Part shown: piece after piece, positions 1-64,000 of the stretch
How the letters are laid out: every line of letters starts with the position of its first letter
How positions within the stretch are numbered: position 1 is the stretch's first letter
Assembly: GCA_002840245.1 (NCBI GenBank)
Contig: PHAA01000002.1
Coordinates: 1-64,000 of the forward strand
Length of the DNA stretch: 64,000 nt
Direction of reading: 5' to 3'
From: Firmicutes bacterium HGW-Firmicutes-15
GTDB taxonomy: Bacteria; Bacillota; Syntrophomonadia; Syntrophomonadales; Syntrophomonadaceae
Translations under genes and position numbers: made by a program
Notes under the pieces: model-generated
Told to the model about the DNA's origin: nothing
Seen by the model: the letters and a program-made list of their open reading frames with translations, nothing else
The model's database searches: none

Positions 1-304
1 GTGGCAGCTTACTCTTATGTGGCATAAAAAATACTCCCCTCTCGGTTCACAGTCAAAATTTTGTTATTTCAACTGTCTATTTTAAGGGGAGCATATCAAT
101 GGCGGGTGGGATACTTTTTGTTTTGACCGGGAGTAGAAGCCGGTTGATAGCTAGCAAGCTAGGGCTGCTACCTTTTTATGGATTAATGTAGTATATTTGA
201 GAATATGTAATTTTGTTATAATTATAAGCGTGAAGAGTATATTTCAGTGAAAAACTCTAAGTGTCAGCAGCTTCTTATGAAAACATAATGGGGGAGGACG
301 ATTA
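1..304. other. Upstream intergenic region with possible mini-ORF and -10 box
   Basis: No confident gene lies here. A 30-codon plus-strand reading frame runs from ATG 99 to TAG 191 after an AGGGGAG Shine-Dalgarno-like stretch at 85-91, but nothing in it is recognisable and it may be chance. A TATAAT box at 217-222 lies about 85 bases before the thioesterase start; its best -35 partner (TTGAGA, 197-202) is only 14 bases away, so the promoter is weakly supported. A GGGGGAGG ribosome-binding site at about 291-298 serves the following gene. Confidence 0.3.
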
Positions 305-745
305 ATGATTAAATATACTGATTATGAATCGATGATCGCAGATGGAATTTTGAAAGTAGTAGACACTCCAAACTGTGTTGAATTAATGAAACGAGAATTC
401 ATTGAATATATTGTGGGGGAAAGTGTGACCTGTGCTTATCCTGTTCTGGAAATCTATTCTAATCCAAGAAAAGCTATGCAAGGCGGTTTCATATCTGCTG
501 CATTTGATAATACATTTGGTGCTCTTGTTTACCTTGCTACGCAAAAGATTGAGATGGCGACTATAGATCTATGTGTCAATTACCATAAGCCCATCTTCGA
601 AAATGACAAACTTGAAGTAGTAGTATATATAAAGTCACTGGGGAAGACTATTATTAATTTGGTGGGAGAAGCTTACGATAAAGAAAAAAACCTAATCGCA
701 ACCGCCAGCACAAACATGATACTTTTAGACAGGAAGGCGAAATAG
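305..745 (+). CDS. PaaI/4HBT-type hotdog-fold thioesterase
   Basis: A 146-residue protein of the length usual for single-domain hotdog thioesterases. The diagnostic segment is around residues 58-70, GGFISAAFDNTFGAL, which fits the HGG-x4-LxD catalytic helix of PaaI-like acyl-CoA thioesterases with the histidine replaced by glutamine; the following strands end in the usual polar-hydrophobic alternation. Such enzymes hydrolyse acyl-CoA thioesters in the cytosol; the substrate cannot be told from sequence. ATG 305 follows a strong GGGGGAGG site. It appears monocistronic: 150 bases separate it from sigK, which has its own promoter. The glutamine in place of the usual motif histidine may mean altered substrate choice. 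Confidence 0.75.
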   Translation: MIKYTDYESMIADGILKVVDTPNCVELMKREFIEYIVGESVTCAYPVLEIYSNPRKAMQGGFISAAFDNTFGALVYLATQKIEMATIDLCVNYHKPIFENDKLEVVVYIKSLGKTIINLVGEAYDKEKNLIATASTNMILLDRKAK

Positions 746-837
746 ATATTGATCCTAAATCATAATGAGTTGCAAAATCTTACAGTTAATCTTTTCAAAA
801 ATACTATTAAACCATAATTTACATATCAATTTAAGAC

Positions 838-865
838 ACATTTCGACCTCCACCTTCATATAGTA
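838..865 (+). promoter_or_regulatory. Sigma-E/sigma-K type promoter of sigK
   Basis: AC at 838-839, 17 bases, then CATATAGTA at 857-865. This matches the published sigma-K consensus AC-N17-CATANNNTA exactly and also suits sigma-E, the related mother-cell factor. It lies about 20-30 bases upstream of the sigK ribosome-binding site, so late sporulation control and auto-activation are the natural reading. Matching is by eye only. Confidence 0.6.
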
Positions 866-897
866 TAGAGCGCTTAAAACTATGGAGGTGGTATTTT

Positions 898-1605
898 TTG
901 AGCATCCTTTACTGGACGCTGGCGATTGCTGCTGTTGTCAAAGGTACTCTTTTACTTTTCGGTTATTTAAACAATCAGGTTTTCCCCCAACCTCTTGAGG
1001 CCGAGGATGAGAGACTCTATTTGGACCAACTACAGATGGGTAGTTTTGAAGCCCGCAATAAATTGATAGAACATAATCTAAGATTGGTAGCCCATGTAGT
1101 AAAAAAGTATGACAGCAGTGGTGAAGATATTGAGGATCTTATATCAATAGGCACAATTGGACTTATTAAGGCAATTAAGACCTTTAACCATGACCGCGGA
1201 GTAAGGTTAGCCACATATGCAGCCCGCTGTATTGAAAATGAAGTATTGATGCACCTCCGTAACATTAAGAAGCTGCGCCAGGAGGTGTCTATTCACGATC
1301 CCATTGGCCATGACAAGGAAGGCAACGAAATATCATTAATGGATATACTTACAAGCGATAGCGAGATACTGGAGATAATAGATACCAGGATGCAAGGGGA
1401 AAAAGTAAAGGATAAGATGGATGCTCTTTCAGGTCGGGAACGTGAAGTGATTGAGATGAGGTATGGGCTTTTCAACGGATTGAAAGAAACCCAGCGCGAT
1501 ATAGCTACCAAATTAGGAATATCACGGTCTTATGTTTCTCGAATTGAGAAAAGAGCCGTAAATAAATTAATAAGAGAATTACGTCTGGAAGCCAACCAAG
1601 GCTAA
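898..1605 (+). CDS. sigK: RNA polymerase sporulation sigma factor, pro-sigma-K
   Basis: 235 residues. The N-terminal 22 or so residues are hydrophobic and precede YLNNQVFPQPL, aligning with the pro-sequence and mature start (YVKNNAFPQPL) of Bacillus subtilis pro-sigma-K. Region 2 is marked by NKLIEHNLRLVAHVVKKY and EDLISIGTIGLIKAI, and region 4 by the C-terminal helix-turn-helix ISRSYVSRIEKRAVNKL. Sigma-K directs late mother-cell transcription after membrane proteolysis of the pro-sequence by SpoIVFB. The start is TTG 898, placed by GGAGGTGG at 884-891. The gene is continuous, not split by a skin element. The promoter at 838-865 is of sigma-E/K type. Identification is very strong. Confidence 0.95.
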   Translation: MSILYWTLAIAAVVKGTLLLFGYLNNQVFPQPLEAEDERLYLDQLQMGSFEARNKLIEHNLRLVAHVVKKYDSSGEDIEDLISIGTIGLIKAIKTFNHDRGVRLATYAARCIENEVLMHLRNIKKLRQEVSIHDPIGHDKEGNEISLMDILTSDSEILEIIDTRMQGEKVKDKMDALSGREREVIEMRYGLFNGLKETQRDIATKLGISRSYVSRIEKRAVNKLIRELRLEANQG

Positions 1606-1675
1606 AAAATGAGGCCAAAAAGTAGTGTCTTGATATTGCTGATATGAGATTAGAAATGTGCCCTTTTGACATCAA

Positions 1676-1716
1676 ACAAAAAAGCAGAAAGCCAACTATA
1701 AGCCGGCTTTCTGCTT
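1676..1716 (-). terminator. Rho-independent terminator of the transporter gene
   Basis: A perfect 12-bp stem (1682-1693 with 1705-1716, arms AAGCAGAAAGCC / GGCTTTCTGCTT) with an 11-base loop. On the minus strand it is followed by a run of six or seven T residues (1683 down to 1677), so it ends the leftward transporter transcript. It lies between convergent genes and could also act weakly on sigK transcripts. Confidence 0.85.
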
Positions 1717-1728
1717 AATTAATCTGGT

Positions 1729-2334
1729 TTAATGAGCCTGTGGGGCAATAAAAGGCTTGCCTAGAGGGATTATAGTTTTGCCGAAGGCAGTATTTAATAT
1801 CATACCAGCTCCGGTATATAGACCGAAACAACCGGTTATGAATAGAAAAACGCCATCATAATATGACCAAGTCTTCGGCAGATATCCGATATCAACACCG
1901 GTAATAATCCAGCAAGCTGGTAGAATTGCTATTACAAGGAAGGTCATACTTTTCACTGATGTTAAATATGCGGGTGACCAAAGAGTTAAGGCAATAGACA
2001 AAGTAAGCCAAGCCCAACCGTCAAGATGGCTATCAGCAGTCATGCCATTCTTAGCCAAGATAGTCTTGAGAATTAATTCAAGACCAGTTGTAAGCATGAA
2101 GAAAGCTGAGAAGAATAGGAAGACGTTTCCGCCTGTCATATGGCCATCTCTTAACTCAATTACAGCTACTGTAAACTGAACAACAAAACCGCCTAAAAGC
2201 CAACATCCGAGAAGCGGTGCAGCAGAACCGGCAACCATACCTGTGTGTATAGCACCGAAAGTAAAACACGCCATTGCTAACGCTACTAATCCAGCGGGTC
2301 CAGGACTTGCATAATGATGATGATCTCCTGACAT
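1729..2334 (-). CDS. satP: Acetate/succinate transporter, GPR1/FUN34/YaaH (SatP) family
   Basis: 201 residues with six predicted membrane helices, the standard size of bacterial YaaH/SatP proteins. The family signature near the N-terminus (NPAPLGL-like) appears as SPGPAGLVALAMACFTFG. An unusual HHHY cluster follows the initiator. Members carry acetate or succinate across the cytoplasmic membrane, often with protons. In a fatty-acid oxidiser acetate is the main end product, so a role in acetate export or exchange is plausible but inferred. The ATG at 2334 is preceded on the minus strand by AAGGGGG. The gene has its own terminator and an unusually long leader with a strong promoter near 2740-2768. 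Confidence 0.85.
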   Translation of the reverse strand: MSGDHHHYASPGPAGLVALAMACFTFGAIHTGMVAGSAAPLLGCWLLGGFVVQFTVAVIELRDGHMTGGNVFLFFSAFFMLTTGLELILKTILAKNGMTADSHLDGWAWLTLSIALTLWSPAYLTSVKSMTFLVIAILPACWIITGVDIGYLPKTWSYYDGVFLFITGCFGLYTGAGMILNTAFGKTIIPLGKPFIAPQAH

Positions 2335-2371
2335 TAAAAATCCCCCTTAAATTTTATTATGATTCCAATAC

Positions 2372-2524
2372 CTAAATAAGTTGTCGAATCACATTACTTT
2401 CCATAATCTGCACACTAAATTCTGCTTTTTCTCTCTCTAGATCCTGGTGCCTTAAATAGTCCGAATAGTCTACATACCATGCTGCGCTTTTTGGACTAAC
2501 CAGGAATGTTCTCCACTTCCTCAA
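2372..2524 (-). CDS. Possible small protein upstream of satP
   Basis: A 50-codon frame beginning at TTG 2524 and ending at TAG 2372-2374, 37 bases before the satP start. Its composition looks protein-like, with alternating charged and aromatic residues (for example AAWYVDYSDYLRHQDLEREK), but no Shine-Dalgarno sequence precedes the TTG and I recognise no family. The two-tier RNA helix described for the leader falls inside it, so the region may instead be purely regulatory RNA or the remnant of a decayed gene. Confidence 0.25.
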   Translation of the reverse strand: MRKWRTFLVSPKSAAWYVDYSDYLRHQDLEREKAEFSVQIMESNVIRQLI

Positions 2525-2739
2525 GGATTTCTTAATTGGTCAGCAAACTATTGCCAGTAAATCTCAATATTCCTAGTTATTGGGTTTACGATATCCAGTA
2601 TTCTCTGTGGGTTAGAGTAATTACATATCTACCAGTTCATAACCCGCGCCCTGATTCAGGGGGAACGTCAGCAAACTGGCGAATCATACCTCCTTTCCAT
2701 AGAGATTTAGCAATTTTTGAAACATTCTCACCACTTTAC

Positions 2740-2768
2740 ATATTATATGCTGGATACTATTCTGTCAA
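2740..2768 (-). promoter_or_regulatory. Strong sigma-A promoter reading toward satP
   Basis: On the minus strand TTGACA (2768-2763) is followed after 17 bases by TAATAT (2745-2740); an overlapping TATAAT gives a 15-base spacer. The -35 box is consensus. Transcription would begin near 2733 and make a leader of about 400 nucleotides before satP, which is long enough for riboregulation. Confidence 0.6.
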
Positions 2769-3063
2769 TTACAAATATAATAACATATTATGGAAGAATT
2801 GCCCGCGGTGTCTGGATGCGTCAATGAAGGGTAATTTAGGAAAAGGGCATAAATCGTATTTGTAACTCTAACATTATATCATTGGTCATAAACTGTAAAT
2901 GAAAAGGGAACATCTAACTAAGATTAAAATGATTTATACAATTAAGTGCCTTGGTCTTGGAATTAACTATAATTATTTTTGAATACTATGTTTTTACCAA
3001 AACGAATTTGAGTTATTATAAAGTAGTAATCATATATAGGGAAGGCTAAGGAGGCAGCAATAC

Positions 3064-4071
3064 ATGGCAGAGATTAGAAGGGATCTGGTAAAGAATAATT
3101 GGGTGGGGATTGTTGCTGATATGGCCTTGAAACCCCATGAATTTCCGATTAATAAATGGGGCATTGAAACCACTTCTAATAATAATTTCTGTCCTTTTTG
3201 TGAGGGCCATGAGGAATTCACACCGCCAGAAATTATGGCTATTCGGCATGGTGATTCGGAAGCCAACGCATCAGGTTGGTCAATCAGAGTTATACCCAAT
3301 AAATTCTCAGTACTTCATCTAGATGGTATTCTTGAGAAAAAACACAATGGTATTTACAGCAATTATAACGGTTTGGGCAGACAAGAGGTTATACTCGAGA
3401 CACCTCTACATGGAGTTGACCTGCATGAGTATGATAAAGAAAGAATAATGATGATTATTAAGGTGCTTAAGCAGCGCTATAACATTTTGTCTCAGGACGA
3501 TAGGATTAAATACATACAAATGTATAAGAATCGGGGTATTTTTGCTGGAGCTTCACAGGAACACAGCCATAGCCAGGTGATGGGATTACCCTTTGTTCCC
3601 CAGGAAAATTCGGGGCTTATCGATTATTATCATAAAAATGGCTCATGCCTATTATGCGATATTATTAGACAGGAAAAGCTCGCTAGAGAAAGATTGGTTT
3701 ATGAAACTGAGCATTTTTTGCTCATATGCCCCTATGCATCAAGATTTCCTTATGAGACCTGGGTAATACCCAAAGAGCATTGCGAGCATTTCGGAGCCAT
3801 TAGCGAAGCTGAAATTAATGAACTAGCTATGATTTGCAAAAAATACACCTGCGCTATGATTGATTGTCTGCAAAATCCTGCTTATAATTATATGCTAAAC
3901 AGTGCACCGATTAACGTACCCTATATCCCTGGATTTCATTGGTATTTAGAAATAACCCCCCGCTTACTGGTAACGGCAGGAGTGGACATTGCTACTGGGA
4001 TATATATGAACCCGGTTGCCCCGGAATTATCAGCCCAACTGTTTAGGAATTATATGCTAGGACAGGATTGA
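3064..4071 (+). CDS. Galactose-1-phosphate uridylyltransferase-like (HIT superfamily) nucleotidylyltransferase
   Basis: 335 residues built like GalT: an N-terminal zinc-type CPFC pair (Cys43, Cys46), the nucleotide-transfer motif HSHSQ at 167-171 where the middle histidine is the nucleophile, a second cysteine pair (CLLC, about 195-198), and a C-terminal HIT-like half. Canonical GalT has HPHGQ; HSHSQ is closer to the ADP-glucose phosphorylase/At5g18200 branch, so the true substrate could be ADP-glucose or another sugar nucleotide. No Leloir-pathway neighbours are present. The start ATG 3064 follows AAGGAGG at a suitable distance. Twelve bases separate it from yqeG, suggesting co-transcription. 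Fold assignment is strong, substrate uncertain. Confidence 0.75.
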   Translation: MAEIRRDLVKNNWVGIVADMALKPHEFPINKWGIETTSNNNFCPFCEGHEEFTPPEIMAIRHGDSEANASGWSIRVIPNKFSVLHLDGILEKKHNGIYSNYNGLGRQEVILETPLHGVDLHEYDKERIMMIIKVLKQRYNILSQDDRIKYIQMYKNRGIFAGASQEHSHSQVMGLPFVPQENSGLIDYYHKNGSCLLCDIIRQEKLARERLVYETEHFLLICPYASRFPYETWVIPKEHCEHFGAISEAEINELAMICKKYTCAMIDCLQNPAYNYMLNSAPINVPYIPGFHWYLEITPRLLVTAGVDIATGIYMNPVAPELSAQLFRNYMLGQD

Positions 4072-4083
4072 TGAGGTAATTGG

Positions 4084-4605
4084 ATGATTAATTTGCTATA
4101 CCCACGGATCTATGTTGATAGTTTACTTGATATTCCGAGAGACAAGCTTAGGGAAAGAAACATTAGCGCATTTATCATTGATCTAGACAATACTATAACG
4201 GAATGGAACAGTGACGAACTACGTTCAGAGGTGGACGATTGGTTCGTACTAATCAAGTCGGAAGGTTTCAAAGCCTGCATTTTATCAAATAATGGTGAGC
4301 AAAGGATCAAAAGGGTAGCTGATAGGCTGGGTATACCCTTTATCCATCGAGCTGGTAAACCCCGGCGCCGTTCTTTTTTTAGTGCCGTTGTTCTTTTGGG
4401 GGTCAGTGCTAATGAAGTAGCAGTTGTTGGAGATCAGATATTTACTGATGTTTTAGGAGGAAACCGGGCTGGCCTGTTTACAATCTTGGTAAAACCTCTA
4501 GCCAGGAGAGAGTTTTTTGGTACCAAAATTAACCGTACACTTGAGTTGTTTGTTTTACGCTATTTGCTTAGGAAGGTTACGGGAAAGGATGGGTTCGTAA
4601 AATGA
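4084..4605 (+). CDS. yqeG: YqeG family HAD-IIIA phosphatase
   Basis: 173 residues. HAD motif I is IIDLDNTITEW (residues 32-42) with the two catalytic aspartates, motif II is the SNN near residue 69, and motif IV is VVGDQIFTDVLGGNRAG. YqeG proteins are close relatives of phosphatidylglycerophosphate phosphatases such as GEP4 and normally sit beside aroE, yqeH or nadD in Firmicutes. The cytosolic phosphatase function is well supported, the substrate is not. It overlaps aroE by four bases (ATGA), a sign of translational coupling. Confidence 0.85.
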   Translation: MINLLYPRIYVDSLLDIPRDKLRERNISAFIIDLDNTITEWNSDELRSEVDDWFVLIKSEGFKACILSNNGEQRIKRVADRLGIPFIHRAGKPRRRSFFSAVVLLGVSANEVAVVGDQIFTDVLGGNRAGLFTILVKPLARREFFGTKINRTLELFVLRYLLRKVTGKDGFVK

Positions 4606-5462
4606 TAATAAATAATGATACAATACTGATGGGGGTGATTGGGAACCCCATTGGGCACACATTATCGCCCCTTATGCATAACCGCGCCATTGAAAGGCTG
4701 GGCCTAAATTATGTATACCTGCCATTTGAGGTTGCTCCTGAGAGGCTGGGAGACGCTGTAGCTGCCGTGCGAGCTTTGAACTTGCGGGGTATAAATGTTA
4801 CTGTACCCTTTAAGGAAGCGGTTATCCCATATTTGGATGATATATCGGCGGAAGCTAGGGCTTGTGGAGCGGTCAACCTTATTAAAAATGAACATGGCCG
4901 CTTAACCGGTTATAATACGGACGGCAAAGGTTTCCGGGCTAGCTTGGTGGATGAGGGGGTCTCCTATATAAAAAGAGCTCTGTTTATTGGGGCAGGGGGA
5001 GCGGCTCGATCGCTGGCGTATGAATTGGCCATATCTGGAGTCAACAGAATGGATTTTTTAGATATTTACCTGGATAAGGCTCAAGATATTGCTCGTTTTG
5101 TTGGTCAGTTCCACAATTGCGTGGCTACGGGCCATGGGATGAGTGAGGAATTGTTTTCAGATCTAAGCCAGGAGGCTGACCTGATTATAAATTGTACTCC
5201 AATGGGTATGTTCCCTCATGTTGAAAGTGTACCGGTTAGCTCTTTGCATAAGGTGTCACACAATACGGTGGTATATGATCTGGTGTACAACCCATTCACT
5301 ACCCGTTTTATTGCTATGGCTCGGGCAAGACATCTTAAAACCATTAATGGTTTATCTATGCTGGTTCACCAAGGGGCGCTTGCTCTTGAAATTCTGACTG
5401 GAGCCAAACCGCCAATTGGTTTTATGAAGGAAGTGGTTCTTAATTATTATAAGAAACAATAA
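4602..5462 (+). CDS. aroE: Shikimate 5-dehydrogenase
   Basis: 286 residues. The substrate-binding N-terminus shows IGNPIGHTLSPLMHN and the catalytic lysine lies in GINVTVPFKEAV; TDGKGF supplies the aspartate. The Rossmann loop is FIGAGGAARSLAYEL and the C-terminus has the usual NGLSMLVHQGALALE. It reduces 3-dehydroshikimate to shikimate with NADPH in aromatic amino acid synthesis, and aroC, aroK and aroQ lie nearby. ATG 4602 overlaps the yqeG stop. The last 20 bases overlap the apparent translational start region of a minor pilin. Confidence 0.95.
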   Translation: MIINNDTILMGVIGNPIGHTLSPLMHNRAIERLGLNYVYLPFEVAPERLGDAVAAVRALNLRGINVTVPFKEAVIPYLDDISAEARACGAVNLIKNEHGRLTGYNTDGKGFRASLVDEGVSYIKRALFIGAGGAARSLAYELAISGVNRMDFLDIYLDKAQDIARFVGQFHNCVATGHGMSEELFSDLSQEADLIINCTPMGMFPHVESVPVSSLHKVSHNTVVYDLVYNPFTTRFIAMARARHLKTINGLSMLVHQGALALEILTGAKPPIGFMKEVVLNYYKKQ

Positions 5463-5907
5463 AGGATTTACTTTATTGGAATTGTTGGCGGTCATGGCTT
5501 TGATGGGGATTGTATTGTCATTGGGTACACCTCAGTTTTCCAAAATCCTGGCGTCAGTTAGACTTAATGCGGATGCACAGAAAATGGCATCTGTGCTTAA
5601 GTTGGCCCGTCAGGAAGCGATAAGCACTGGTCGGCCACGGACAGTAGTATTTTATCCGAATAATGCAAAATATAAGATAATCGGGGAGTCAACCTGTTTT
5701 CTCAATCCGGGGATAAATTTTGTGGGTGCTACTAATTTCCCTGAAAATGCAGAGTCATTGCCTTTCTGCGGTTTTGCAGCTTCTGGGGTGCCCAGTTCCG
5801 GGGGAACAGTTGTTTTAGGGAACAGCAATAGTCGGCGATATGTTATTGTTAATCCTGCAGCTGGGCGCATCAGGGTGTCAGAAAGCCCACCAGAAAATTG
5901 GAATTAG
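5443..5907 (+). CDS. GspH/FimT-like minor pilin with apparent AUU start
   Basis: The frame from 5464 reads [17 protein letters not shown], an ideal prepilin-peptidase site (cleavage after Gly) and pilin helix, followed by a GspH/FimT-like globular domain of about 125 residues. No ATG, GTG or TTG exists between the in-frame stop at 5425-5427 and this motif. The best start is ATT 5443, seven bases after AAGGAAG (5427-5433 region); it gives the leader IIIRNNKG, a normal class III leader. The following TTG at 5476 would destroy the motif. The start region lies inside the aroE 3' end, so coupling to aroE translation is likely. It is a lone pilin gene about 4 kb from the main pilus operon. Family strong, start inferred. 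Confidence 0.75.
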
Positions 5908-5917
5908 GAGGAAATCT

Positions 5918-6424
5918 ATGATTTTAGAGCTTATGTTTATATTTTTTGCTCGGATAATCGATGTTTCTCTAGGTACGATTCGCATGATTCTAATTATCAG
6001 GGGAGACAAATGGCCAGCGGCCGTTATCGGCTTTTTTGAAATAATGGTTTACACTGTAGCCCTGGGAATGGTGGTGGGCGCACTAAATGATCCGGTCAAG
6101 TTGGGGGTATTTTGCCTGGGATTTTCCCTGGGAGTGGTCGTGGGCAGCGTTATAGAAGACCGTCTAGCGCTGGGTTTCCGAGGGGTTCAGGCTACCATTG
6201 ATCGTGATCATGGCTATATAGTGGATGAACTGCGTGCCCAGGGCTATCCGGTTACCACTTGGGAAGCTCAGGGTAAAGCTGGTTTTAAGCTAGTTTTAAA
6301 CATGGTGGTAAAACGTGATGTGGCTCGGGTGATAACTAAAAAGATTTATGATATGGAACCCGGCGCGTTCGTGGTGTTTATGGAACCCAAACATTTTCAA
6401 GGCGGATATATAAGAAAGAAATAG
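5918..6424 (+). CDS. UPF0316 family membrane protein (DUF5698 + DUF2179)
   Basis: 168 residues from ATG 5918, chosen because TAGGAGG (5905-5911) is at correct distance; upstream frame extension has no ribosome-binding site. Residues 1-80 form three membrane helices (DUF5698-like) and the C-terminal 80 residues form a soluble DUF2179 domain ([24 protein letters not shown]). It resembles the YebE-type proteins of Bacillus; DUF2179 also occurs in YitT proteins. Function is unknown. It is placed tightly between the minor pilin and aroC, ten bases before the latter, so it belongs to the same transcript. Confidence 0.8.
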
Positions 6425-6434
6425 GGGGAATAAA

Positions 6435-7622
6435 ATGTTAAGGTTTTCTACGGCAGGAGAATCACATGGCAAGGCTCTGGTTAGCATTATTGAAGGGCTT
6501 CCTGCCGGCCTGGAAATCAGTGCAGGCTATATTAATGAGCAACTCCAGAGAAGGCAGAAGGGTTACGGACGGGGCGGCCGCATGAAAATTGAATCGGATG
6601 AAGTGGAAATATTGTCAGGGGTTCGGGCGGGTCGAACTACCGGCAACCCTATTGCCTTTAGCATAGAGAACCGGGACTGGGAAAACTGGCAAGAAATTAT
6701 GGCGGTGGAAAAGGTGATGCAGACCGGGGAAAGGGAAGTTAAGCGTCCCCGGCCCGGACATGCTGATTATCCTGGAGCCATAAAATATAATCATGCCGAT
6801 ATGCGGAATGTCCTGGAAAGAGCCAGCGCTAGGGAGACTGCCTCCCGGGTGGCGGCGGGTGCATTATTTCGTAAGTTCCTGGAATGCTTCGACATACATA
6901 TATACAGTCAGGTGATATCCATAGGTACGGTGCAGGTAGTACCGGAGCTTGTTAGCCGACAGGGACTGGGGGATTTTCAAGCACGGGTGGAGGAATCTGT
7001 TCTGCGTTGTTCCGATAAGAGCAAAGAAGCTCAGATGATAGAGTTTATCGATCAAGCTCGGCTGCTAGGAGAATCAGTAGGAGGAAGTTTTGAAGTCGGG
7101 GCATTAGGCGTACCGCCGGGGCTTGGTACCTATACCAGCTGGGAGGGTAGATTGGATGCTCGCTTAAGTGCAATTCTAATGAGTATTCCTGCGATCAAGG
7201 CCTTAGAAATAGGTGACGGGATAGCCAATGCAAAGACCCCTGGATCACAGGTACATGATGAGATACATTACCAGGAAGACAGAGGGGTTTTCCGACTGAG
7301 CAATCATGCCGGAGGAATAGAAGGCGGCATGAGTAATGGGGAAACCATATGGGCTAGAGCCTATATGAAACCTATTCCGACGCTCTACAAACCACTGGTG
7401 AGCGTAAATACCAACCAGTGGGTCGAACAGAAGGCAGATGTGGAACGCTCCGATATCTGCGCAGTTCCTGCTGCTGGTGTGGTTGGCGAAGCCATGCTGG
7501 CTTATGGGATTGCGGATGCTTTTCTGGATAAATTCGGCGGGGATTTTATAGAGCAAATTCAGGAGAACTATGATCGTTATTGTGAATACGTAGAAAAGGT
7601 GTGGAAATGGGTAAAAATATAG
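6435..7622 (+). CDS. aroC: Chorismate synthase
   Basis: 395 residues, usual for the bacterial enzyme. Recognisable FMN/EPSP-binding segments are MLRFSTAGESHG at the start, RRQKGYGRGGRMKIESD, RPRPGHADYPGAIKY, NVLERASARETASRVAAGA and the C-terminal GGIEGGMSNGE. It converts 5-enolpyruvylshikimate-3-phosphate to chorismate using reduced FMN. ATG 6435 follows GGGGG with suitable spacing. Its end overlaps aroK by 16 bases, so the two are translationally coupled. Confidence 0.97.
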   Translation: MLRFSTAGESHGKALVSIIEGLPAGLEISAGYINEQLQRRQKGYGRGGRMKIESDEVEILSGVRAGRTTGNPIAFSIENRDWENWQEIMAVEKVMQTGEREVKRPRPGHADYPGAIKYNHADMRNVLERASARETASRVAAGALFRKFLECFDIHIYSQVISIGTVQVVPELVSRQGLGDFQARVEESVLRCSDKSKEAQMIEFIDQARLLGESVGGSFEVGALGVPPGLGTYTSWEGRLDARLSAILMSIPAIKALEIGDGIANAKTPGSQVHDEIHYQEDRGVFRLSNHAGGIEGGMSNGETIWARAYMKPIPTLYKPLVSVNTNQWVEQKADVERSDICAVPAAGVVGEAMLAYGIADAFLDKFGGDFIEQIQENYDRYCEYVEKVWKWVKI

Positions 7623-8116
7623 TTCTAATTGGTTTTATGGGTACGGGCAAAAGTTCAATCGGCGTTAGATTAGCACAAAAATTAAAAATGGAATTCGTCG
7701 ATATGGATCGGGAGATAGAACTGGTCATAGGCATATCTGTTGCGGAAATATTTAAGCGTTACGGAGAACTTAGATTTCGTTCTGAGGAGCTTTTAATGGC
7801 CCGTAAGGTCAGTATGCGCGAAAATATTGTTATCGCTACCGGAGGGGGAACTGTCCTTATCGATGAAAATGTTAGCGTTCTAAGAGAAAACGGTATGCTA
7901 ATCTGTCTGGATGCTAGTCCAGAGGATATCTTCAATAGGGTAAATCGCAAAAGGGGAACCCGACCTCTTTTAAATAAAAATGTTAGCGTTGAGGATATTG
8001 AAAGGTTATTACAGGAAAGAGAAAGATTCTATGCCTGCGCGGATATAAGGGTAAACACCAGTGCTAAAAATATGGATGCGGTTTTAAATGAAATTATTCA
8101 GGCATTGAACTCATAA
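7607..8116 (+). CDS. aroK: Shikimate kinase
   Basis: 169 residues from ATG 7607, which AAAAGGTG (7594-7601) places better than GTG 7601. The P-loop is GFMGTGKSS, DMDREIE carries the shikimate-binding aspartate, FRSEE the arginine, and ATGGG the glycine-rich shikimate loop; the LID arginine region is RGTRPLL. It phosphorylates shikimate with ATP. It overlaps aroC. Many related genomes place aroB directly after aroK; here nadE follows instead. Confidence 0.95.
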   Translation: MGKNIVLIGFMGTGKSSIGVRLAQKLKMEFVDMDREIELVIGISVAEIFKRYGELRFRSEELLMARKVSMRENIVIATGGGTVLIDENVSVLRENGMLICLDASPEDIFNRVNRKRGTRPLLNKNVSVEDIERLLQERERFYACADIRVNTSAKNMDAVLNEIIQALNS

Positions 8117-8138
8117 GCAATAGATTGGAGGGTAAAAG

Positions 8139-9788
8139 GTGAAAATAACAATGGCTCAATTAAACCCGGTGGTAGGTGATATAACAGCTAACTTAAAAAG
8201 GTTGGCTGAGCTATGGTCAATCTGCCATGCCCAGGAATCTGATTTATTAATACTGTCGGAGTTATACCTGGTAGGATACCCTCCTCGTGATTTATTAGAG
8301 AGACCTGCATTCATAGACCAGGTGAAAGCAGCCATTCAGGAAGTGCTTAAGCTCTCGTTGGAATATAAAGGAACAGGCATTTTATTCGGGAGCCCAGTTC
8401 CTACCAGCAATTCAATCGGTCACAGCTTATATAATTCGGCTCTATTGATTTACCAGGGAGAAATATTACTGACCCAGCACAAGTCCTTGCTTCCAACTTA
8501 TGATGTATTTGACGAGGCCAGATATTTTGAGCCTGCTGCTGGGATTGATACTATAGAATTCAAAGGCCTTAGGCTGGGAATTACTATCTGTGAGGATGCC
8601 TGGAATGAGACTGATTTGTGGCGGGGTGCGGTTAGCTATGATTTAGACCCAATTAAGGAACTGGTTCAAAAAGGAATCGATTTATTGATCAATATATCTG
8701 CTTCGCCCTATTTTGTTAATAAGGAAGACGTAAGATTTAGGCTGATGAGTAAGCATGCCAGAAGTTATGGGGTACCTTTGATCTATGTCAATCAGGTAGG
8801 CGCTAATGACGAGCTTATCTTTGACGGTCGCAGTATGTTTGTAGATAAAGATGGGGAAATGGTAGTATTGTTTTCTGCTTTTGAAGAAGATGTGCATACA
8901 ATAAGCACTGATCAGAAGGGATGCAGAAGTAATTATTATCCCCAAAATGATATGCAATCGCTTTATCAGTCCCTGGTACTGGGAATTCGTGATTATTTTC
9001 GTAAATGTGGTTTTTCACGGGCGATTATTGGTCTATCAGGAGGGATAGATTCGGCAGTAACAGCTTGTCTGGCAGTAGCTGCACTAGGCAAAGAAAATGT
9101 ACTAGGTATATCTATGCCTTCAGTTTATTCGTCAGTGGGTAGTGTGGATGATTCGCGCAGCCTGGCTTGTAACCTGAATATAGACTTCAAGATTATCTCT
9201 ATAGCTGATATTTTTTCATCTTATATAGGAAATCTAAAAGAACATTTCTCAGAGAAAGAGTCGGATGTTACAGAAGAAAACATTCAGGCTCGAATTCGAG
9301 GTAATATCCTCATGGCTTTTGCCAACAAGTATGGTTCGATGGTCTTATCTACTGGTAACAAAAGTGAAATAGCGGTTGGTTACTGCACCCTGTACGGAGA
9401 TATGTGCGGTGGATTGAGTGTTCTGGCTGATGTTCCCAAGACTATGGTTTATGAACTTACTGGATATATTAACCGGGACGACGAAGTAATACCCATGGCA
9501 ACAGTTGAGAAAGCCCCTTCGGCGGAATTGAAGCCTGGCCAGGTGGATCAGGATACCTTGCCCCCCTATGATGTTTTGGATGCTATTCTTAATTATTATA
9601 TTGAAGAGAATCTATCCGCTGCTGATATCATAGCAGAGGGTTATGATCCCAAAACAGTTCATTGGGTGCTTAAGACGGTAAATAATAACGAGTATAAAAG
9701 AAAACAGGCGGCACCAGGACTAAAAGTTAGTTCGCGGGCTTTTGGAGCAGGACGTAGAATGCCTATTGCAGCACGTTATGATGTTTAG
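8139..9788 (+). CDS. nadE: Glutamine-dependent NAD+ synthetase
   Basis: 549 residues with two domains. The N-terminal nitrilase-type glutaminase (about 1-260) has the catalytic triad Glu41 (LSELYL), Lys115 (QHKSLLPTYD) and Cys151 (GITICEDAW). The C-terminal ATP-pyrophosphatase domain starts near residue 270 with the PP-loop LSGGIDSA and continues through STGNKSEIAVGY. It amidates nicotinic acid adenine dinucleotide with glutamine as nitrogen donor. GTG 8139 follows GGAGGGT; 22 bases separate it from aroK, so it probably ends that operon. Confidence 0.95.
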   Translation: MKITMAQLNPVVGDITANLKRLAELWSICHAQESDLLILSELYLVGYPPRDLLERPAFIDQVKAAIQEVLKLSLEYKGTGILFGSPVPTSNSIGHSLYNSALLIYQGEILLTQHKSLLPTYDVFDEARYFEPAAGIDTIEFKGLRLGITICEDAWNETDLWRGAVSYDLDPIKELVQKGIDLLINISASPYFVNKEDVRFRLMSKHARSYGVPLIYVNQVGANDELIFDGRSMFVDKDGEMVVLFSAFEEDVHTISTDQKGCRSNYYPQNDMQSLYQSLVLGIRDYFRKCGFSRAIIGLSGGIDSAVTACLAVAALGKENVLGISMPSVYSSVGSVDDSRSLACNLNIDFKIISIADIFSSYIGNLKEHFSEKESDVTEENIQARIRGNILMAFANKYGSMVLSTGNKSEIAVGYCTLYGDMCGGLSVLADVPKTMVYELTGYINRDDEVIPMATVEKAPSAELKPGQVDQDTLPPYDVLDAILNYYIEENLSAADIIAEGYDPKTVHWVLKTVNNNEYKRKQAAPGLKVSSRAFGAGRRMPIAARYDV

Positions 9789-10180
9789 GGATCACGCAAT
9801 ACAAAGCTCCTATTTTTAAAGCGGATTATTGATCTGGTTACGTTCTCCTTAGTTATTATACTAATCGTATGTCTCCCTCCTCCCTCCTCCCCCCTAGAAC
9901 TGTCGAAAAAAGTCTCGCTATAATATCCAGCCTTATTGCTTGAGGGTTCCTTTTTGGTGGGTAATTGAGCGAAAAAAATAACAAAAAAACTAAACCAAAT
10001 AAAGGGATTATATGGTTTAATATAGAAATATATACAAACCTGGCAAAAAGGATTTGAAAAAATTTTGCTAAATTGTTTGTATAACGGATATTGTATTGCC
10101 TTGCACAGGTATTAGGAATTTAGTTTTGATAAAAGCTATTTCTTCGGAGGTTTTTGCTTAAGCCAGTGCAGGAGGTCAAT
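9789..10180. other. Intergenic region before the pilus operon
   Basis: About 390 bases. It includes a pyrimidine-rich run at 9870-9893 (repeats of CTCC), a TGTCGAA heptamer at 9901-9907 that equals a Spo0A box but is expected by chance a few times in a window this size, and an AT-rich stretch 9965-10110 that probably holds the pilB promoter (candidate boxes TTGAAA 10054-10059 and TATAAC 10080-10085, spaced 20, hence weak). I looked for a c-di-GMP riboswitch here and did not see one. Confidence 0.35.
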
Positions 10181-11899
10181 ATGGAAAACAGGTCGGAGAG
10201 AATAAAGGGTGTAGAGCGCAGGATGATAGGAGAAATCCTGACCAGCTTTGGTATCATAACCGAAGCACAGCTTGAGTCTGCACTTCAGAAACAGATTGAA
10301 ACTGGTGAGAAATTAGGTAATATTCTGGTTAAAAGAGGTATTTTAAGCGAAAAGCAGCTAATCGAAACTATGGAGTATATGCTGGGAATACCTTTCGTAC
10401 ATTTGAGTAAAATTAATATTGATCCCGAAGCGGTCAAGCTCCTAACTCCACAGATAATCCGCCTTCATAAGATCCTGCCTATTTCCCGCAAGAAAAATGT
10501 TATCACACTAGCGATGGCCGATCCATTGAATCATCAGGCTATTGATGATGTTCGTATGGCTACTGATTTAGAAGTGGTGCCGGTTTTGGCAACTGAAAAA
10601 GAGATGGATACGGCTATACGCCAGTACTTGGCATTTAGAATGGATCCCAACATGGAAAAAATATTGAGCGAACTCAAGCAGAGTGGGAGCAAAACCACTC
10701 CAGGAATCAAAGAAACACAGTCACTGCGCGTTGTCGATGAAGCTCCTATCATCCGCATTGTGAATTCGATATTGATTCAGGCTGTGCACGGGCACTGTAG
10801 TGATATACATATCGAAGCCCAGGAATTAGATATTAGGGTCAGGTTCCGCGTGGACGGGGAGCTTTATGAGGTATTAACCTTGCCTAGAATATCTCTGGCG
10901 GCAATCGTTTCTCGCGTTAAAATTATGGCGGGTATGGATATCGCTGAAAAAAGAATTCCGCAGGATGGCCGTTTCCGTATGATGATTGAGACACGAGAAG
11001 TTGATTTCCGCGTTTCCACCTTGCCAACCTCTCATGGAGAAAAGGTGGTAATGCGAGTATTGGATCGAAAGAATGCTATTACTCAGATTGATAACTTAGG
11101 ATTAAGCAGCGTTAATAATGAACGACTACTTTCGGTATCCCGAAGACCGCACGGAATGCTTCTGGTCACTGGTCCTACCGGCTCAGGCAAAACATCAACT
11201 CTCTACTCCGTTCTTGGTGAAATCAACTCTGTAGATAAAAACATAATCACCTTAGAGGATCCCATCGAATATACCTTGGAAGGTATTAATCAGGTACAGA
11301 CAAATCCCAAAGCGGGACTTAGCTTTGCCAGTGGTCTCAGCTCTGTTTTAAGGCAGGACCCTGACATAATAATGGTGGGGGAGATTCGTGATTACGAGAC
11401 CGCGCAGTTAGTGGTACAGGCTTCACTGACTGGGCATTTGGTATTGTCTACTGTGCATACTAATAGCGCTGCGGGTACAGTTGCTCGCCTAACTGATATT
11501 GGTATAGAAGAATATTTGCTTGCTGCCTCTCTGGCTGGGGTAGTTTCCCAGCGTCTAGTTCGTAAACTCTGCCTGAACTGTTGCAATGAATATGTGTTGG
11601 ATAAGAGTGCTGCTGTAAGGCTTGGTATACCAGAGCAAAGCGGGCAAGTATTTTATAGGTCGATTGGTTGCAATATGTGCAGACAGCTTGGATATCAAGG
11701 CCGGATAGCCCTGCACGAAATAATGATAATGGGCCCGCGGGTACGCGCTGCAATAAATCGAGGTGATAGCCAAGATGACCTACAAGAAGCTGCAGTGGCA
11801 GAAGGTATGATTAGCATTAGAAATGATGGTATCGCCAAAGCTAGGCAGGGCTTGACGTCCCTGGAAGAGATAATGAAAGTAGTTTTCTTGGGGGCATAA
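10181..11899 (+). CDS. pilB: Type IV pilus assembly ATPase PilB (GspE family)
   Basis: 572 residues from ATG 10181, preceded by GCAGGAGG; an upstream TTG 10154 with GGAGG is an alternative. Residues 14-90 form an MshEN-type N-terminal domain (IGEILTSFGIITEAQLESAL, then GEKLGNILVKRG), a fold that in some homologues binds c-di-GMP. The ATPase has Walker A GPTGSGKTST (331-340), Walker B DPDIIMVGEIRD (393-404), and a C-terminal zinc cluster (LCLNCC and CNMC). It powers pilus extension from the cytoplasmic face. It heads the operon pilB-C-A-D-minor pilins-M-N-O-HD-GYP. No retraction ATPase pilT is in the window. Confidence 0.95.
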   Translation: MENRSERIKGVERRMIGEILTSFGIITEAQLESALQKQIETGEKLGNILVKRGILSEKQLIETMEYMLGIPFVHLSKINIDPEAVKLLTPQIIRLHKILPISRKKNVITLAMADPLNHQAIDDVRMATDLEVVPVLATEKEMDTAIRQYLAFRMDPNMEKILSELKQSGSKTTPGIKETQSLRVVDEAPIIRIVNSILIQAVHGHCSDIHIEAQELDIRVRFRVDGELYEVLTLPRISLAAIVSRVKIMAGMDIAEKRIPQDGRFRMMIETREVDFRVSTLPTSHGEKVVMRVLDRKNAITQIDNLGLSSVNNERLLSVSRRPHGMLLVTGPTGSGKTSTLYSVLGEINSVDKNIITLEDPIEYTLEGINQVQTNPKAGLSFASGLSSVLRQDPDIIMVGEIRDYETAQLVVQASLTGHLVLSTVHTNSAAGTVARLTDIGIEEYLLAASLAGVVSQRLVRKLCLNCCNEYVLDKSAAVRLGIPEQSGQVFYRSIGCNMCRQLGYQGRIALHEIMIMGPRVRAAINRGDSQDDLQEAAVAEGMISIRNDGIAKARQGLTSLEEIMKVVFLGA

Positions 11900-11951
11900 T
11901 TAGTGGTCAGGTTAAAACATTTTTAAAATATAAGGTTAACGGGGGAGAGTC

Positions 11952-13169
11952 TTGAAATTTGAATATCGTGTGAGGGATCAACAGGGTCGGCTGAAAGTCG
12001 GCATACTGGAAGCCGAACATAAAAACATTGTGATTGAAAACCTGCTAGGCCAGGGATACTATATAGTCCTTTTAAATGAAGCGCCTATTATAAGCAGTAA
12101 TCTGAGGTTTGATTTTAATCTATACGGCCTAAAGAAGGTGAGGACTCGCGACCTGGTAACTCTAAACCGGCAATTATCCACAATGTTGGCGGCAGGGCTG
12201 TCTATAATGAGTAGTCTTAAAATTTTGGGAGAACAGACTGCCAATAAAAGGCTGAAAAATGCGGTACTTAAAATAAGAGAGGACATTGAAGCCGGATTGG
12301 CTCTATGGGAGGCGTTTGCCAAGCATCCTGGGATATTTTCAGAGATATACATTAGTATGATAAGGGCTGGGGAACTGGGAGGGGTTATGGAAGTGGTCTT
12401 AGAGAGACTCAGTTATCATCTGGAGAGGGAGCAGGAGATTAAATCTAAGCTGAAGTCAGCCTCAATTTACCCTGTGATTGTTGCTGCTTTTGCCGTCCTG
12501 GTGATATTTTTTATAATTATCTTCGTTATGCCCATATTTGTAAGCATGTTTGAGTCTTCCGGGGTGCGGTTACCGATGCCGACTCTTATTCTATTAGGAA
12601 TGGGGGCCTTTTTGGGGAAGTGGTGGCCTCACATCGTGATAGGAATAATAGTCTTGCCTTTATTGATGAAATGTTGGGGCAAAACCATCAATGGGCGATA
12701 TATTTATGACACTCTGTCCTTACAGGTGCCGATTATTGGGAAAACAGTAAGCAGAATTGCTGTAGCCCGATTTGCTCGCACTATGGGCACGCTGGTCAAA
12801 TCGGGTATACCTGTACTGCAAGCCCTCGAAGTGACGGAGGATGTAGTGGACAATGTAGTGATAGGAAGAGCTATATCGAGAGCCCGCACCAGAATCAAGG
12901 AAGGCCAGACTATTGCTGATCCTCTAATGGAAACCGGAGTGTTTGAGCCAATGGTAACACAGATGATAGCGGTTGGAGAGGAAACCGGTTCTCTGGATGA
13001 AATGCTAATGCGTATGTCTGATTATTACGAACGTGAGCTAATATATACAGTTGATGCCATGATGGCTGTACTTGAACCCATGCTTATCCTGGTGGTTGCC
13101 TTAATGGTAGGGGGAGTAATAGTCGCTACTATATTACCTATGTTCGATATGATGAATATGGTTGGATAA
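11952..13169 (+). CDS. pilC: Type IV pilus inner-membrane platform protein PilC
   Basis: 405 residues with two homologous GspF domains (about 70-190 and 270-395), each ending in a membrane helix; typical segments are LSTMLAAGLSIMSSLKIL and FARTMGTLVKSGIPVLQAL. It forms the membrane platform onto which PilB feeds pilin subunits. TTG 11952 is the start, after GGGGGAGAG. It lies 52 bases after pilB and 48 before pilA in the same operon. Confidence 0.95.
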   Translation: MKFEYRVRDQQGRLKVGILEAEHKNIVIENLLGQGYYIVLLNEAPIISSNLRFDFNLYGLKKVRTRDLVTLNRQLSTMLAAGLSIMSSLKILGEQTANKRLKNAVLKIREDIEAGLALWEAFAKHPGIFSEIYISMIRAGELGGVMEVVLERLSYHLEREQEIKSKLKSASIYPVIVAAFAVLVIFFIIIFVMPIFVSMFESSGVRLPMPTLILLGMGAFLGKWWPHIVIGIIVLPLLMKCWGKTINGRYIYDTLSLQVPIIGKTVSRIAVARFARTMGTLVKSGIPVLQALEVTEDVVDNVVIGRAISRARTRIKEGQTIADPLMETGVFEPMVTQMIAVGEETGSLDEMLMRMSDYYERELIYTVDAMMAVLEPMLILVVALMVGGVIVATILPMFDMMNMVG

Positions 13170-13217
13170 TCGGGCTTTTCGGAAGAACCCATCGGTTGTT
13201 TTGGGGGAGGTTATCGA

Positions 13218-13595
13218 ATGATAAAAGAAATTGTGAAGAGAAAAGAGAATCAGAAGGGTTTTACGCTTTTGGAACTAATAATTGTTATGGCAATACTTAC
13301 GGTCCTGGCGGCTATTGCAATTCCGAAGTATACAGGAGTACTAGATGATTCAAAAAAGAAAGCAAATATAGCCAATATCAAAATGATTGAAGAAGCTGCT
13401 GATTTATATATGACAAATGAGGTGGATAACACTGCTTTGAAAACCGGGGATATTTCTACCAGTACTCATACGTTACTAGATAAAAAATATTTAAAAGCCA
13501 TACCTAAAGATCCCAAAAATAATGATGTTTATACGATTACGAGAACTGGAGATCAAATTGTTGTTACTCCAAAAGTGACTGCGGGATATAACTGA
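13218..13595 (+). CDS. pilA: Type IV major pilin
   Basis: 125 residues. A 13-residue basic leader ends in KG, then FTLLELIIVMAILTVLAAIAIPKY, the classic class III signal with Glu5, and a small soluble domain rich in lysine, aspartate and threonine. The absence of cysteines and the short globular domain match monoderm pilins. ATG 13218 follows GGGGGAGG. Its position directly after pilC and its being the simplest pilin here suggest it is the major subunit. It is longer than the 61-residue conductive Geobacter pilin and has few aromatics, so I do not infer conductivity. Confidence 0.92.
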   Translation: MIKEIVKRKENQKGFTLLELIIVMAILTVLAAIAIPKYTGVLDDSKKKANIANIKMIEEAADLYMTNEVDNTALKTGDISTSTHTLLDKKYLKAIPKDPKNNDVYTITRTGDQIVVTPKVTAGYN

Positions 13596-13685
13596 TGTGC
13601 GGGACACTCAACCTGTAAAAAGGAGCCAATGGTGCTAGGCACCCAACTTATCAACTGATTGATGTAAGGGCTGGGGTGTTGTTAT

Positions 13686-13716
13686 AAGCCGCTGAGAAGG
13701 GTCCTTTATGGCTTTT
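13686..13716 (+). terminator. Possible leaky terminator or processing hairpin after pilA
   Basis: An imperfect helix (AAGCC 13686-13690 with GGCTT 13710-13714, inner AAGG/CCTT) followed by TTTT, in the 135-base gap between pilA and pilD. Such a structure would let pilA mRNA outnumber the rest of the operon. A small hairpin GGTGC-tag-GCACC lies upstream at about 13633-13645. The evidence is modest. Confidence 0.35.
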
Positions 13717-13730
13717 GGGAGAGGTTTTAT

Positions 13731-14480
13731 ATGGTTAATATTATTGTAATTATTTTCGCATTATTGATTGGTTCCTTTCTTAATGTAGTTATCTATCGCA
13801 TACCCCGGAAGGAGTCGGTACTCTGGCCGGGGAGTCATTGTCCCGCATGTGAGCAGGGTTTAAAGATAGGGGATCTAATGCCTGTTATCAGCTATGTATG
13901 GCTGGGTGGCAGGTGTCGTTATTGTAGGGACAGGATCAGCCCCCGCTATCTCCTGGTGGAGATATTAACCGTAATCACCTTTTTATTAGTATTTCTTAAG
14001 TGGGGTATTTCAGTTGAGACAGGAACGGGGTGGATATTTACAGCGATATTGACTATAACCGCCTTTACCGATCTTGATGAAGGAATTATTCCAGACCTTA
14101 TTACTTGTCCGGGTATTGTCATTGGGCTTTTATTATCTCCTTATATGATCGGAATTAAGTCATCTGCTCTAGGGGCTATCATTTTTTCGGGTATTTGTAT
14201 AAGCATTGCCATACTATCGCACGGAGGAATGGGTGGAGGAGATATTAAGTTGGCCGGGTTCATTGGAACATTTACTGGTTACGGTGGGTCTATGATTACT
14301 TTGATTATTGCTTCTGTGGCGGGAGGGATATGGGCGGCAATTTTGCTCTGGCAAGGGAAAGCGCATCGGAAAACAGCTATAAAATTTGGCCCCTTCCTAT
14401 CGGTTGCAGCTTGGCTAGTATGGATGTACGAAATTGAGATCTTGATTTCTATTTTTGGGTATTCACTTTATACGTATTAG
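13731..14480 (+). CDS. pilD: Prepilin peptidase / N-methyltransferase PilD
   Basis: 249 residues with seven or eight membrane helices. The zinc domain has CPAC (residues 38-41) and CRYC (61-64). Catalytic aspartates lie in FTDLDEGIIPD and GGGDIKL, the aspartyl-protease motifs of this family. It cleaves and methylates the pilins encoded on both sides. ATG 13731 follows GGGAGAGG. It belongs to the pil operon. Confidence 0.95.
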   Translation: MVNIIVIIFALLIGSFLNVVIYRIPRKESVLWPGSHCPACEQGLKIGDLMPVISYVWLGGRCRYCRDRISPRYLLVEILTVITFLLVFLKWGISVETGTGWIFTAILTITAFTDLDEGIIPDLITCPGIVIGLLLSPYMIGIKSSALGAIIFSGICISIAILSHGGMGGGDIKLAGFIGTFTGYGGSMITLIIASVAGGIWAAILLWQGKAHRKTAIKFGPFLSVAAWLVWMYEIEILISIFGYSLYTY

Positions 14481-14515
14481 CCCAGTCAAAATGAGAAAGA
14501 AATTGAGGGATAGTA

Positions 14516-14932
14516 ATGTCCTGGCATATAAAATGGATTAATAATGAAACCGGTCTAACCCTAATCGAAGTGCTGGCATCGCTTGTTTTACTGTCCCTAA
14601 TGATAGTTAGTATTCTGGCTGGTTTTACCCCGGCAGCAAGCTGGATTAGTAAAGCCCGACGGGAAACGACAGCCAGTAATTATGCCACGGCAATTCTGGA
14701 AGATCTGCGATCTGATCGGAGCAAAATTGATAACAGCAATGCAGGAAAGACAGCTCAGGATCTGTTTCCTTCTTATGGATACCCATGGGCTGGAATGAAG
14801 GATAAGGTTACGCGTTTGGAAAGGCAGAACGCTCCATTTAACAACCTTTATGATATTACGGTGACAATAAGCTGGTTGGAGGGAAATGAGACGCGAAGCT
14901 TAAAAATGAGCACTATGATAAAGAAGAACTAG
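14516..14932 (+). CDS. Minor pilin, PilV/GspI-like
   Basis: 138 residues. The leader ends in ETG, followed by LTLIEVLASLVLLSLMIVSIL, a prepilin-peptidase site and pilin helix. The short C-terminal domain (ITVTISWLEG near the end) is typical of PilV/GspI minor subunits. It is the first of three minor pilins after pilD, three bases before the next gene region, and probably part of the tip complex that primes pilus assembly. Confidence 0.8.
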   Translation: MSWHIKWINNETGLTLIEVLASLVLLSLMIVSILAGFTPAASWISKARRETTASNYATAILEDLRSDRSKIDNSNAGKTAQDLFPSYGYPWAGMKDKVTRLERQNAPFNNLYDITVTISWLEGNETRSLKMSTMIKKN

Positions 14933-14943
14933 AGGTGCCGGGT

Positions 14944-15411
14944 ATGGGTGGGAGAGGGCGAGATAGAGGAAGCACTTTGGCGGAGATGCTGGTAGCTATG
15001 GCCTTAGCATCATTGATTTTGAGCGGTCTGATGAGCATCTACTGGACAGGCAGCAATGCTTTCCAAAGGCTGTCTTCAACTTCCGACGCTCAGTATGCAG
15101 TTCGCAGCGCTACGCAGAAGATGATGGAGGACATCCGAGGTGCATCGGCTGTGTCAATAGAAGAAGGTGGAGCTAAACTAATCTTGCTTACTGCCGCTGG
15201 GGAAGCAGTCAATTATTATGTGGCAAATAATCAACTTTATCGTGATGGAACTGCTAAAGTGCCCATCGCTGAAAATATAAGCGGCCTGAGTTTTAGTGGG
15301 AGTTCCAGCTTGGTGAAAATAACTGCGGATGCAACGGTAAATGGCAGAACTTATCAACTGATCAGCAGCATTAGTCCTCGTCTTGCCAGTTTGGCAGGAG
15401 AGGATAAATAG
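14944..15411 (+). CDS. Minor pilin, PilW/GspJ-like
   Basis: 155 residues from ATG 14944, set by AGAGGTG at 14931-14937; a GTG at 14935 overlaps that site and is less likely. The leader is basic (GGRGRDRG) and precedes STLAEMLVAMALASLILSGL with the conserved glutamate at position 5 of the mature form. A first residue serine in place of phenylalanine is unusual but tolerated in minor pilins. The globular domain (VRSATQKMMEDIRGA) resembles PilW/GspJ. Confidence 0.78.
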   Translation: MGGRGRDRGSTLAEMLVAMALASLILSGLMSIYWTGSNAFQRLSSTSDAQYAVRSATQKMMEDIRGASAVSIEEGGAKLILLTAAGEAVNYYVANNQLYRDGTAKVPIAENISGLSFSGSSSLVKITADATVNGRTYQLISSISPRLASLAGEDK

Positions 15412-15425
15412 GGGAGGGGGGCGCC

Positions 15426-15971
15426 ATTTGTACCCAAAAAGATAAGCTGATTTCTGAAAAGGGCAGCCTTATGCCAATGATATTGATTATGTTAATGATA
15501 ATAAGCCTGCTAGGGGCTGCTGCTATCGAGGCGGGGAGCATGGAGTTAAAGATTAGCCATTATGAGTTTAGGGTTCAACAAGCCCAGCAGGCTGCTGATG
15601 CAGGAGTGGACTGGGGTGCAGAGAGGGTCTATTTGCAACTGGTAAATAGACGGGATGACCCTGCTCTCCCTGTGTCAATAGATTTGTCGCCAGATATCAA
15701 CCCGCAAAGAATTGGGCCAGATTTAAGCGATTCCCTTGCACCGAATTTTGTCATTAGAGACTGGCAAGCTAGTAGGGTCTCCACTGCCACATCAAATCCC
15801 GCTGTATATAAATTAATTTCAACAGGAAATTTCGGGAGTGCCTATAAAAAAATTGCGGTGGAAATAAGCTATAGGTATGAGGGGGGTGCTATCGACCCGA
15901 TAACTGGTCACTTTCAGGAACGAGACTATTCCGGTAACAGGGGCGTTATTAGTTCCTACATGGTTCCATGA
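15426..15971 (+). CDS. Minor pilin-like protein, PilX/GspK-like, apparent AUU start
   Basis: The frame carries EKGSLMPMILIMLMIISLLGAA, matching the PilX leader pattern (RG-AAL-helix, no Glu5), then IEAGSMELKISHYEFRVQQAQQAADAGVDWG, the typical PilX/GspK shaft continuation. The first canonical codon, ATG 15471, would delete the leader. Upstream in frame the only candidates are ATT 15426 (four bases after GGGGAGGGGGG at 15411-15421), CTG 15447 and ATT 15450. I chose ATT 15426. The length would be 181 residues. This is the second pilin in the window needing a non-standard start. Confidence 0.7.
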   Translation: MCTQKDKLISEKGSLMPMILIMLMIISLLGAAAIEAGSMELKISHYEFRVQQAQQAADAGVDWGAERVYLQLVNRRDDPALPVSIDLSPDINPQRIGPDLSDSLAPNFVIRDWQASRVSTATSNPAVYKLISTGNFGSAYKKIAVEISYRYEGGAIDPITGHFQERDYSGNRGVISSYMVP

Positions 15972-16052
15972 GTACAGGGCACCCAACCAGCGACGACCTG
16001 TAAAATGAACATGCTCAAAATCATGAACGGAATGACATGGGAGGAATACATT

Positions 16053-17045
16053 TTGTTTAACCGCTTGCCGGGAATTGGCTTGGATATAGGTGACCAGACA
16101 ATCAAAATAGCCCGGGTGAAGAGAAAGAGAGATGGTTTGCTGCTTATTAAACACAGCAGCATGCTTACACCGGTAGAAACTGTGGATGCAGGTATCATTC
16201 ATGACCCGGAGAGGCTGGGAAAAGAAATGAAAGGTTTTGTTAGGGATTTAAACCTTAATGGAAAACAGGTAGTTTCAGCAGTTACCGGGCAGCAGGTATA
16301 TACTCGCAATTTAATTTTGCCGAGCATGAAGCTTTGCGAATTAAAGGAGGCGGTTTATTATCAGGCTATGAAATTTTTGCCTATCCCTGTGGAAGAGGCA
16401 GCTATAGATATTTGCCCTCTGAGGGAATTCGAGGATGAGGAAGGGAAGAAGACTGAAGTTTTTTTTGTTGCGATACGTCGGCACCAGGTTGAGAATTTAG
16501 ATATAGCCTGCAAATTTGCCGGGCTTAAACTAGCAGTGGTAGAAATTGAACCACTGGCTTTATATAGAGTCTTGGGAGGAAATCTTGAGTCGGTATTAGC
16601 CTTTTTGGAAATAGGTTCATTTCGCTCGTATTTAGCGGTGTTTAAAGGGGTGACCTTAGTGTTTTATCGTTCCTTACCTTTTAGCAGTTCAGCTTTATAT
16701 CAGTTTTATGGAAAAGGCGGATTTAAAGAACATGAAGTAAGCGAGTATAAGCAATATGACTACGTATTAGAGGATATAATATCCGAAACAAAACGTTCAG
16801 TGGAATATTACAAATTAGGGGATGAAACCGGAAATGAGAGGATAGACAGATTCCTGCTATGCGGTGAGGGGTCAGCCATAAGGGGTTTGGATTACAGACT
16901 GACTGAAGGACTGGGCTGCAAGGTTGAAGTAGCTGATATATTGCCAAGGCTTATACTTCCCTCGGATATTAGTGAAGTCGAAAAGCGAGAATTGAAGCAT
17001 GAATTTACTGTGACTCTAGGCCTGGCAGCCCGGGAGGTGGTTTGA
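16053..17045 (+). CDS. pilM: Type IV pilus assembly protein PilM (actin-like ATPase)
   Basis: 330 residues from TTG 16053, which has GGGAGGA seven bases upstream; ATG 16005 has no ribosome-binding site and would add an atypical 16-residue extension. GIGLDIGDQTIKIARVKR is the phosphate-1 motif of the FtsA/PilM actin fold, and LLCGEGSAIRGL is the C-terminal adenosine-binding motif. PilM binds the PilN N-terminus on the cytosolic side. It overlaps pilN (ATGA). The usual PilM-N-O order is kept; secretin genes pilP/pilQ are missing, as expected for a monoderm. Confidence 0.9.
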   Translation: MFNRLPGIGLDIGDQTIKIARVKRKRDGLLLIKHSSMLTPVETVDAGIIHDPERLGKEMKGFVRDLNLNGKQVVSAVTGQQVYTRNLILPSMKLCELKEAVYYQAMKFLPIPVEEAAIDICPLREFEDEEGKKTEVFFVAIRRHQVENLDIACKFAGLKLAVVEIEPLALYRVLGGNLESVLAFLEIGSFRSYLAVFKGVTLVFYRSLPFSSSALYQFYGKGGFKEHEVSEYKQYDYVLEDIISETKRSVEYYKLGDETGNERIDRFLLCGEGSAIRGLDYRLTEGLGCKVEVADILPRLILPSDISEVEKRELKHEFTVTLGLAAREVV

Positions 17046-17593
17046 TGCAGGATTTGGTACAGATAAATATTAACCTCTTGAAAAGAGAAGATGTATATAA
17101 TTCGCGATTGCTTTATTGGGGATTAGGGTTTGTGATTATGGCAATTATTGGAGTTATGACAGGAGTTGGCTATATGTCCCTAAGCAAAGATTTGAAATAC
17201 CAACAAGCTGTCAACGCTGATTTGAAATCGGAATATCAAAAATATGATAATGAAATGGTGGCACTCACGCCCATTCTGGAAATGAAAAAGGAGATAGATC
17301 GTAAAAGTCAAGAAGTGATTAATATCCAGAAAGAACAGGTATCATTTAGCGATGTGATAAGCGAAATCGATAAGGTCTTACCTCCTGAAGTGATCATGCT
17401 GGGAGTGGATATTAAAGCCCAGAAAGTTGTTGTGACCGGGTTCAGCCCTGATCATAGCCAAGTTGCCAGGTTATTGAAAGGTCTGAAAGGCAGTTTTAGA
17501 TTTAATAATGTAACAATTTTATCCAAAATGGATGAGAAGACTGACGAGGCCAAGTTTACCATTGAATTGACTTTAGAGGCAGAAAAGAAGTGA
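17045..17593 (+). CDS. pilN: Type IV pilus assembly protein PilN
   Basis: 182 residues from ATG 17045. The conserved N-terminal DLVQININLLKRE is the PilM-binding peptide; one membrane helix follows (about residues 22-45), then a coiled coil and a ferredoxin-like domain. Start overlaps the pilM stop and follows GGGAGGTGG. It forms the alignment subcomplex with PilO. Confidence 0.9.
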   Translation: MQDLVQININLLKREDVYNSRLLYWGLGFVIMAIIGVMTGVGYMSLSKDLKYQQAVNADLKSEYQKYDNEMVALTPILEMKKEIDRKSQEVINIQKEQVSFSDVISEIDKVLPPEVIMLGVDIKAQKVVVTGFSPDHSQVARLLKGLKGSFRFNNVTILSKMDEKTDEAKFTIELTLEAEKK

Positions 17594-18411
17594 GTTTATC
17601 AAAGCGCGAATTAGCGCTCCTTGGACTCCTGATAGTTGTAGGATTAATTTATCTGTTATACGGTTTTATTTTCCATCCTCTTAATGCCCAGATAAATCAA
17701 ATGAAGGCTGAAAATAGTAACTTGAGCAATGAAATACAGGAGCTGGAGAAAGAAGCCCGGCAAGGAAAAAATTGGGTAGAAAACGAGCGACAAATATGGT
17801 ATGATTATCAGAAAATACTCCTTGAAATACCTCAATCGGAAATGATTCCAAACATAATAATCTTTATGGAACAGAGCGCCAGGGATTCCGGTGTAAAACT
17901 GTTGTCCATAAGCTATAAAGAAACCACGTTTGCCAAAAAGGCTTTAGAGGACCAGAAATCTCAACCTAGTGAAGGAACTTCGGATTCTTTACATGATAAG
18001 GCTGACCAAGGTGGCGGCAAAGTCGTTAGAGGAAGTTTAGTTTTGAAAAGTGAAGTCTCGATGGTACAAGCTGCTAATTTTCAGCTCGCCGCCAGTGGGA
18101 CTCATTTAAATCTGTTATCCTTTATTTTTAAAATAGAAAATGCACCACGTATATATAGAATCAACAGTATTAAAATGGCCATGGTTAGAAACAATCAACA
18201 AAAAATGGGTATAGGGGTGGAAGCTCCTATGCAGGAAAAAAACAGTGGTCAAAACGAAGATTTTAGCGAGATTTCAGTAAAAGAATCCCAGGCTTATGAT
18301 AGCAACTGCGCTGAGGTTAATATGGATGTTAATGCCTACTACGACAGGTTTGAAGCAGAAGATATCAGTTCTGGATCAAGCGTAGGCAAGTATGATTCGA
18401 CTTCTAATTAA
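17590..18411 (+). CDS. pilO: Type IV pilus assembly protein PilO
   Basis: 273 residues: a short cytosolic tail, a membrane helix (LALLGLLIVVGLIYLLYGFIF), a coiled coil (residues 30-60), then an extracellular domain with a long hydrophilic insertion. GTG 17590 overlaps the pilN stop. PilO pairs with PilN. The domain is longer than Gram-negative PilO (about 200 residues) because of a low-complexity Ser/Asp/Gly insertion and C-terminal tail. Identification rests on topology and gene order. Confidence 0.8.
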   Translation: MSLSKRELALLGLLIVVGLIYLLYGFIFHPLNAQINQMKAENSNLSNEIQELEKEARQGKNWVENERQIWYDYQKILLEIPQSEMIPNIIIFMEQSARDSGVKLLSISYKETTFAKKALEDQKSQPSEGTSDSLHDKADQGGGKVVRGSLVLKSEVSMVQAANFQLAASGTHLNLLSFIFKIENAPRIYRINSIKMAMVRNNQQKMGIGVEAPMQEKNSGQNEDFSEISVKESQAYDSNCAEVNMDVNAYYDRFEAEDISSGSSVGKYDSTSN

Positions 18412-18449
18412 TGTGGTTTGATCCTCAGAATGGAAGGTTAGGTATTAAG

Positions 18450-19538
18450 ATGAAGACGAAAATTAGTCTGGAAGAATTAACCACAGGACAGATTCTGGAT
18501 CAAGATGTATTTAATATGGCCGGTCACTTGCTGTTACGCAAGGGTACCCTTTTTACCGATGAAATTATTGGATCAATGAAAAAGCGCAACATTAATAATG
18601 TATATGTTTTTAAGGAAATCCAAGCTCCTGATCCTCCTAAACATATAGAAGCAGAGTTGCCACAAAAAATTCAAATGTCTGCCAAAGCTAAGGTTACAGA
18701 AGTTTATAATAATGCCCTTGGCTTTGTGGAGGGCTTTATGGCGGACATCAAGCGCGACAAAGAGATTAATGCGGGGGCAGTTGCGGAAACGGTTAAAACC
18801 TTCTCTAGCAGTATATTTACAGATAGTAATGTGTTGGATCAAATGAGAAAAATAGGGGATAAAGACGACTACTTGCTAACCCACTCGGTTGACGTGTCGC
18901 TCTTAGCTATAATGATTGGCAAATGGATGGGATACGATAAAGAAACAGTGAACAATCTAGGCATAGCCGGTATGCTTCATGATTTAGGCAAAGTGCAAAT
19001 CCCTGAGGAGATTCTAAATAAACCTGCTCGTCTGACAGACCAGGAGCGGGGAATAATGAATAATCATCCGGTTATCGGATATCAATTATGTCAAGCATCC
19101 AAAAATTTGGACAAATCTATTCAATATGCAATACTGATGCATCACGAGCGTATGGATGGGTCAGGTTATCCGTCCTCGGCGAGTTACGGTAAAATTCCTG
19201 TTTTCGCCTCGATTCTGGCGATTGCTGATACCTATGATGCGATTACTACCAAAAGGGTATATTCGCCCAAACGCACACCATATATGGCCGCTGAAATGAT
19301 TTTACAGGATGCACTAGCTGGTAAAATAGACATTCGTATCGGCAAAATATTCTATGATAAAGTGCTTGCTCTTGCCGTAGGCAACGAGGTATTGCTTTCC
19401 AACCAGCAAAAAGGGGTGGTGGTATTTATGAATCCTTTGAAACCGAACTTCCCCATAGTGAAGGTTGATACTAAGGTGTATAACCTGGAGAAAGAAAAAG
19501 AGAAAGAGAACGGGATATCAATTATAGATGTCCTATAA
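18450..19538 (+). CDS. HD-GYP domain c-di-GMP phosphodiesterase
   Basis: 362 residues from ATG 18450 (AAGGTTAGG upstream); an upstream ATG 18411 overlapping the pilO stop adds 13 residues. An N-terminal DUF3391-like region (residues 1-60) is followed by the HD-GYP domain: HSVDVSLLA, LHDLGKVQIPEEILNKP, HPVIGYQL and HHERMDGSGYP. All metal ligands and the GYP triad are present, so hydrolysis of c-di-GMP is expected. Its place at the end of the pil operon, with an MshEN domain in PilB, suggests that c-di-GMP controls the pili. Confidence 0.92.
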   Translation: MKTKISLEELTTGQILDQDVFNMAGHLLLRKGTLFTDEIIGSMKKRNINNVYVFKEIQAPDPPKHIEAELPQKIQMSAKAKVTEVYNNALGFVEGFMADIKRDKEINAGAVAETVKTFSSSIFTDSNVLDQMRKIGDKDDYLLTHSVDVSLLAIMIGKWMGYDKETVNNLGIAGMLHDLGKVQIPEEILNKPARLTDQERGIMNNHPVIGYQLCQASKNLDKSIQYAILMHHERMDGSGYPSSASYGKIPVFASILAIADTYDAITTKRVYSPKRTPYMAAEMILQDALAGKIDIRIGKIFYDKVLALAVGNEVLLSNQQKGVVVFMNPLKPNFPIVKVDTKVYNLEKEKEKENGISIIDVL

Positions 19539-19619
19539 AATATGGACATAATAAAACGGTTTTAAACCAATAATATATCTAGTCTGTTATTTCTATCAGT
19601 AGTAAAAAATCTGTAGACG

Positions 19620-19657
19620 TTCGACATTTAGCAGGATTATGGCTGTATTGTGTCGAA
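19620..19657. promoter_or_regulatory. Inverted pair of Spo0A-box heptamers before tldD
   Basis: TTCGACA (19620-19626) and TGTCGAA (19651-19657) are perfect inverted copies of the Spo0A box, 24 bases apart, in the gap between the pil operon and tldD. Single heptamers occur by chance about eight times per 64 kb, but an inverted pair within 38 bases is rarer. In RNA the two arms could also form a hairpin. Role unproven. Confidence 0.35.
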
Positions 19658-19678
19658 TAGTTAAAATTTGGTGAGTTC

Positions 19679-19699
19679 AGGCGGCTAATAGCCGCCTTT
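19679..19699 (+). terminator. Probable terminator of the pil operon
   Basis: Stem AGGCGGCT/AGCCGCCT with a three-to-four-base loop (19679-19697) and a short TTTATAG tail. GC-rich and compact; the T tract is short, so termination may be partial. Confidence 0.5.
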
Positions 19700-19798
19700 A
19701 TAGTTGGAGTTCCTATACGGGTACATTCCCCTATACCTTATTCCTTATACCTCAGATTAAGAGAGGTAATACTGTAGTTTATTATTGGAGGTTACATC

Positions 19799-21274
19799 GT
19801 GTTAGAAAAAGATCTTTTGGCAATCGTTTTGGACAAAGCCTTAGAGAAAGGCGGCGATTTTGCCGAGGTTTATGTGGAAGAAAAGCGGACCAGCAACGTT
19901 TTATGCGAGGATGATAAGATAGAAAAGATAAATAGCGGCCGGGAAAAAGGAGCGGGCATTAGAGTGGTCAAAGACGGCAAAACTGCCTATGTATATACCA
20001 ATGACTTGACTGCTGAGGGTTTGTTAAAAGCCGCCACGGTGGCTAATCATGCACCCTTCGGGTACCACCGGTGCTCCATGGCTGTCGCCAATAATGTTGC
20101 CACTGGTTCTAAGGACAGGACAGGAGGAATGGTAATAAATTTATCTCTCCAGAAGCCGGATTTTGAGATGCAATTCCGACGGCTGCCTGAACAGGTGGAT
20201 TTTGCTGAAAAGATTGAACAGGTTCTGGCTGCCAATCACGTAGCCCGCAATATGGATGCGGAAATTCGTCAGGTTACGGTGGCTTTAGGTGATATGCACA
20301 AGCAGGTACAAATCGCCAATTCGGAAGGGGAACTGGTAGAGGACGAACTGGCCCGCGTAAGGTTGGTGGTCAATGCTATTGCTTCAAGGGATGGGCAGAT
20401 TCAAACCGGGTACGAAGTGGCCGGAGCAGTCTCGGGTTGGGAATTGCTGGAGGAAGTATCTGTCGAAGAGATGGCTGGGAAGGCCGCTTCAAGAGCGATT
20501 GCTATGCTTTCAGCTCGCCCAGCGCCGACAGGTAGAATGCCTGTGGTCATGCATGCTGACGCAGGCGGCACTATGATTCACGAAGCCTGCGGGCACGGAC
20601 TGGAAGCTGATCTGGTGCAAAAGGGTCTTTCGGTATATGCAAATAAGATGGGTGAGCAGGTAGCTATGGAAGAGGTTAACGTAATTGATGATGCTACCTT
20701 GCTTCGTAAATATGGCAGTTTTCGTTGGGATGACGAAGGATCTCCCGCTCGACGTACGGTTTTGATTGAAAAAGGTGTTTTGCGGGGTTACCTCTATGAC
20801 CGAATGACAGCGCGTAAAGATGGCACAGAGTCAAGCGGTAATGGGCGCAGGGAGTCCTACCAGGATAAACCCATCCCTCGTATGAGTAACACCTTCATAT
20901 CCCCTGGACCAGATGAGCCGGATGAAATAATTAAGAGTACTCCCCGGGGTTTACTGGTTAAGAAGATGGGTGGGGGACAGGTGAATACTACCAATGGGGA
21001 TTTTGTTTTCGATGTCCAGGAAGGATATATTATTGAGGATGGGGAGATAATGTACCCTGTGCGAGGAGCTACTCTTACAGGTAACGGCCCTCGGGCATTA
21101 ATTGATATTGACCGGGTGGGTAAGGATCTGGGTTTTGCAATCGGCGTTTGCGGCAAGGATGGTCAGGGGGTAGCGGTAGCAGATGCACAGCCTACCATTC
21201 GCATTAAAGAACTCACGGTAGGGGGAACCTTTAGCGGTGAGGGTCCGGGAATCAAGCGAATTAGAAGAAAGTAG
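19799..21274 (+). CDS. tldD: Metalloprotease TldD
   Basis: 491 residues. The zinc motif HEACGHGLEADL (around 260) is the HExxxH of the TldD/PmbA family, and PRMSNTFISPG and the C-terminal GGTFSGEGPGIKRIRRK region are typical. TldD and TldE form a heterodimeric protease that clips unfolded peptides, known from microcin B17 leader removal and CcdA degradation. GTG 19799 is placed by GGAGG at 19786-19790. It is followed after nine bases by tldE. No RiPP precursor is visible next to it. Confidence 0.95.
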   Translation: MLEKDLLAIVLDKALEKGGDFAEVYVEEKRTSNVLCEDDKIEKINSGREKGAGIRVVKDGKTAYVYTNDLTAEGLLKAATVANHAPFGYHRCSMAVANNVATGSKDRTGGMVINLSLQKPDFEMQFRRLPEQVDFAEKIEQVLAANHVARNMDAEIRQVTVALGDMHKQVQIANSEGELVEDELARVRLVVNAIASRDGQIQTGYEVAGAVSGWELLEEVSVEEMAGKAASRAIAMLSARPAPTGRMPVVMHADAGGTMIHEACGHGLEADLVQKGLSVYANKMGEQVAMEEVNVIDDATLLRKYGSFRWDDEGSPARRTVLIEKGVLRGYLYDRMTARKDGTESSGNGRRESYQDKPIPRMSNTFISPGPDEPDEIIKSTPRGLLVKKMGGGQVNTTNGDFVFDVQEGYIIEDGEIMYPVRGATLTGNGPRALIDIDRVGKDLGFAIGVCGKDGQGVAVADAQPTIRIKELTVGGTFSGEGPGIKRIRRK

Positions 21275-21283
21275 GCGTCAAGT

Positions 21284-22624
21284 ATGGAAGAAATCTTAAG
21301 AATTGCTGGTGAGCAAGCTTTAAATGCAGTCCGTAAAAAGGGTATGGAAGGTGAGGCATTCCTGCTCTATGACCGGGAATTAAGTATAGAACTGAGCGGG
21401 GGTCAGGTAGAGACTCTGAAAGAAGCAGAGCAAATGGGACTGGGTTTACGGGTTTTCAATCAGGGCAGGATGGGGTTTGCCTATAGCAGTGACCTTTCTC
21501 CCGAGGCAATAGAAGAAGTGGTTAGGGATGCAGTAAGCATATGTGCCTATACTGCTGCTGATGAATTTAACCGTTTTCCCGAAGGAGGCCAGGTTTATCC
21601 TGTTATCCAGACTTTTGATGCCGGGATTGACGCCGCAACGCTGGAAAGTAAAATTGAGATGGCACGGGAAGTCGAAAGGGCAGCTCGAGCTTTTGACAAA
21701 AGGATTGAGCTGGTGGAAAGGGCAGGTTATGAGGATACGGTTTTTTCATCCTTGGTGATGAATAGCCGGGGTCTATTTGCATTTGATAAGGGAAGTTACT
21801 GTGGACTGCATATATCCCTGGTAGCTCAGGAGGATGGAGATGCTCAAAATGGCTTTTCCGTTATGGTTAAAAAGAAAATAGAAAACCTGACTCCTCGGAT
21901 GGTGGGAGAGGAGGCAGCTATGAAGGCGGTTCGCAGCCTACAGGGAAGAAGCATTTCTTCTGCCCAGATGCCCTGTATTTTGGAGCCTTATGTGGTAACC
22001 CGGTTTATGAGCCTCTTATCTTCATCCGTTCAAGGTGATGCAGTGCAAAAGGGTAAATCCATGTTAGCGGGTAAGGTGGGGCAAAAAGTGGCCTCCAGGG
22101 CTTTTACCTTGCTGGATGATGCTAGCTATGAAGCAGGGATCGCCAGTTTTCCCTTTGATGGTGAAGGGGTTCCTGCTCAGAAAAATATGATTATAGAAAA
22201 CGGAGAGCTCAAAGGATTTCTCTATGATAACTATTCTGGTCTGAAGGCAGGGCAGAAGTCAACCGGTAATGGGATTAGGGGTTCATTTAGAAGCCTGCCC
22301 GGGGTTGGCACTACGAATTTCATGCTTAGTCCAGGTGAGCAAAATCCTGATAGCCTTATTGCAGGTATAGAAAACGGTTTCTATATTACCGATGTAATGG
22401 GAATGCATACTGCCAACCCCATCTCAGGTGACTTTTCTGTTGGAGCTGCCGGCATTATGATTGAGAAGGGACGCCTGACCTACCCAGTTCGCGGGGTTAC
22501 TATTGCAGGTAATCTATTAAAGCTGTTGCTTGATATTGAAGCGATAGGCAGCGATTTGCGTTTTTATGGGGGCAAGGCGGCTGCTAGTGTTAGGCTGCAG
22601 AGTATTAGCGTGGGCGGACATTAG
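21284..22624 (+). CDS. tldE: TldE/PmbA metalloprotease subunit
   Basis: 446 residues, colinear with TldD but without the HExxxH motif, as in TldE/PmbA. Family segments include FPFDGEGVPAQKNMIIENG, STGNGIRGSF and MGMHTANPISGDFSVGAAG. It pairs with TldD, which supplies zinc. Nine bases separate the genes. ATG 21284 has only a weak upstream site, consistent with coupling to tldD. Confidence 0.93.
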   Translation: MEEILRIAGEQALNAVRKKGMEGEAFLLYDRELSIELSGGQVETLKEAEQMGLGLRVFNQGRMGFAYSSDLSPEAIEEVVRDAVSICAYTAADEFNRFPEGGQVYPVIQTFDAGIDAATLESKIEMAREVERAARAFDKRIELVERAGYEDTVFSSLVMNSRGLFAFDKGSYCGLHISLVAQEDGDAQNGFSVMVKKKIENLTPRMVGEEAAMKAVRSLQGRSISSAQMPCILEPYVVTRFMSLLSSSVQGDAVQKGKSMLAGKVGQKVASRAFTLLDDASYEAGIASFPFDGEGVPAQKNMIIENGELKGFLYDNYSGLKAGQKSTGNGIRGSFRSLPGVGTTNFMLSPGEQNPDSLIAGIENGFYITDVMGMHTANPISGDFSVGAAGIMIEKGRLTYPVRGVTIAGNLLKLLLDIEAIGSDLRFYGGKAAASVRLQSISVGGH

Positions 22625-22642
22625 AATATGGAGGTTTTACAT

Positions 22643-23083
22643 ATGCCAAAGGTTCTTTTCATAAACGGACCAAATTTGAACATGCTAGGTATCAGAGAGA
22701 AAGAGTTTTATGGAGATCGGACGCTGGAGGATATTAATGCCGGGCTGCGCTCGATGGCTGAAAATGAAGGGGTCGAAGTGGAATTCTTTCAGTCCAATCA
22801 TGAAGGCGAACTGGTGGATAGAATCCAGCAGGCTTACCAGAACACAGATTGCATTGTGATCAATCCGGGAGCATTCACCCATTACAGCATCGCTATCTAT
22901 GATGCTCTGAAGACAGTTAAGATTCCGGTCATTGAGGTACATCTTTCCAATATCTATGCGCGGGAGATCTTTCGCAGTAAATCGCTTATTTCTCCCCTGG
23001 CTGCTGGAGGTATATTCGGTTTTGGCCCGATGGGCTACCAGATGGCTCTTCATGCGGCTTGTCAGTTGTTGGCGCAAGGGTAA
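22643..23083 (+). CDS. aroQ: Type II 3-dehydroquinate dehydratase
   Basis: 146 residues from ATG 22643; GGAGG at 22630-22634 points to it rather than to ATG 22628. Motifs are NGPNLNMLGIREKEFYG (with catalytic arginine and tyrosine), INPGAFTHYSIAIYDA and EVHLSNIYAREIFR with the active-site histidine. It dehydrates 3-dehydroquinate in the shikimate pathway. It sits well away from aroE, C, K, and aroB is absent from the space between them. Confidence 0.95.
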   Translation: MPKVLFINGPNLNMLGIREKEFYGDRTLEDINAGLRSMAENEGVEVEFFQSNHEGELVDRIQQAYQNTDCIVINPGAFTHYSIAIYDALKTVKIPVIEVHLSNIYAREIFRSKSLISPLAAGGIFGFGPMGYQMALHAACQLLAQG

Positions 23084-23140
23084 GAACCGTTTATCGGTCA
23101 CGCCCCGTATCCTTGTTACACTTAGATGAAAGGAGGGTGA

Positions 23141-24208
23141 ATGGGAATGGTAGAAAGAATCAAAAAGATTCGCAATTTTATGGAAGAAAGCCGGCTGGAT
23201 TTATTTCTGGTGACCAAACCGGAAAACATTCGCTACCTTTCCGCTTTTAGTGCAGGCAGCGATGCCAGGCTGGTGATAAGCTCAGATGGACAGTATATTT
23301 TTACCGATAGTCGGTATATTGAACAGGCAAAGCGGGAATGCCCGGATTGGGAACTCATGCAGGAGCACGTGGGTAGACTTGACAGCTTGGCTGGTATTTG
23401 CGATAAATATAATAGGCTGGCGGTGGAGAGTCACTGCCTAAGCTATGACCTGTTCCAGCAGTATGCAACCAGGTTGAAATCAGAACTGGTTCCCCTGGCC
23501 AACACTATAGAGAGGCAACGGGCAGTTAAGGATGAGTTGGAACTGGATTTGCTAACGACTTCCGCCCGTATTGGCGATTCTGTATTTAACCAGATCTGCC
23601 TGGAGATACAGGAGGGGCTAAGTGAAAGATATATTGCTAATCGCATAACTTATCTTTTAAAAGAAAAGGGTTCGACTCGCGAATCTTTTGATACTATTGC
23701 AGTTTCCGGAGAAAATGCAGCTCTACCCCATGGACAACCAGGTAATAGGCTGCTGAGGCGGGGAGATATGCTTACTCTGGATTTTGGGGGCTTTTACCAG
23801 GGTTATGCAGGTGATATGACCAGAACTGTAGTAATCGGGGAGGCAAGTCCTAAGCTAAGGGATATGTACCTTGAGGTTTTGGAAGCTCAAGAATTGGGAG
23901 TATCCTTAGTTAAAGCCGGTGTTAGTTGCCGAGAGATTGATATGCAAGTTAGAGAATGCCTTAGAAAATATGGATTGGATGTGTATTTTCAGCATGGCAC
24001 GGGACACGGGGTGGGCCTGGAAATTCATGAAATCCCCAGGTTATCACCGTTGAGCGATGATGTTCTGGAAGAGGGTATGGTAGTCACAGTTGAACCGGGA
24101 GTCTATATTCCTGGCTGGGGCGGTATCCGGATAGAAGATACGGTAATTGTTAAGAAAGGGGGATGCGAGATCATCACCCGTTCTGATAAAGGACTATTAA
24201 TTATATGA
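23141..24208 (+). CDS. M24 family Xaa-Pro aminopeptidase/dipeptidase
   Basis: 355 residues. Residues 1-125 form the creatinase-like N-terminal domain (NIRYLSAFSAGSDARLVI). The pita-bread catalytic domain has all dinuclear-metal ligands: LDFGGFYQGYAGDMTRTV (two Asp), HGTGHGVGLEIHE (His), EGMVVTVEPG (Glu) and GIRIEDTV (Glu). It removes residues next to proline in cytosolic peptides. It has its customary place between aroQ and efp. ATG 23141 follows AAGGAGGGT. Confidence 0.93.
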   Translation: MGMVERIKKIRNFMEESRLDLFLVTKPENIRYLSAFSAGSDARLVISSDGQYIFTDSRYIEQAKRECPDWELMQEHVGRLDSLAGICDKYNRLAVESHCLSYDLFQQYATRLKSELVPLANTIERQRAVKDELELDLLTTSARIGDSVFNQICLEIQEGLSERYIANRITYLLKEKGSTRESFDTIAVSGENAALPHGQPGNRLLRRGDMLTLDFGGFYQGYAGDMTRTVVIGEASPKLRDMYLEVLEAQELGVSLVKAGVSCREIDMQVRECLRKYGLDVYFQHGTGHGVGLEIHEIPRLSPLSDDVLEEGMVVTVEPGVYIPGWGGIRIEDTVIVKKGGCEIITRSDKGLLII

Positions 24209-24220
24209 TGGAGGGATAAC

Positions 24221-24778
24221 ATGATCTCAGTAAACGACTTTAAGACCGGGGTAACCGTGGAGCTGGAAGGGCAGGTTTATGCGGTAGTAGATTTCCAACA
24301 TGTAAAACCAGGTAAAGGCGCTGCATTTGTAAGGGCAAAACTCAAAAACGTTAAATCAGGGGGAGTAGTTGAAAAAACCTTCCGGGGTGGAGAAAAATTA
24401 CATAGAGCACACCTGGATAAGAGGGGAATGCAGTTTCTTTATATGGATGGCGATGGCTATGTTTTCATGGATAATGATAATTATGAACAAATTACAATTA
24501 GCCGCAATGATATGGGTGATGGTGTAAAGTGGTTAATGGAAAATATGACTATAATGGTGCTGATGCATAATGAGATGATTATGGGGATAGAATTGCCTAA
24601 TTTCGTGGAACTATTGGTAGTTGATACCGAGCCTGGGGTGAAAGGTGATACGGCCACCGGAGCTTCCAAGGCTGCCAAGTTGGAAAGTGGCGCTAGTGTT
24701 CAGGTTCCATTGTTTATAAATACCGGAGACCGATTAAGAATTGATACCCGCACTGGGGATTACATGGAAAGAGCATAG
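24221..24778 (+). CDS. efp: Translation elongation factor P
   Basis: 185 residues with the three beta-barrel domains of EF-P. The tip loop reads KPGKGAAFV, with the lysine that may be modified. Domain III ends [18 protein letters not shown]. It relieves ribosome stalling at polyproline, fitting its usual partner gene, the Xaa-Pro peptidase. ATG 24221 follows GGAGGG. Confidence 0.97.
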
Positions 24779-24895
24779 TAAAAATATTTTTTAAACGAAA
24801 TCTATAATTGAATAAGTTTATTTCCTCCTTTTTGGGCTAATACTAAGGGTGTTCAGAACATTTTTAGTAAAAGACAAGAAAAGGAGGGTTTTACT

Positions 24896-25315
24896 CTGAG
24901 AGATATTTCGGAGAAGGTTAGTTATCTACAAGGTTTGAGCGAGGGGTTGAATATTACCGGGGGGAGCCCCCAGGGAAAAATCATATCCGGGATACTGAAT
25001 GTGTTAAACGAGATCGCGGATGAGATTAGTGGTATCCAGACCAAATTTGATGAGATGCAAGAATATATTGAAAGCGTCGATGATGATTTGCTGGACTTGG
25101 AAGAAAGCGTACTAGATGATGATTATATGGAACTTGAATGCCGTAATTGCGGAGAACAACTCTATATTGAATCGGATATTATGGATGACGAAGATGTCAT
25201 CGAAGTTACCTGCCCTCGCTGCAATGAGGTGATTTTCATCAATGATGGTTCCTTTGATCACGAGCATATTTCAGTAGATGAAGAGTTTGAAGTTGGGGAA
25301 TCTCGCCCTAGTTGA
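24896..25315 (+). CDS. CD1247-like small acidic zinc-ribbon protein, apparent CUG start
   Basis: 139 residues if begun at CTG 24896, which lies seven bases after a perfect AAGGAGGG (24881-24888). This start restores the family N-terminus (RDISEKVSYLQGLSEGLNI), which a TTG at 24935 would cut. A very acidic coiled segment (residues 35-75) is followed by a zinc ribbon with CRNC and CPRC. The family is found next to efp and spoIIIA in Clostridia; its function is unknown. A strong terminator follows. Confidence 0.75.
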   Translation: MRDISEKVSYLQGLSEGLNITGGSPQGKIISGILNVLNEIADEISGIQTKFDEMQEYIESVDDDLLDLEESVLDDDYMELECRNCGEQLYIESDIMDDEDVIEVTCPRCNEVIFINDGSFDHEHISVDEEFEVGESRPS

Positions 25316-25335
25316 TAATACGAATATAAAATTAG

Positions 25336-25368
25336 AAAGAGAGGGAAGTTCAAAACTTCCCTCTCTTT
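25336..25368 (+). terminator. Terminator of the efp transcript
   Basis: Perfect 15-bp stem: AAAGAGAGGGAAGTT (25336-25350) pairs with 25354-25368, loop of three bases. The A-rich left arm and T-rich right end let it work in both directions between convergent genes. Confidence 0.85.
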
Positions 25369-25453
25369 ACGTGGCCGATAATTTACACGGAACTATATAC
25401 ATTTCATCTTAATTATTACCCGTTGCTACACTGATGGAATCACTTGCTGAAAC

Positions 25454-26644
25454 CTACTTTGTTTTAAACATTTCTTTAATAAGCACAGGCATGAAATCAT
25501 CTATTGCAGGGTATTTATTCCTGTCTTTCTCGTACTCTTCTAATTTAACGTATATTTGTCTTACCGTCTTGAAGCCCGCTTTGGTCTCGGGATCAATAAT
25601 ATCCATTACCGCCCTGTCTTCGCCAAACTCCTTTTTATAAAGCCTTGCTTCGACTGCCCGCACAAAGTTTTCATCGGTGACCCTATTCCAGGGAAATGAT
25701 TTTGCGGCATACATCGAAGAAGTATATTGAGTTTTATCTTTCCCCTTCGTCAAGTCAGTAATCAGGGCATTATTATTTTGAACAGGGGTATTCATATAGT
25801 TGTGGAGGTATTCATGCACCGATGTTTTAATAATGTTGTTCATACTAAACTCAGAAGTTTTCCTCGAACCTTTATACGGAAACTGTATACTTGCTAAAGT
25901 AAGGTTGTCTTCATTATCAAGGGATGCAAAAGAACCATTGGTTCTATAGAAGGATAGTACTGTACAATACGAAACATTTTTTCCCGTAAAATACGTATTC
26001 TTGTTTCCAGCATAACTTTCAACCTCATTTATCAGCTTAAACATACTGCTTTGCTTAATGTTTTCAGTAATATAGGCATTTAAAGCTTGGTATGAAGATG
26101 AATTGTTATCAAAAAATGTTTCAGCTTTCGTGTCTGTATAAAAAGCCTTTAACGAATTGAGAAATTCCGCTGCTTCCTTTTCATCAGATAAATACTTTTG
26201 AGGGTTATCATAGATTTTATTTAATTGTGGCAAATCCGAATAATTCAATAAGAAAGCCAAATAGGACGAGTTAACATCAGTGCCATTCATGTACTTGGCA
26301 AAACCTTTTATAAAGGCGTGATTTTTATAAGGACTAAAATATTCCTTGGCATTTTTATAAATCGGTCTTTCTTCTACATATGGAAGTAAATATGGATTAT
26401 TAAAATCGGTGTAGAGACCAGCTGCAATAAGGAAAATATCAATGTTACGACTGGTATATACCATATAGGAAGGGTCAGTATTTGAATAGATTAAATTGGC
26501 AGGTGTATATCCTTTTTGGTTTTCACTAGCACTCGTGTTTGTACTGACTGGGTTGGTTTTATCCGTTTCTAATAGCGGTTTAAGAGCAACTAGGCCTAAT
26601 ATCAGTAATAAGATTAAACCTAAATAAATTGGCCGATTACGCAT
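25454..26644 (-). CDS. Membrane-anchored DUF4932-like putative metallopeptidase
   Basis: 396 residues from ATG 26644, chosen for GGAGG nine bases upstream on the minus strand. Residues 5-22 are an N-terminal membrane anchor (IYLGLILLLILGLVAL), then a Thr/Ser/Asn-rich linker. An HEYLH zinc motif lies at about residue 280, SVHEYLHNYMNTP, and a downstream acidic residue could be the third ligand. The layout matches DUF4932-type proteins, many of which are predicted extracellular zinc peptidases. Substrate unknown. It is the only leftward gene between two rightward housekeeping operons, with lower GC than its neighbours, hinting at separate acquisition. Confidence 0.65.
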   Translation of the reverse strand: MRNRPIYLGLILLLILGLVALKPLLETDKTNPVSTNTSASENQKGYTPANLIYSNTDPSYMVYTSRNIDIFLIAAGLYTDFNNPYLLPYVEERPIYKNAKEYFSPYKNHAFIKGFAKYMNGTDVNSSYLAFLLNYSDLPQLNKIYDNPQKYLSDEKEAAEFLNSLKAFYTDTKAETFFDNNSSSYQALNAYITENIKQSSMFKLINEVESYAGNKNTYFTGKNVSYCTVLSFYRTNGSFASLDNEDNLTLASIQFPYKGSRKTSEFSMNNIIKTSVHEYLHNYMNTPVQNNNALITDLTKGKDKTQYTSSMYAAKSFPWNRVTDENFVRAVEARLYKKEFGEDRAVMDIIDPETKAGFKTVRQIYVKLEEYEKDRNKYPAIDDFMPVLIKEMFKTK

Positions 26645-26688
26645 TTTACTTGCCTCCTCAAAGATATTTTTTATTAACAATAGATCCC

Positions 26689-26721
26689 AATCCTGGCTAA
26701 GTTCTACTATTAGCCAGGATT
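26689..26721. repeat. 12-bp perfect inverted repeat upstream of the DUF4932-like gene
   Basis: AATCCTGGCTAA (26689-26700) and its exact complement (26710-26721) flank nine bases. It lies 45 bases before the minus-strand start and has no T tract on either strand, so an operator or mRNA leader hairpin is more likely than a terminator. Confidence 0.55.
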
Positions 26722-26849
26722 ATCCTGCATTTTGATTGCACTAAAATCACCATTACTTCGACATCTTTTAGGATTTATCTGCAATCATCCTGGATAAAAA
26801 GCACGGAGTCTCAATAAAGAACTGATGTCATAAATACAATCATAATTAT

Positions 26850-26889
26850 AAAGAGGGAAATTCTCTAAAAGGGTTTCCCTCTTTTTTTA
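26850..26889 (+). terminator. Orphan rho-independent terminator
   Basis: Stem AAAGAGGGAAA (26850-26860) with TTTCCCTCTTT (26874-26884), 13-base loop, then a run of T residues. No annotated rightward gene ends just upstream; the nearest is the CD1247-like gene 1.5 kb away, which has its own terminator. It may end a short unannotated RNA from 26720-26850 or antisense readthrough. Confidence 0.7.
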
Positions 26890-27048
26890 TGGTCAGCTTT
26901 TCTATATATCTAACTCATCTTTCATAAATGAACAGGGTTTATACATTATAATCTGGCATATTTTAGTGCTGAGTCCAATATTTATTAAGGGATCATGAAA
27001 CAATGGGAGCATTATTTTATGATCCCTAATTGCAAAGGTGGTGTGAAT

Positions 27049-28017
27049 ATGGAACTGAAAGATGAAGACATCATAAAAAATAATATCGTGCCTTACCTAT
27101 CACTTTCGATAAAAGAAATTATCCTTAAGATGAAAACCCAGTATTTTAAGGGACTGGAAGAGATTCGTTTGCGCTCGGGGCAGCCTTTGCTGATAAAGGT
27201 TGGCGATAAAGACTATGCCCTGGATGAGCAGGGCAATATCGAGGAAAAACTGAAGCGGGGGTACGTAGTTAGTGCAGAGGATATTTATCGCAGCGTTGCT
27301 TCCATCAGCGACAATTCCTTATATGCCTTTGAAGAAGAGATTAGCAGGGGTTTTATTACCATACCTGGTGGGCACAGGGTGGGTCTGGCTGGGCAGGTTG
27401 TAATGAAGGGCCATGAGCTTAAGACCATAAAGGACTTTTCGGGGCTCGCCTTTAGAATAGCTCGGGAGGTGCAAGGCTGCTCCAGTGAAATTCTTTCCCA
27501 CATTTACCCGCGCGATCTAGAGCCAGTTAGCACTCTTTTTATTTCAGCACCCCGTTGCGGTAAGACTACTATTCTAAGGGATGTGGCCCGCAATCTCTCC
27601 ATGGGAACTGCTAGAGGAAGAGGTTGTAATATGGTCGTTATTGATGAGAGGTCAGAACTGGCTGGAGTTTACCGGGGCAGGGCGCAAATGAATCTGGGTC
27701 CGCGCACTGACGTTTTAGATGCCTGTCCGAAGGCTCAGGGTATGATTATGGCGATACGTTCTCTGTCACCGCACGCGCTAATTACAGATGAGATAGGGCG
27801 CAGGGAAGATATAGAAGCCATCCAGGAATGTACCAACGCCGGGGTGGCAGTGATTACCAGTATACATGCTCGAAATATAGAAGAGGCAGAGAAGCGTCCT
27901 CTTCTGAGGGAACTGCTGGCTACAGGAGCCTTTGAAATTCTGGTTGTTCTGTCTCGGCGCCGTGGCCCGGGTACAGTTGAGGAAATAGTCAGGTGGGATT
28001 CGCTATGTTGTGGTTGA
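27049..28017 (+). CDS. spoIIIAA: Stage III sporulation protein AA
   Basis: 322 residues from ATG 27049 (AAAGGTGG at 27034-27041); an earlier ATG 26995 lacks a site. It is a secretion-type AAA+ ATPase with Walker A APRCGKTTILRDVAR and Walker B VVIDERSEL, and LITDEIGRREDIEAIQEC further on. It energises the SpoIIIA-SpoIIQ channel between mother cell and forespore. It overlaps spoIIIAB by 13 bases. A sigma-E promoter is expected upstream (26920-26955), but I could not find a match with correct spacing. Confidence 0.95.
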   Translation: MELKDEDIIKNNIVPYLSLSIKEIILKMKTQYFKGLEEIRLRSGQPLLIKVGDKDYALDEQGNIEEKLKRGYVVSAEDIYRSVASISDNSLYAFEEEISRGFITIPGGHRVGLAGQVVMKGHELKTIKDFSGLAFRIAREVQGCSSEILSHIYPRDLEPVSTLFISAPRCGKTTILRDVARNLSMGTARGRGCNMVVIDERSELAGVYRGRAQMNLGPRTDVLDACPKAQGMIMAIRSLSPHALITDEIGRREDIEAIQECTNAGVAVITSIHARNIEEAEKRPLLRELLATGAFEILVVLSRRRGPGTVEEIVRWDSLCCG

Positions 28018-28529
28018 AAACCCTAGGGGCAGCTTTTATTGTTTCTGGATTTGGTGCTTATGGCTTGATGGGTGCCAGAAGTATAAGCAACCGGGTGGAG
28101 CAAATTAGGGATATTAGGTTGGCTATGGGATTTTTGGAAAAAGAAATTAGTTACCTGCATACACCTTTGCCCTTAGCACTGGAACGGGCAGCCCAATGTA
28201 CACCCGAGCCTGCTAGAACACTGTTTTTTGAATGCGGTCGCACATTACAGGACAGGCAGGGCCTGACAACACCGGAAGCCTGGGCCCAAAGCTTGGAGAA
28301 ACTGCGCACTGTAGCTGACCTCAAGGATGAAGACCTGGAACTGTTAAGAACGTTGTCATCGCAAATGGGCATGTCCGGTGTGGATGAACAGAAGAAGCTG
28401 TTCGGGCTGGTGCAGGAACAGTTGAAAATCCAGGAAGAAAAAGCCCGCCGTGAGGTGGAATCAGGTCGTAAAATCCGGGCTTATGGGGGGTTTATTTTTG
28501 GGGCCACGGTAGTGCTTTTGCTGCTTTGA
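28005..28529 (+). CDS. spoIIIAB: Stage III sporulation protein AB
   Basis: 174 residues from ATG 28005 after CAGGTGGG. An N-terminal membrane helix and a C-terminal helix (GGFIFGATVVLLLL) bracket a helical domain resembling GspF, with the typical LPLALERAAQ and GVDEQKKLFGLVQEQL segments. It is the platform protein of the SpoIIIA complex. Co-translated with spoIIIAA. Confidence 0.9.
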   Translation: MLWLKTLGAAFIVSGFGAYGLMGARSISNRVEQIRDIRLAMGFLEKEISYLHTPLPLALERAAQCTPEPARTLFFECGRTLQDRQGLTTPEAWAQSLEKLRTVADLKDEDLELLRTLSSQMGMSGVDEQKKLFGLVQEQLKIQEEKARREVESGRKIRAYGGFIFGATVVLLLL

Positions 28530-28569
28530 AACGGAAAAGAAGGAAATAACAAATGTGAGGGGGATCAGA

Positions 28570-28764
28570 ATGAATATAGACATACTTTTTAGGATAGCAG
28601 GTATAGGCATATTAATATCTGTATTGTGTATCGTTTTAAAACAGGCCCAGAAGCAGGAACAGGCTGAGATGCTGACCCTAGCCGGAGTTGTAATCGTTCT
28701 TATTATGGTGGTTCAGTTGATGAATCAGCTCTTTACCACGGTGCGGTCAGTGTTTAATTTATAA
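28570..28764 (+). CDS. spoIIIAC: Stage III sporulation protein AC
   Basis: 64 residues from ATG 28570 (GAGGGGG upstream). Two membrane helices joined by KQAQKQEQAEM, the family hallmark. Small ring-forming membrane component of the SpoIIIA channel. Confidence 0.92.
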   Translation: MNIDILFRIAGIGILISVLCIVLKQAQKQEQAEMLTLAGVVIVLIMVVQLMNQLFTTVRSVFNL

Positions 28765-28791
28765 AAATCGCTGGAACAAAGGGGGATAAAT

Positions 28792-29181
28792 GTGGAGATT
28801 ACTCAAATCGTGGGACTAGCCTTAATAACCACCATTTTTCTCCTGGTTCTCAGGCAGGAGAAACCGGTCATGGCGATCTTGTTGAGCTTGGTTTTTAGCA
28901 TCGTCATCTTCACATTAATGATGGGTAAACTGGCTTCCATAATAGACGTTATGAAGGAACTGACTAGGCGCGCAGGTCTCAACTACTTTTTTCTGGCAAC
29001 CATATTAAAAATTATGGGGGTAGCTTACCTGGGTGAGTTCGCGGCGGTCATATGCCAGGATGCAGGGGAGCAGGCAGTTGCTAAGAAGGTAGAGTTTGCC
29101 GCCAAAATTATCATAGCCGTCATGGCCTTGCCCATCATGGTAGCGATATTGGAGTCACTGATGGATCTTATGCCAGGCTAA
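28792..29181 (+). CDS. spoIIIAD: Stage III sporulation protein AD
   Basis: 129 residues, four membrane helices, with the characteristic LRQEKPVMAILLSLVFS and GEFAAVICQDAGEQAVAKKVEFAAK. GTG 28792 follows AAAGGGGG. Membrane component of the SpoIIIA channel. Confidence 0.93.
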   Translation: MEITQIVGLALITTIFLLVLRQEKPVMAILLSLVFSIVIFTLMMGKLASIIDVMKELTRRAGLNYFFLATILKIMGVAYLGEFAAVICQDAGEQAVAKKVEFAAKIIIAVMALPIMVAILESLMDLMPG

Positions 29182-29204
29182 TAAATATAAGTGAGTTGTT
29201 GCTG

Positions 29205-30383
29205 ATGAAGAAAATGAGCATTGCCATTATCCTTATAATAGGTTTCATGCTGTTTCCGGTATCTGCTGAGGCTGCCCCAGCGGATGATAGTGAAGCGGTA
29301 TTTTCTGTCCAGGATACCCTGAAAAACTTGGATATACAATCTCTGGAGGATTTCAAGGGGCGAATCGATGAAGAGATGAATCCATTTATGCAAAGCAAGC
29401 CGTTAAAAGAATGGCTGGGAGATTTTATGACGGGCAAGTGGGAGTTTGATTTTAAAAAGGTCATGGAAAACACGGTCCGCTTCCTATTTAAAGAAGTAAT
29501 AGCTAATTCCAGTCTTTTATCCAAGCTTATTATTCTCTCGGTACTGGCAGCATTGTTGGTGAATTTACAAACTTCCTTTGCTTCTGATGTAGGCAAAATA
29601 TCATATATGGTCTGTTTTCTTGCTCTTTGCGCGTTGGCTCTGGGTTCTTTCAAGATTGTGCTGGATATTGGACACCAGACTATAGATAATATGGTCGCAT
29701 TCATGGTTAGTATGCTCCCCCCGATGATGGTTTTGGTTGCAGGACTCGGAAACGTAAATGCCTCGGTTATGCTTTTTCCTATCCTTATGACTACGGCGAC
29801 TGCCTTTGCCAACGCCATCAAGCTCATTGTTTTTCCGCTTATCATCATGTCGGCTTTGCTCAGCCTAGTTAATAATATTTCGGAAACCGTGAAGGTACAG
29901 AGAATGGCTAAATTCTGCAGCCAGGTGGCGCAAATATCACTAGGGTTTTTCCTGACTACTTTTGTAGGTGTCCTTACCTTGAGAGCCTTGTATGCCTCGG
30001 TGCTTGATAAGGTAGCCCTGCGCACTGCTCGATTTGTAACTGACAATGCTATCCCCATCGTAGGTAAAATGGTGGGTGATACGGTTGAGGTAGCGGCCGG
30101 GTACGTCGTGATGTTAAAAGATGCGCTGGGTATTTTCGGAGTTCTGCTCATCGCAGGTATAGTGTTTTTTCCTTTGCTGAAGATTGCAGCTTTGGCTTTA
30201 ATCTATAAGTTGGTGGCTGCGGTAGTGGAACCAATGGGCGATTCTAAAACAGCCGCTGTATTGGAGAGCATGAGCGCACATCTAATGATGCTGCTGGCTG
30301 CGACTGCGTCGGTAGGGTTTATGTTTTTTATCATGATAGCCATCATGGCAGGGATGTCCAATAACTTGACTATGCTGCGCTGA
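29205..30383 (+). CDS. spoIIIAE: Stage III sporulation protein AE
   Basis: 392 residues from ATG 29205; TTG 29196 is an alternative. A cleavable signal (MSIAIILIIGFMLFPVSAEA) is followed by a short extracytoplasmic region and seven or eight membrane helices. Conserved SpoIIIAE segments include FMVSMLPPMMVLVAG and VEPMGDSKTAAVLESM. Largest membrane part of the mother-cell channel. Confidence 0.93.
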   Translation: MKKMSIAIILIIGFMLFPVSAEAAPADDSEAVFSVQDTLKNLDIQSLEDFKGRIDEEMNPFMQSKPLKEWLGDFMTGKWEFDFKKVMENTVRFLFKEVIANSSLLSKLIILSVLAALLVNLQTSFASDVGKISYMVCFLALCALALGSFKIVLDIGHQTIDNMVAFMVSMLPPMMVLVAGLGNVNASVMLFPILMTTATAFANAIKLIVFPLIIMSALLSLVNNISETVKVQRMAKFCSQVAQISLGFFLTTFVGVLTLRALYASVLDKVALRTARFVTDNAIPIVGKMVGDTVEVAAGYVVMLKDALGIFGVLLIAGIVFFPLLKIAALALIYKLVAAVVEPMGDSKTAAVLESMSAHLMMLLAATASVGFMFFIMIAIMAGMSNNLTMLR

Positions 30384-30397
30384 GAGGAAGGATTGGC

Positions 30398-30976
30398 ATG
30401 GACGTAATAGCGGAAATAGTAAAGAATCTGCTGGTTATTATCATAATGTCCAGCTTTCTGGAAATAATGCTGCCTGATGGAAACATCAAGCCTTTTGTGC
30501 GTTTTGCAATCGGTCTATTTGTTATAATTGCGGTTTTAAGCCCTACTCTCTCTTACATTTATGATGATAAGAACTTCCAGATTTCCGTCTGGGATGACAA
30601 GATAGATGAGCATATTCCTCAGGAGATCCAGGCCAGAGGCCAGAAGGTTCAGGAGCAAATTACCGGAAAAAGCAGCGAGTTAATGAAGGAAAAACTGGAA
30701 GGCCAAATATCTGCAGTTGCTGTCCTGGTACCGGGGGTTGATGATGTGCACACTCAGGTTTCAGTCGGGGAGGATGGTTCGCTGCAAAGGCTGCAGCTTA
30801 TGGTGAGACCTGGAAAAAATAAAAGCACAGAGGAAGTTGAAAAAGTAAATGTATTCTCTGGTTCTCCCCAGAGTGATACGGAACAGAAGGAAATTCAGAG
30901 GAAAATACTGCAGGTAATGGGTAACCTATACGGACTTAAGGGTGAGAACATAGAAATCAATTTTGAGGGGGGTTAA
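30398..30976 (+). CDS. spoIIIAF: Stage III sporulation protein AF
   Basis: 192 residues. Two N-terminal membrane helices (LLVIIIMSSFLEIMLPDG, then FAIGLFVIIAVLSPTL) precede a soluble ring-building domain. The PDGNIKPFVRFAIGL junction is conserved in the family. ATG 30398 lies 14 bases after spoIIIAE. Confidence 0.9.
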   Translation: MDVIAEIVKNLLVIIIMSSFLEIMLPDGNIKPFVRFAIGLFVIIAVLSPTLSYIYDDKNFQISVWDDKIDEHIPQEIQARGQKVQEQITGKSSELMKEKLEGQISAVAVLVPGVDDVHTQVSVGEDGSLQRLQLMVRPGKNKSTEEVEKVNVFSGSPQSDTEQKEIQRKILQVMGNLYGLKGENIEINFEGG

Positions 30977-30980
30977 TGAA

Positions 30981-31565
30981 GTGTTAGATGAGTGGATGAG
31001 AAAAATGACGGGCGACGAAGAGAAAAAGGTATTTGCCAACTGGGGGAAAAAGGGAAAATATCTGGTGGTGGCAGCGGTATGCCTAGGGCTCCTGGCTCTT
31101 ATCTGGCCGCAGAGCAAAAGCGCACCGCGGGAGACTGTCACCCCCGCTAGCCAGAACAGCAGCGGGGTGGCACTGGCTAAAGCAAACCTGGCTTCAGAAT
31201 TGCAAAACATACTGTCTCAGGTGGAAGGCGCAGGGAAAGTCCAGGTTAGTTTGACTTTGAGTTCAGACGGCTTGAAAAGCTATGCCCGCAATACCAAAAA
31301 TGAGCGCCGCGAAACCCAGGAAATGGATAAGAGCGGCGGGGACAGAAATATCAAGGAGGACAATCAGGCCAGCGATATAGCGGTATCTAGTGGTTCTGCG
31401 CTGCTAGTTGAGGATATTGCTCCAGAAGTGGTCGGGGTATTGGTTGTGGCTGATGGGGCCGGAAATGGGTTGGTTAAGGAAAAACTCACGGATGCTACCA
31501 TAACTCTCTTAAATATTTCTCCCCACCAGGTTAGGGTTGTGGCCCGGAAAGGAGATAATCAATGA
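30981..31565 (+). CDS. spoIIIAG: Stage III sporulation protein AG
   Basis: 194 residues from GTG 30981, set by GAGGGGGG eight bases upstream. One membrane helix (YLVVAAVCLGLLALIWP) and an extracytoplasmic ring-building domain with VEGAGKVQVSLTLSS. The C-terminal PEVVGVLVVADGAGN is typical. It forms the large SpoIIIAG ring. It overlaps spoIIIAH by four bases. Confidence 0.9.
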   Translation: MLDEWMRKMTGDEEKKVFANWGKKGKYLVVAAVCLGLLALIWPQSKSAPRETVTPASQNSSGVALAKANLASELQNILSQVEGAGKVQVSLTLSSDGLKSYARNTKNERRETQEMDKSGGDRNIKEDNQASDIAVSSGSALLVEDIAPEVVGVLVVADGAGNGLVKEKLTDATITLLNISPHQVRVVARKGDNQ

Positions 31566-32113
31566 TTATCAGTATCAGAAATATTAAGATTCTCGCTGTT
31601 ATTAGTGCGGTAATTCTAATTCCCTTTATTGCACTCAATCTAATTAACCTGAGTATGAATGCGAAATCTAGGCCGGTAAGCAACACAGTGGTTGGACCGG
31701 ACACGTCAGATATAACAATTCGGACGAATCTGAAATCTCAAGATGAGGAGAAGATAAACTTTTTCGCTGAATATCGCATTGACAGAGAAAGGACGCGGGG
31801 TAAAGAGACGGAATTACTAAGGGAGATTGCTAATAACTCATCCAGCGATAAGAAAGCTCGAGATGCAGCTTGCCTGAAATTGGTAGAGCTGGCTGAAAAA
31901 GCTGAAAAGGAAATGCAGGCAGAAGCCATGATTAAATCTCAGGGTTTTGAGGATTGTGCGGTAATCATTGCGCCTAAAAGCACCACGGTCATGATTGAAA
32001 GCAACAGCACGCAAATCCAACACCAGGAGGAGATAAGAAAAGCGGTAAGTATAGCCACGGGATGTATAGAAAAAAATGTTTCCATTGTCAAACGGCAAAG
32101 TATTGAACCATAG
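31562..32113 (+). CDS. spoIIIAH: Stage III sporulation protein AH
   Basis: 183 residues: N-terminal membrane helix (about 8-28), then the EscJ-like domain that binds SpoIIQ across the intermembrane space. FFAEYRIDRERTRGKETELL and GFEDCAVIIAPKSTTVMI fit the family. Last gene of the operon, overlapping spoIIIAG. Confidence 0.9.
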   Translation: MIISIRNIKILAVISAVILIPFIALNLINLSMNAKSRPVSNTVVGPDTSDITIRTNLKSQDEEKINFFAEYRIDRERTRGKETELLREIANNSSSDKKARDAACLKLVELAEKAEKEMQAEAMIKSQGFEDCAVIIAPKSTTVMIESNSTQIQHQEEIRKAVSIATGCIEKNVSIVKRQSIEP

Positions 32114-32140
32114 CTGATTTGTATACAATGGTTAAAAACA

Positions 32141-32169
32141 TTGAAATAAAAAAGTATTATTCTTATAAT
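32141..32169 (+). promoter_or_regulatory. Near-consensus sigma-A promoter of the carboxylase genes
   Basis: TTGAAA (32141-32146), 17 bases, TATAAT (32164-32169). It separates the sporulation operon from the vegetatively expressed pycB-accC unit and would start transcription near 32176. Confidence 0.75.
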
Positions 32170-32193
32170 ATTGTTAGTAAGAGTAAAATGGCG

Positions 32194-32215
32194 TACTCAG
32201 GTTTCGGCCTGAGTA
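32194..32215 (+). terminator. Leader hairpin between promoter and pycB
   Basis: Perfect 8-bp stem TACTCAGG/CCTGAGTA with loop TTTCGG, followed by TATTTGTATTT. It starts about 18 bases after the predicted transcription start, so it could act as an attenuator or stabilise the mRNA 5' end; the T tract is interrupted. It could also end weak readthrough from spoIIIAH. Confidence 0.45.
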
Positions 32216-32278
32216 TATTTGTATTTGAACAAAGGTAGGGTATAATTACTAGTGATATTGAACTGTTGGGGGTGTGAT

Positions 32279-34186
32279 ATGACTAAGATTAAGATTACCG
32301 ATACTAGTCTTCGAGACGGGCATCAGAGCCTTTGGGCAACCCGGATGACGACTGATGATATGAGCCCGGTATTAGATAAATTGGATAATATCGGCTATCA
32401 TTCACTGGAGGTATGGGGAGGAGCCACCTTCGATGTTTCTATTCGCTATTTGAATGAAGACCCTTGGGAGAGGTTGAGATTTATCCGCCAGCGGGTTAAA
32501 AAAACCAAACTACAAATGCTCTTGCGGGGGCAAAACCTGGTAGGCTATGCTCACTATGCAGATGACGTAGTTGAGAAGTTTGTTTATAAAGCCGCTGAAA
32601 ATGGGATTGATATTTTCCGGGTTTTCGATGCCTTAAATGACATTCGTAACCTGGAAACCTGTATGCGCGCTGTTAAAAAGACTGGTCAACACGTACAGGC
32701 CTGTTTGGTATATACTACTAGTCCAGTTCATTCGATGAAGCACTTTGTTCAAATGGCACTGAATCTAAAGGACATGGGAGCAGACTCGATTTGCATAAAG
32801 GATATGGCGGGACTGTTGTCACCTTATGTTTCGTTTGAACTGGTAACGTTATTAAAAGAAAAAGTGGGATTGCCTATCCAACTGCATACGCATTACATAG
32901 GAGGTCTGGCAGTTGTGTCTTGCATTAAAGCTGCTGAGGCAGGGGTGGACATTATTGATACAGCCAGTGTGACCATGGCATTTGGATCTTCTCAGCCTCC
33001 GGTAGAGACCATCGTACGAGCCCTGCAGGGCTCGCCATGGGATACTGGTTTGAATTTGCACGATTTATTTCAAATTGCTGATTATTTCGAACAGATTCGC
33101 AAGCATAAGGGGTTTGAACGGGGTGTTACCAAGATTTCCGACATGAAGGTTTTCGAGCACCAAGTTCCCGGTGGAATGATATCCAATTTTGTTTCCCAGT
33201 TAGAAGAACAGAAGGCTTCTAATCGTTTGGATGAGGTGCTGGAAGAGATACCTAAGGTTCGCAAGGATCTAGGCTATCCTCCGCTAGTAACTCCAACTAG
33301 TCAAATCGTAGGAACCCAGGCTGTGCTGAACGTGTTAATGGGGGAACGCTATAAATTGTGCCCTGGTGAAGTAAAGGACTATGTACGTGGCCTATACGGA
33401 AAACCTCCTGCAGTTATTGATAAAAGCATAATAGAAAAAATAATTGGGAATGACGAGGTTATTACAGGGCGACCGGCGGATTTAATCCAACCGGCATGGG
33501 AAAAAGGCAAGCAAGAAATGGCGGATATATCCGATAATGAGGAAGATATTTTAACCTATCTCCTTTTTCCGCAGGTTGCCTTGAAATTTTTTGAATATAG
33601 AAGACTGCGGGCTAATGAAGACATTCCACAAATCCTGTCCGTGGATGAGGTGAGCCGGGATATAATAGAAAATAAGGAAGATATTGTCATAAAACCTATT
33701 TCAAAGGTGAGAAAGAAACCTAGCGTCAGGGGAGATGAAGAGATGAATTTGGACGAACTAAGAGAGTTGATACTTTTATTTGATCAGACATCGATTGCTG
33801 AGTTGGAAGTACAAAAAGACGATTATAGAATATGTCTGCGTAAGTCATCGGGTAATAATGATAACCCGGCATCGCATGTTAGCTCTCCGGTAAGTGCTCC
33901 TAAGCTGATTCCACCACAAGTGGCTGATGAAGCGATAAATGATCGGATTGTGGCTGTACATGCACCTATGGTAGGAACCTTTTATAATGCTTCTTCACCT
34001 GATGCGAAACCTTTCGTGCAGATTGGAGATCATGTAAGCAAAGGTCAAACACTTTGTATACTAGAAGCGATGAAACTGATGAATGAGATTAAAGCTGAAT
34101 TTGATGGAACCATAGTGGATACAGCAGTGGAGAACGCTGAAGCCATTGAATATGATCAAGTATTGTTCTTAATAGAGAAAGACTAG
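32279..34186 (+). CDS. pycB: Pyruvate/oxaloacetate carboxyltransferase fused to an AccB-like biotin carrier
   Basis: 635 residues from ATG 32279 (GGGGGTG upstream). Residues 1-460 are an HMGL-like carboxyltransferase of the pyruvate carboxylase/OadA type: [18 protein letters not shown], metal-site QLHTHYIGG, and the active-site KDMAG. After a linker, residues from about 495 ([21 protein letters not shown]) look like a complete AccB, ending in the biotinyl site [10 protein letters not shown] and LFLIEKD. Paired with accC just downstream it probably forms a two-subunit pyruvate carboxylase making oxaloacetate. An OadA-type decarboxylase role is less likely because no membrane OadB gene is present. 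Confidence 0.85.
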
Positions 34187-34196
34187 AGGTGTTTAC

Positions 34197-35543
34197 TTGT
34201 TTTCGAAAATCTTGATTGCTAACCGCGGAGAAATTGCCCTCAGAATTATTAGAGCCTGCCAGGAGTTGAATATAGCCACCGTAGCAGTTTACTCCCAGGC
34301 AGACCGGGATAACCTGCATGTTAAAATGGCTGATGAAACGGTGTGCATTGGCGGTGCACCTGCTAGTCAGAGTTACCTTAATATTCCTAATATTATTGCC
34401 GCTGCTATAAATAAGGGAGCCCAAGCTATACATCCTGGTTATGGCTTTCTGGCTGAGAATGCTTATTTCGCTGAGCTGTGTGAAGTGAACAATATAAAAT
34501 TTATTGGCCCTAAATCCCAGGTGATAGATTTGATGGGGGATAAGGTCAAGGCTAAAGAACTGGTTAAAACAGTCGATGTACCTGTTGTTCCAGGCAGCGA
34601 TGGGGCCGCAGGATCTTATGAGGAAGCTATTGAACTGGCGGAGGCTATTGGATACCCGGTTATAATTAAGGCATCAGCTGGCGGAGGAGGGCGCGGTATG
34701 CGTCTGGCGCACAGCAAGGCGGCCTTGAAGGATGCCCTGACTATGGCGAAGATGGAAGCGGGGGCAGCCTTTGGAAATGATGAAGTATATATTGAAAAAT
34801 ATATTGAAGAGCCCCGGCACATTGAGATTCAAATACTGGGAGATGAACACGGTAACATCATTCACCTGGGGGAGAGAGATTGTTCTCTCCAGAGGCGCCA
34901 TCAGAAGCTCCTGGAAGAATCACCTTCTACCTTGGTGGATGAAGAACTGCGAGCCAAAATGGGAGCCGTAGCGGTTAAGGCTGCCCGGGCTGCTAATTAC
35001 TCCAGCGCAGGGACGGTGGAGTTCTTGGTTGACAAGAATAAAAACTTTTATTTTATCGAAATGAACACTAGGGTGCAGGTCGAGCATCCGGTTACTGAGA
35101 TGGTAACCGGGGTTGATATAATTAAGGAACAGCTGCGTATCGCAGCCGGTGAGAAATTAAGTTATAAACAGGAAGATATACATATGAACGGCTGGGCCAT
35201 TGAATGTAGAATCAATGCGGAAGACCCGGACAACGATTTTCGTCCTTCACCGGGGGTTGTGGAGCAATACGTAGTTCCTGGAGGTCCTGGAGTACGAGTC
35301 GATTCCTCCGTTTATACCGGTTACTCTATACCTCCCTATTATGATTCTATGGTAGCCAAAGTAATTGTATGGGGGCGAGATCGGGAAGAAGCGATTGCTC
35401 GAATGAAGAGGGCTCTAAATGAATTTACAATAAAGAATATTGCCACCACCATTCCTTTTCACTTAAAGGTTTTGGATAATGCCTTTTTTCAAAAAGGGGA
35501 GGTTTATACCAATTTTATTCAGCGTCGTATGAACAATATGTGA
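34197..35543 (+). CDS. accC: Biotin carboxylase
   Basis: 448 residues, the usual length for AccC/PycA. It has an ATP-grasp fold: [17 protein letters not shown] at the start, the glycine-rich ATP loop [37 protein letters not shown], and catalytic [17 protein letters not shown]. It carboxylates biotin on the carrier domain using bicarbonate and ATP. TTG 34197 follows GAGGTG ten bases after pycB. Whether it serves pyruvate carboxylase, acetyl-CoA carboxylase or both cannot be decided; accA/accD are not in the window. Confidence 0.95.
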
Positions 35544-35570
35544 TTAATGATGCTAGTTTAAGCAGAAACA

Positions 35571-35600
35571 TTGATAAAACCCGTCTTGGTCTGGTACAAT
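35571..35600 (+). promoter_or_regulatory. Sigma-A promoter before the Asp23 gene
   Basis: TTGATA (35571-35576), 18 bases, TACAAT (35595-35600), ending 31 bases before the ATG at 35632. Confidence 0.55.
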
Positions 35601-35631
35601 AACAACAATAATATTATCGGAGGTGGAATTA

Positions 35632-36036
35632 ATGGAGAATAAAAAACCTGAAATCCCAAATGATCTGGGTGTTATTCGTATTGCTGATGAGGTAGTTTCT
35701 ACGGTTGCTGGCCTAGCTGCGATTGAAGTTGAAGGTGTAGCCAATATGAGTGGCGGATGGGGTATCGACCTAGTAGAGAAATTAGGCAAAAAGAACCTGG
35801 GTAAGGGTATAAAAGTAGATGCCAACGGGGAGCAGACCAGTATTGACATATTTATTGTGATTGAGTTTGGTTATGCTATTCCTAAGGTAGCAGAGAATGT
35901 ACAAAAAGAAGTGAAATTAGCTGTTGAAACTATGACTGGATTGATTGTATCTGCTGTAAATGTCCATGTAGTTTCAGTTATGACCAAAAAGGCCGCCGAG
36001 GATAATGAGGGTGCAGTTGATTTTAAGGTGGATTAG
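35632..36036 (+). CDS. Asp23/Gls24 family envelope stress protein
   Basis: 134 residues from ATG 35632, with GGAGGTGG upstream. GVIRIADEVVSTVAGLAAIEVEGVANM is the conserved Asp23 opening and VNVHVVSV the end. In staphylococci Asp23 is held at the membrane by AmaP; an AmaP-like gene follows downstream here. The function is envelope or alkaline stress, by family. Confidence 0.9.
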   Translation: MENKKPEIPNDLGVIRIADEVVSTVAGLAAIEVEGVANMSGGWGIDLVEKLGKKNLGKGIKVDANGEQTSIDIFIVIEFGYAIPKVAENVQKEVKLAVETMTGLIVSAVNVHVVSVMTKKAAEDNEGAVDFKVD

Positions 36037-36052
36037 TTATTGCGATATTTTT

Positions 36053-36092
36053 CAGATAACCCCCTGTAGCTTCAGGGGGTTATCTGTATTTA
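36053..36092 (+). terminator. Terminator after the Asp23 gene
   Basis: Perfect 14-bp stem CAGATAACCCCCTG / CAGGGGGTTATCTG (36053-36066, 36073-36086), six-base loop, then TATTT. It may be partial, since the functionally linked AmaP gene begins only 26 bases later. Confidence 0.75.
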
Positions 36093-36117
36093 CTAAGAAT
36101 TGTGAGGTGAGATAATA

Positions 36118-36645
36118 ATGCCACTATTAGGACGAGTGGTTCTCCAGGTCTATAATCTGCTGATGCTGGTGATTGCCGGGGCGGTTGTTGCCGTGTCCTT
36201 GGGGTGGTCTGTCCCCTTGGCCTATTATAATATGGCAGTTTCTATTCCCAATTATAAAATGATAATGGCTGCGTTTGGCATAGTATTAGGACTTATAGCT
36301 TTGATGATGCTGGTTTGGGGATTAAGATCTCCAGCTAGAACCAATTCCGTGCTAGTAGAAAAGGGCCTTGCGGGAGAGGTTTCGATCAGTATTGCTGCTA
36401 TTAAGGTTATTATAATGAAGGCTGTGAAACAGGTGGAGGGAGTTAAAGACTTAAGGCCGATAGTGAGTTATGCTCAAGGTGGTCTGACGGTTAAGCTGCA
36501 TATTATGATTAATCCCGATTACACTGTTCCCGAACTTGCGCAATGCCTCCAATCAGCGGTCAGGGATGATTTGGAGAAAATAGGTGGTCTTCAGGTTGCT
36601 GAAATTAAGGTTCTGGTAGACGATTTTAATGTTGTCAGCAAATAA
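36118..36645 (+). CDS. amaP: AmaP-type alkaline shock membrane anchor protein
   Basis: 175 residues: two membrane helices (about 10-35 and 54-78), then a divergent Asp23-like domain (EVSISIAAIKVIIMKAVKQV, VAEIKVLVDDF). This is the AmaP arrangement, which recruits Asp23 to the membrane. It is followed after nine bases by a DUF2273 protein, the usual third member. Confidence 0.88.
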   Translation: MPLLGRVVLQVYNLLMLVIAGAVVAVSLGWSVPLAYYNMAVSIPNYKMIMAAFGIVLGLIALMMLVWGLRSPARTNSVLVEKGLAGEVSISIAAIKVIIMKAVKQVEGVKDLRPIVSYAQGGLTVKLHIMINPDYTVPELAQCLQSAVRDDLEKIGGLQVAEIKVLVDDFNVVSK

Positions 36646-36654
36646 GGAGGCATT

Positions 36655-36876
36655 ATGTTAGAGAAAATTATACTCTATGTGATAACTGAACATCGTGGTA
36701 AGACTATTGGTATTTTGCTGGGTTTGGCAGCTAGTATACTATTTATCAGCTATGGATTCTGGCGTACGATTTTTATCGTGTTTTGTATCGTCGTAGGGTA
36801 TTTAATTGGTAAAAAACTCGATGAAAATGCCGATCTTGAGGTATGGATGAAAAACCTCTTTAAATCCAAGGACTAG
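36655..36876 (+). CDS. DUF2273 small membrane protein
   Basis: 73 residues with two membrane helices (TIGILLGLAASILFISYGF and IFIVFCIVVGYLIGKKLDE). DUF2273 proteins routinely accompany Asp23/AmaP. Function unknown. Confidence 0.85.
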   Translation: MLEKIILYVITEHRGKTIGILLGLAASILFISYGFWRTIFIVFCIVVGYLIGKKLDENADLEVWMKNLFKSKD

Positions 36877-36901
36877 CAAGGATTCAGGAAGGGAGATAAA
36901 T

Positions 36902-37303
36902 TTGAGCAGAAGAAAAGCCCGGGAACTTGCCTTTAAAGTTCTGTTTCAGGTGGACCAGGTAGATGCTGACCCCCGTGAAGCTTTCGATTACCTTCTTAAG
37001 GAAGCACCCCTACCAGAAAAAGATAGCGAATTTGCATGGGCTTTAATAGTGGGAGCCGTTGATAAATTAGAAGCTTTAGATGCGAACCTTGCTCAGTATT
37101 CCAAAGAATGGACTGTACAGAGAATGCCGTCTGTAGATCGAAATTTATTGCGCCTAGCCAGTTATGAGATACTCTATCTAGAGGGAGCTCAAGCAGTAGT
37201 GGCAATTGACGAGGCGATTGAAATTTCCAAGCGCTACAGTGAACCAGCCTCAGTAGGTTTTATTAATGCGATACTTGACAAGATCCGGGAAGGAAAACAA
37301 TAG
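36902..37303 (+). CDS. nusB: Transcription antitermination factor NusB
   Basis: 133 residues. It opens SRRKARELAFKVLFQVD and ends with YLEGAQAVVAIDEAIEISKRY and GFINAILDKI, the NusB helical bundle that binds boxA RNA with NusE in rRNA antitermination. TTG 36902 follows GGGAG. The gene is in its typical Firmicute context before folD. Confidence 0.95.
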   Translation: MSRRKARELAFKVLFQVDQVDADPREAFDYLLKEAPLPEKDSEFAWALIVGAVDKLEALDANLAQYSKEWTVQRMPSVDRNLLRLASYEILYLEGAQAVVAIDEAIEISKRYSEPASVGFINAILDKIREGKQ

Positions 37304-37309
37304 GAAACA

Positions 37310-37339
37310 GGGAAAACAGAGGGAGGGAAAACAGAGGGA
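37310..37339. repeat. Tandem duplication of a 15-bp unit
   Basis: Two adjacent identical copies of GGGAAAACAGAGGGA, 37310-37324 and 37325-37339. The second copy forms the beginning of the large inverted repeat that follows. Confidence 0.8.
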
Positions 37340-37404
37340 CGTTCTTTTTGTTTCCCCCATTACGATATTGAGCGGGGAAACAAAAAGAACGTCCCTCTGT
37401 TTTC
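37327..37404. repeat. REP-like element: 31-bp perfect inverted repeat
   Basis: Left arm 37327-37357 and right arm 37374-37404 are exact complements over 31 bp, with a 16-base loop. The core GGGACGTTCTTTTTGTTTCC resembles REP-type palindromes spread through many bacterial genomes by REP-associated tyrosine transposases. It lies between nusB and folD and could also form a strong RNA hairpin. No transposase is encoded in the window. Confidence 0.75.
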
Positions 37405-37438
37405 TGTTAATTAAGGATATTGCGAGAGGTGTGGGTTA

Positions 37439-38263
37439 ATGGAAATCATTAGCGGCAAAGCCATAGCGGAAGAGATAAAGGCTGGGTTAAAGGAATCCAA
37501 TGCACAGGCGGGAATTTACCCATGCTTGGCGCTTATAGATGTAGGAGATAACAAAGAGAATTCACTTTACATAGGGCTGAAGAAAAACGCAATAGATGCC
37601 ATAGGCGGAAGCGCAAGAATAATCAAACTTCCAGCGGATACTAAGCGAGAGGATCTGCTGGAACAAATCAAGAATCTGAACCAGGATAAAGATGTAGATG
37701 GGATATTGCTGCAATTGCCGATTCCCGAAACCCTGGAACCATTCCGGGAAGAATTTTTGGAGGCCATTGCACCGTATAAGGATGTGGACGGGTTTTGCCC
37801 TAATAACCGCGGCAGTTTAATGGGGGCTGAGCCAGTTTTTATAAGCTGCGCAGCATTGGCCTGCATGGATATATGCCATAGATTTATGAGTCCCTTGGCA
37901 AAGAAAAAGGTTCTGTTGGTAGGGGATTCTTTTGATGTGATTCAGCCTTTGGCCTTAATGTTCATAAAGGAGCTATGCGAAGTTACTATCATTCCCCAAT
38001 ATTACTCTGATGCAATGGTGGATATTGATATAGCGGTTATTGAAAAAGGTGATCCCCTTGTTGTTAAGAATCAGGGCATCAAAGCAGGAGCGCTGCTCAT
38101 AGATGCTGGGTTTCACTGGTTTCAGGACCGCACATGTGGAAATGTAGACCGGGATGCGGTTATGGGGGTAGATGGTTATCTCCTGCCAGTTCCCGGCGGA
38201 ATGGGTCCACTGCTGATTGCCCACTTGATGAAAAACTTATCCCAGGCGGCTCGTAAGGAATAG
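37439..38263 (+). CDS. folD: FolD-like methylene-tetrahydrofolate dehydrogenase/cyclohydrolase, divergent
   Basis: 274 residues in the normal folD position before xseA. The catalytic YIGLKKN (Tyr-x3-Lys), DGILLQLPIPE, KDVDGFCPNN and PVPGGMGPLLIAHL are kept. The nucleotide-binding loop is not: where FolD has G-R-S-x-I/V-V-G-x-P this protein has GDSFDVIQP, and the PCTPxG segment reads ISCAALAC. It may have changed cofactor preference or kept mainly cyclohydrolase activity. One-carbon metabolism is the expected role; the activity is uncertain. Confidence 0.75.
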   Translation: MEIISGKAIAEEIKAGLKESNAQAGIYPCLALIDVGDNKENSLYIGLKKNAIDAIGGSARIIKLPADTKREDLLEQIKNLNQDKDVDGILLQLPIPETLEPFREEFLEAIAPYKDVDGFCPNNRGSLMGAEPVFISCAALACMDICHRFMSPLAKKKVLLVGDSFDVIQPLALMFIKELCEVTIIPQYYSDAMVDIDIAVIEKGDPLVVKNQGIKAGALLIDAGFHWFQDRTCGNVDRDAVMGVDGYLLPVPGGMGPLLIAHLMKNLSQAARKE

Positions 38264-38277
38264 AAGAGGTTAGAATT

Positions 38278-39495
38278 GTGAAAGATTACATAACAGTAGG
38301 GATGCTCAACGCCTATATCAGTCGTTTGTTGGATCATGATGATATATTGCAGAATTTTTGGCTGAAGGGTGAAATATCTGGGTTCAGGTTGTATCAGCAA
38401 TCCGGGCATATTTACTTTACCCTGAAAGATGAGGATGCAGCGGTTAGCTGTGTCATGTTCAAGGGCAAAGGTCAAAACCTAAAATTTAAACCTGAGGATG
38501 GCATGGAAGTGCTGCTCAGAGGCAGCGTTTCGGTTTTTGCCAGGCAGGGTAAATACCAGGTATATGTCGAAGAGATGCAGCCTTACGGGAAGGGTGGACT
38601 GTTCCTGCACCTGGAACAATTGAAGGCGAGGCTGGCTGCTGAAGGTTATTTTGGGCTGGAAAAGAAAAAGGTGATACCCCGAATGGTTAGTCGGGTGGGG
38701 ATAGTTAGCTCCCAGGACGGAGCCGCTCTTCGGGATATATTAAAGGTTCTTAAGCAACGCCATGCCGGGGTAGAGGTAGTTATTGCTCATAGCTCCGTAC
38801 AGGGACCAGAAGCCCCTCGGGAGCTTGCCCAGGGGATTCGGCTCCTCAATGAATACGGCGAACTGGATGTTATCATTGTTGGGCGTGGAGGAGGTTCCCT
38901 GGAAGACCTGATGGCCTTCAACAGCGAGGAACTGGTCTATGCAATTTATGAATCCCGAATACCAGTGATTTCGGGGGTTGGACATGAGGTGGATTTCAGT
39001 CTGTGTGACCTGGCAGCGGACGTAAGAGCTGCCACACCAACCCAGGCCGCTCAGTATGCGGTGCCAGACTATGGAACTATACAAAAGGATTTTGAAAACC
39101 TCACCGCCAGGTTAGCCCGTTTAATGAACCGTACCCTTTCCAACCGGGAGGAAAGGCTGGATAGGATCATGATGAAGAAGGTATGGAAAGAACCTCGCCT
39201 CCTGTTGCACAAAAAGGAGGAGCTTTTGCAGGAAAAACAGAAGAGACTAAAGAAAGCACTAGAAGAAAATTTAAAGGAAAATGGTCATAAATTAGCCCTA
39301 GCCGTAGCAGGCCTGGATAATCTTAGCCCGTTAAGGGTAATGACCAGGGGCTATGCAATCCTAAGCAAGGGTGAACGGGTGGTTAAAGATATACAGGATG
39401 TAGAAATTGGGGACGAATTGCAGGCTGCACTGGCCAATGGGCAGTTAAAAGTGGTGATAACAGGTAAGGGGAAGGTAAAGAGATGGAAAGTGTAA
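38278..39495 (+). CDS. xseA: Exodeoxyribonuclease VII large subunit
   Basis: 405 residues. N-terminal OB fold (NFWLKGEISGFRLYQQSGHIYFTLKDE), catalytic domain with GIVSSQDGAALRDIL, GRGGGSLEDLMAFN and GHEVDFSLCDLAADVRAATPTQAAQ, then a coiled coil. It degrades single-stranded DNA with XseB. GTG 38278 is the start. It overlaps xseB. Confidence 0.96.
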   Translation: MKDYITVGMLNAYISRLLDHDDILQNFWLKGEISGFRLYQQSGHIYFTLKDEDAAVSCVMFKGKGQNLKFKPEDGMEVLLRGSVSVFARQGKYQVYVEEMQPYGKGGLFLHLEQLKARLAAEGYFGLEKKKVIPRMVSRVGIVSSQDGAALRDILKVLKQRHAGVEVVIAHSSVQGPEAPRELAQGIRLLNEYGELDVIIVGRGGGSLEDLMAFNSEELVYAIYESRIPVISGVGHEVDFSLCDLAADVRAATPTQAAQYAVPDYGTIQKDFENLTARLARLMNRTLSNREERLDRIMMKKVWKEPRLLLHKKEELLQEKQKRLKKALEENLKENGHKLALAVAGLDNLSPLRVMTRGYAILSKGERVVKDIQDVEIGDELQAALANGQLKVVITGKGKVKRWKV

Positions 39496-39704
39496 ATTTC
39501 GACAGCGCTTTGGAAAAACTGGAGAGAATAGTGGAGCAGTTAGAGTCCGGTCAGTTAAGCTTGGAGGATGCTTTGGTAGTATTTGAAGAAGGGGTGAAAC
39601 TATCCCTCTACTGCCAGAAGGAACTGAAAAAAACCGATGGCAAGGTCAGTCGCCTGCTCAAAAAGCTGAATGGAGAACTGGAAATGCTTGAATTTGAAGC
39701 GTAA
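39483..39704 (+). CDS. xseB: Exodeoxyribonuclease VII small subunit
   Basis: 73 residues, two helices: FDSALEKLERIVEQLESGQL and LEDALVVFEEGVKLSLYCQK match the family closely. Start ATG 39483 lies inside the xseA 3' end. Confidence 0.95.
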   Translation: MESVNFDSALEKLERIVEQLESGQLSLEDALVVFEEGVKLSLYCQKELKKTDGKVSRLLKKLNGELEMLEFEA

Positions 39705-39728
39705 AACACCTGGGAAAGGAATTAAGAG

Positions 39729-40631
39729 ATGAGTTTTAATATTGACTTTTTTACGCAAGAACTGAGAACGCGAAAAGAATATATTGAGAACTGTTTGGAG
39801 AAGTTTTTAGGGGATGAATCTCGAAATCCGGTTCTCATTCATCAGGCGATGCATTATGCAGTGCTAAACGGGGGGAAAAGGTTAAGACCTATTATGGTAT
39901 TGGAAGGAGCCAGAATTGCAGGAGGAAAAGTCGAAAGCGTTATACCTACTGCCTGTGCGATTGAAATGATCCATTCCTATTCATTGGTTCATGACGACCT
40001 TCCAGCAATGGATGATGACGATTTTCGTCGGGGCCAACCTACTTGCCACAAGGTATTTGGGGAAGCCAATGCGATCCTTACAGGAGATGCTCTTCTAACC
40101 GGGGCCTTTGAGGTGATGGCAGATAATGCCCTTATTGATGGAATAGAGTTAAAAGATGTAGTGAGGGTTATTCGAGAGGTGGCTCATGCTGCTGGCAGCC
40201 AGGGGATGATAGGTGGTCAGGTTTTGGACCTGGCAGGTGAAGACCAGACTGTGGCTTACTTTCTAAGTGTACTACATGGTTTAAAGACCGGGGAACTTTT
40301 CAAGGCTTCTTTGCGAGCTGGGGCTATTTTAAACAGAATGGATGAGGCGGGGCTGGAAGCCCTTACCCAGTTTGGTCATAATTTTGGACTAGCCTTTCAG
40401 ATTACAGATGATATTCTTGATGTTACTGGGGATCAAAGCTTAATTGGCAAGCCGGTAGGAAGTGATGAAAAAAATGTTCGCACCACCTATATAAGTCTAT
40501 TTGGGGTTGAGGGGGCTAAAGAAAAGGCCCAAGAAAGCGTTCAAGCCTGTTTGGAAAGCTTGGCTGTTTTCGGCTCCGAGGCAGATTTTCTGCGCGACTT
40601 GGCTTGGTTTACCTTGTACCGCACTTCATAG
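39729..40631 (+). CDS. ispA: Geranyl/farnesyl diphosphate synthase
   Basis: 300 residues. First aspartate-rich motif DDLPAMDDDDFRRGQPT, second DDILD, with GGKRLRP near the start and KTGELF in between. It condenses isopentenyl diphosphate to C10-C15 products. dxs, the pathway entry enzyme, lies in the same ancestral gene block but is now about 9 kb away, beyond the inserted hydrogenase genes. Confidence 0.95.
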   Translation: MSFNIDFFTQELRTRKEYIENCLEKFLGDESRNPVLIHQAMHYAVLNGGKRLRPIMVLEGARIAGGKVESVIPTACAIEMIHSYSLVHDDLPAMDDDDFRRGQPTCHKVFGEANAILTGDALLTGAFEVMADNALIDGIELKDVVRVIREVAHAAGSQGMIGGQVLDLAGEDQTVAYFLSVLHGLKTGELFKASLRAGAILNRMDEAGLEALTQFGHNFGLAFQITDDILDVTGDQSLIGKPVGSDEKNVRTTYISLFGVEGAKEKAQESVQACLESLAVFGSEADFLRDLAWFTLYRTS

Positions 40632-40673
40632 CAGGGAAATTAAAAATAAATATTGAGACTTGCCTTTTTATAC

Positions 40674-41132
40674 TTATTCATCTTTGGCGACTAAAACCAG
40701 GCATTTGGCATGCTGGAGTACATAATTGGAAACGCTGCCCATAAAAAACCTGTTTACTGCGCTGCGGTTATGGGAACCTACGCTAATAAGGTCAATTTGA
40801 TTATTTTCCGCAAATTGGACCACCATTTTGCCGGGACTGCCATCCAGGATTTCCGTAAATACCGGAATATTCTTTTGACTTACATTGTCTGCTGCTTCTT
40901 GAAGAATTTTTTTAAGGTAGCTGTGAGTATTATCATACAGATAGTTGATTATCGAAGTGTTGTCTGGATATATACCGTCAGACGCTATGGTTCCCTGGTA
41001 AACAACGGGAATAATATAGGCGGAAGTAATATATATTACTGCACCTGTGTTTTCAGCAATCTCGATAGCGGCCTCCAATGCTTTCTGAGCCTGACGCCCA
41101 TCATCATACGCTACAAGTATTCTTTTTATCAT
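40674..41132 (-). CDS. Universal stress protein, UspA family
   Basis: 152 residues from ATG 41132 (GGAGG upstream on the minus strand). The opening KRILVAYDDGRQAQKAL and the ATP-binding tail VGSHNRSAVNRFFMGSVSNYV match the ATP-binding UspA subfamily. Convergent with ispA and divergent from the aldehyde dehydrogenase gene; marks the left end of the inserted block. Confidence 0.92.
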   Translation of the reverse strand: MIKRILVAYDDGRQAQKALEAAIEIAENTGAVIYITSAYIIPVVYQGTIASDGIYPDNTSIINYLYDNTHSYLKKILQEAADNVSQKNIPVFTEILDGSPGKMVVQFAENNQIDLISVGSHNRSAVNRFFMGSVSNYVLQHAKCLVLVAKDE

Positions 41133-41138
41133 GATCAA

Positions 41139-41475
41139 ACCTCCATATCAATACTATCTTTATCACAACTGCCACAAAAATGATTATTCGCTTCTATATG
41201 CTCATTTATGAGTAAACATTTCATTTATAATATATTATTAGTTTAGACATCCTTGTTCATCCTGTAAAGTATGACCCTATTCTAGCGTCACAACAAAAAT
41301 ATGCTGATAAATATAGTGCTTGCCGTCTGTGCAGGTACTTTTTTGTGCGCCCAGCCTGGTTCATAGCCGGTGGGTTGAAGACAACCATAATAAAGATATA
41401 TGAATTTAATCGTATTAGCAGAGATGCAAATATCCATACTATATCTGACTTGATATCTGGAAAAGGGGACTTTAT
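41139..41475. other. Divergent intergenic region, UspA / aldehyde dehydrogenase
   Basis: AT-rich at 41160-41245. At 41310-41390 a GC-richer patch holds a hairpin GGTTG-aaga-CAACC (41373-41386) and a looser CCTGG/CCGG pairing before it. I recognise no riboswitch and no clear promoter. AAAAGGGG at 41461-41468 is the ribosome-binding site of the aldehyde dehydrogenase. Confidence 0.3.
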
Positions 41476-43077
41476 ATGCAGAACATAGATAGCAGCAAAT
41501 TATATCCATCCATTGCAAGTATACCAGATGCTTTCAGGCTGAATAATTATAAGGATGAAGCGAAATATTTAATTGATGGGAAAATAATGACCTGTGAAAA
41601 CAGTGCACAGGTTTATTCCCCTATTTGTTATGAAGATGGTGAATCTGAAAAACGCTTTAGAATAGGGCGTTTATCTTTATTAGATGAGAATGAAGCCAAA
41701 AGAGCTCTTCAGGCTGCTGAAAATGCCTATGCTTCAGGCATGGGAGAATGGCCGCAAATGTCGGTTGATGCACGCATAAAGCATATTGAGGACTTTGCCG
41801 AGCGAATACGGGAACAGGAGAAAGAGTTTACTCTTCTGGAGATGTGGGAAATAGCTAAGACTTACAATAGCTGCCGGGATGAGTTTAAAAGGACAGTTGA
41901 CTATATTCAGGATACCATTGACCGTCTGCAGGAATTGGATGCCAGCTCAAATTCTATAAAAAACGTGGAAGGATTCATTGCGCAGATTAGACGCTGTCCC
42001 TTGGGAGTAAGCCTAATTATGGGTCCTTTTAACTACCCGCTCAACGAAACCTTTGCCATGCTTTTGCCCGCTTTAATTATGGGTAATACGGCAGTGGTTA
42101 AACTACCTAAATATGGATGCTTATGCCAGGAGCCATTATTGAATGCATTTGCGTCTTCCTTTCCACCTGGAGTTATAAATATTATCAATGGTGATGGACC
42201 AACCATAATACCACCCATTTTAAAACCAGGCAGTCTAGCTGTATTAGGTTTTATAGGTTCAACCGCGGTGGCCAAAAAGATTATCGCTCAGCATCCCTAT
42301 AATAATCGCATGAGGACAATACTTGGCTTGGAAGCTAAGAATCCTGCCTTTGTTTTTCCTGATTGTGACATTAAGCTAAGCGTAAAGGAATGTGTTAATG
42401 GAGCCTTGGAGTTTAACGGCCAGCGCTGTACCGCCATAAAACATATTTGGGTGCATTCCGATATAACCGAAAAATTTTTAAGCGAGTTAAATTTAGAAAT
42501 TGCCAGGATAAAGTGTGGCATGCCTTGGGAGGAAGGGGTAATGATAACTCCGCTGGCCGAAGATAATAAATGTGCCCAGCTATCCCAGTGGATTCAAGAT
42601 GCCCAGAGTAAAGGTGCGCACATTGCAAATCCAGGAGGGGGAAAGTTTACTGCTAACCTTTTTTACCCCACGGTCTTATATCCGACTAGCAGTGCTATGG
42701 ATATTTATAATATAGAACAGTTTGGTCCGGTAATCCCCGTAAGTTCCTTTTCTACTCTGGAAGAAATACTAGCTTATATGCAGGCGAGTCCGGTTGGCCA
42801 GCAAGCCAGTATTTTCACCAGTTCTTCAATTAATGCTGCGCCGCTAATAGATATTCTGGTAAACCAGGTTTCACGAATTAATCTTAATGCCCAGTGCCGA
42901 AGGGGGCCTGATGAGCTTCCTTTTACCGGACGCAAGGATTCGGCTGAAGGAACCTTGTCTGTGCACGATGCTTTGCGGGCTTTTTCCATTCGGTCCCTGG
43001 TGGTTGCCAATGAGCAGGGTCGGGAATTATTCTTGCGGACTATTGAAAGCAACAATTCGAAATTTCTTAGGATATGA
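41476..43077 (+). CDS. Aldehyde dehydrogenase, GapN-like (non-phosphorylating G3P dehydrogenase type)
   Basis: 533 residues of the NAD(P)-dependent aldehyde dehydrogenase superfamily. The GapN-like signature is MGPFNYPLNETFAMLLPAL, and KLPKYGCLCQEPLLNAFASSF follows. Catalytic residues are Cys in FNGQRCTAIK and Glu in LGLEAKNPAFV; the cofactor loop is GFIGSTAVAKKI. Plant and bacterial GapN enzymes oxidise glyceraldehyde-3-phosphate to 3-phosphoglycerate with NADP. The N-terminus is about 40 residues longer than usual. It stands before the hydrogenase genes; a shared role is possible but not shown. Confidence 0.82.
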   Translation: MQNIDSSKLYPSIASIPDAFRLNNYKDEAKYLIDGKIMTCENSAQVYSPICYEDGESEKRFRIGRLSLLDENEAKRALQAAENAYASGMGEWPQMSVDARIKHIEDFAERIREQEKEFTLLEMWEIAKTYNSCRDEFKRTVDYIQDTIDRLQELDASSNSIKNVEGFIAQIRRCPLGVSLIMGPFNYPLNETFAMLLPALIMGNTAVVKLPKYGCLCQEPLLNAFASSFPPGVINIINGDGPTIIPPILKPGSLAVLGFIGSTAVAKKIIAQHPYNNRMRTILGLEAKNPAFVFPDCDIKLSVKECVNGALEFNGQRCTAIKHIWVHSDITEKFLSELNLEIARIKCGMPWEEGVMITPLAEDNKCAQLSQWIQDAQSKGAHIANPGGGKFTANLFYPTVLYPTSSAMDIYNIEQFGPVIPVSSFSTLEEILAYMQASPVGQQASIFTSSSINAAPLIDILVNQVSRINLNAQCRRGPDELPFTGRKDSAEGTLSVHDALRAFSIRSLVVANEQGRELFLRTIESNNSKFLRI

Positions 43078-43177
43078 AAAAAGTGTTTTTATGAATCTAT
43101 AATCTCATTTTTTGCGGTAGTGAATAGTTAACTCATATATGGAAACAATATCAATAAATTTGCAAAGGGAGGTTAGC

Positions 43178-44269
43178 GTGGTGAATGAGACCTTTTACCA
43201 GGAAATGCGTCGTAAGGGTTATTCTCGGCGTGATTTTCTTAAAATGTGTGGTCTTTTGACCGCAGTTCTGGGATTGGAGGCGTCTTTTACCTCTAGGATA
43301 GCTAATGCGCTGGAAACCAAGCCCCGTTTACCGGTAATTTATTTGAGTCTGCAGGAATGCACCTGCTGTGCGGAGTCCTTTATTAGGACAGCCCATCCTT
43401 TGTTATCGGAATTACTTTTCAATATGATTTCCCTGGATTATATGGAAACTTTACAAGCTGCTTCTGGGCTCCAGGCTGAGGAAGCTAAAATGAAAACCAT
43501 GCAGGACTACAAAGGACACTATCTGGTAGTAGTGGAAGGAAGCATACCCCTAAACGATGATGGTATCTATTGCACTATTGGAGGGAGGTCGGCCAAAGAT
43601 ATTTTGCTGGAAGCAGCTCAAAATTCTGTAGCCGTAATAGCCTACGGATCTTGCGCAACTAATACCTGCGTACAGGGAGCATACCCTAATCCTACCGGCG
43701 CCGTACCCGTAAAAAACATTGTTGCGCACGTACCGGTCATTGATGTGCCGGGTTGCCCGCCAATTGCGGAGGTCATTGCTGGAGTTATAGCTCATTATCT
43801 AACCTTTGACCGGCTCCCCGAACTAACCAACTTGGGTCGACCCAAGGCCTTTTACAATCATCGCATTCATGATAACTGCAATCGCCGGGCTTTCTTCGAT
43901 GCCGGTATGTTTGTGGAAAACTTCGATGATGATGGAGCCAAACAGGGCTGGTGTTTGTACAAGGTGGGTTGTAAAGGACCGACCACTTATAATGCCTGTG
44001 CTATTACCCAATGGAACAACGGGGTTAGCTATCCCATTAAATCCGGCCATCCCTGTATAGGTTGTTCGGAACCAGGTTTCTATGATAATTTCCCCATGTA
44101 TGAGCATCTGGCTCATGTTCCGATAACCGCCATGCCCTTTGAACCTGATAAGATTGGGAAGTGGATTACCGGGTTGACAGTTGCCGGGGTAGCAGCACAT
44201 GGGGTGGCCACGGGTGTAATAAAAAGGCTGGACAAAGAACCGAGAAAAGATGAGGAGGCGGGGAAATAA
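43178..44269 (+). CDS. hyaA: NiFe hydrogenase small subunit, group 1, Tat-exported, six-Cys proximal cluster
   Basis: 363 residues from GTG 43178 (AAAGGGAGG upstream). The twin-arginine signal is YSRRDFLKMCGLLTAVLG. Proximal-cluster cysteines are 61, 63, 64, 159, 164 and 193, exactly colinear with the six Cys of E. coli Hyd-1 HyaA, whose extra Cys19 and Cys120 build the oxygen-tolerant [4Fe-3S] cluster. Medial and distal cluster ligands (HPCIGCSEPG, HDNCNRR, CKGPTTYNAC) follow, and a C-terminal hydrophobic helix anchors it. Faces the outside with HyaB; electrons pass to or from cytochrome b. Confidence 0.93.
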   Translation: MVNETFYQEMRRKGYSRRDFLKMCGLLTAVLGLEASFTSRIANALETKPRLPVIYLSLQECTCCAESFIRTAHPLLSELLFNMISLDYMETLQAASGLQAEEAKMKTMQDYKGHYLVVVEGSIPLNDDGIYCTIGGRSAKDILLEAAQNSVAVIAYGSCATNTCVQGAYPNPTGAVPVKNIVAHVPVIDVPGCPPIAEVIAGVIAHYLTFDRLPELTNLGRPKAFYNHRIHDNCNRRAFFDAGMFVENFDDDGAKQGWCLYKVGCKGPTTYNACAITQWNNGVSYPIKSGHPCIGCSEPGFYDNFPMYEHLAHVPITAMPFEPDKIGKWITGLTVAGVAAHGVATGVIKRLDKEPRKDEEAGK

Positions 44270-44272
44270 GCC

Positions 44273-45994
44273 ATGGCAGTACAAAGAATAGTAGTTGATC
44301 CGATTACCAGAATAGAAGGACACTTACGTATAGAAGCTGATTTTGATAATGGCAAAATTGTCAATGCTTTCAGCTCCGGAACCACTTTCCGAGGACTGGA
44401 AAAAATTATGGAAGGACGAGATCCCAGAGATGCTTGGGCTTTCGTCCAGCGGATTTGTGGTGTTTGTACCCATATCCATGCCATTGCTTCTGTTCAAGCT
44501 GTGGAGGATGCACTGGGTATAACCATACCCAAAAATGCTGACCTGATTCGTAAGATCATGACCGCTACCCAGTTTGTGCAGGATCATGTCATTCACTTCT
44601 ATCATCTGCATGCCTTGGATTGGGTGGATGTGGTATCAGCCTTGAAGGCCGATCCAAAAGCCACTTCAACGTTAGCCCAATCTATTTCCAACTATCCGAA
44701 GTCATCGGTTGGCTATTTTACTGATATTCAGAATACTCTAAAAGGTTTTGTGGGCAGCGGACAGTTGGGTATTTTCGCCAACGGCTACTGGGGGCATCCA
44801 GCCTATAAATTACCGCCGGAAGCAAACCTTATGGCGGTAGCTCATTACCTGGAAGCATTGGAATGGCAAAAGGATATAGTCCGCATACATACCATTTTTG
44901 GCGGAAAGAATCCTCATCCCAATTACCTAGTAGGAGGCATGGCCTGTGCCATAAATATAGATAATGACAATACCATCAATATGGAAAGATTAGACTTGGT
45001 GGCTAGGGAGATAAACAAAGCCATAGATTTTGTTAACCAGGTTTATATCCCGGATCTATTTGCCATAGGCTCATTCTACAAAGATTGGGGTTTTGGCGGG
45101 GGTGTAACCAATTATATGTCCTATGGCAGCCTGGCTGACGACAAAACCAGAAATACCAAAGATGCGGTATTCCCCGGCGGGATAATATTAAACCGCGACC
45201 TCAGCAAGGTCATGGATGTGGATCCTCGTGATCCTGAACAAATAAAAGAGGTAATTGATCACTCCTGGTATGATTACACCGGCGACAAAGGAGGACGTCA
45301 TCCCTGGAATGGCGAGACTACAGTCAAATACACCGGTCCCAAACCTCCTTACCAACAACTGGATACTGCCGGCAAATATAGCTGGATAAAAACCCCGCAA
45401 TGGATGGGGAAAAGTATGGAGGTAGGCCCCCTGGCCAGAATGCTGGTGGGCTATGCCCGGGGCAACGATGTAATCAAAACCAGCGTTGATGGAGCCCTGC
45501 AGAAGCTGGGGGTTGGAAAAGAGAGCCTGTTTTCGGCTCTTGGCAGAACCCTGGCCAGAGGATTGGAAACCAAAATTATGGTTGATTATCTCAAGACAAC
45601 CTATGATGCCTTGCTAGCCAACATTAAAGCTGGAGACAGCAAGGTTTTCGAACAAAGTAAATGGGACCCTTCCACTTGGCCCAAGACATGTCAGGGAGTA
45701 GGATTTACCGAGGCACCCCGGGGAGCTTTGGCTCACTATGTTAAGATCGATAACGGCAAAGTAAGTCTATACCAGGCGGTAGTACCGACAACCTGGAATG
45801 CTGCTCCTGAGGATCAGCAGCATCAAAAAGGTCCGTATGAAGCCGCTCTAATAGGAACCCCCATGGCTGATCCCCAGAAACCTCTGGAGATTATAAGGAT
45901 AATTCATTCCTTTGATCCCTGTATAGCTTGTGCGGCCCATATAATTGATGTTAATACCGGGGAGCCATTGAACGACAACCACTTCTTCTATTAA
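44273..45994 (+). CDS. hyaB: NiFe hydrogenase large subunit
   Basis: 573 residues. Nickel ligands are RICGVC (Cys62, Cys65) and C-terminal DPCIACAAH (Cys550, Cys553). A 17-residue tail after His556 (IIDVNTGEPLNDNHFFY) is the peptide removed by the maturation protease encoded two genes on. It holds the NiFe(CN)2CO centre and is carried through the Tat system on the small subunit. Three bases separate it from hyaA. hypABCDEF are not in the window and must be elsewhere. Confidence 0.96.
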   Translation: MAVQRIVVDPITRIEGHLRIEADFDNGKIVNAFSSGTTFRGLEKIMEGRDPRDAWAFVQRICGVCTHIHAIASVQAVEDALGITIPKNADLIRKIMTATQFVQDHVIHFYHLHALDWVDVVSALKADPKATSTLAQSISNYPKSSVGYFTDIQNTLKGFVGSGQLGIFANGYWGHPAYKLPPEANLMAVAHYLEALEWQKDIVRIHTIFGGKNPHPNYLVGGMACAINIDNDNTINMERLDLVAREINKAIDFVNQVYIPDLFAIGSFYKDWGFGGGVTNYMSYGSLADDKTRNTKDAVFPGGIILNRDLSKVMDVDPRDPEQIKEVIDHSWYDYTGDKGGRHPWNGETTVKYTGPKPPYQQLDTAGKYSWIKTPQWMGKSMEVGPLARMLVGYARGNDVIKTSVDGALQKLGVGKESLFSALGRTLARGLETKIMVDYLKTTYDALLANIKAGDSKVFEQSKWDPSTWPKTCQGVGFTEAPRGALAHYVKIDNGKVSLYQAVVPTTWNAAPEDQQHQKGPYEAALIGTPMADPQKPLEIIRIIHSFDPCIACAAHIIDVNTGEPLNDNHFFY

Positions 45995-46008
45995 AGGGGG
46001 GTATATAA

Positions 46009-46686
46009 ATGCTCAAAAAGTCTGTTTATGTATGGGAGTCACCTATAAGGATATATCACTGGGTCAATGTAATTTTGATTACGGTACTGGTGGCAACCGG
46101 TCTTTTTATCGGCGATCCCATCTTTACCCGCCCGGGGGAGGCCTATGCCGTGTTTATAATGGGCAAAGTCCGTCTTTGGCACAGTATGGCTGCCTGGCTG
46201 TTTATAGCAAACTTTATCTATCGCTTATACTGGGCTTTTGTAGGGAACGAACATGCCCAGTTTAAACCCTGGAGAAAAGGCTTTGTGTCGGACGGGATCG
46301 AATCGGTGAAGTATTACCTCTTTCTCACAAAAGAGCATACCCTCCATTTGGGTCACAATGTAGTTGCTCAATTAGCCTACTTTACCGTAATGTGGATAGG
46401 CTCATTATTTATGATACTGAGTGGACTGGCTTTACAGGGCGAGATATTTCCAGGTGGTTTGCAAGCAAGAATCGCCGGTTGGATGATTCCTCTGTTTGGC
46501 GGTGGGTCCTATGCCTTGCGGAGCTATCACCATTTAACTACCTGGATATTTATAGCATTTGTGGTTGTCCATCTTTACCTGGTCATTCGTCAAGATATAT
46601 TGGATGATGATGCTACTGTATCTTCCATAATTAACGGTCATAAGTTTGCTATGGTTGATGGCGAGGATAATCATGATAAACACTAA
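46009..46686 (+). CDS. hyaC: Ni/Fe-hydrogenase b-type cytochrome subunit
   Basis: 225 residues, four membrane helices with haem-ligand histidines: WESPIRIYHWVNVILI, GKVRLWHSMAAWLF, and RSYHHLTTWIFIAFVVVHLYL. It joins the hydrogenase to membrane quinones. In a syntroph this could allow proton reduction with electrons from the quinone pool, driven by reverse electron transfer. Start ATG 46009 after GGGGGG. Confidence 0.94.
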   Translation: MLKKSVYVWESPIRIYHWVNVILITVLVATGLFIGDPIFTRPGEAYAVFIMGKVRLWHSMAAWLFIANFIYRLYWAFVGNEHAQFKPWRKGFVSDGIESVKYYLFLTKEHTLHLGHNVVAQLAYFTVMWIGSLFMILSGLALQGEIFPGGLQARIAGWMIPLFGGGSYALRSYHHLTTWIFIAFVVVHLYLVIRQDILDDDATVSSIINGHKFAMVDGEDNHDKH

Positions 46687-47149
46687 ATCACCAAAACCGA
46701 TCGTTTTAGGGCTAGGAAATCCCTTGTTTCAAGATGAAGGTCTGGGCATCCATGTCATTCACCGGCTTATGGAGGGAGAATTGGATGGTCGGACGGAGTT
46801 AATAGATGGAGGGACTGATGGGCTGATACTGTTGGGTACAGTTGAAGAAGCTCGCCATCTAATTGTTATTGATGCTATCGATGGCGGCTTTCCCCCAGGG
46901 ACCATCAATGAATGGGAAGGCTGCCAAATACCGCTATTTGCGCATGGTAGACTGTCCCCCCACCAATTAGGTTTTCAGGAAGTACTGGCCTTGGCCCGGA
47001 TGCGGGGCAAGTTTCCAGAGCATATGATACTCTTCGGCGTTCAATCAAAGTCTTTAGACTGGGGAACCGATCTAACTCCGGAAGTAGCTGGGTCGGTTCC
47101 CACAGTTATTAATCTGGTTCATAAGCAAATTGAGAACTGGTTAGCATAA
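46673..47149 (+). CDS. hyaD: Hydrogenase maturation endopeptidase
   Basis: 158 residues from ATG 46673, inside the end of hyaC; GCGAGGA lies just upstream, and an earlier TTG has no site. LGLGNPLFQDEGLGIHVI is the family nickel-binding opening with Glu, and IDGGTDG and VIDAIDGG supply the other ligands. It trims the HyaB C-terminal tail after nickel insertion. Last gene of the hydrogenase operon. A 10-bp hairpin (47144-47153 with 47163-47172) overlaps its stop codon. Confidence 0.93.
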   Translation: MINTKSPKPIVLGLGNPLFQDEGLGIHVIHRLMEGELDGRTELIDGGTDGLILLGTVEEARHLIVIDAIDGGFPPGTINEWEGCQIPLFAHGRLSPHQLGFQEVLALARMRGKFPEHMILFGVQSKSLDWGTDLTPEVAGSVPTVINLVHKQIENWLA

Positions 47150-47567
47150 ACATCAACATCGTATGTTTATGCCGGTTTGGTTTCCCTTATATGCCACAAA
47201 AAACCTGAATTAGCAGAAAGTACAATCGCCAAATCGAAACGATTATGGAACGCGCAATCGCAGCAGTGACGGATAATGTCGAAACACAGGATAGATAGTT
47301 GGAGCAGTGGGCAGTAATTAGAAGGGTTAAGAGTATAAAGTGGGATAAGCCGCTGGTATGGGCAAAAATAGAATAGATCACCAAAAAATGAAGGTTTAAT
47401 ATTTTATGACACAGTACTAAAATGTAACGAGATAAAGTGAGCGTGTTCTGAAATTTACATAAGGAGGCGAACGGGTTTTTTTTAATTAACATTGTGAACA
47501 TACTCACAATATAGAGAGATAAGGATTCCATGTGGGTAAATAGAGAGGCCCACTAGAGGGGAGGAAA
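47150..47567. other. Intergenic region after the hydrogenase operon
   Basis: Over 400 bases. The plus strand at 47206-47297 has a short frame with protein-like composition (YNRQIETIMERAIAAVTDN) but no start signal, perhaps the remnant of a lost gene. The rest is AT-rich. A CRP-type palindrome sits at 47491-47510, and AGAGGGGAGG at 47555-47564 is the ribosome-binding site of the next gene. Confidence 0.35.
47491..47510. promoter_or_regulatory. CRP/FNR-family operator-like palindrome
   Basis: ATTGTGA-ACATAC-TCACAAT is a perfect 7-bp inverted repeat with a 6-base spacer, containing the CRP core TGTGA-N6-TCACA. It lies 58-77 bases upstream of the following gene. A Crp/Fnr-family regulator is therefore a reasonable candidate; none is encoded in this window. 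Confidence 0.6.
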
Positions 47568-47918
47568 ATGAAAATGGCAAAAATAGAAAGAAACCAGACT
47601 ATTGCCGATTGGACCGAAGCCTATCTGGAGGTTTTAGAGGTATTGTACGGACCCTTCAATATGCATCCCGAATTGACGATTGAAGAGGTGTGTGTCAAGC
47701 GGAATGACTGGTTCTCAGTAGATAGTCATGTGGACGTCACGGCACATGAGATCCGAGATATCGTTGGATGGACCGAACCTTATCTGCTTACATTTGAATC
47801 ATTATATGGTCCATTAAATGTGCATCCTCAGTTGAGTGTTGAAGAAGTCAATGAAGAATGGCTCAATTATTTTATGAAAGACTATGGAACCAAAACGGTT
47901 TTGAAAAAAGTTGCCTGA
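47568..47918 (+). CDS. Unknown protein made of two tandem copies of a 30-residue unit
   Basis: 116 residues. Two units align without gaps: residues 12-42 (IADWTEAYLEVLEVLYGPFN, then MHPELTIEEVC) and 64-94 (IVGWTEPYLLTFESLYGPLN, then VHPQLSVEEVN). I do not recognise the family. The units are acidic, aromatic-rich and predicted helical, and there is no signal or membrane segment. The gene follows a CRP-like site and ends in a strong terminator, so it is a separately regulated single-gene transcript. ATG 47574 is an alternative start. Confidence 0.75.
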   Translation: MKMAKIERNQTIADWTEAYLEVLEVLYGPFNMHPELTIEEVCVKRNDWFSVDSHVDVTAHEIRDIVGWTEPYLLTFESLYGPLNVHPQLSVEEVNEEWLNYFMKDYGTKTVLKKVA

Positions 47919-47958
47919 TGCTAATAAATAACCCTTACAAATAATCTGTACAGTTTGT

Positions 47959-47991
47959 CCCCGGTTCACGTTTAACCGGGGATCTTTTTTT
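47959..47991 (+). terminator. Terminator of the duplicated-repeat gene
   Basis: Stem CCCCGGTT (47959-47966) with AACCGGGG (47974-47981), loop of seven, then ATCTTTTTTT. Confidence 0.9.
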
Positions 47992-48111
47992 ATAAAACAT
48001 TATTAATGAGCATTAGAGCGAGCTACGAGTTTGATAAGCGTGATAATAGGAAATCCTTTATCTAAAGGAGGCTATATACGTTGAATATAGGCGATAACGT
48101 GACTTGGGGAT

Positions 48112-48141
48112 TTGGTGCTATTTCATTAAACGTGTTATAAT
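48112..48141 (+). promoter_or_regulatory. Predicted promoter of OLE RNA
   Basis: TTGGTG (48112-48117), 18 bases, TATAAT (48136-48141), giving a start near 48148. A 19-codon frame with a good AAAGGAGG (TTG 48081 to TAA 48140) overlaps this promoter and may be chance. Confidence 0.55.
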
Positions 48142-48147
48142 GTTGCT

Positions 48148-48745
48148 TAGATTATTACTTGCAAAAGGTTGCAGTATTCTAGTCAACCCTATCAATTTTG
48201 AGGACGGGCCTAAAAATCCGTCAAGGGCACAGCGATGAAGCTTCTGGTAGCGGCTTCTGACGCCCAGTTGGGGGTCGTTGCTGGGAGTTAAGGGTGATGG
48301 GGCAATCCGCAATGGCATGCGGGCATGACCCCACATCCATGGAGGCTCAGGTTTATCCCAAGAGGGTAAACTTGAGAAAACCTGCATTCCGGTTAAAACT
48401 GGGTGTAGTGTAGCCTGCCTTGAGTGGCTACAGCGGATAAGCGTTCAGTGATGATAAATGCTTAGGCCAAAGCATTATCATCTGCTTTGAAATTGTATGC
48501 TGCAAAAGAGGCTAGAGATTGATGTGGGTTGTTGAGGAAAACTCCTAGACTGTGTGCGCTATGGCATGGTTTATCAAGGATTAAAGTGTGTACTTAGTGG
48601 TAATCCAGCCCCATGTTCGGCGACGACATGTAGCAGGCATAAAGGGAAACCGCCCATCTGGTAACAAATGGGAGACCTGCGGGGAAAACCTGCTGGACCT
48701 ATGTCACAACGTTTACTCGATAAACTACCTTTTGTTTTATCATTA
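48148..48745 (+). ncRNA. ole: OLE RNA (ornate, large, extremophilic)
   Basis: A roughly 600-nt non-coding, GC-richer segment just before oapA and the dxs-tlyA-nadK-argR block, which is the defining OLE context in Firmicutes. It is dense in helices: GACGG/CCGTC (48203-48222), TGGGG/CCCCA enclosing CCGC/GCGG (48298-48333), GTTTA-CCC-aaga-GGG-TAAAC (48351-48371) and a 14-bp stem 48450-48482. OLE RNA forms membrane ribonucleoprotein with OapA and other proteins and is linked to cold, alcohol and magnesium stress. No coding frame explains the region. Exact ends are estimated from the promoter and the oapA start. Confidence 0.85.
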
Positions 48746-48758
48746 TTAATAATGGAGG

Positions 48759-49343
48759 ATGGCAGTAAAATTGTTTGGCTACTTTAAAAAAAGCAATATT
48801 GTATCTGGATTAATCGTGGCTTTTTTTACTTTTTTTATCGCTCTCTTGGTAAGTGTTGGATCAGAAGTACTAATGAAAACGGTAAAAGACTTATGGGTAG
48901 CCGTTCTTTTGCTATTAATTATAATTGCTTTAGGTATATTCTTTGATATAATTGGAACCGCTGCAGCCGCGGCAGATTTGCCACCTTTTAATGCTAAGGC
49001 GGCAAAAAAAGTATTTGGAGCTTATCAAGCAGTCAAGATTACTAAAAACGCCAGTGCAGTGGCAAACTACTGCAATGATGTTATCGGGGATATAGCGGGT
49101 ACTCTGAGTGGGGCTGTGGGAGCCGGAATCGTATTTAATTTAGTACATAGTTTTTCCTTTTCAGATACGATTTTGACAGGTGCAGTAATGACCAGCTTTA
49201 TCGCCGCCATTACGGTTGGCGGAAAATCCTTGGGCAAAGACGTGGCCATTGCCAGGGCAAACAGTATTATTTTCCAGGTGGCCATGGCCCTAGGATGGTG
49301 GGAGAATTTGACCGGCCTGGAATTTTTTAAGGACAGAAGGTGA
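48759..49343 (+). CDS. oapA: OLE-associated membrane protein OapA
   Basis: 194 residues, four membrane helices (about 15-40, 45-68, 117-135, 138-155). The segment FFDIIGTAAAAADLPPFNAK carries the paired aspartates noted in OapA, and the family shows distant similarity to DUF21/CorC-type magnesium transporters. It binds OLE RNA at the membrane. GGAGG directly abuts ATG 48759, so the in-frame TTG 48771 may be the real start. Four bases separate it from dxs. Confidence 0.85.
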   Translation: MAVKLFGYFKKSNIVSGLIVAFFTFFIALLVSVGSEVLMKTVKDLWVAVLLLLIIIALGIFFDIIGTAAAAADLPPFNAKAAKKVFGAYQAVKITKNASAVANYCNDVIGDIAGTLSGAVGAGIVFNLVHSFSFSDTILTGAVMTSFIAAITVGGKSLGKDVAIARANSIIFQVAMALGWWENLTGLEFFKDRR

Positions 49344-49347
49344 CTCC

Positions 49348-51261
49348 TTGGACAGGGTTTTGAACCGTATTAACTCACCAGAAGATCTAAAGACGCTATC
49401 TATCGCAGAAATGTGTGATTTGGCTGCAGATATAAGAGGTGTCTTGATTGACAGCGTAGCTGCTTGCGGAGGTCATCTGGCAGCTAATTTAGGAGTTGTG
49501 GAGCTTACCATCGCCCTACATTATGTTTTTAATACTCCCCAGGACAAGATAATATGGGATGTAGGTCATCAAAGTTATGTACATAAAATTCTGACTGGTC
49601 GTAAGGACAGAATGTCAGGCCTAAGACAATTCGGGGGTATTAGCGGTTTTCCCAAATGTGAAGAATCGCCATATGATTCCTTTAATACCGGACATAGCAG
49701 CACTTCCATATCAGCTGCATTAGGAATGGTGCTGGCTCGAGATATCCAAAAACAGAATTACTCAGTGGTATCAGTTACCGGAGATGGAGCCATGACTGGC
49801 GGAATGACTTATGAGGCCTTAAATCATGCCGGTAATGAAGGAAAAGATCTAATCGTTATTCTAAATGATAATGAAATGTCCATATCCAGGAACGTAGGGG
49901 CTATGTCCAGCTATTTAAACCGGCTTCGCACTGATCCTTCCTATACTCGTACCAAAGAGGAAATAGAAAACGTATTGACAAAAATACCGGGTATAGGCCC
50001 GAACATTGCACGGGCTGCGGGCAGGCTTAAGGATACCGTGAAATACCTTATGGTTCCAGGAATATGGTTTGAAGAACTAGGGTTTACTTATATCGGGCCG
50101 GTGAATGGCCACAATCTGGATGAGCTTATCCCAATGCTGAAGAATGCTCGCAAGATGAAGGGTCCGATATTAATACATACGATCACTGAAAAAGGCCGCG
50201 GTTATGAACCAGCCCGTAAGAATCCGGATGTATTTCATGGGATAGGTCCTTTTGATATTAAGACCGGAAAACAATTTAAAAAGACATTGAAGACCTATAC
50301 TGAGATTTTCGGAGAATATATGGTGGATATAGCAGAGAAGGATGATCGGGTAGTAGCTATAACTGCTGCTATGACTAGTGGTACAGGGCTGAGCGATTTT
50401 TCGAAGCGCTATCCGGAACGTTTTTTTGATGTGGGAATATGTGAACAGCATGCGGTTACATTGGCGGCGGGCATGGCGAGAAACGGTCTCAAGCCGGTAG
50501 TAAGTATTTACTCCACCTTCCTGCAACGGGCTTATGATCAGATTATTCACGATGTGGCTCTGCAGAATTTGCCAGTGGTTTTTGCAATTGACCGGGCTGG
50601 CTTGGTAGGCGAGGATGGACCAACTCACCACGGAGTTTTTGATCTGTCCTACTTGCGTCATATACCTAACTTAACCATCATGGCTCCAACTAATGAAAAT
50701 GAGTTTGTAAATATGCTGCATACGGCCTTGGCATTAAATTCACCAGTGGCGGTAAGGTATCCACGCGGAGCAGGGGAAGGGATTCAGATTGCAGCAGATC
50801 GCGAAAGCCTAATAACTGGCAAAGCAGAAGTTATAAGCAGAGGCTCTGATATAGCTATTTTAGCGGTTGGTCGGGCGGTTGGCATTGGCAGAGATGTAGT
50901 TCAATTAATGCAAGCAAGAGGTATTGGTGTAGAGTTGGTAAATGCCCGTTTTGTAAAGCCCTTGGATATTGGTTTAGTATGTGATCTAGGGCGCAATTTT
51001 AGCCGCTTGCTCACCTTGGAAGACAACTGTGTTACCAATGGTTTTGGTACTGCTGTTCTGGAGGTGCTGGCTGAAAATGGTATTAAGACTGACCTAATTC
51101 GGGTAGGTATTCCTGATGAATTCATTGAACAGGGTCGTATAGATATTCTTTTTGACCTCTTAAATATGGATCCAGAATCTATTGTAGAGACTATTATTAG
51201 TAGGTGGCCTGATATAGGCAATCACGCCACATTGGAGTTGCTCAAAATTGGCGAAAGTTAG
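49348..51261 (+). CDS. dxs: 1-deoxy-D-xylulose-5-phosphate synthase
   Basis: 637 residues. Thiamine-diphosphate enzyme: WDVGHQSYVHKILTGR, the GDG motif VTGDGAMTGGMTYEAL, and in the transketolase pyrimidine domain DVGICEQHAVTLAAGMA and DRAGLVGEDGPTHHGVFD. It joins pyruvate and glyceraldehyde-3-phosphate in the first step of the MEP isoprenoid pathway. TTG 49348 start. It overlaps tlyA by 14 bases. Confidence 0.97.
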   Translation: MDRVLNRINSPEDLKTLSIAEMCDLAADIRGVLIDSVAACGGHLAANLGVVELTIALHYVFNTPQDKIIWDVGHQSYVHKILTGRKDRMSGLRQFGGISGFPKCEESPYDSFNTGHSSTSISAALGMVLARDIQKQNYSVVSVTGDGAMTGGMTYEALNHAGNEGKDLIVILNDNEMSISRNVGAMSSYLNRLRTDPSYTRTKEEIENVLTKIPGIGPNIARAAGRLKDTVKYLMVPGIWFEELGFTYIGPVNGHNLDELIPMLKNARKMKGPILIHTITEKGRGYEPARKNPDVFHGIGPFDIKTGKQFKKTLKTYTEIFGEYMVDIAEKDDRVVAITAAMTSGTGLSDFSKRYPERFFDVGICEQHAVTLAAGMARNGLKPVVSIYSTFLQRAYDQIIHDVALQNLPVVFAIDRAGLVGEDGPTHHGVFDLSYLRHIPNLTIMAPTNENEFVNMLHTALALNSPVAVRYPRGAGEGIQIAADRESLITGKAEVISRGSDIAILAVGRAVGIGRDVVQLMQARGIGVELVNARFVKPLDIGLVCDLGRNFSRLLTLEDNCVTNGFGTAVLEVLAENGIKTDLIRVGIPDEFIEQGRIDILFDLLNMDPESIVETIISRWPDIGNHATLELLKIGES

Positions 51262-52063
51262 ATTGGATACCCTGATTCACAGCCAAGGTTTGGTTTCTAG
51301 CCGGGAAAAGGCCCAAGCCATGATTATTGCAGGTGAAGTTTGGGTTAATGGAAACCGGATAGATAAACCTGGTACCAAAGTGGATGAAAAAATAGAAATT
51401 CACATCCAGTCGCGTAGGATACAATATGTAAGTCGGGGCGGCTTTAAACTAGAAGGCGCCATACAGGATTTTAATATTGACTTCCAGGCCAAGGTGGTTC
51501 TGGATGTAGGGGCCTCCACCGGCGGATATACGGATTGCGCTTTGCAAAACGGTGCTGCCAAGATTTTTGCCGTGGATGTGGGCTATGGGCAGTTGGATTG
51601 GTCTCTTCGCAACGACCCCCGGGTAGTGGTTTTTGAAAGGACTAATATCCGTTATTTTACCCCGGAGAATCTGGGGGAATTAGTAGATATTATTACTATG
51701 GACGTTTCTTTCATATCTACCACCATAATATTTCCTGTACTAACTCATCTATTGAAAGAAGACGGGAAAGTAATTTCTTTGATAAAACCCCAGTTTGAAG
51801 CCGGCAGGGAAAAGGTTGGTAAAAAAGGGGTGGTTAAAGACCCGGCAGTTCACAGGGAAGTGCTGCTGCGTTGTATAGCTGCTGCAGGGCAGTCCGGCTT
51901 GAATTGTGTTGGGATAAGCTATTCACCAATTAAAGGGCCTGAGGGCAATATAGAGTATTTTATTTATTTAGTAAAAAAACCTGAACCTTTAGAGCAAATT
52001 AGTGAAAAGGTGGCAGAAGTAGTTCTGAGGGCACATGATGTCTTGGAGGGTAAAGCTAAGTGA
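51248..52063 (+). CDS. tlyA: TlyA family rRNA methyltransferase/hemolysin-like protein
   Basis: 271 residues: S4 RNA-binding domain (RLDTLIHSQGLVSSREKAQ, residues 5-60) and FtsJ-like methyltransferase (VVLDVGASTGGYTDCALQ, MDVSFISTTI, LIKPQFEAGREKVGKKGVV). TlyA proteins 2'-O-methylate rRNA in mycobacteria; the Firmicute YqxC form is less studied. Start TTG 51248 lies within dxs; its end overlaps nadK by four bases. Confidence 0.92.
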   Translation: MAKVRLDTLIHSQGLVSSREKAQAMIIAGEVWVNGNRIDKPGTKVDEKIEIHIQSRRIQYVSRGGFKLEGAIQDFNIDFQAKVVLDVGASTGGYTDCALQNGAAKIFAVDVGYGQLDWSLRNDPRVVVFERTNIRYFTPENLGELVDIITMDVSFISTTIIFPVLTHLLKEDGKVISLIKPQFEAGREKVGKKGVVKDPAVHREVLLRCIAAAGQSGLNCVGISYSPIKGPEGNIEYFIYLVKKPEPLEQISEKVAEVVLRAHDVLEGKAK

Positions 52064-52881
52064 AGATTTTACTGGTAAACAACAGTCGTAGAAGCAGCAC
52101 TGTGGCTATGGCAGCCAAGGTATCCGCTCAACTTGAAGCATGGGGCATTGAGGTGCTTATTGATAGTGAACAACCGGTTGGTCCTGGCGGTGAAACAATT
52201 GATTCCATAATTGTTCTAGGGGGCGATGGAACCCTGATAAGGGCAGCCCGGAAATATGCGGAACAAGATGTGCCGGTGCTGGGAGTTAATATGGGTACGG
52301 TGGGTTTCCTTAGTAATATAAAGGCAGATGAGCTGGAATCCTGTTTGGATAGTTTTGTCCGCCATGATTATACCATCGATGAGAGAATGATGTTAGATGT
52401 GGGTATCTATCGGGATGAAATTCTGGTAGAACGAGTTTACAGTCTAAATGAATTGAGCATAAAATCTAAAACTTCCCGTATGATCAGTATGGATATACAT
52501 ATTGCGGGCAGAGAACATGGCGTCTATCGGGGGGATGGCATCATTATCGCCACGCCGACTGGTTCAACTGCTTACTCACTTTCTTCCGGCGGGCCGATTA
52601 CGGATCCGGATCTGGAAGTATTTATTGTGACGCCTATCAGTTCTTATGTTTTGAGCAAAAGACCCATGGTAATCGCTGCGGAGAAGGAGATTAGCCTGTA
52701 TCCCCTGCGTTGTGAAGAAGCAGTTATTTCCATCGATGGACAGGTGAAAATTGACTGGGAAGAGAATTGTATTATAAAAGTGAAAAAAGCCGAACAAAAA
52801 TTAAAGTTGGTAAAGATAAAACCGCGTTTCTTCTTCCAAACCATTGCTAAACGTATACAGCGTAACGATGGTAGTTTGTAA
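52060..52881 (+). CDS. nadK: NAD kinase
   Basis: 273 residues. IIVLGGDGTLIRAARKYA holds the GGDGT motif, then NMGTVGFLSNI, DGIIIATPTGSTAYSLSSGGP and CEEAVISIDGQ. It phosphorylates NAD to NADP. GTG 52060 overlaps the tlyA stop. Confidence 0.96.
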   Translation: MKILLVNNSRRSSTVAMAAKVSAQLEAWGIEVLIDSEQPVGPGGETIDSIIVLGGDGTLIRAARKYAEQDVPVLGVNMGTVGFLSNIKADELESCLDSFVRHDYTIDERMMLDVGIYRDEILVERVYSLNELSIKSKTSRMISMDIHIAGREHGVYRGDGIIIATPTGSTAYSLSSGGPITDPDLEVFIVTPISSYVLSKRPMVIAAEKEISLYPLRCEEAVISIDGQVKIDWEENCIIKVKKAEQKLKLVKIKPRFFFQTIAKRIQRNDGSL

Positions 52882-52928
52882 TATTAAGTGGATAAGTAGG
52901 GTGTTTGGCACACTCCTGGGAGGTAGCG

Positions 52929-53381
52929 ATGAAATCAAGAAGACATTTTGCCATACGGGAAATATTATCTACTGAGCGCATTAGCACCCAGGAAGAGCTA
53001 TGCGAAATTTTGAAAGACAGGGGATATGATGTTACCCAGGCTACGGTGTCGCGTGACATTAAAGAGCTCAGTCTGATTAAGATTCCTGATGGAACTGGGT
53101 ATTCCTATGCCTGGCCTGAGACCCAAAATCCTAAAAGCTCAAATTTGCGGATGAAGCGTGTTTTTCAAGATTCGGTAGTGAGTTATAACTACAGTGAAAA
53201 TATCATTGTGATAAAAACTCTTCCAGGGGCAGCGCAATCCATTGCTTCATTAATTGACTCCCTAGCTAATCCTCACATACTGGGGACGGTGGCCGGAGAC
53301 GACACAATATTCCTGGTTGTCAAAACTAAAAAATCGTTGGCACAAGTTATGGAATATTTCCAAAAGCTTGTAGCTGATTAG
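52929..53381 (+). CDS. argR: Arginine repressor
   Basis: 150 residues from ATG 52929 (GGGAGG upstream). The N-terminal winged helix (residues 1-70) has TQEELCEILKDRGYDVTQAT and SRDIKELSLIKIPD; the C-terminal hexamerisation and arginine-binding domain has LPGAAQSIASLID and GTVAGDDTIFLVV. It controls arginine genes. In most relatives recN follows; here a terminator and the fatty-acid cluster follow. Confidence 0.95.
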   Translation: MKSRRHFAIREILSTERISTQEELCEILKDRGYDVTQATVSRDIKELSLIKIPDGTGYSYAWPETQNPKSSNLRMKRVFQDSVVSYNYSENIIVIKTLPGAAQSIASLIDSLANPHILGTVAGDDTIFLVVKTKKSLAQVMEYFQKLVAD

Positions 53382-53469
53382 CACATGATAAAAGCCTTAG
53401 TTACGAGTATATAATATTAAGGACCTAACATATATTTGATCCAATAGAATAATTTATTGAAGAATAAAA

Positions 53470-53508
53470 GCTGGAAACAAGAAGGGTCATTCTTGCTCCC
53501 AGCCTTTT
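53470..53508 (+). terminator. Terminator after argR
   Basis: Interrupted stem GCTGG (53470-53474)/CCAGC (53499-53503) and CAAGAA (53478-53483)/TTCTTG (53490-53495), followed by CTTTTGATTT. Confidence 0.6.
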
Positions 53509-53524
53509 GATTTAGGAAAAGAGG

Positions 53525-53563
53525 CATTGGCATAAATGCCAAAGCTTGGCATTTATGCCAATG
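53525..53563. promoter_or_regulatory. Distal enhancer doublet for the sigma-54 promoter at 53866
   Basis: Two 16-bp palindromes, TTGGCATAAATGCCAA (53527-53542) and TTGGCATTTATGCCAA (53546-53561), start 19 bp apart. Together they make an 18-bp perfect inverted repeat with a 3-base centre (53525-53563). Both fit TTGGCA-N4-TGCCAA, the form repeated before the other two sigma-54 promoters. They lie about 305-340 bp upstream of the -24 box. Predicted binding site of the activator encoded at 57178. Confidence 0.75.
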
Positions 53564-53776
53564 ATATAATATGATTCCTAAGTCGGTCTTACTTGTATCA
53601 GAATCTTTATCCCAAACATCATCCTCGTGCTGTTTTCTGCCGATTCCGAACTCACAATAAGGCATTGTAAAGATGATGCTGATAGCCTCTCTCCTTATTT
53701 ACATTCAGGCTATTAGAATTTATCAGAGGTGGATATGTATTTCCTGTGTTTGAGTTTTAAATCTGTCTAAATAAAT

Positions 53777-53792
53777 TTGGACTTTATGCCAA
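53777..53792. promoter_or_regulatory. Proximal enhancer site for the sigma-54 promoter at 53866
   Basis: TTGGACTTTATGCCAA matches TTGGCA-N4-TGCCAA except at two positions. Its TGCCAA half begins 79 bp upstream of the -24 TGG, the same distance as in the other two sigma-54 promoters of the cluster. Confidence 0.65.
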
Positions 53793-53865
53793 AGGAAATT
53801 TCGGATTTTATTCAATAAAATTTTGAAAGCCCAACTAAGCGGGTTATATTAGGGATACTTCTAAT

Positions 53866-53881
53866 TGGCATCCAAATTGCA
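53866..53881 (+). promoter_or_regulatory. Sigma-54 promoter of the first CoA-transferase gene
   Basis: TGGCATCCAAATTGCA: GG at 53867-53868 and GC at 53879-53880 with exactly ten bases between, matching TGGCAC-N5-TTGCA. Transcription would start near 53892, leaving a leader of about 305 bases before the CoA-transferase gene. Confidence 0.85.
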
Positions 53882-53942
53882 TTCGATGAGGAATAAGTAG
53901 GCTAAAATATATTGATTTTTTTATGGGGGTGAAGCGAGGAAA

Positions 53943-54002
53943 ATGCCAGAAAATATGGCATCTAAATCCGAACTGGCTATAAATAAAGCAAAAAAGGCAT
54001 GA
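53943..54002 (+). CDS. Possible 19-residue leader peptide
   Basis: ATG 53943 to TGA 54000-54002, preceded by GCGAGG; reads MPENMASKSELAINKAKKA. The ATG lies in a palindrome ATGCCA-N7-TGGCAT (53943-53961). It sits in the long leader of the CoA-transferase mRNA. It may be a translated leader or chance. Confidence 0.3.
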   Translation: MPENMASKSELAINKAKKA

Positions 54003-54197
54003 ATTATAGAGGCAATGTTGACCAGCCTTCGGGCTTAAATTTCATTGAAAGATGGGTGTAAAGCATGTTCTTCCTTAATGGTAGATTGTAGACTATTCTT
54101 ATCTGACAAATAAAAAGCACTTATACAGAAAATGAAATATAATCATTACAAGGAAGAAAATAGTTTTATAAATTAAAACAGGAGGAGTGTACTTAAT

Positions 54198-55544
54198 ATG
54201 TTTCAGAGCGAATACAAGAAAAAATTGCGTACACCAGAAGAGGCAGTGAAGGTTGTTAAGTCAGGAGACTGGGTTGATTACATGTACTTCAACGGTTATC
54301 CGAAAGCCCTCGACAAAGCGCTGGCGAAACGGAAAGAAGAACTCTATGGGGTGCATGTCAGGAGTGGTATATCTCTGCCCCCATTTCCTGAAGTTCCTAT
54401 AAGTGACCCTACTATGGAACATTTCCAGTGGGATAGCTGGCATTTCGGGGCATGGGATGCCAAATTGGCCGATCAGGGTATCTGCAGTTTTTCACCCCTG
54501 CTGTATCATGAGGTGCCAGGTTATTACCGCAACCATGAAGTAGAAGTTGATGTAGCCATGATGAGGGTATGTCCCATGGATAAATTCGGCTATTTCAATT
54601 TCGGGATCAATGCTTCTCATTGTGAGGCTGTTATTGAAAATGCAAAGATAGCCATTGTCGAGGAAAATGAGAGTATGCCTTATGTTCATGGTGGCAGCGG
54701 TAACCAGATTCATATTTCGGAGATAGACTATATTGTTCGAGGTGAAAACGAAGCAATGGCCAACGCTCCAATTTTGGAGGCTTCCGAGGCGGAAAAAAAG
54801 ATTGCTGATCACATTCTGAAGGATATTCATGATGGTTGTTGCATCCAGTTGGGGATAGGTGGTCTGCCTAATTATTTGGGTAAGCAGATTGCGGACTCTG
54901 GACTTAAGGATCTGGGGGTTCATACTGAGATGATGGCAGATGCTTATGTTGAGATGTGGGAGAAGGGTTGTATTACAGGAGCCAAAAAGGAACTGGATCG
55001 CAAGAAAATGGTGTGTGCTTTTGCACTGGGATCTCCAAAGTTGTATGATTTCATGGATCATAATCCTATGATTGCCTGTTATTCGGTAGACTACACCAAT
55101 AATCCCTATATTATTGCCCAGCTTTCCAATATGATTTCTATTAATGCCTGTTTGGAAGTCGATTTCTATGGCCAGGTCGTCTCAGAGATGCAGGGATCAC
55201 GGCAGATAACCGGTACAGGAGGGCAATGGGATTTTGTCTACGGCGCCTATCATTCACCGGGAGGTAAAAGCTTTCTTTGTATGCCTTCCATTTTCAGGGC
55301 TAAGGATGGTTCAACGCAGTCCAAAATAAGACCTGCCCTAACTCCAGGTGCAGCGTGTACCGTATCCCGTCAACTATCTCACTATATTGTTACCGAATAC
55401 GGCGTGGCTTTAATGAAATGCCAGTCCATTTGGAAACGAACGGAAAACCTTATCGAGATTGCTCATCCAGACTTCCGGGACGAACTAATTCGGGAGGCTG
55501 AGAAATTAGGATTCTGGAAAAAAAGCAACAAAATCGAACCCTAG
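54198..55544 (+). CDS. Acetyl-CoA hydrolase/transferase family CoA-transferase, copy 1
   Basis: 448 residues, the length of butyryl-CoA:acetate and 4-hydroxybutyrate CoA-transferases. GLGVHTEMMADAY (HTEM near residue 242) contains the likely catalytic glutamate, and FYGQVVSEMQG and TGTGGQWDFVYGA are the conserved CoA-binding parts. It probably moves CoA between an acyl-CoA and a free short-chain acid such as butyrate and acetate, which activates the growth substrate. The ATG 54198 follows AGGAGGAG. First gene behind the sigma-54 promoter at 53866, and about half identical to copy 2 downstream by eye. Confidence 0.88.
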   Translation: MFQSEYKKKLRTPEEAVKVVKSGDWVDYMYFNGYPKALDKALAKRKEELYGVHVRSGISLPPFPEVPISDPTMEHFQWDSWHFGAWDAKLADQGICSFSPLLYHEVPGYYRNHEVEVDVAMMRVCPMDKFGYFNFGINASHCEAVIENAKIAIVEENESMPYVHGGSGNQIHISEIDYIVRGENEAMANAPILEASEAEKKIADHILKDIHDGCCIQLGIGGLPNYLGKQIADSGLKDLGVHTEMMADAYVEMWEKGCITGAKKELDRKKMVCAFALGSPKLYDFMDHNPMIACYSVDYTNNPYIIAQLSNMISINACLEVDFYGQVVSEMQGSRQITGTGGQWDFVYGAYHSPGGKSFLCMPSIFRAKDGSTQSKIRPALTPGAACTVSRQLSHYIVTEYGVALMKCQSIWKRTENLIEIAHPDFRDELIREAEKLGFWKKSNKIEP

Positions 55545-55665
55545 AACGCTTCTTCTTGAAAAACCATTTGCTACATTATTAGTGAGCGCTAGCGAACACC
55601 AGTAGTACCCGCAGGGTGATCGTTGAATACAGAGATACATCATATTTGAATCAGGAGTTGAAGAG
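55545..55665. other. Spacer between the CoA-transferase genes with a shared short repeat
   Basis: No terminator or promoter is evident, so copies 1 and 2 are probably co-transcribed. ACATTATTAGTGAGCGCTAG at 55573-55592 matches 17 of 20 bases at 47997-48016, just upstream of the OLE promoter. Meaning unknown. Confidence 0.35.
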
Positions 55666-57021
55666 ATGGCCATAAATTATATGAAAGAATATACAGAAAA
55701 GTTGGTATCGGCGGATGAAGCAGTCAAAGTTATAAAATCCGGGGATTGGATCGATTACGGAGCGATATGCGGCAAGGTTATTGCTCTCGATGAAGCATTA
55801 GCCAAAAGGAAACAGGAATTACAGGACGTTAAAATATGGAGTTTGTTAAATCTCTACCCCTCTAAGGTAATTGAGGCTGATCCTAACGGAGAATCATTCA
55901 TCTGGCATAGCTGGCATTTATCTGGTCAGGATCGCAAAATTGCCGGTAGCGGAAGGCCGGTGTACTATTCTTCCATTAGGTATTCAGAGTTGCCCCGTTA
56001 TGTGCGGGAACATATTGAGCCTATCGATGTTGCCATGCTGCAAGTAGGACCTATGGACAAACACGGTAATTTCAATTTCGGTCCCCAAAATTCTCATACC
56101 AGAGCTGTCTGTGAACGAGCTAAAATCGTCATTGTGGAGGTTAATTCCAATCAGCCTCGCTGTTTAGGCGGATATGAGGAGGATGTACATCTTTCCGAAG
56201 TAGACTATATCGTGGAAGGAAATAACTCGCCGCTTCCGCAGTTACCTGTCTCGAATTCCACTGAAGCCGATAAAAGGGCAGCTCAGTTCATCATCGATGA
56301 AATGCAGGACAACTGCTGTGTTCAACTGGGTATTGGCGGCATGCCTAATGCCGTAGGTATAATGATTGCTCAGTCCGACTTAAAAAATCTAGGTTGTCAT
56401 ACAGAAATGTTGGTAGATGCTTATGTGGATATGTATGAGGCCGGCATACTCACTGGGGCTAAAAAAACCATTGATCCCGGTAAAATGGTGTATGCTTTCG
56501 CACTGGGAAGCCAGCGATTATATGATTTTATCGATGATAATCCTCGCTGCGCAATATTTCCTGTGAATTATACTAACAAACCTTCAATTGCAGCACTGAA
56601 TGACAACCTAATAAGCATAAATAATGCCATAGAAGTTGACATTTATGGCCAGGTTTGTTCGGAATCAGCCGGAACCAAAATTATCAGTGGAACAGGGGGA
56701 CAGTTGGATTTCGTCCTAGCCGGTTACGAATCCAGAGGCGGCAAGTCGTTTATCTGTCTGCCTTCAACGAATATCGGAAAGGATGGCAAGCTTCAGTCGA
56801 GGATTGTACCTACTCTTAGACCGGGCGCTATTGTGACCGATCCGCGCTCGGTAGCTCATTTTATCGTTACCGAGTATGGCAAATTTGAAATGAAAGGAAT
56901 GTCTGTTTGGCAGAGGGCTGAAGGATTAATAAACATATCCCATCCCGATTTCAGAGATCAACTGATTAAAGAAGCGGAGAAACAGGGTATTTGGTGCAGA
57001 ACTAATAAAACAATAAGTTAA
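55666..57021 (+). CDS. Acetyl-CoA hydrolase/transferase family CoA-transferase, copy 2
   Basis: 451 residues, paralogous to copy 1 over its full length: SADEAVKVIKSGDWIDYGA, LGCHTEMLVDAYVDMY with the presumed catalytic glutamate, VDIYGQVCSESAG, SGTGGQLDFVLAGY. The 5' half differs most, suggesting another acyl specificity. ATG 55666 has AGGAGTTG upstream. It shares the copy 1 transcript by position. Confidence 0.88.
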   Translation: MAINYMKEYTEKLVSADEAVKVIKSGDWIDYGAICGKVIALDEALAKRKQELQDVKIWSLLNLYPSKVIEADPNGESFIWHSWHLSGQDRKIAGSGRPVYYSSIRYSELPRYVREHIEPIDVAMLQVGPMDKHGNFNFGPQNSHTRAVCERAKIVIVEVNSNQPRCLGGYEEDVHLSEVDYIVEGNNSPLPQLPVSNSTEADKRAAQFIIDEMQDNCCVQLGIGGMPNAVGIMIAQSDLKNLGCHTEMLVDAYVDMYEAGILTGAKKTIDPGKMVYAFALGSQRLYDFIDDNPRCAIFPVNYTNKPSIAALNDNLISINNAIEVDIYGQVCSESAGTKIISGTGGQLDFVLAGYESRGGKSFICLPSTNIGKDGKLQSRIVPTLRPGAIVTDPRSVAHFIVTEYGKFEMKGMSVWQRAEGLINISHPDFRDQLIKEAEKQGIWCRTNKTIS

Positions 57022-57177
57022 AGACCTGTGATAATTGGATAGAAAAGAGAAAAAATTTCATAAAGATTACCAGCAAATGCATAGTATGAAAAAGAAGTGA
57101 TTAAATGGAAGCTACCTATTAAAATACCATGATACGTGCTCTGACGAACAATGCTGTCTTACCAGAAGGAGGAAAAA

Positions 57178-58542
57178 ATGAATGGTACTCATAAGCTAGC
57201 TGAATTGTTTGATCAAAATCCATATATGGCCGTACTGAGCGTAGATAAAGACGGAAGGGTTCTTTTTATCAACAAAACATATTTACAAGTGCTGGGATTA
57301 AAGAAGGAAGAAGTATTAGGGAGACCAATCATAGCTATAACTCCGCATACCAAGACTGCAAAAGTATTAAGTACAGGCAAAGCAATCACTGCTTATAATT
57401 GGAACATAAACGGGCACCAAATGATTGGCTGTGCGGTGCCGATGTTTAAACAAGATGAAATAGTGGGATGTTTTGCTTACAGCATTTCCTTGAATATTTG
57501 GGATTCAAAGACTTTGGTGGAAAGGCTTTTATCGGAAAACAATATGCTTAAGGATGAGGTGTTTAAATCTCATACTGCGAAATATAATTTTGATGATATT
57601 GTTGGAAATGATAAAAGAATTTTAAGTGCCAAATTATTAGCCCAACAGGTAGCACATCAGGCCGATACCAAGGTTTTAGTTACCGGGGAAAGTGGTACCG
57701 GCAAGGAGCTGTTTGCTCATGCCATACATAATTCTAGTGCGCGCTCCCAAAGTCCGTTCGTTAGGGTTAACTGTGCCGCTATTCCTGAGAATCTACTTGA
57801 AGCAGAGCTTTTTGGATACGAAGATGGAGCTTTCACAGGGGCCAAAAAAGGTGGAAGATTGGGAAAATTTGAACTAGCTAATAATGGCACTATTTTTTTA
57901 GATGAAATAGGTGAAATGCCACTCGCTATGCAGAGTAAGCTGCTTTTGGTTCTACAGGAGCGTGAGATAGAGAGACTGGGCGGAGAAAGCTCAATTAAGT
58001 TGAATGTGCGAGTAATTTCAGCCACCAATCGCAATTTGCAGAACATGGTGGACAAAGGGCTTTTTAGGCAAGATCTTTATTATAGGTTGAATGTGGTACA
58101 GATAGATGTGCCAGCCCTCCGGCATAGAAAAGGAGATATCAGTATATTGGCTGAGTATTTTTTGCGAAAATTGAACCGCCGCTTAATGACTCCCATTAGC
58201 AGCATTTCTGGAGAAGCAATTGATATATTGAATAGGTATACTTGGCCTGGAAACATACGGGAATTAGAAAACGTTATGGAGAGGGCTATGAGTCTAGCTT
58301 CTATGGAAAAAGCGGAGCTGCTTGGCAAGAGGTATTTTACATTTTTGTGTAATAAAATGAATTTTACTTGTCCAGTGGGCACAAAAAGTTTAAAAGTAAT
58401 AACTCAAGAATTTGAAGAGAGCATACTTACACGAATAATGGAAGAAACAGATTTCAATAAAGTTCAAGCTGCTGAGTACCTAGGTATTGACCTGTCTTCG
58501 CTTTACCGCAAACTGAAAAAATATGGAATTGCTGTAAACTAA
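57178..58542 (+). CDS. Sigma-54-dependent transcriptional activator (PAS-AAA+-Fis)
   Basis: 454 residues from ATG 57178 (GAAGGAGG upstream). PAS domain about 8-110 ([20 protein letters not shown]). AAA+ domain about 138-370: Walker A GESGTGKE (170-177), the sigma-54-contacting GAFTGA (217-222), Walker [11 protein letters not shown] (238-247) and arginine-finger region [11 protein letters not shown]-terminal Fis helix-turn-helix about 428-450. There is no receiver domain, so it likely senses a ligand or redox state through PAS. Three sigma-54 promoters with matching palindromes lie on both sides; it is their probable activator. Effector unknown. Confidence 0.93.
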
Positions 58543-58645
58543 TTCTTGCATCATGTTAACCTACCAAAAAACTTTGCCAAAAACCACTACAACTCACACT
58601 TCCATGTATTTAAGCTCTTACTATGGGGTTTAATTTTCAACCCAT

Positions 58646-58680
58646 CTGGCATTCCTGCCAAAACATTGCATTTATGCCAC
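58646..58680. promoter_or_regulatory. Distal enhancer doublet for the sigma-54 promoter at 58807
   Basis: CTGGCATTCCTGCCAA (58646-58661) and ATTGCATTTATGCCAC (58665-58680), each 13 of 16 to TTGGCATTTATGCCAA, starting 19 bp apart as in the other promoters. Confidence 0.6.
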
Positions 58681-58717
58681 GATCAAATCTACCTTTCCTT
58701 CCCCATCTGGTTTTTCT

Positions 58718-58733
58718 ATGGAAATTTTGCCAA
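58718..58733. promoter_or_regulatory. Proximal enhancer site for the sigma-54 promoter at 58807
   Basis: ATGGAAATTTTGCCAA; its TGCCAA half begins at 58728, 79 bp upstream of the -24 TGG. The left half is degenerate (ATGGAA). Confidence 0.55.
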
Positions 58734-58806
58734 AACATCATCCTTCCAGCAGTATCCTACTGATAAATTTCCCCCATTCATCGGCATTTGTATCTTAATA
58801 ATATAC

Positions 58807-58822
58807 TGGCACGGAAGTTGCA
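58807..58822 (+). promoter_or_regulatory. Sigma-54 promoter of the small-gene operon
   Basis: TGGCACGGAAGTTGCA, a perfect match to TGGCAC-N5-TTGCA with GG-N10-GC spacing (58808-58809, 58820-58821). It is 36 bases before the stub gene ATG. The 46 bases from here align without gaps to the acyl-CoA dehydrogenase promoter at 59875. Confidence 0.88.
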
Positions 58823-58857
58823 TTATTAACATGTACAGATAGAAAGGGGGGATGCAA

Positions 58858-59016
58858 ATGGGTTTTGGTTTTACTTATAACAAAGACTTAGTCACCTGGT
58901 ACCAAAAACAAAATAAGCCCAAAAGCAGAAAAGACAATATTATTCGAACCATAGCTGAACGAACATGTTTTAAAAAATTAGATAGCTTGACGAATTCTAT
59001 TCATGCAGCCATGTAA
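58858..59016 (+). CDS. 52-residue protein sharing its start with the acyl-CoA dehydrogenase
   Basis: ATG 58858 follows AAAGGGGGG at 58843-58851. It begins MGFGFTYNKDLVTW; the dehydrogenase at 59972 begins MGFGFNYNEDQLAL. At DNA level 27 of 29 bases match (58859-58887 and 59973-60001), then similarity ends and a basic tail (QKQNKPKSRKDNIIR) continues to TAA 59014. It looks like a duplicated promoter-plus-start segment that captured or decayed into another reading frame. It may be a degraded gene or a real small protein; first gene after a strong sigma-54 promoter. Confidence 0.55.
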   Translation: MGFGFTYNKDLVTWYQKQNKPKSRKDNIIRTIAERTCFKKLDSLTNSIHAAM

Positions 59017-59044
59017 AAAGACTGGCAATTGGAGGTATAACAAA

Positions 59045-59269
59045 ATGGATAATATGCATATCCTTGATCGATTGATAAGCATTAAGAATAATGCCCAAGC
59101 TAGAGCATTGGTAGAATTGAAGGAAAATCCAGAATACAATCAGTACATTGTAAAAGCCGATAATCTGGAGAGCGGAATCAATCAGTTAATAATCGAAATC
59201 CAAAATATTATATTGGCAGAACAAAAGATGAGTTGCCGAAATAATAATTCTACACTATGGATCATTTAG
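59045..59269 (+). CDS. Unknown 74-residue protein in the sigma-54 micro-operon
   Basis: ATG 59045 has GGAGGT eight bases upstream, a strong site. The sequence is helical and charged (ILDRLISIKNNAQARALVEL, NQLIIEIQNIILAEQKM) with a polar tail and a single cysteine. I recognise no family. It lies 28 bases after the stub gene and 75 before the Com-like gene, so all three likely share one mRNA ending at 59630. Confidence 0.6.
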   Translation: MDNMHILDRLISIKNNAQARALVELKENPEYNQYIVKADNLESGINQLIIEIQNIILAEQKMSCRNNNSTLWII

Positions 59270-59344
59270 CCAGCCACCTGCTTTTAGATATACTCACATG
59301 GCAGAGAGAGTCAAATAAATTCAATTCAAAGGAGTGAGCATAAT

Positions 59345-59497
59345 TTGCAGGACTTGCGGTGCAAAAAATGCAATAAACTATTAGGTAAATACTTGGATTG
59401 TAAGCAGTTAGAAATTAAATGTCCCCGGTGCGGGCTAAGCAACTATGTGCGTGAAAACCTATCCTGTACGAGCCGAGAGAAGAGTTGCCCAGTATAA
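59345..59497 (+). CDS. Com-like zinc-ribbon protein (phage Mu Com family)
   Basis: 50 residues, TTG 59345 to TAA 59495-59497, with AAAGGAGTG upstream. CKKC (residues 6-9) and CPRC (26-29) with the spacing RCKKCNKLLGKYL...EIKCPRCG closely follow the Mu Com protein, a zinc-binding translational activator that opens the mom mRNA. Com-like domains also occur as small stand-alone proteins in Firmicutes. No mom-like gene or phage is near. An RNA-binding role in this regulon is a guess. Confidence 0.65.
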   Translation: MQDLRCKKCNKLLGKYLDCKQLEIKCPRCGLSNYVRENLSCTSREKSCPV

Positions 59498-59591
59498 GGC
59501 TAAAGCAGGAATTAAGTGATTGACAGGATGTCTGAAGTTGTCTGCTACCAGCATGGGAGTATGATGGTATGCACCTTGAGACACCTATAAT

Positions 59592-59630
59592 ATTCCCTGG
59601 CACTCATATGAATGCCAGGGAATTATTTTT
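59592..59630 (+). terminator. Terminator of the small-gene operon
   Basis: 11-bp stem ATTCCCTGGCA (59592-59602) with TGCCAGGGAAT (59613-59623), ten-base loop, followed by TATTTTT. Separates the micro-operon from the acyl-CoA dehydrogenase promoter. Confidence 0.85.
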
Positions 59631-59711
59631 GAACTGAAAATTATAAATAACCCCAAAAACGCCGCATTGCAAATTAATGGGCCTGACCATGCCCATTAAT
59701 TCATAAAGTCT

Positions 59712-59746
59712 TTTGCATCTCTGCAAAGGATTAGCATTTTTGTCAT
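59712..59746. promoter_or_regulatory. Distal enhancer doublet for the sigma-54 promoter at 59875
   Basis: TTTGCATCTCTGCAAA (59712-59727) and TTAGCATTTTTGTCAT (59731-59746), degenerate forms of TTGGCA-N4-TGCCAA, again starting exactly 19 bp apart. Confidence 0.5.
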
Positions 59747-59785
59747 CTATTATATACGCATTTACTTCCCAAGTCTGGCTTATTT

Positions 59786-59801
59786 CTGGATAGTTTGCCA
59801 A
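59786..59801. promoter_or_regulatory. Proximal enhancer site for the sigma-54 promoter at 59875
   Basis: CTGGATAGTTTGCCAA; its TGCCAA half begins at 59796, 79 bp upstream of the -24 TGG. Confidence 0.5.
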
Positions 59802-59874
59802 AATCACATCCTTGCTTCAGTTTCTTGCCTACGCTAAACCTCCAATTACCGGCATTTTCAATTCTATTTAACCC

Positions 59875-59890
59875 TGGCATGAAATATGCA
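59875..59890 (+). promoter_or_regulatory. Sigma-54 promoter of the acyl-CoA dehydrogenase gene
   Basis: TGGCATGAAATATGCA with GG-N10-GC spacing (59876-59877, 59888-59889). Leader of about 70 bases to the TTG start at 59972. Confidence 0.82.
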
Positions 59891-59971
59891 ATATGAACTA
59901 ATGGAGATAGAAAGGGGGGACAAGAAAGATTAGGTTAGTATTTTGAATTTTACGATAGGAGGGGATTTTAA

Positions 59972-61114
59972 TTGGGTTTTGGTTTTAATTATAACGAAGA
60001 CCAACTAGCTTTGCAGCGTACAGTAAAGAAATTTGCGGAAAACGAAATAGTTCCGGTCCGGCATGATTATGATGAGTCAGAGGAATTTCCATGGCCAGAA
60101 GTTAAAAAGATGCATGAACTGGGCATTGCTTGTATGAATGCCCCGGAAAAATATAATGGCATGGCTTTTGGTAATGTCAGCCTATGTATGGTAGTGGAGG
60201 AAATCTGCAAAGCTTGCCTGGGAATTGCGATTACCCCTCTGGCTAATATGCTGGCATCTGAGCCGGTTCTTTATGGAGGAAACGAGGAACAGCAAGAGTG
60301 GTGGTATCCAGGTATATGCGACGATGGGCAGATTGCTTCTTATGCGGTAACCGAACCGGGTGCCGGATCGGACGTAGCAGGTCTGTCTACAAATGCTAAA
60401 AAAGATGGGGATTACTATATCCTTAACGGTACTAAATGCTTCATAACGAATGCCCGCCATGCCGACAAATACACGGTCCTGGCTACCCATGATAAGAGTA
60501 AGGGCAGCAGGTCACAGTCATTCTTCATGGTGGATCGTAATACTGAGGGATTATCTATAGGCAAAAGCGAACACAAAATGGGTATGCGCTGTTCGGACAC
60601 TTCGGAGCTAATTTTGGATAATGTCAAAGTGCATAAAAAGTTCAGGTTGGGGGAAGAAGGAGATGGCTTTAAATTGGCGATGAAGGCCTTTAATTCATCC
60701 CGTCCTTTCATTGCAGCGGCTGCGGTAGGAGTAGCAAATGGAGCTTTTGAATTTGCTCGGGATTATGCCAAAGAGAGAAAAGCCTTCGGTAAGCCTATTG
60801 CCAGTTTTCAGGCTATTCAGTTCATGCTTGCTGATATGAAAATGAATATTGAAGCCTCGCGCCTGCTGTATCAAAAAGCTGCCTGGTTATTAGATGAACA
60901 TCTAATGGCAGCAGAACTGTCAGCTATCTGTAAATGCTTTGCTGCAGACATGTGTATGCAGGTCACCACTGACGCGGTCCAAATTTTGGGTGGATATGGA
61001 TTCTGTCGGGATTATCCAGTAGAAAAAATGATGAGAGATTCTAAAATACTACAGATTTTTGAAGGTACATCACAAATTCAGCGAGTGATTATAGCTAAAG
61101 ATATTTTAGGTTAG
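59972..61114 (+). CDS. Acyl-CoA dehydrogenase (short-chain type)
   Basis: 380 residues, standard length. FAD/substrate segments YAVTEPGAGSDVAGLSTNA, FITNARHADKYTV, and KMGMRCSDTSELILDNVKV are present; the catalytic base is Glu364 in QIFEGTSQIQRVI, the position used by short- and medium-chain enzymes. It probably oxidises butyryl-CoA to crotonyl-CoA, the energetically hard step of syntrophic butyrate oxidation; electron-transferring flavoprotein genes are not in the window. TTG 59972 follows AGGAGGGG. It is driven by the sigma-54 promoter at 59875. Confidence 0.93.
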   Translation: MGFGFNYNEDQLALQRTVKKFAENEIVPVRHDYDESEEFPWPEVKKMHELGIACMNAPEKYNGMAFGNVSLCMVVEEICKACLGIAITPLANMLASEPVLYGGNEEQQEWWYPGICDDGQIASYAVTEPGAGSDVAGLSTNAKKDGDYYILNGTKCFITNARHADKYTVLATHDKSKGSRSQSFFMVDRNTEGLSIGKSEHKMGMRCSDTSELILDNVKVHKKFRLGEEGDGFKLAMKAFNSSRPFIAAAAVGVANGAFEFARDYAKERKAFGKPIASFQAIQFMLADMKMNIEASRLLYQKAAWLLDEHLMAAELSAICKCFAADMCMQVTTDAVQILGGYGFCRDYPVEKMMRDSKILQIFEGTSQIQRVIIAKDILG

Positions 61115-61163
61115 GGGTTTATTAGGGGAGTTTTCATAAGCAAAATTGAGGGAGGGATTATTG

Positions 61164-62120
61164 ATGCGTTTTCAACCAATACCTATTCAGGAGGGGATAG
61201 CTAAACCGCCTGCTTATAAAATAATGACTGCAAAAGAAGCCATCACCAAATTCGTTCAGGAAGACTGCTACCTAGGAATGACCGTTAGTGCCGCACCTGC
61301 GTCATTGATTTGGGAGATGGTACGGCAGAGGGATCGGATCAAAACCCTTGATTTGGTTATAACCAGTCAGATCGGTATGTCTTCTGTACTGATCGGTTCA
61401 GGGCTGGTCAGAAAACTTGAAATGGGCTACAACTGGGGAGGAATTGAGGGAGAAGACAAGGTTTTCCGTCGGGCGGTCGAAAAAGGAATCCCTCGGCCTC
61501 TGGAAGTTGAGGAGTATAGTAATTATGGGGCCGCCATGAGGTGGTTGGCTGCTTCTATGAACCTTGACTCTATAGGCACCAAATCGCAGTTGGGTTCAGA
61601 TATTGTGAAATATAATCCCAAGATCAAAGTCATAGATGATCCCTATACTGGAAGTCCGGTTTCCATGGTTCCGGCCTCCCGTCCTGACGTGGCGATTATT
61701 CATGCGGCTCGGGCAGATGAAATCGGTAATGTCCAATGTTTGGGGCTATATGGTAACACCGATACTTTGGCGCGGGCAGCCAAACACGTAATAGTCAGCG
61801 TCGAAGAGATTATCACCTCGGCAGAGATACGGCGTATGCCTAACCTCACCACCATTCCTTATTATTATGTGGATGCCATTGTACATTCACCTTTTGGGGC
61901 TCACTGGCGGGAATCAACCTACTATTATCATCATGACCTGCCCTATGGTCTCGATGTTTATCGGCAATTTGCTACCCAGGAAGGCTATGAAGCCTGGGCA
62001 GATAAGTACGTTCATGGCACCAAAGACTGGAATGAATATTGCCAACTGGTGGGATACGACCGACTAAACCGTCTAAGACTGAGTGAGAATAAATACCAAA
62101 AATTTGGAGAGGTGAGGTGA
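61164..62120 (+). CDS. Two-subunit CoA-transferase, alpha subunit (glutaconate CoA-transferase GctA-like)
   Basis: 318 residues from ATG 61164 (GAGGGAGGG upstream). Family I CoA-transferase alpha fold: IMTAKEAITKFVQEDCYLGM, GLVRKLEMGYNWGGIEG, RPDVAIIHAARADEIGNVQ and AKHVIVSVEEI. It resembles GctA more than the 3-oxoacid transferases. It forms a complex with the following gene, whose start lies five bases after its stop. Acyl substrate unknown; location in the butyrate cluster suggests a short-chain acyl-CoA. Confidence 0.85.
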   Translation: MRFQPIPIQEGIAKPPAYKIMTAKEAITKFVQEDCYLGMTVSAAPASLIWEMVRQRDRIKTLDLVITSQIGMSSVLIGSGLVRKLEMGYNWGGIEGEDKVFRRAVEKGIPRPLEVEEYSNYGAAMRWLAASMNLDSIGTKSQLGSDIVKYNPKIKVIDDPYTGSPVSMVPASRPDVAIIHAARADEIGNVQCLGLYGNTDTLARAAKHVIVSVEEIITSAEIRRMPNLTTIPYYYVDAIVHSPFGAHWRESTYYYHHDLPYGLDVYRQFATQEGYEAWADKYVHGTKDWNEYCQLVGYDRLNRLRLSENKYQKFGEVR

Positions 62121-62125
62121 TACGC

Positions 62126-62998
62126 ATGTCAAACTATACAAAAGATTACAGCATGCCGGAATTGATGGCAGTTACCGTAGCCCGGGAAATAAGAGACGGA
62201 GAGCTGGCATTTATTGGTGTGGGAATGCCGTTGATGGCCGCGACGGTAGCCAAATTTACCCATGCTCCCAACTTCAATATGATGGTGGAATATGGAGCGG
62301 TGGGACCTGCCCCCCTGCGGCTGCAGATGTGCGTTAATTGCGCAGTCAACAATGAACGTGCTTATTTTGCCGGCAGTCAGCGGGAAGTAATGGGTGCTCA
62401 ACAGTCGGGCTTTGTAGATGTTGCCTGCATCAGCGGCGCGCAGATAGACAAATACGGCAATCTTAATTCTACATGTATCGGTGATTACCATCATCCCAAG
62501 GTGCGCCTAGCCGGGAGTGGCGGCGCTAATGATCTGGCTTCATCCGCTAGCCGTACGGTTATTATGATGCGCCAAGATGGTCGTAATTTTGTGAATCAAG
62601 TTGATTACCTCACCTCTCCTGGACACCTGGGTGGCCCGGGAGAACGAGCCAAGGCAGGCTTGGTTGGCGGAGGCCCGGCAGCGGTGGTCACTACCATGGG
62701 CGTCTATAGATTCGATGACGAGACTCGGGAAATGTATTTGGAGAAAATCCATCCTGGCGTAGACTTGGAAAAACTCAAAGCTGCTGTGCAATGGGATTTA
62801 GCAATATCCCCTGATTTAGTTCTGACGGAATTGCCCACTGAGGAACAGGTCATGGTGATGCGCACCCTAGATCCTCTGGCAGTTTACCTGGGAACCGGCC
62901 GCCAAACTCTATCTGGCGATTTCGAGGCCTTTATGAAGATGTTTGAAGATAGTTATCAGCCGATGGTCCAGTTAATGAGGAGCAAAGGTATGATGTGA
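62126..62998 (+). CDS. Two-subunit CoA-transferase, beta subunit (GctB-like)
   Basis: 290 residues from ATG 62126 (GAGGTGAGGTG upstream). The catalytic glutamate is probably in MMVEYGAVGPAP near residue 55, aligning with Glu54 of GctB; GDYHHPKVRLAGSGGANDLAS and GGPGERAKAGLVGGGPAAVVT are typical. Works with the alpha subunit. Followed 54 bases later by the thiolase, with no terminator between. Confidence 0.86.
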   Translation: MSNYTKDYSMPELMAVTVAREIRDGELAFIGVGMPLMAATVAKFTHAPNFNMMVEYGAVGPAPLRLQMCVNCAVNNERAYFAGSQREVMGAQQSGFVDVACISGAQIDKYGNLNSTCIGDYHHPKVRLAGSGGANDLASSASRTVIMMRQDGRNFVNQVDYLTSPGHLGGPGERAKAGLVGGGPAAVVTTMGVYRFDDETREMYLEKIHPGVDLEKLKAAVQWDLAISPDLVLTELPTEEQVMVMRTLDPLAVYLGTGRQTLSGDFEAFMKMFEDSYQPMVQLMRSKGMM

Positions 62999-63052
62999 TA
63001 CAATACCACATAATAGGAGAATTATCATTGTAATGGGAAAGGTGGAAAAAAT

Positions 63053-64000
63053 GTGCGTGAAGTAGTTATCGTAAGTGGAATGAGAACCCCAATCGGTGAT
63101 TTTATGGGCAGCCTCAAGGATTTTAGCGCAGTTCAGCTAGGGACAATTGCGCTTAAGGCTGCCATTAGCAAGGCTGGAATTGAACCCTCTCAAATTGAAG
63201 AGGTAATAGCAGGTCATGTATATCAGGCAGGCTGTAAAGGGAATCCTGGCCGACAGGTGACTATACATGCCGGTTGCCCGGTAGAAACGGTATCTTCAAC
63301 AGTTAACCAGCAGTGTCCTTCTTCAATGCGGGCAGCTGAGATTATAAGCCAACAGATTATGTTGGGAAAGATTGACATCGGAGCCGCGGTAGGTCATGAG
63401 AGTATGACCAATATTCCCCATCTGTTACTTAAGGCACGCTTTGGCTACAGGATGGGTTCTTCCGAACTGCATGACAGTATGATGTATGATGCTTTTATTG
63501 ATGCCTTTTATAATTATCACGCCGGAGTAACTGCTGAGAATCTCGTTGAGATGTATAATGTCACTCGCCAAGAGCAGGACGAGTTAGGCTTGTTAAGTAA
63601 CCAGCGGGCTTGCCTGGCAATCAAGGAAGGTAAATTCAAAGAAGAGATTGTGCCAGTAGAAATTAAGACCAAAAAGGGAATGGTCCTGTTTGACACTGAC
63701 GAGCATCCTAACCCGAACGCGACCATGGAATCAATGGCCAAGTTGAAGCCTGCTTTCAAAAAGGATGGGACTGTAACGGCAGGCAATGCGTCTGCTATAA
63801 ATGACGGCGCATCGGCCCTTATTTTAATGGCGGCAGAGAAAGCTAAAGAACTTGGATTAAAGCCGCTGGCCCGCATCGTGGCTACAGCCTCAGCCTCTGT
63901 TGATCCTAGTATTATGGGATTCGGAGTAGTTCCAGCCGTACGCCGCGTTTTGAAGTTTGCCAAGATGAGTATAGATGACATTGAGCTCTGGGAACTGAAT
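63053..64000 (+). CDS. Acetyl-CoA acetyltransferase (thiolase), 3' end beyond window
   Basis: At least 316 residues; the frame is open at the window edge, so it is partial. GTG 63053 follows AAAGGTGG. REVVIVSGMRTPIGDFMGSL is the classic thiolase start and TAGNASAINDGASALILMA the later signature. The nucleophile is Cys in VNQQCPSSMRAAE, where most acetyl-CoA acetyltransferases have CGSG and ketoacyl thiolases CSSG. It should cleave acetoacetyl-CoA to two acetyl-CoA, the last step of butyrate oxidation. Hydratase and hydroxyacyl dehydrogenase genes are probably beyond 64 kb. Confidence 0.9.
   Translation, partial: MREVVIVSGMRTPIGDFMGSLKDFSAVQLGTIALKAAISKAGIEPSQIEEVIAGHVYQAGCKGNPGRQVTIHAGCPVETVSSTVNQQCPSSMRAAEIISQQIMLGKIDIGAAVGHESMTNIPHLLLKARFGYRMGSSELHDSMMYDAFIDAFYNYHAGVTAENLVEMYNVTRQEQDELGLLSNQRACLAIKEGKFKEEIVPVEIKTKKGMVLFDTDEHPNPNATMESMAKLKPAFKKDGTVTAGNASAINDGASALILMAAEKAKELGLKPLARIVATASASVDPSIMGFGVVPAVRRVLKFAKMSIDDIELWELN

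What the first reader, a model, noticed from the sequence alone, without database searches (positions are those of the whole stretch)
15411..15480. Second pilin (PilX-like) also appears to start at AUU
The leader EKGSLMPM lies upstream of the first ATG (15471). The only well-placed start is ATT 15426, directly behind GGGGAGGGGGG. Two independent pilin genes with AUU starts in one window hint at a deliberate low-level translation strategy for minor pilins in this lineage.
Basis: partly seen in the sequence, partly recalled or inferred. Interest (0 to 1): 0.55.

Follow-up and report, generated by a model that had tools for sequence, protein, structure and literature searches.

The report
Minor pilin genes starting at AUU
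In a bacterium related to Syntrophomonas, genes for minor proteins of a surface filament begin with the rare start codon AUU (AUC in some relatives) instead of AUG, and the same oddity recurs in related species, so it is probably a real way of keeping these proteins scarce rather than a sequencing error.

Summary
The PilX gene (PF14341) has no in-frame ATG/GTG/TTG before its prepilin-peptidase glycine at 15462; ATT 15426 follows GGGGAGGGGGG at normal spacing. Sequencing error is ruled out: two congeners (about 65% protein identity) also lack a canonical start and carry ATT, one at the identical place. The other 26 of 29 PilX homologues have canonical starts. The second AUU pilin is the GspH-like gene at 5443, overlapping aroE: of 33 aroE-pilin junctions in the family, 13 have AUC/AUU and no canonical start at exactly the codon where 11 have AUG/GUG. 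A GspJ-like pilin starts at ATT in one congener where another has TTG. Of 118 orthologue pairs compared with one congener, only these two pilins lack a canonical start in both genomes. Most AUU/AUC sites have strong Shine-Dalgarno sequences, and infC of the genus appears to start at AUC or AUA. Weak, IF3-discriminated initiation limiting minor-pilin dose is the likeliest function, but no expression data exist; translational coupling, or overlap constraint from aroE for GspH, could also explain tolerance of weak starts.

The parts
15411..15421 (+). Shine-Dalgarno sequence GGGGAGGGGGG of the PilX gene (GGAGG 15413-15417); its first base is the last base of the preceding gene's stop TAG
   Evidence: duplex with the anti-SD -11.7 kcal/mol, in the strongest 3% of 1500 random window positions
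15426..15428 (+). AUU start codon of the PilX-like minor pilin gene
   Evidence: only ATN codon with SD spacing; identical position in G006, ATT also in G001
15426..15971 (+). PilX-like (GspK-position) minor pilin, 181 aa
   Evidence: PF14341 PilX_N 36.5 bits, cut-off 25.5; GspK weak hit, far under its cut-off
15462..15464 (+). Gly(-1) codon of the prepilin peptidase site (SEKG|SLMPM)
   Evidence: invariant in the alignment of ten homologues
5427..5436 (+). AAGGAAGTGG, SD-like sequence of the GspH gene, inside the aroE coding region (MKEVV)
   Evidence: -12.1 kcal/mol; similar in most of 33 junctions
5443..5445 (+). AUU start codon (followed by a second ATT at 5446) of the GspH/FimT-like minor pilin
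   Evidence: ATT ATT in G006 and G001, ATC in G003, ATG in G002 and G005 at the homologous codon
5443..5907 (+). GspH/FimT/ComGD-like minor pilin; 5' end overlaps aroE by 20 bases
   Evidence: TIGR02532 prepilin domain 31.1 bits (cut-off 16.3); ComGD, GspH, XpsH below their cut-offs
4602..5462 (+). aroE (name given from the protein sequence), whose 3' end carries the start region of the GspH gene
   Evidence: name recalled from sequence features, not from a family scan
14935..15411 (+). GspJ/PilW-position minor pilin (GTG 14935 or, with better SD, ATG 14944)
   Evidence: N_methyl 24.3 bits; ComGF weak; SD; the homologue in G005 starts at ATT
14516..14932 (+). GspI/PilV-position minor pilin, ATG start
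   Evidence: TIGR02523 PilV 34.1 bits, below cut-off 52.2
13218..13595 (+). major pilin (ComGC/GspG-like), ATG start with strong SD
   Evidence: N_methyl 39.2 bits; GspG and ComGC hits below cut-off; SD -12.5

Best explanation
The PilX gene is translated from AUU 15426. A strong Shine-Dalgarno sequence places the 30S subunit on a codon that IF3 discriminates against, so that the minor pilin is made at a fraction of the rate that AUG would give, while the major pilin of the same cluster has AUG. The same holds for the GspH-like pilin at AUU 5443. Shown by comparison: the missing canonical starts, their recurrence in relatives, the position of the AUH codon, the SD. Inferred: initiation with fMet at AUU, the low rate, the IF3 dependence and the benefit (scarce minor pilins against many major ones).
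For: No ATG/GTG/TTG before Gly(-1) in three species, ATT in all three; identical ATT position in G000 and G006 while flanking bases differ. GspH: 13 of 33 aroE-pilin junctions have AUC/AUU and no canonical start, all at the codon that is AUG or GUG in 11 others (some counted by hand from printed sequence). GspJ of G005 has ATT where G002 has TTG, both six codons before the glycine. Control: 118 G000/G001 orthologue pairs tested, four of them minor pilins; 2 of 4 pilins against 0 of 114 others lack a canonical start in both (Fisher p 0.0009, chosen after the fact). SD energies of the three PilX and the GspJ AUU sites are -11.5 to -13.1. infC appears to start at ATC (ATA in G003) in the genus. 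In S. aureus AUU/AUA starts with extended SD gave about 10% of AUG (PMC13009471, passages); IF3 represses such starts (PMC5472188, passages).
Against: No expression, ribosome-profiling or proteome data. One of the 14 aroE-linked pilins without a canonical start, that of G023, has TTC at the codon and no AUN/NUG codon in its leader, so either that gene is broken or mis-assembled there, or another mechanism can start it. Two GspH sites (G003, G012) have only moderate SD (-7.8). Most PilX homologues (26 of 29) use canonical starts, so AUU is not needed for a minor pilin. AUY and NUG changed into each other on the tree.
Confidence: 0.68

Rival explanations
1. The pilins are translated from AUU, but the weak codon has no regulatory purpose. 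Ribosomes that finish the preceding gene (aroE, GspJ/PilW) reinitiate nearby, coupling makes the start codon identity matter little, and AUU/AUC drifted in. For GspH the codon is set largely by the aroE C-terminus (residue pairs such as N-Q or N-Y give ATC/ATT in the pilin frame).
For: ATT 15426 lies 15 bases behind the last base of the preceding gene's stop; GspH starts inside aroE in most junctions; AUY/NUG switch on the tree; in a sister family two aroE-linked pilins have ATT/ATC at the same codon, counted by hand, although an ATG follows further down (L362, L363).
Against: PilX does not overlap a coding gene, yet keeps ATT at the identical place in two species; the PilX and GspJ AUU sites have strong SD; 0 of 114 other orthologue pairs drifted this way in both genomes.
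Confidence: 0.22
2. Translation of the pilin frame comes from a +1 frameshift or read-through out of the preceding gene, giving a fusion that the prepilin peptidase cuts behind the glycine; no start codon is needed.
For: G023 has no AUN/NUG codon in the leader at all; the pilin frame of GspH is +1 to aroE in nearly all junctions printed.
Against: AUG/GUG sits at the same codon in 11 of 33 junctions; in the PilX case the frame is closed by TAA 15405 directly before the open stretch; SD spacing is kept.
Confidence: 0.04
3. Translation starts at ATG 15471 and the leader is not translated (or the gene is dead).
For: ATG 15471 is the first canonical start of the frame.
Against: It would remove the cleavage glycine and leader that homologues keep; G001 has ACT there; weak SD; the frame is open and 63-65% identical to G001 over its length.
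Confidence: 0.04

Closest known systems
infC (IF3) AUU/AUC/AUA start, autoregulated
   Same: Non-canonical AUN start behind a strong SD, conserved between species; infC of this genus itself appears to start at ATC or ATA.
   Different: infC is autoregulation of the discriminating factor; the pilins would be its targets. No IF3 test here.
cvfC1 (AUU) and ccpN (AUA) of Staphylococcus, ccpN also in Bacillus subtilis (PMC13009471, passages read)
   Same: Conserved non-canonical start with extended SD in a Gram-positive; about 10% of AUG synthesis measured there.
   Different: Other functions; there shown by Ribo-Ret and reporters, here by comparison only; here the codon also recurs in several genes of one machine.
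sigR (GUC) of Streptomyces, repressed by IF3 (PMC5472188, passages read)
   Same: A non-canonical start that sets the ratio of two partner proteins.
   Different: GUC, one gene, actinobacteria; ratio effect shown there, inferred here.
Minor pilin sets FimU-PilV-PilW-PilX and GspH-I-J-K (recalled)
   Same: Similar gene set and N-terminal features; PilX_N over its Pfam cut-off.
   Different: Only start codon usage is unusual; the equivalog models of NCBIfam stay below cut-off.

Membership tests
Genes with a conserved non-canonical (AUH) start codon | No in-frame ATG/GTG/TTG between the upstream stop and the conserved N-terminus | tested here: met
   PilX in 3 species; GspH in 14 of 33 junctions
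Genes with a conserved non-canonical (AUH) start codon | AUH codon at SD distance and conserved in position between species | tested here: met
   PilX identical in G000 and G006, shifted in G001; GspH same codon in 13 genomes
Genes with a conserved non-canonical (AUH) start codon | Canonical start at the homologous codon in relatives | tested here: met
   GspH: ATG or GTG in 11 of 33 junctions; GspJ: TTG in G002, ATT in G005. For PilX the ATG of G002, G004 and G005 is one or two codons off, not the same codon
Genes with a conserved non-canonical (AUH) start codon | Initiation at the codon, reduced yield, IF3 dependence | not testable with these tools
   needs ribosome profiling, reporters, IF3 mutants
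PilX-like minor pilin (PF14341) | PilX_N profile over gathering score | tested here: met
   36.5 bits against 25.5
PilX-like minor pilin (PF14341) | Gly(-1) followed by a hydrophobic helix, in a type IV pilus cluster | tested here: met
   PilM, PilN and PilO over their cut-offs behind it
GspK (NF037980) | Score over NCBIfam cut-off | tested here: not met
   14.8 bits against 130

The most novel reading that the evidence does not exclude
Minor pilins of the Syntrophomonas family form a small set of genes whose dose is set by IF3-discriminated AUU/AUC starts: the codon has been taken up repeatedly in different pilin genes (GspH, GspJ, PilX), so pilus initiation would follow the IF3 level and hence the growth state of these slow syntrophs.
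Probability: 0.2. Interest if true: 0.72.

Novelty: new member of a known kind. Interest (0 to 1): 0.5.

Why it matters
Few bacterial genes with conserved starts other than AUG/GUG/UUG are documented; here a functional class, minor pilins, shows it in several genes and, for the aroE-linked one, in seven genera. Gene finders that allow only ATG/GTG/TTG must miss these starts or cut off the leader and cleavage site, so minor pilins in this family may be missed or truncated. It also offers a clean test of whether start codon choice sets the ratio of minor to major pilins.

Tried and rejected
Sequencing or assembly error at ATT 15426: rejected, since ATT recurs in two other genomes. Start at ATG 15471, CTG 15447 or ATT 15450: rejected on homology and SD. 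A TTG start at 15428: out of frame, stops at once. General laxity of start codons in this genome: not supported by 118 orthologue pairs; the verdict is by eye for the pairs that one search printed with upstream similarity. I dropped one antisense frame among them (W_144), and one gene has CTG in G000 but TTG in G001. One further pair (L226_29/L248_14, NUDIX-like by sequence) keeps a 13-column similar stretch before its first ATG that I did not explain. RNA folds around the PilX start: nothing beyond shuffles. In one search five PilX-like rows print no canonical start; for G016 and G003 the script took the wrong glycine (one search shows GTG and ATG), leaving three; three rows without a recognised glycine were dropped. 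The first orthologue scan flagged 103 of 268 pairs, mostly antisense frames and SD regions as far as its cut output showed; it was replaced.

Literature: 'AUU start codon' with 'pilin' found 0 papers; minor pilin + start codon + ATT found 50, 15 listed, none about start codons of pilins by title. Only listings were seen, except for passages of PMC13009471 and PMC5472188.

Full report
What is there. The window is part of contig C84 of a 3.47-Mb genome; the closest loci found in genome contigs belong to MAGs named Syntrophomonas sp.. A type IV pilus cluster runs from 10154 to about 18411: PilB- and PilC-like proteins (by sequence), major pilin 13218, prepilin peptidase 13731 (by sequence), minor pilins 14516 and 14935, the PilX-like gene of this finding, then PilM, PilN and PilO, all three over their Pfam cut-offs. 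A fourth minor pilin, GspH/ComGD-like, lies apart at 5443-5907 with its 5' end inside aroE.

The PilX start. The frame opens at 15408 behind TAA 15405. Up to the cleavage glycine at 15462 there is no ATG, GTG or TTG. ATT 15426 stands 8 bases behind GGAGG within GGGGAGGGGGG. Of 61 genomes searched, 29 gave a PilX match. In 26 of these 29 an ATG, GTG or TTG lies in frame before the glycine; the three without are the window genome, G001 and G006, all of the same genus, all with ATT. G006 has GCCATTT at the identical place behind AGGAGGT, and there the two alternative codons of the window (CTG 15447, ATT 15450) are CGA and AGT. In G001 the ATT lies closer to the glycine, behind GGAGGAGG. A profile search of the regions fetched later scored 38 PilX-like N-termini and added no further case.

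The second and third pilins. The GspH-like gene has ATT ATT at 5443/5446 and no canonical start; G006 (84% identical) and G001 (71%) have ATT ATT at the same place, G003 has ATC, and G002 and G005 have ATG. A census of prepilin N-termini in 44 genomes of the family found 163, of which 15 have no canonical start before the glycine. Fourteen of the 15 are this aroE-linked pilin; the fifteenth is the GspJ-like pilin of G005, with ATT six codons before the glycine where G002 has TTG. The census used a motif and a hydrophobicity rule, so it is not complete, and PilX was counted apart.

The junctions. In 33 genomes the aroE end and the pilin start could be read together (one search stopped on an error after G030 and the rest is, with the codon counted by hand). 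Counted from the TGA that overlaps the ATG of the aroE motif MKEVV, the sixth codon is ATT or ATC with no canonical start in 13 genomes, ATG in 8, GTG in 3 and TTC in 1 (G023); the other 8 are arranged differently (two of them, G027 and G065, have ATT there and TTG two codons earlier). That AUG/GUG and AUC/AUU replace each other at one fixed place is the strongest evidence that the AUY codon is the start. On an AroE tree without the overlapping C-terminus, AUY (13 rows) against NUG (15 rows) needs five changes, at least three of them forced by well supported branches.

Is it common in this genome? From 726 kb of the window's genome and 640 kb of G001, 268 reciprocal best frames gave 127 non-overlapping pairs, of which 118 could be tested at the N-terminus. 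Among the pairs that one search printed with similarity upstream of the first canonical start, only GspH and PilX have no plausible canonical start in both genomes; the rest are SD regions, overlapping genes, one antisense frame, one unexplained case, and one gene with CTG in the window genome and TTG in G001 and G006. Four of the 118 pairs are minor pilins. Two of four against none of 114 gives p = 0.0009, with the reserve that the pilins drew attention first.

How it most likely works. The AUU/AUC sites mostly have a strong SD: -11.5 to -13.1 kcal/mol for the three PilX and the GspJ site, about -12 for GspH in four genomes, but only -7.8 in G003 and G012. Canonical starts tested in the window are mostly -8 to -10, with some stronger (major pilin -12.5, pilN -16.3) and some weaker. 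infC of the genus appears to start at ATC (ATA in G003) behind GGAGGTG. In S. aureus, AUU and AUA starts with extended SD gave roughly 10% of AUG synthesis (PMC13009471, passages), and IF3 represses the GUC start of sigR (PMC5472188, passages). FimU, PilV, PilW and PilX are described as less abundant than the major pilin in Pseudomonas (abstract of PMC8787478 in the listing). So a weak start that keeps minor pilins scarce is a natural reading. It is not shown. The rival that coupling to the preceding gene makes the codon unimportant remains open, and for GspH the aroE residues in part dictate the codon; in a sister family the same codon is ATT or ATC in two genomes although the pilin there has an ATG further on (counted by hand).

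Verdict. It is a known kind of thing (IF3-discriminated start codons); I found no report of it in minor pilins in the searches.

Noticed in passing
window 48150-48747 (+): OLE RNA (RF01071), 496.9 bits, full length; the stretch also showed as conserved antisense frames in G001, G002 and G005.
   Followed up: partly
window 24896-24898 (gene to 25315): A conserved small gene starts at CTG behind AAGGAGGGT where G001 and G006 have TTG at the same codon: a third start other than ATG/GTG/TTG in the window.
   Followed up: partly
infC loci L041-L047: infC in the seven genomes of the genus seems to start at ATC (ATA in G003) behind GGAGGTG; in some an ATT or TTG is also near.
   Followed up: partly
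window 16005 / 16053: pilM: ATG 16005 has no SD (-0.2 kcal/mol) while TTG 16053 has GGAGG at good spacing (-10.2); the real start is probably TTG 16053.
   Followed up: no
L349, aroE-pilin junction of G023: The aroE-linked pilin has TTC where relatives have ATG/ATC/ATT and no AUN/NUG codon in its leader; error, dead gene or another way of starting.
   Followed up: no
L226 around 12480: NUDIX-like gene (by sequence) with a 13-column stretch 77% alike in G001 before its first ATG, without canonical start.
   Followed up: no

Follow-up and report, generated by a model that had tools for sequence, protein, structure and literature searches.

Architecture of the small-gene locus

The window analysed here, a stretch of 64,000 nt, belongs to contig C84, from a genome of 3.47 Mb whose closest named relatives at the com gene described below are Syntrophomonas and Syntrophomonadaceae. 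The features under study are as follows.

57178..58542, + strand: sigma-54 activator with PAS, AAA+ and Fis-type HTH domains (Pfam Sigma54_activat, 237.8 bits; HTH_8; PAS)
58572, 58653 and 58725 (span 58572..58735), + strand: three TTTGCCAAAA-type repeats, presumed activator sites by inferred function
58807..58821 (TGGCACGGAAGTTGC) / 58807..58822 (TGGCACGGAAGTTGCA), + strand: sigma-54 promoter, 10/10 positions matching
58858..59016, + strand: 52-aa frame, a shortened, diverged copy of the acyl-CoA dehydrogenase 5′ end
59045..59269, + strand: 74-aa protein, member of a narrow lineage-specific family
59282..59502, + strand: block copied from the start of the beta-oxidation operon on contig C9 (com plus ~60 nt upstream), 94% DNA identity to C9:12110-12328
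59345..59497, + strand: Com-family zinc ribbon, 50 aa, TTG start (PF10122, Zn_ribbon_Com; PHROG Com families)
59528..59623, + strand: terminator region, 77% identity to C9:5635-5728, the end of the C9 beta-oxidation operon
59715..59920, + strand: second promoter-region copy before the dehydrogenase gene, 68% identity to the region starting at 58649
59972..61114, + strand: acyl-CoA dehydrogenase, TTG start (Acyl-CoA_dh_1, _M and _N domains)

The activator gene lies directly 5′ of the promoter region of the small genes, and its paralogs within the genus are 49-51% identical. The perfect site at 58807, compared with 0.1 exact matches expected in 64 kb after shuffling, combines a -24/-12 GG-N10-GC arrangement with an adjacent activator gene, as is typical of the sigma-54 class. 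A first-pass annotation of this DNA had postulated a strong sigma-54 promoter, three small frames with ribosome-binding sites and a terminator, and all of these were recovered: the promoter matches at ten of ten positions (58807-58821), each frame sits behind an SD-like sequence, and a strong hairpin (59592-59623; 16-bp arms, 94% complementary) is followed by a T run. An Rfam match to the cyanobacterial RNA NsiR1 over this terminator (59565-59629; 32.9 bits, below the cut-off of 39) was judged a chance hairpin and T-run match. The window com gene has CoA-transferase genes, the activator and the acyl-CoA dehydrogenase as its neighbours. Within the second promoter-region copy lie a further TTTGCCAAAA-type repeat (59793) and a weaker sigma-54-like site (59875-59890; TGGCATGAAATATGCA, 8/10); another such repeat precedes the dehydrogenase gene of a sister genome.

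The small-gene cluster appears to be a young patchwork

The 52-aa frame had been taken for a protein that starts like the dehydrogenase. This likeness holds for about 12 residues and is explained by a duplication of the promoter and 5′ gene end (59715-59920; 59961-60001); a reading as a functional protein is not supported. At the DNA level, the frame shares 83% identity over 41 nt with the dehydrogenase start (59961-60001) and no likeness beyond; family searches gave no match. By its sequence, the frame is probably a relic.

In the sister genome (G005:C209), an activator, a perfect sigma-54 site and a dehydrogenase (N-terminus MGFGFTYNEDQ) are found with no gene between. Since the perfect site there stands directly before the dehydrogenase gene, the promoter at 58807 is probably the ancestral dehydrogenase promoter. 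We infer that duplication of this promoter and the 5′ gene end gave two copies, with the 74-aa gene and com captured in the space separating them. The proposed "micro-operon" could not be upheld as one conserved functional unit, given that com and the 74-aa gene stand side by side in no other genome searched and that the sister locus is devoid of the small genes; the three-gene order beside the dehydrogenase, whose conservation had been suggested as a check, is not kept in related genomes. The cluster in the window appears to be a young patchwork offshoot carrying a second com copy.

The 74-aa frame probably encodes a genuine small protein that belongs to acyl-CoA operons. Its relatives were detected only at G000:C61, G000:C67 and G010:C14 (49-58% identity; 61 genomes searched, none in the other 59 relatives), and all reside in acyl-CoA/CoA-transferase operons, either closing a run of CoA-transferase, thiolase or dehydrogenase genes or lying inside it. 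Residues invariant across this small family are retained in the window protein. Assignments to GreA, Snf7 or a phage family were discarded, as they came with weak matches only. The relatives at acyl-CoA operon tails form a family of ~60-74 aa with the consensus MDNIQILERLVSIKNNA...LEKGIEQLIIEIQNSILAE, which matches no known family.

The 50-aa gene encodes a Com-family zinc ribbon

The third frame had been described as a Com-like zinc ribbon, and its score against PF10122 (35.2 bits, gathering cut-off 22.9) bears this out. PF10122 was matched by 24/24 com homologs (E up to 0.01). Across 24 sequences, the zinc-ligand cysteines C6, C9, C26 and C29, arranged in two CXXC pairs, are invariant, as are R5, L12, L13, L22, K25 and R28. 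In an AlphaFold model, window Com adopts a four-stranded core, with a mean pLDDT above 90 in residues 1-30, followed by a disordered tail. The window gene and com on C9 differ in six codons (three synonymous, three non-synonymous), so few that selection is barely testable; all three amino-acid changes (residues 34, 47 and 50) lie beyond the ribbon, and the zinc-ribbon core is unchanged. On these comparisons, the 50-aa gene is a genuine com, recently duplicated from contig C9.

Several further candidates were considered and set aside. A longer N-terminus is possible in C9 but interrupted by a stop in the window, and the TTG start was retained. A rubredoxin-like identity found no backing, as Foldseek gave no match below E 0.001 and returned generic zinc ribbons only, with the same outcome for a PDB sequence search. 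The alignment offered too few tree columns for a decision on a single origin of the Syntrophomonad Coms. Neither around the window com nor at C9 did we find the prophage setting and downstream mom of a Mu-type com-mom module.

com precedes butyrate operons in Syntrophomonads

Among 31 Syntrophomonad com loci, com lies directly before a thiolase-led butyrate operon in 25 and before a CoA-transferase pair in four; two of the 25 (L054, L068) were assigned by reading the sequences, the motif test having missed both. The thiolase-led operons contain thiolase and usually hydroxybutyryl-CoA dehydrogenase, crotonase and acyl-CoA dehydrogenase genes. A sigma-54 site matching at no fewer than nine of ten positions is located within 360 nt upstream of com in 23 of the 31 loci, and the activator encoded upstream at C9 comprises CBS, PAS, AAA and HTH domains. 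Tandem com pairs, with a box of the kind described below after each com, occur at G027:C13, L094, L095, L096, L099 and G024:C93.

A conserved RNA element overlaps a terminator

Reading of the com-thiolase gap in all loci revealed an element, GAGAGCC-N2-4-GAGCCCC, beside com. Its layout is GAGAGCC-N2-4-GAGCCCCG, a loop, CGGGGC and a U-tract, with the second half forming the 5′ arm of a terminator hairpin; in the constant string of the com-thiolase gap, the spacer is three nucleotides long (GAGAGCC-n3-GAGCCCCG). Nearly all elements have T-rich tails, i.e. end in the U-tract, and the hairpin has a covariation score of 0.319, as compared to 0.152 for shuffled and at most 0.079 for slid partners. 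Rfam contained no known RNA family at the element. In several genomes, boxes are also present between the promoter and com.

A covariance model was built from 35 copies of the element and applied with a match threshold of 36 bits. Matches of at least 36 bits were obtained in 22/22 com-bearing genomes and 0/39 genomes without com; as the training copies came from com-bearing genomes, presence there is partly by construction, whereas absence elsewhere and the extra sites are not. Applied to 80 com loci of named genomes, the model detected the element in 26/26 Syntrophomonad loci, S. wolfei subsp. methylbutyratica JCM 14075 among them, and in 0/54 others. The strict pattern returned 29 sites in com-bearing genomes, two in the remaining genomes and none with a reversed-pattern control; it is present at the C9 parent and in 25 of the 26 Syntrophomonad com loci. 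The com loci of Pelotomaculum and Clostridium gasigenes and two others gave no element nearby; by eye, they resemble phage or mobile contexts. The window likewise has no Com box (best covariance match 11.5 bits; strict pattern absent). As this genome has no strict-pattern sites other than the two at C9, the C9 operon is the likeliest target of window Com, if the latter is expressed.

After 38 of 60 elements (e.g. L199, L200 and L226), ~10 nt past the U-tract, there is a conserved SD-like [AG]GG[AG]GGTG, for which 0.01 occurrences are expected per 47 nt. From this GGRGGTG it is ~100 nt to the target gene, itself provided with an SD; the string could mark a leader peptide or a second layer of control. 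An extra box was seen upstream in the com neighbourhood at L060:221, L094:497, L096:303 and L099:287. The gene behind the L060 box contains DITLVAVGDCLMHNT and is CapA-like by eye; G030 (L063) also encodes a protein of this sort upstream of com.

The element matches the RNA motif selected by a Com zinc finger

SELEX with the zinc finger of a Haemophilus sputorum Com yielded the motif NGAGNNCC(N)2-3GAGNNCCNN, with 5′-CC(N)2-3GAG-3′ as its core (PMC6483171). Our element had been identified before it was compared with this motif. GAGNNCC-N2-4-GAGNNCC fits 58 of the 60 elements, with GCC...GAG being invariant. A count that does not depend on the covariance model gives the SELEX motif a sense-strand enrichment of ~146-fold round Syntrophomonad com genes and ~124-fold round other com genes, with no antisense matches near either. 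Downstream of com in these other loci, the sense strand contains CC-N2-3-GAG hairpins; stems of three or more pairs are present in 41/79 (10.7 in shuffled sequences), as compared with 9/142 in a control region (7.5 shuffled). The enrichment and the hairpins in other com loci argue that the Com box is a family trait, which the Syntrophomonads have fused to a terminator. That Com is linked to the box, we regard as very likely. Mu-like and other proteobacterial com loci (L115-L168) often have a tandem pair of Com-box hairpins close to the com 3′ end, separated by 22 nt and located roughly 105 and 130 nt from where the com match begins; such pairs are a possible general signature for annotating Com targets.

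A natural control and boxes remote from com

Genome G009 provides the natural control: its activator is of the same type, its sigma-54 site is perfect and it has a thiolase-crotonase-dehydrogenase operon, but both com and the box are absent. Three further box sites lie far from com, all before acyl-CoA operons: in G001, where com neighbours a transporter, a CoA-transferase/thiolase operon on a different contig is headed by a strong box (48.9 bits), and in G027 and G008 a box away from com stands before a CobO/methylmalonyl-CoA mutase operon. These sites in G001, G027 and G008 were outside the covariance training set; the remote element G008:C126 is without a U-tract. The remote boxes argue for an action in trans on acyl-CoA metabolism. 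Of the originally suggested post-transcriptional or assembly role in the same pathway, the former, tied to acyl-CoA oxidation, is well supported at the C9 parent com and its relatives, outside the window, whereas the latter is not.

A Com-dependent attenuator as the favoured explanation

Homology, synteny, the element, covariation, co-occurrence and the SELEX match are read directly from the sequences, and we infer Com binding, antitermination and activity of the window copy. Cellular Com, a putative RNA-binding zinc ribbon and a homologue of Mu Com, would govern Syntrophomonadales acyl-CoA operons through a cis element, here termed the Com box attenuator. The activator would turn on the sigma-54 promoter, and the polymerase would make com RNA before reaching the terminator, which has the second half of the Com box as its 5′ arm. 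Sitting on the CC-N2-3-GAG core, Com would stop the arm from pairing, letting transcription proceed into the genes for thiolase, hydroxybutyryl-CoA dehydrogenase, crotonase and acyl-CoA dehydrogenase; com would thus be an early product that opens its own operon. In those genomes with boxes upstream of com, a self-amplifying circuit could arise, and remote boxes would bring other acyl-CoA operons under Com. The window com would be a recent boxless duplicate, set with the 74-aa gene between an activator and its dehydrogenase gene; its product, if made, would act in trans on the two C9 boxes and couple the C9 operon to a second activator.

Antitermination is preferred over translational activation because the conserved element overlaps an intrinsic terminator, and it is the simplest reading since the conserved 5′ arm of that terminator doubles as the 3′ half of the Com box. 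Such an overlap of protein site and terminator ahead of an operon is, at the sequence level, what characterizes attenuation systems. We hold the explanation as a whole, with Com binding the box and blocking termination, to be fairly probable, and antitermination as Com's mode nearly as probable. For the wider scenario, in which a phage-type Com, domesticated in Syntrophomonadales, serves sigma-54-driven syntrophic fatty-acid oxidation as a trans antitermination factor, the RNA element marks its regulon of acyl-CoA operons and the boxless duplicate lets a second sigma-54 activator control the C9 operon, the chances appear evenly balanced.

Several observations count against this explanation. 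The Com hairpin, well paired in other com loci, is weak in Syntrophomonads, where an A-C mismatch is present in most boxes and no fold forms from just the first 19 nt. The terminator stem pairs largely without the presumed Com-contact bases, so that mutual exclusion would be partial, and trans targets are few. The U-tract missing from the remote element G008:C126 also speaks against it, and the model does not account for the conserved SD-like GGRGGTG behind the element. In P. syringae, a stop codon in the com gene before lscB left levan formation and Lsc secretion unaffected (PMC3899960).

Turning to alternatives, the one that survives best concerns the window copy only and is compatible with the mechanism proposed for C9: the cluster may be evolutionary debris without a selected function. 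Its mosaic origin, its absence from the sister locus, the 52-aa relic and the missing box all fit such an account, which we deem a serious contender, if somewhat short of even; set against it are the perfect promoter, SDs and intact terminator, the changes confined to Com positions 34, 47 and 50 with an unaltered zinc-ribbon core, and the family-invariant residues kept by the 74-aa protein. At the operons themselves, Com might instead act on translation, as in Mu, with box binding freeing the ribosome-binding site of the operon and the hairpin being secondary. Mu Com is indeed a translational activator (PMC6483171), the SD-like GGRGGTG follows 38/60 elements, and the CCCC of G008:C126, the remote element without a U-tract, can pair only with that G run. 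We nevertheless consider this unlikely, given that thiolase has its own SD ~100 nt further downstream, that nearly all elements end in a U-tract and that the covarying helix is the terminator stem. Rather less likely still is a repressor whose binding to the box favours termination and thereby exerts negative feedback on its own operon: com as the first gene, with boxes on either side in several genomes, is the usual autoregulatory layout, yet CC-N2-3-GAG overlaps the 5′ arm of the terminator, so that binding should compete with the stem, and the characterised relative is an activator. A zinc ribbon that partners the beta-oxidation enzymes in metal binding or redox chemistry, and does not bind RNA, seems highly improbable despite its constant acyl-CoA enzyme neighbourhood and CXXC pairs such as rubredoxins also use, for the family match is to Com and not to rubredoxin, the gene is accompanied by the exact Com RNA motif, and G009 has the operon without com.

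Significance and relation to known systems

Com is a textbook oddity of phage Mu, a translation switch, and the many Com-like genes outside phages have a role that was described as awaiting exploration. In Syntrophomonas-type bacteria that live on fatty acids, Com has apparently been adopted for RNA control of butyrate operons. Because this cellular Com can be linked to an RNA element of sharp definition, to the core syntrophic butyrate operon and to an existing SELEX result, its function can be tested directly. If the proposal is true, it adds an extra regulatory layer in bacteria central to methane formation from organic waste.

With Mu Com/mom (PF10122), the Syntrophomonad system has in common a small four-cysteine zinc ribbon encoded by the first gene before the target, a CC-N2-3-GAG target with a bipartite GAGNNCC repeat, and sense-strand boxes near com. 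It differs in serving a cellular operon of core metabolism and not phage DNA modification, usually from a sigma-54 promoter, in a box that overlaps an intrinsic terminator, in remote trans targets and in having no adjoining prophage genes. In Pseudomonas, com-like genes likewise directly precede non-mom genes, namely those for a lectin-like bacteriocin and levansucrase, and their general role is stated to be still unexplored; the accessible parts of these reports describe no common RNA element (PMC6240691, PMC3899960), whereas here an element, a regulon and a natural control were found. CrbR acting on crt-hbd-thl, and Clostridiales sigma-54 regulons more broadly, offer a precedent for activator control of butyryl-CoA genes (consensus TTGGCATNNNNNTTGCT); unlike here, the available portion of that study contains no com gene or RNA layer, nor any Syntroph- name (PMC6615313).

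Com, its target motif and Com-like genes before non-phage genes in Pseudomonas were thus already known. The box-terminator element, its association with the operon and the regulon appear to be new, having been found neither in Rfam nor in the literature searched, which contained nothing on antitermination by a cellular Com, on a com element in Syntrophomonas or on a control mechanism for the syntrophic butyrate operon. Close parallels in layout are the BglG/LicT-RAT systems, in which a protein-responsive RNA site extends over a terminator ahead of a catabolic operon. In ANTAR antitermination, too, a protein-responsive RNA site lies over a terminator (PMC3369936). Both involve a protein family and an RNA motif unrelated to those described here, and the present system, if confirmed, would add a zinc-ribbon class to the protein-responsive attenuators, one in which Com has no sensory domain, so that induction would come from the sigma-54 activator.
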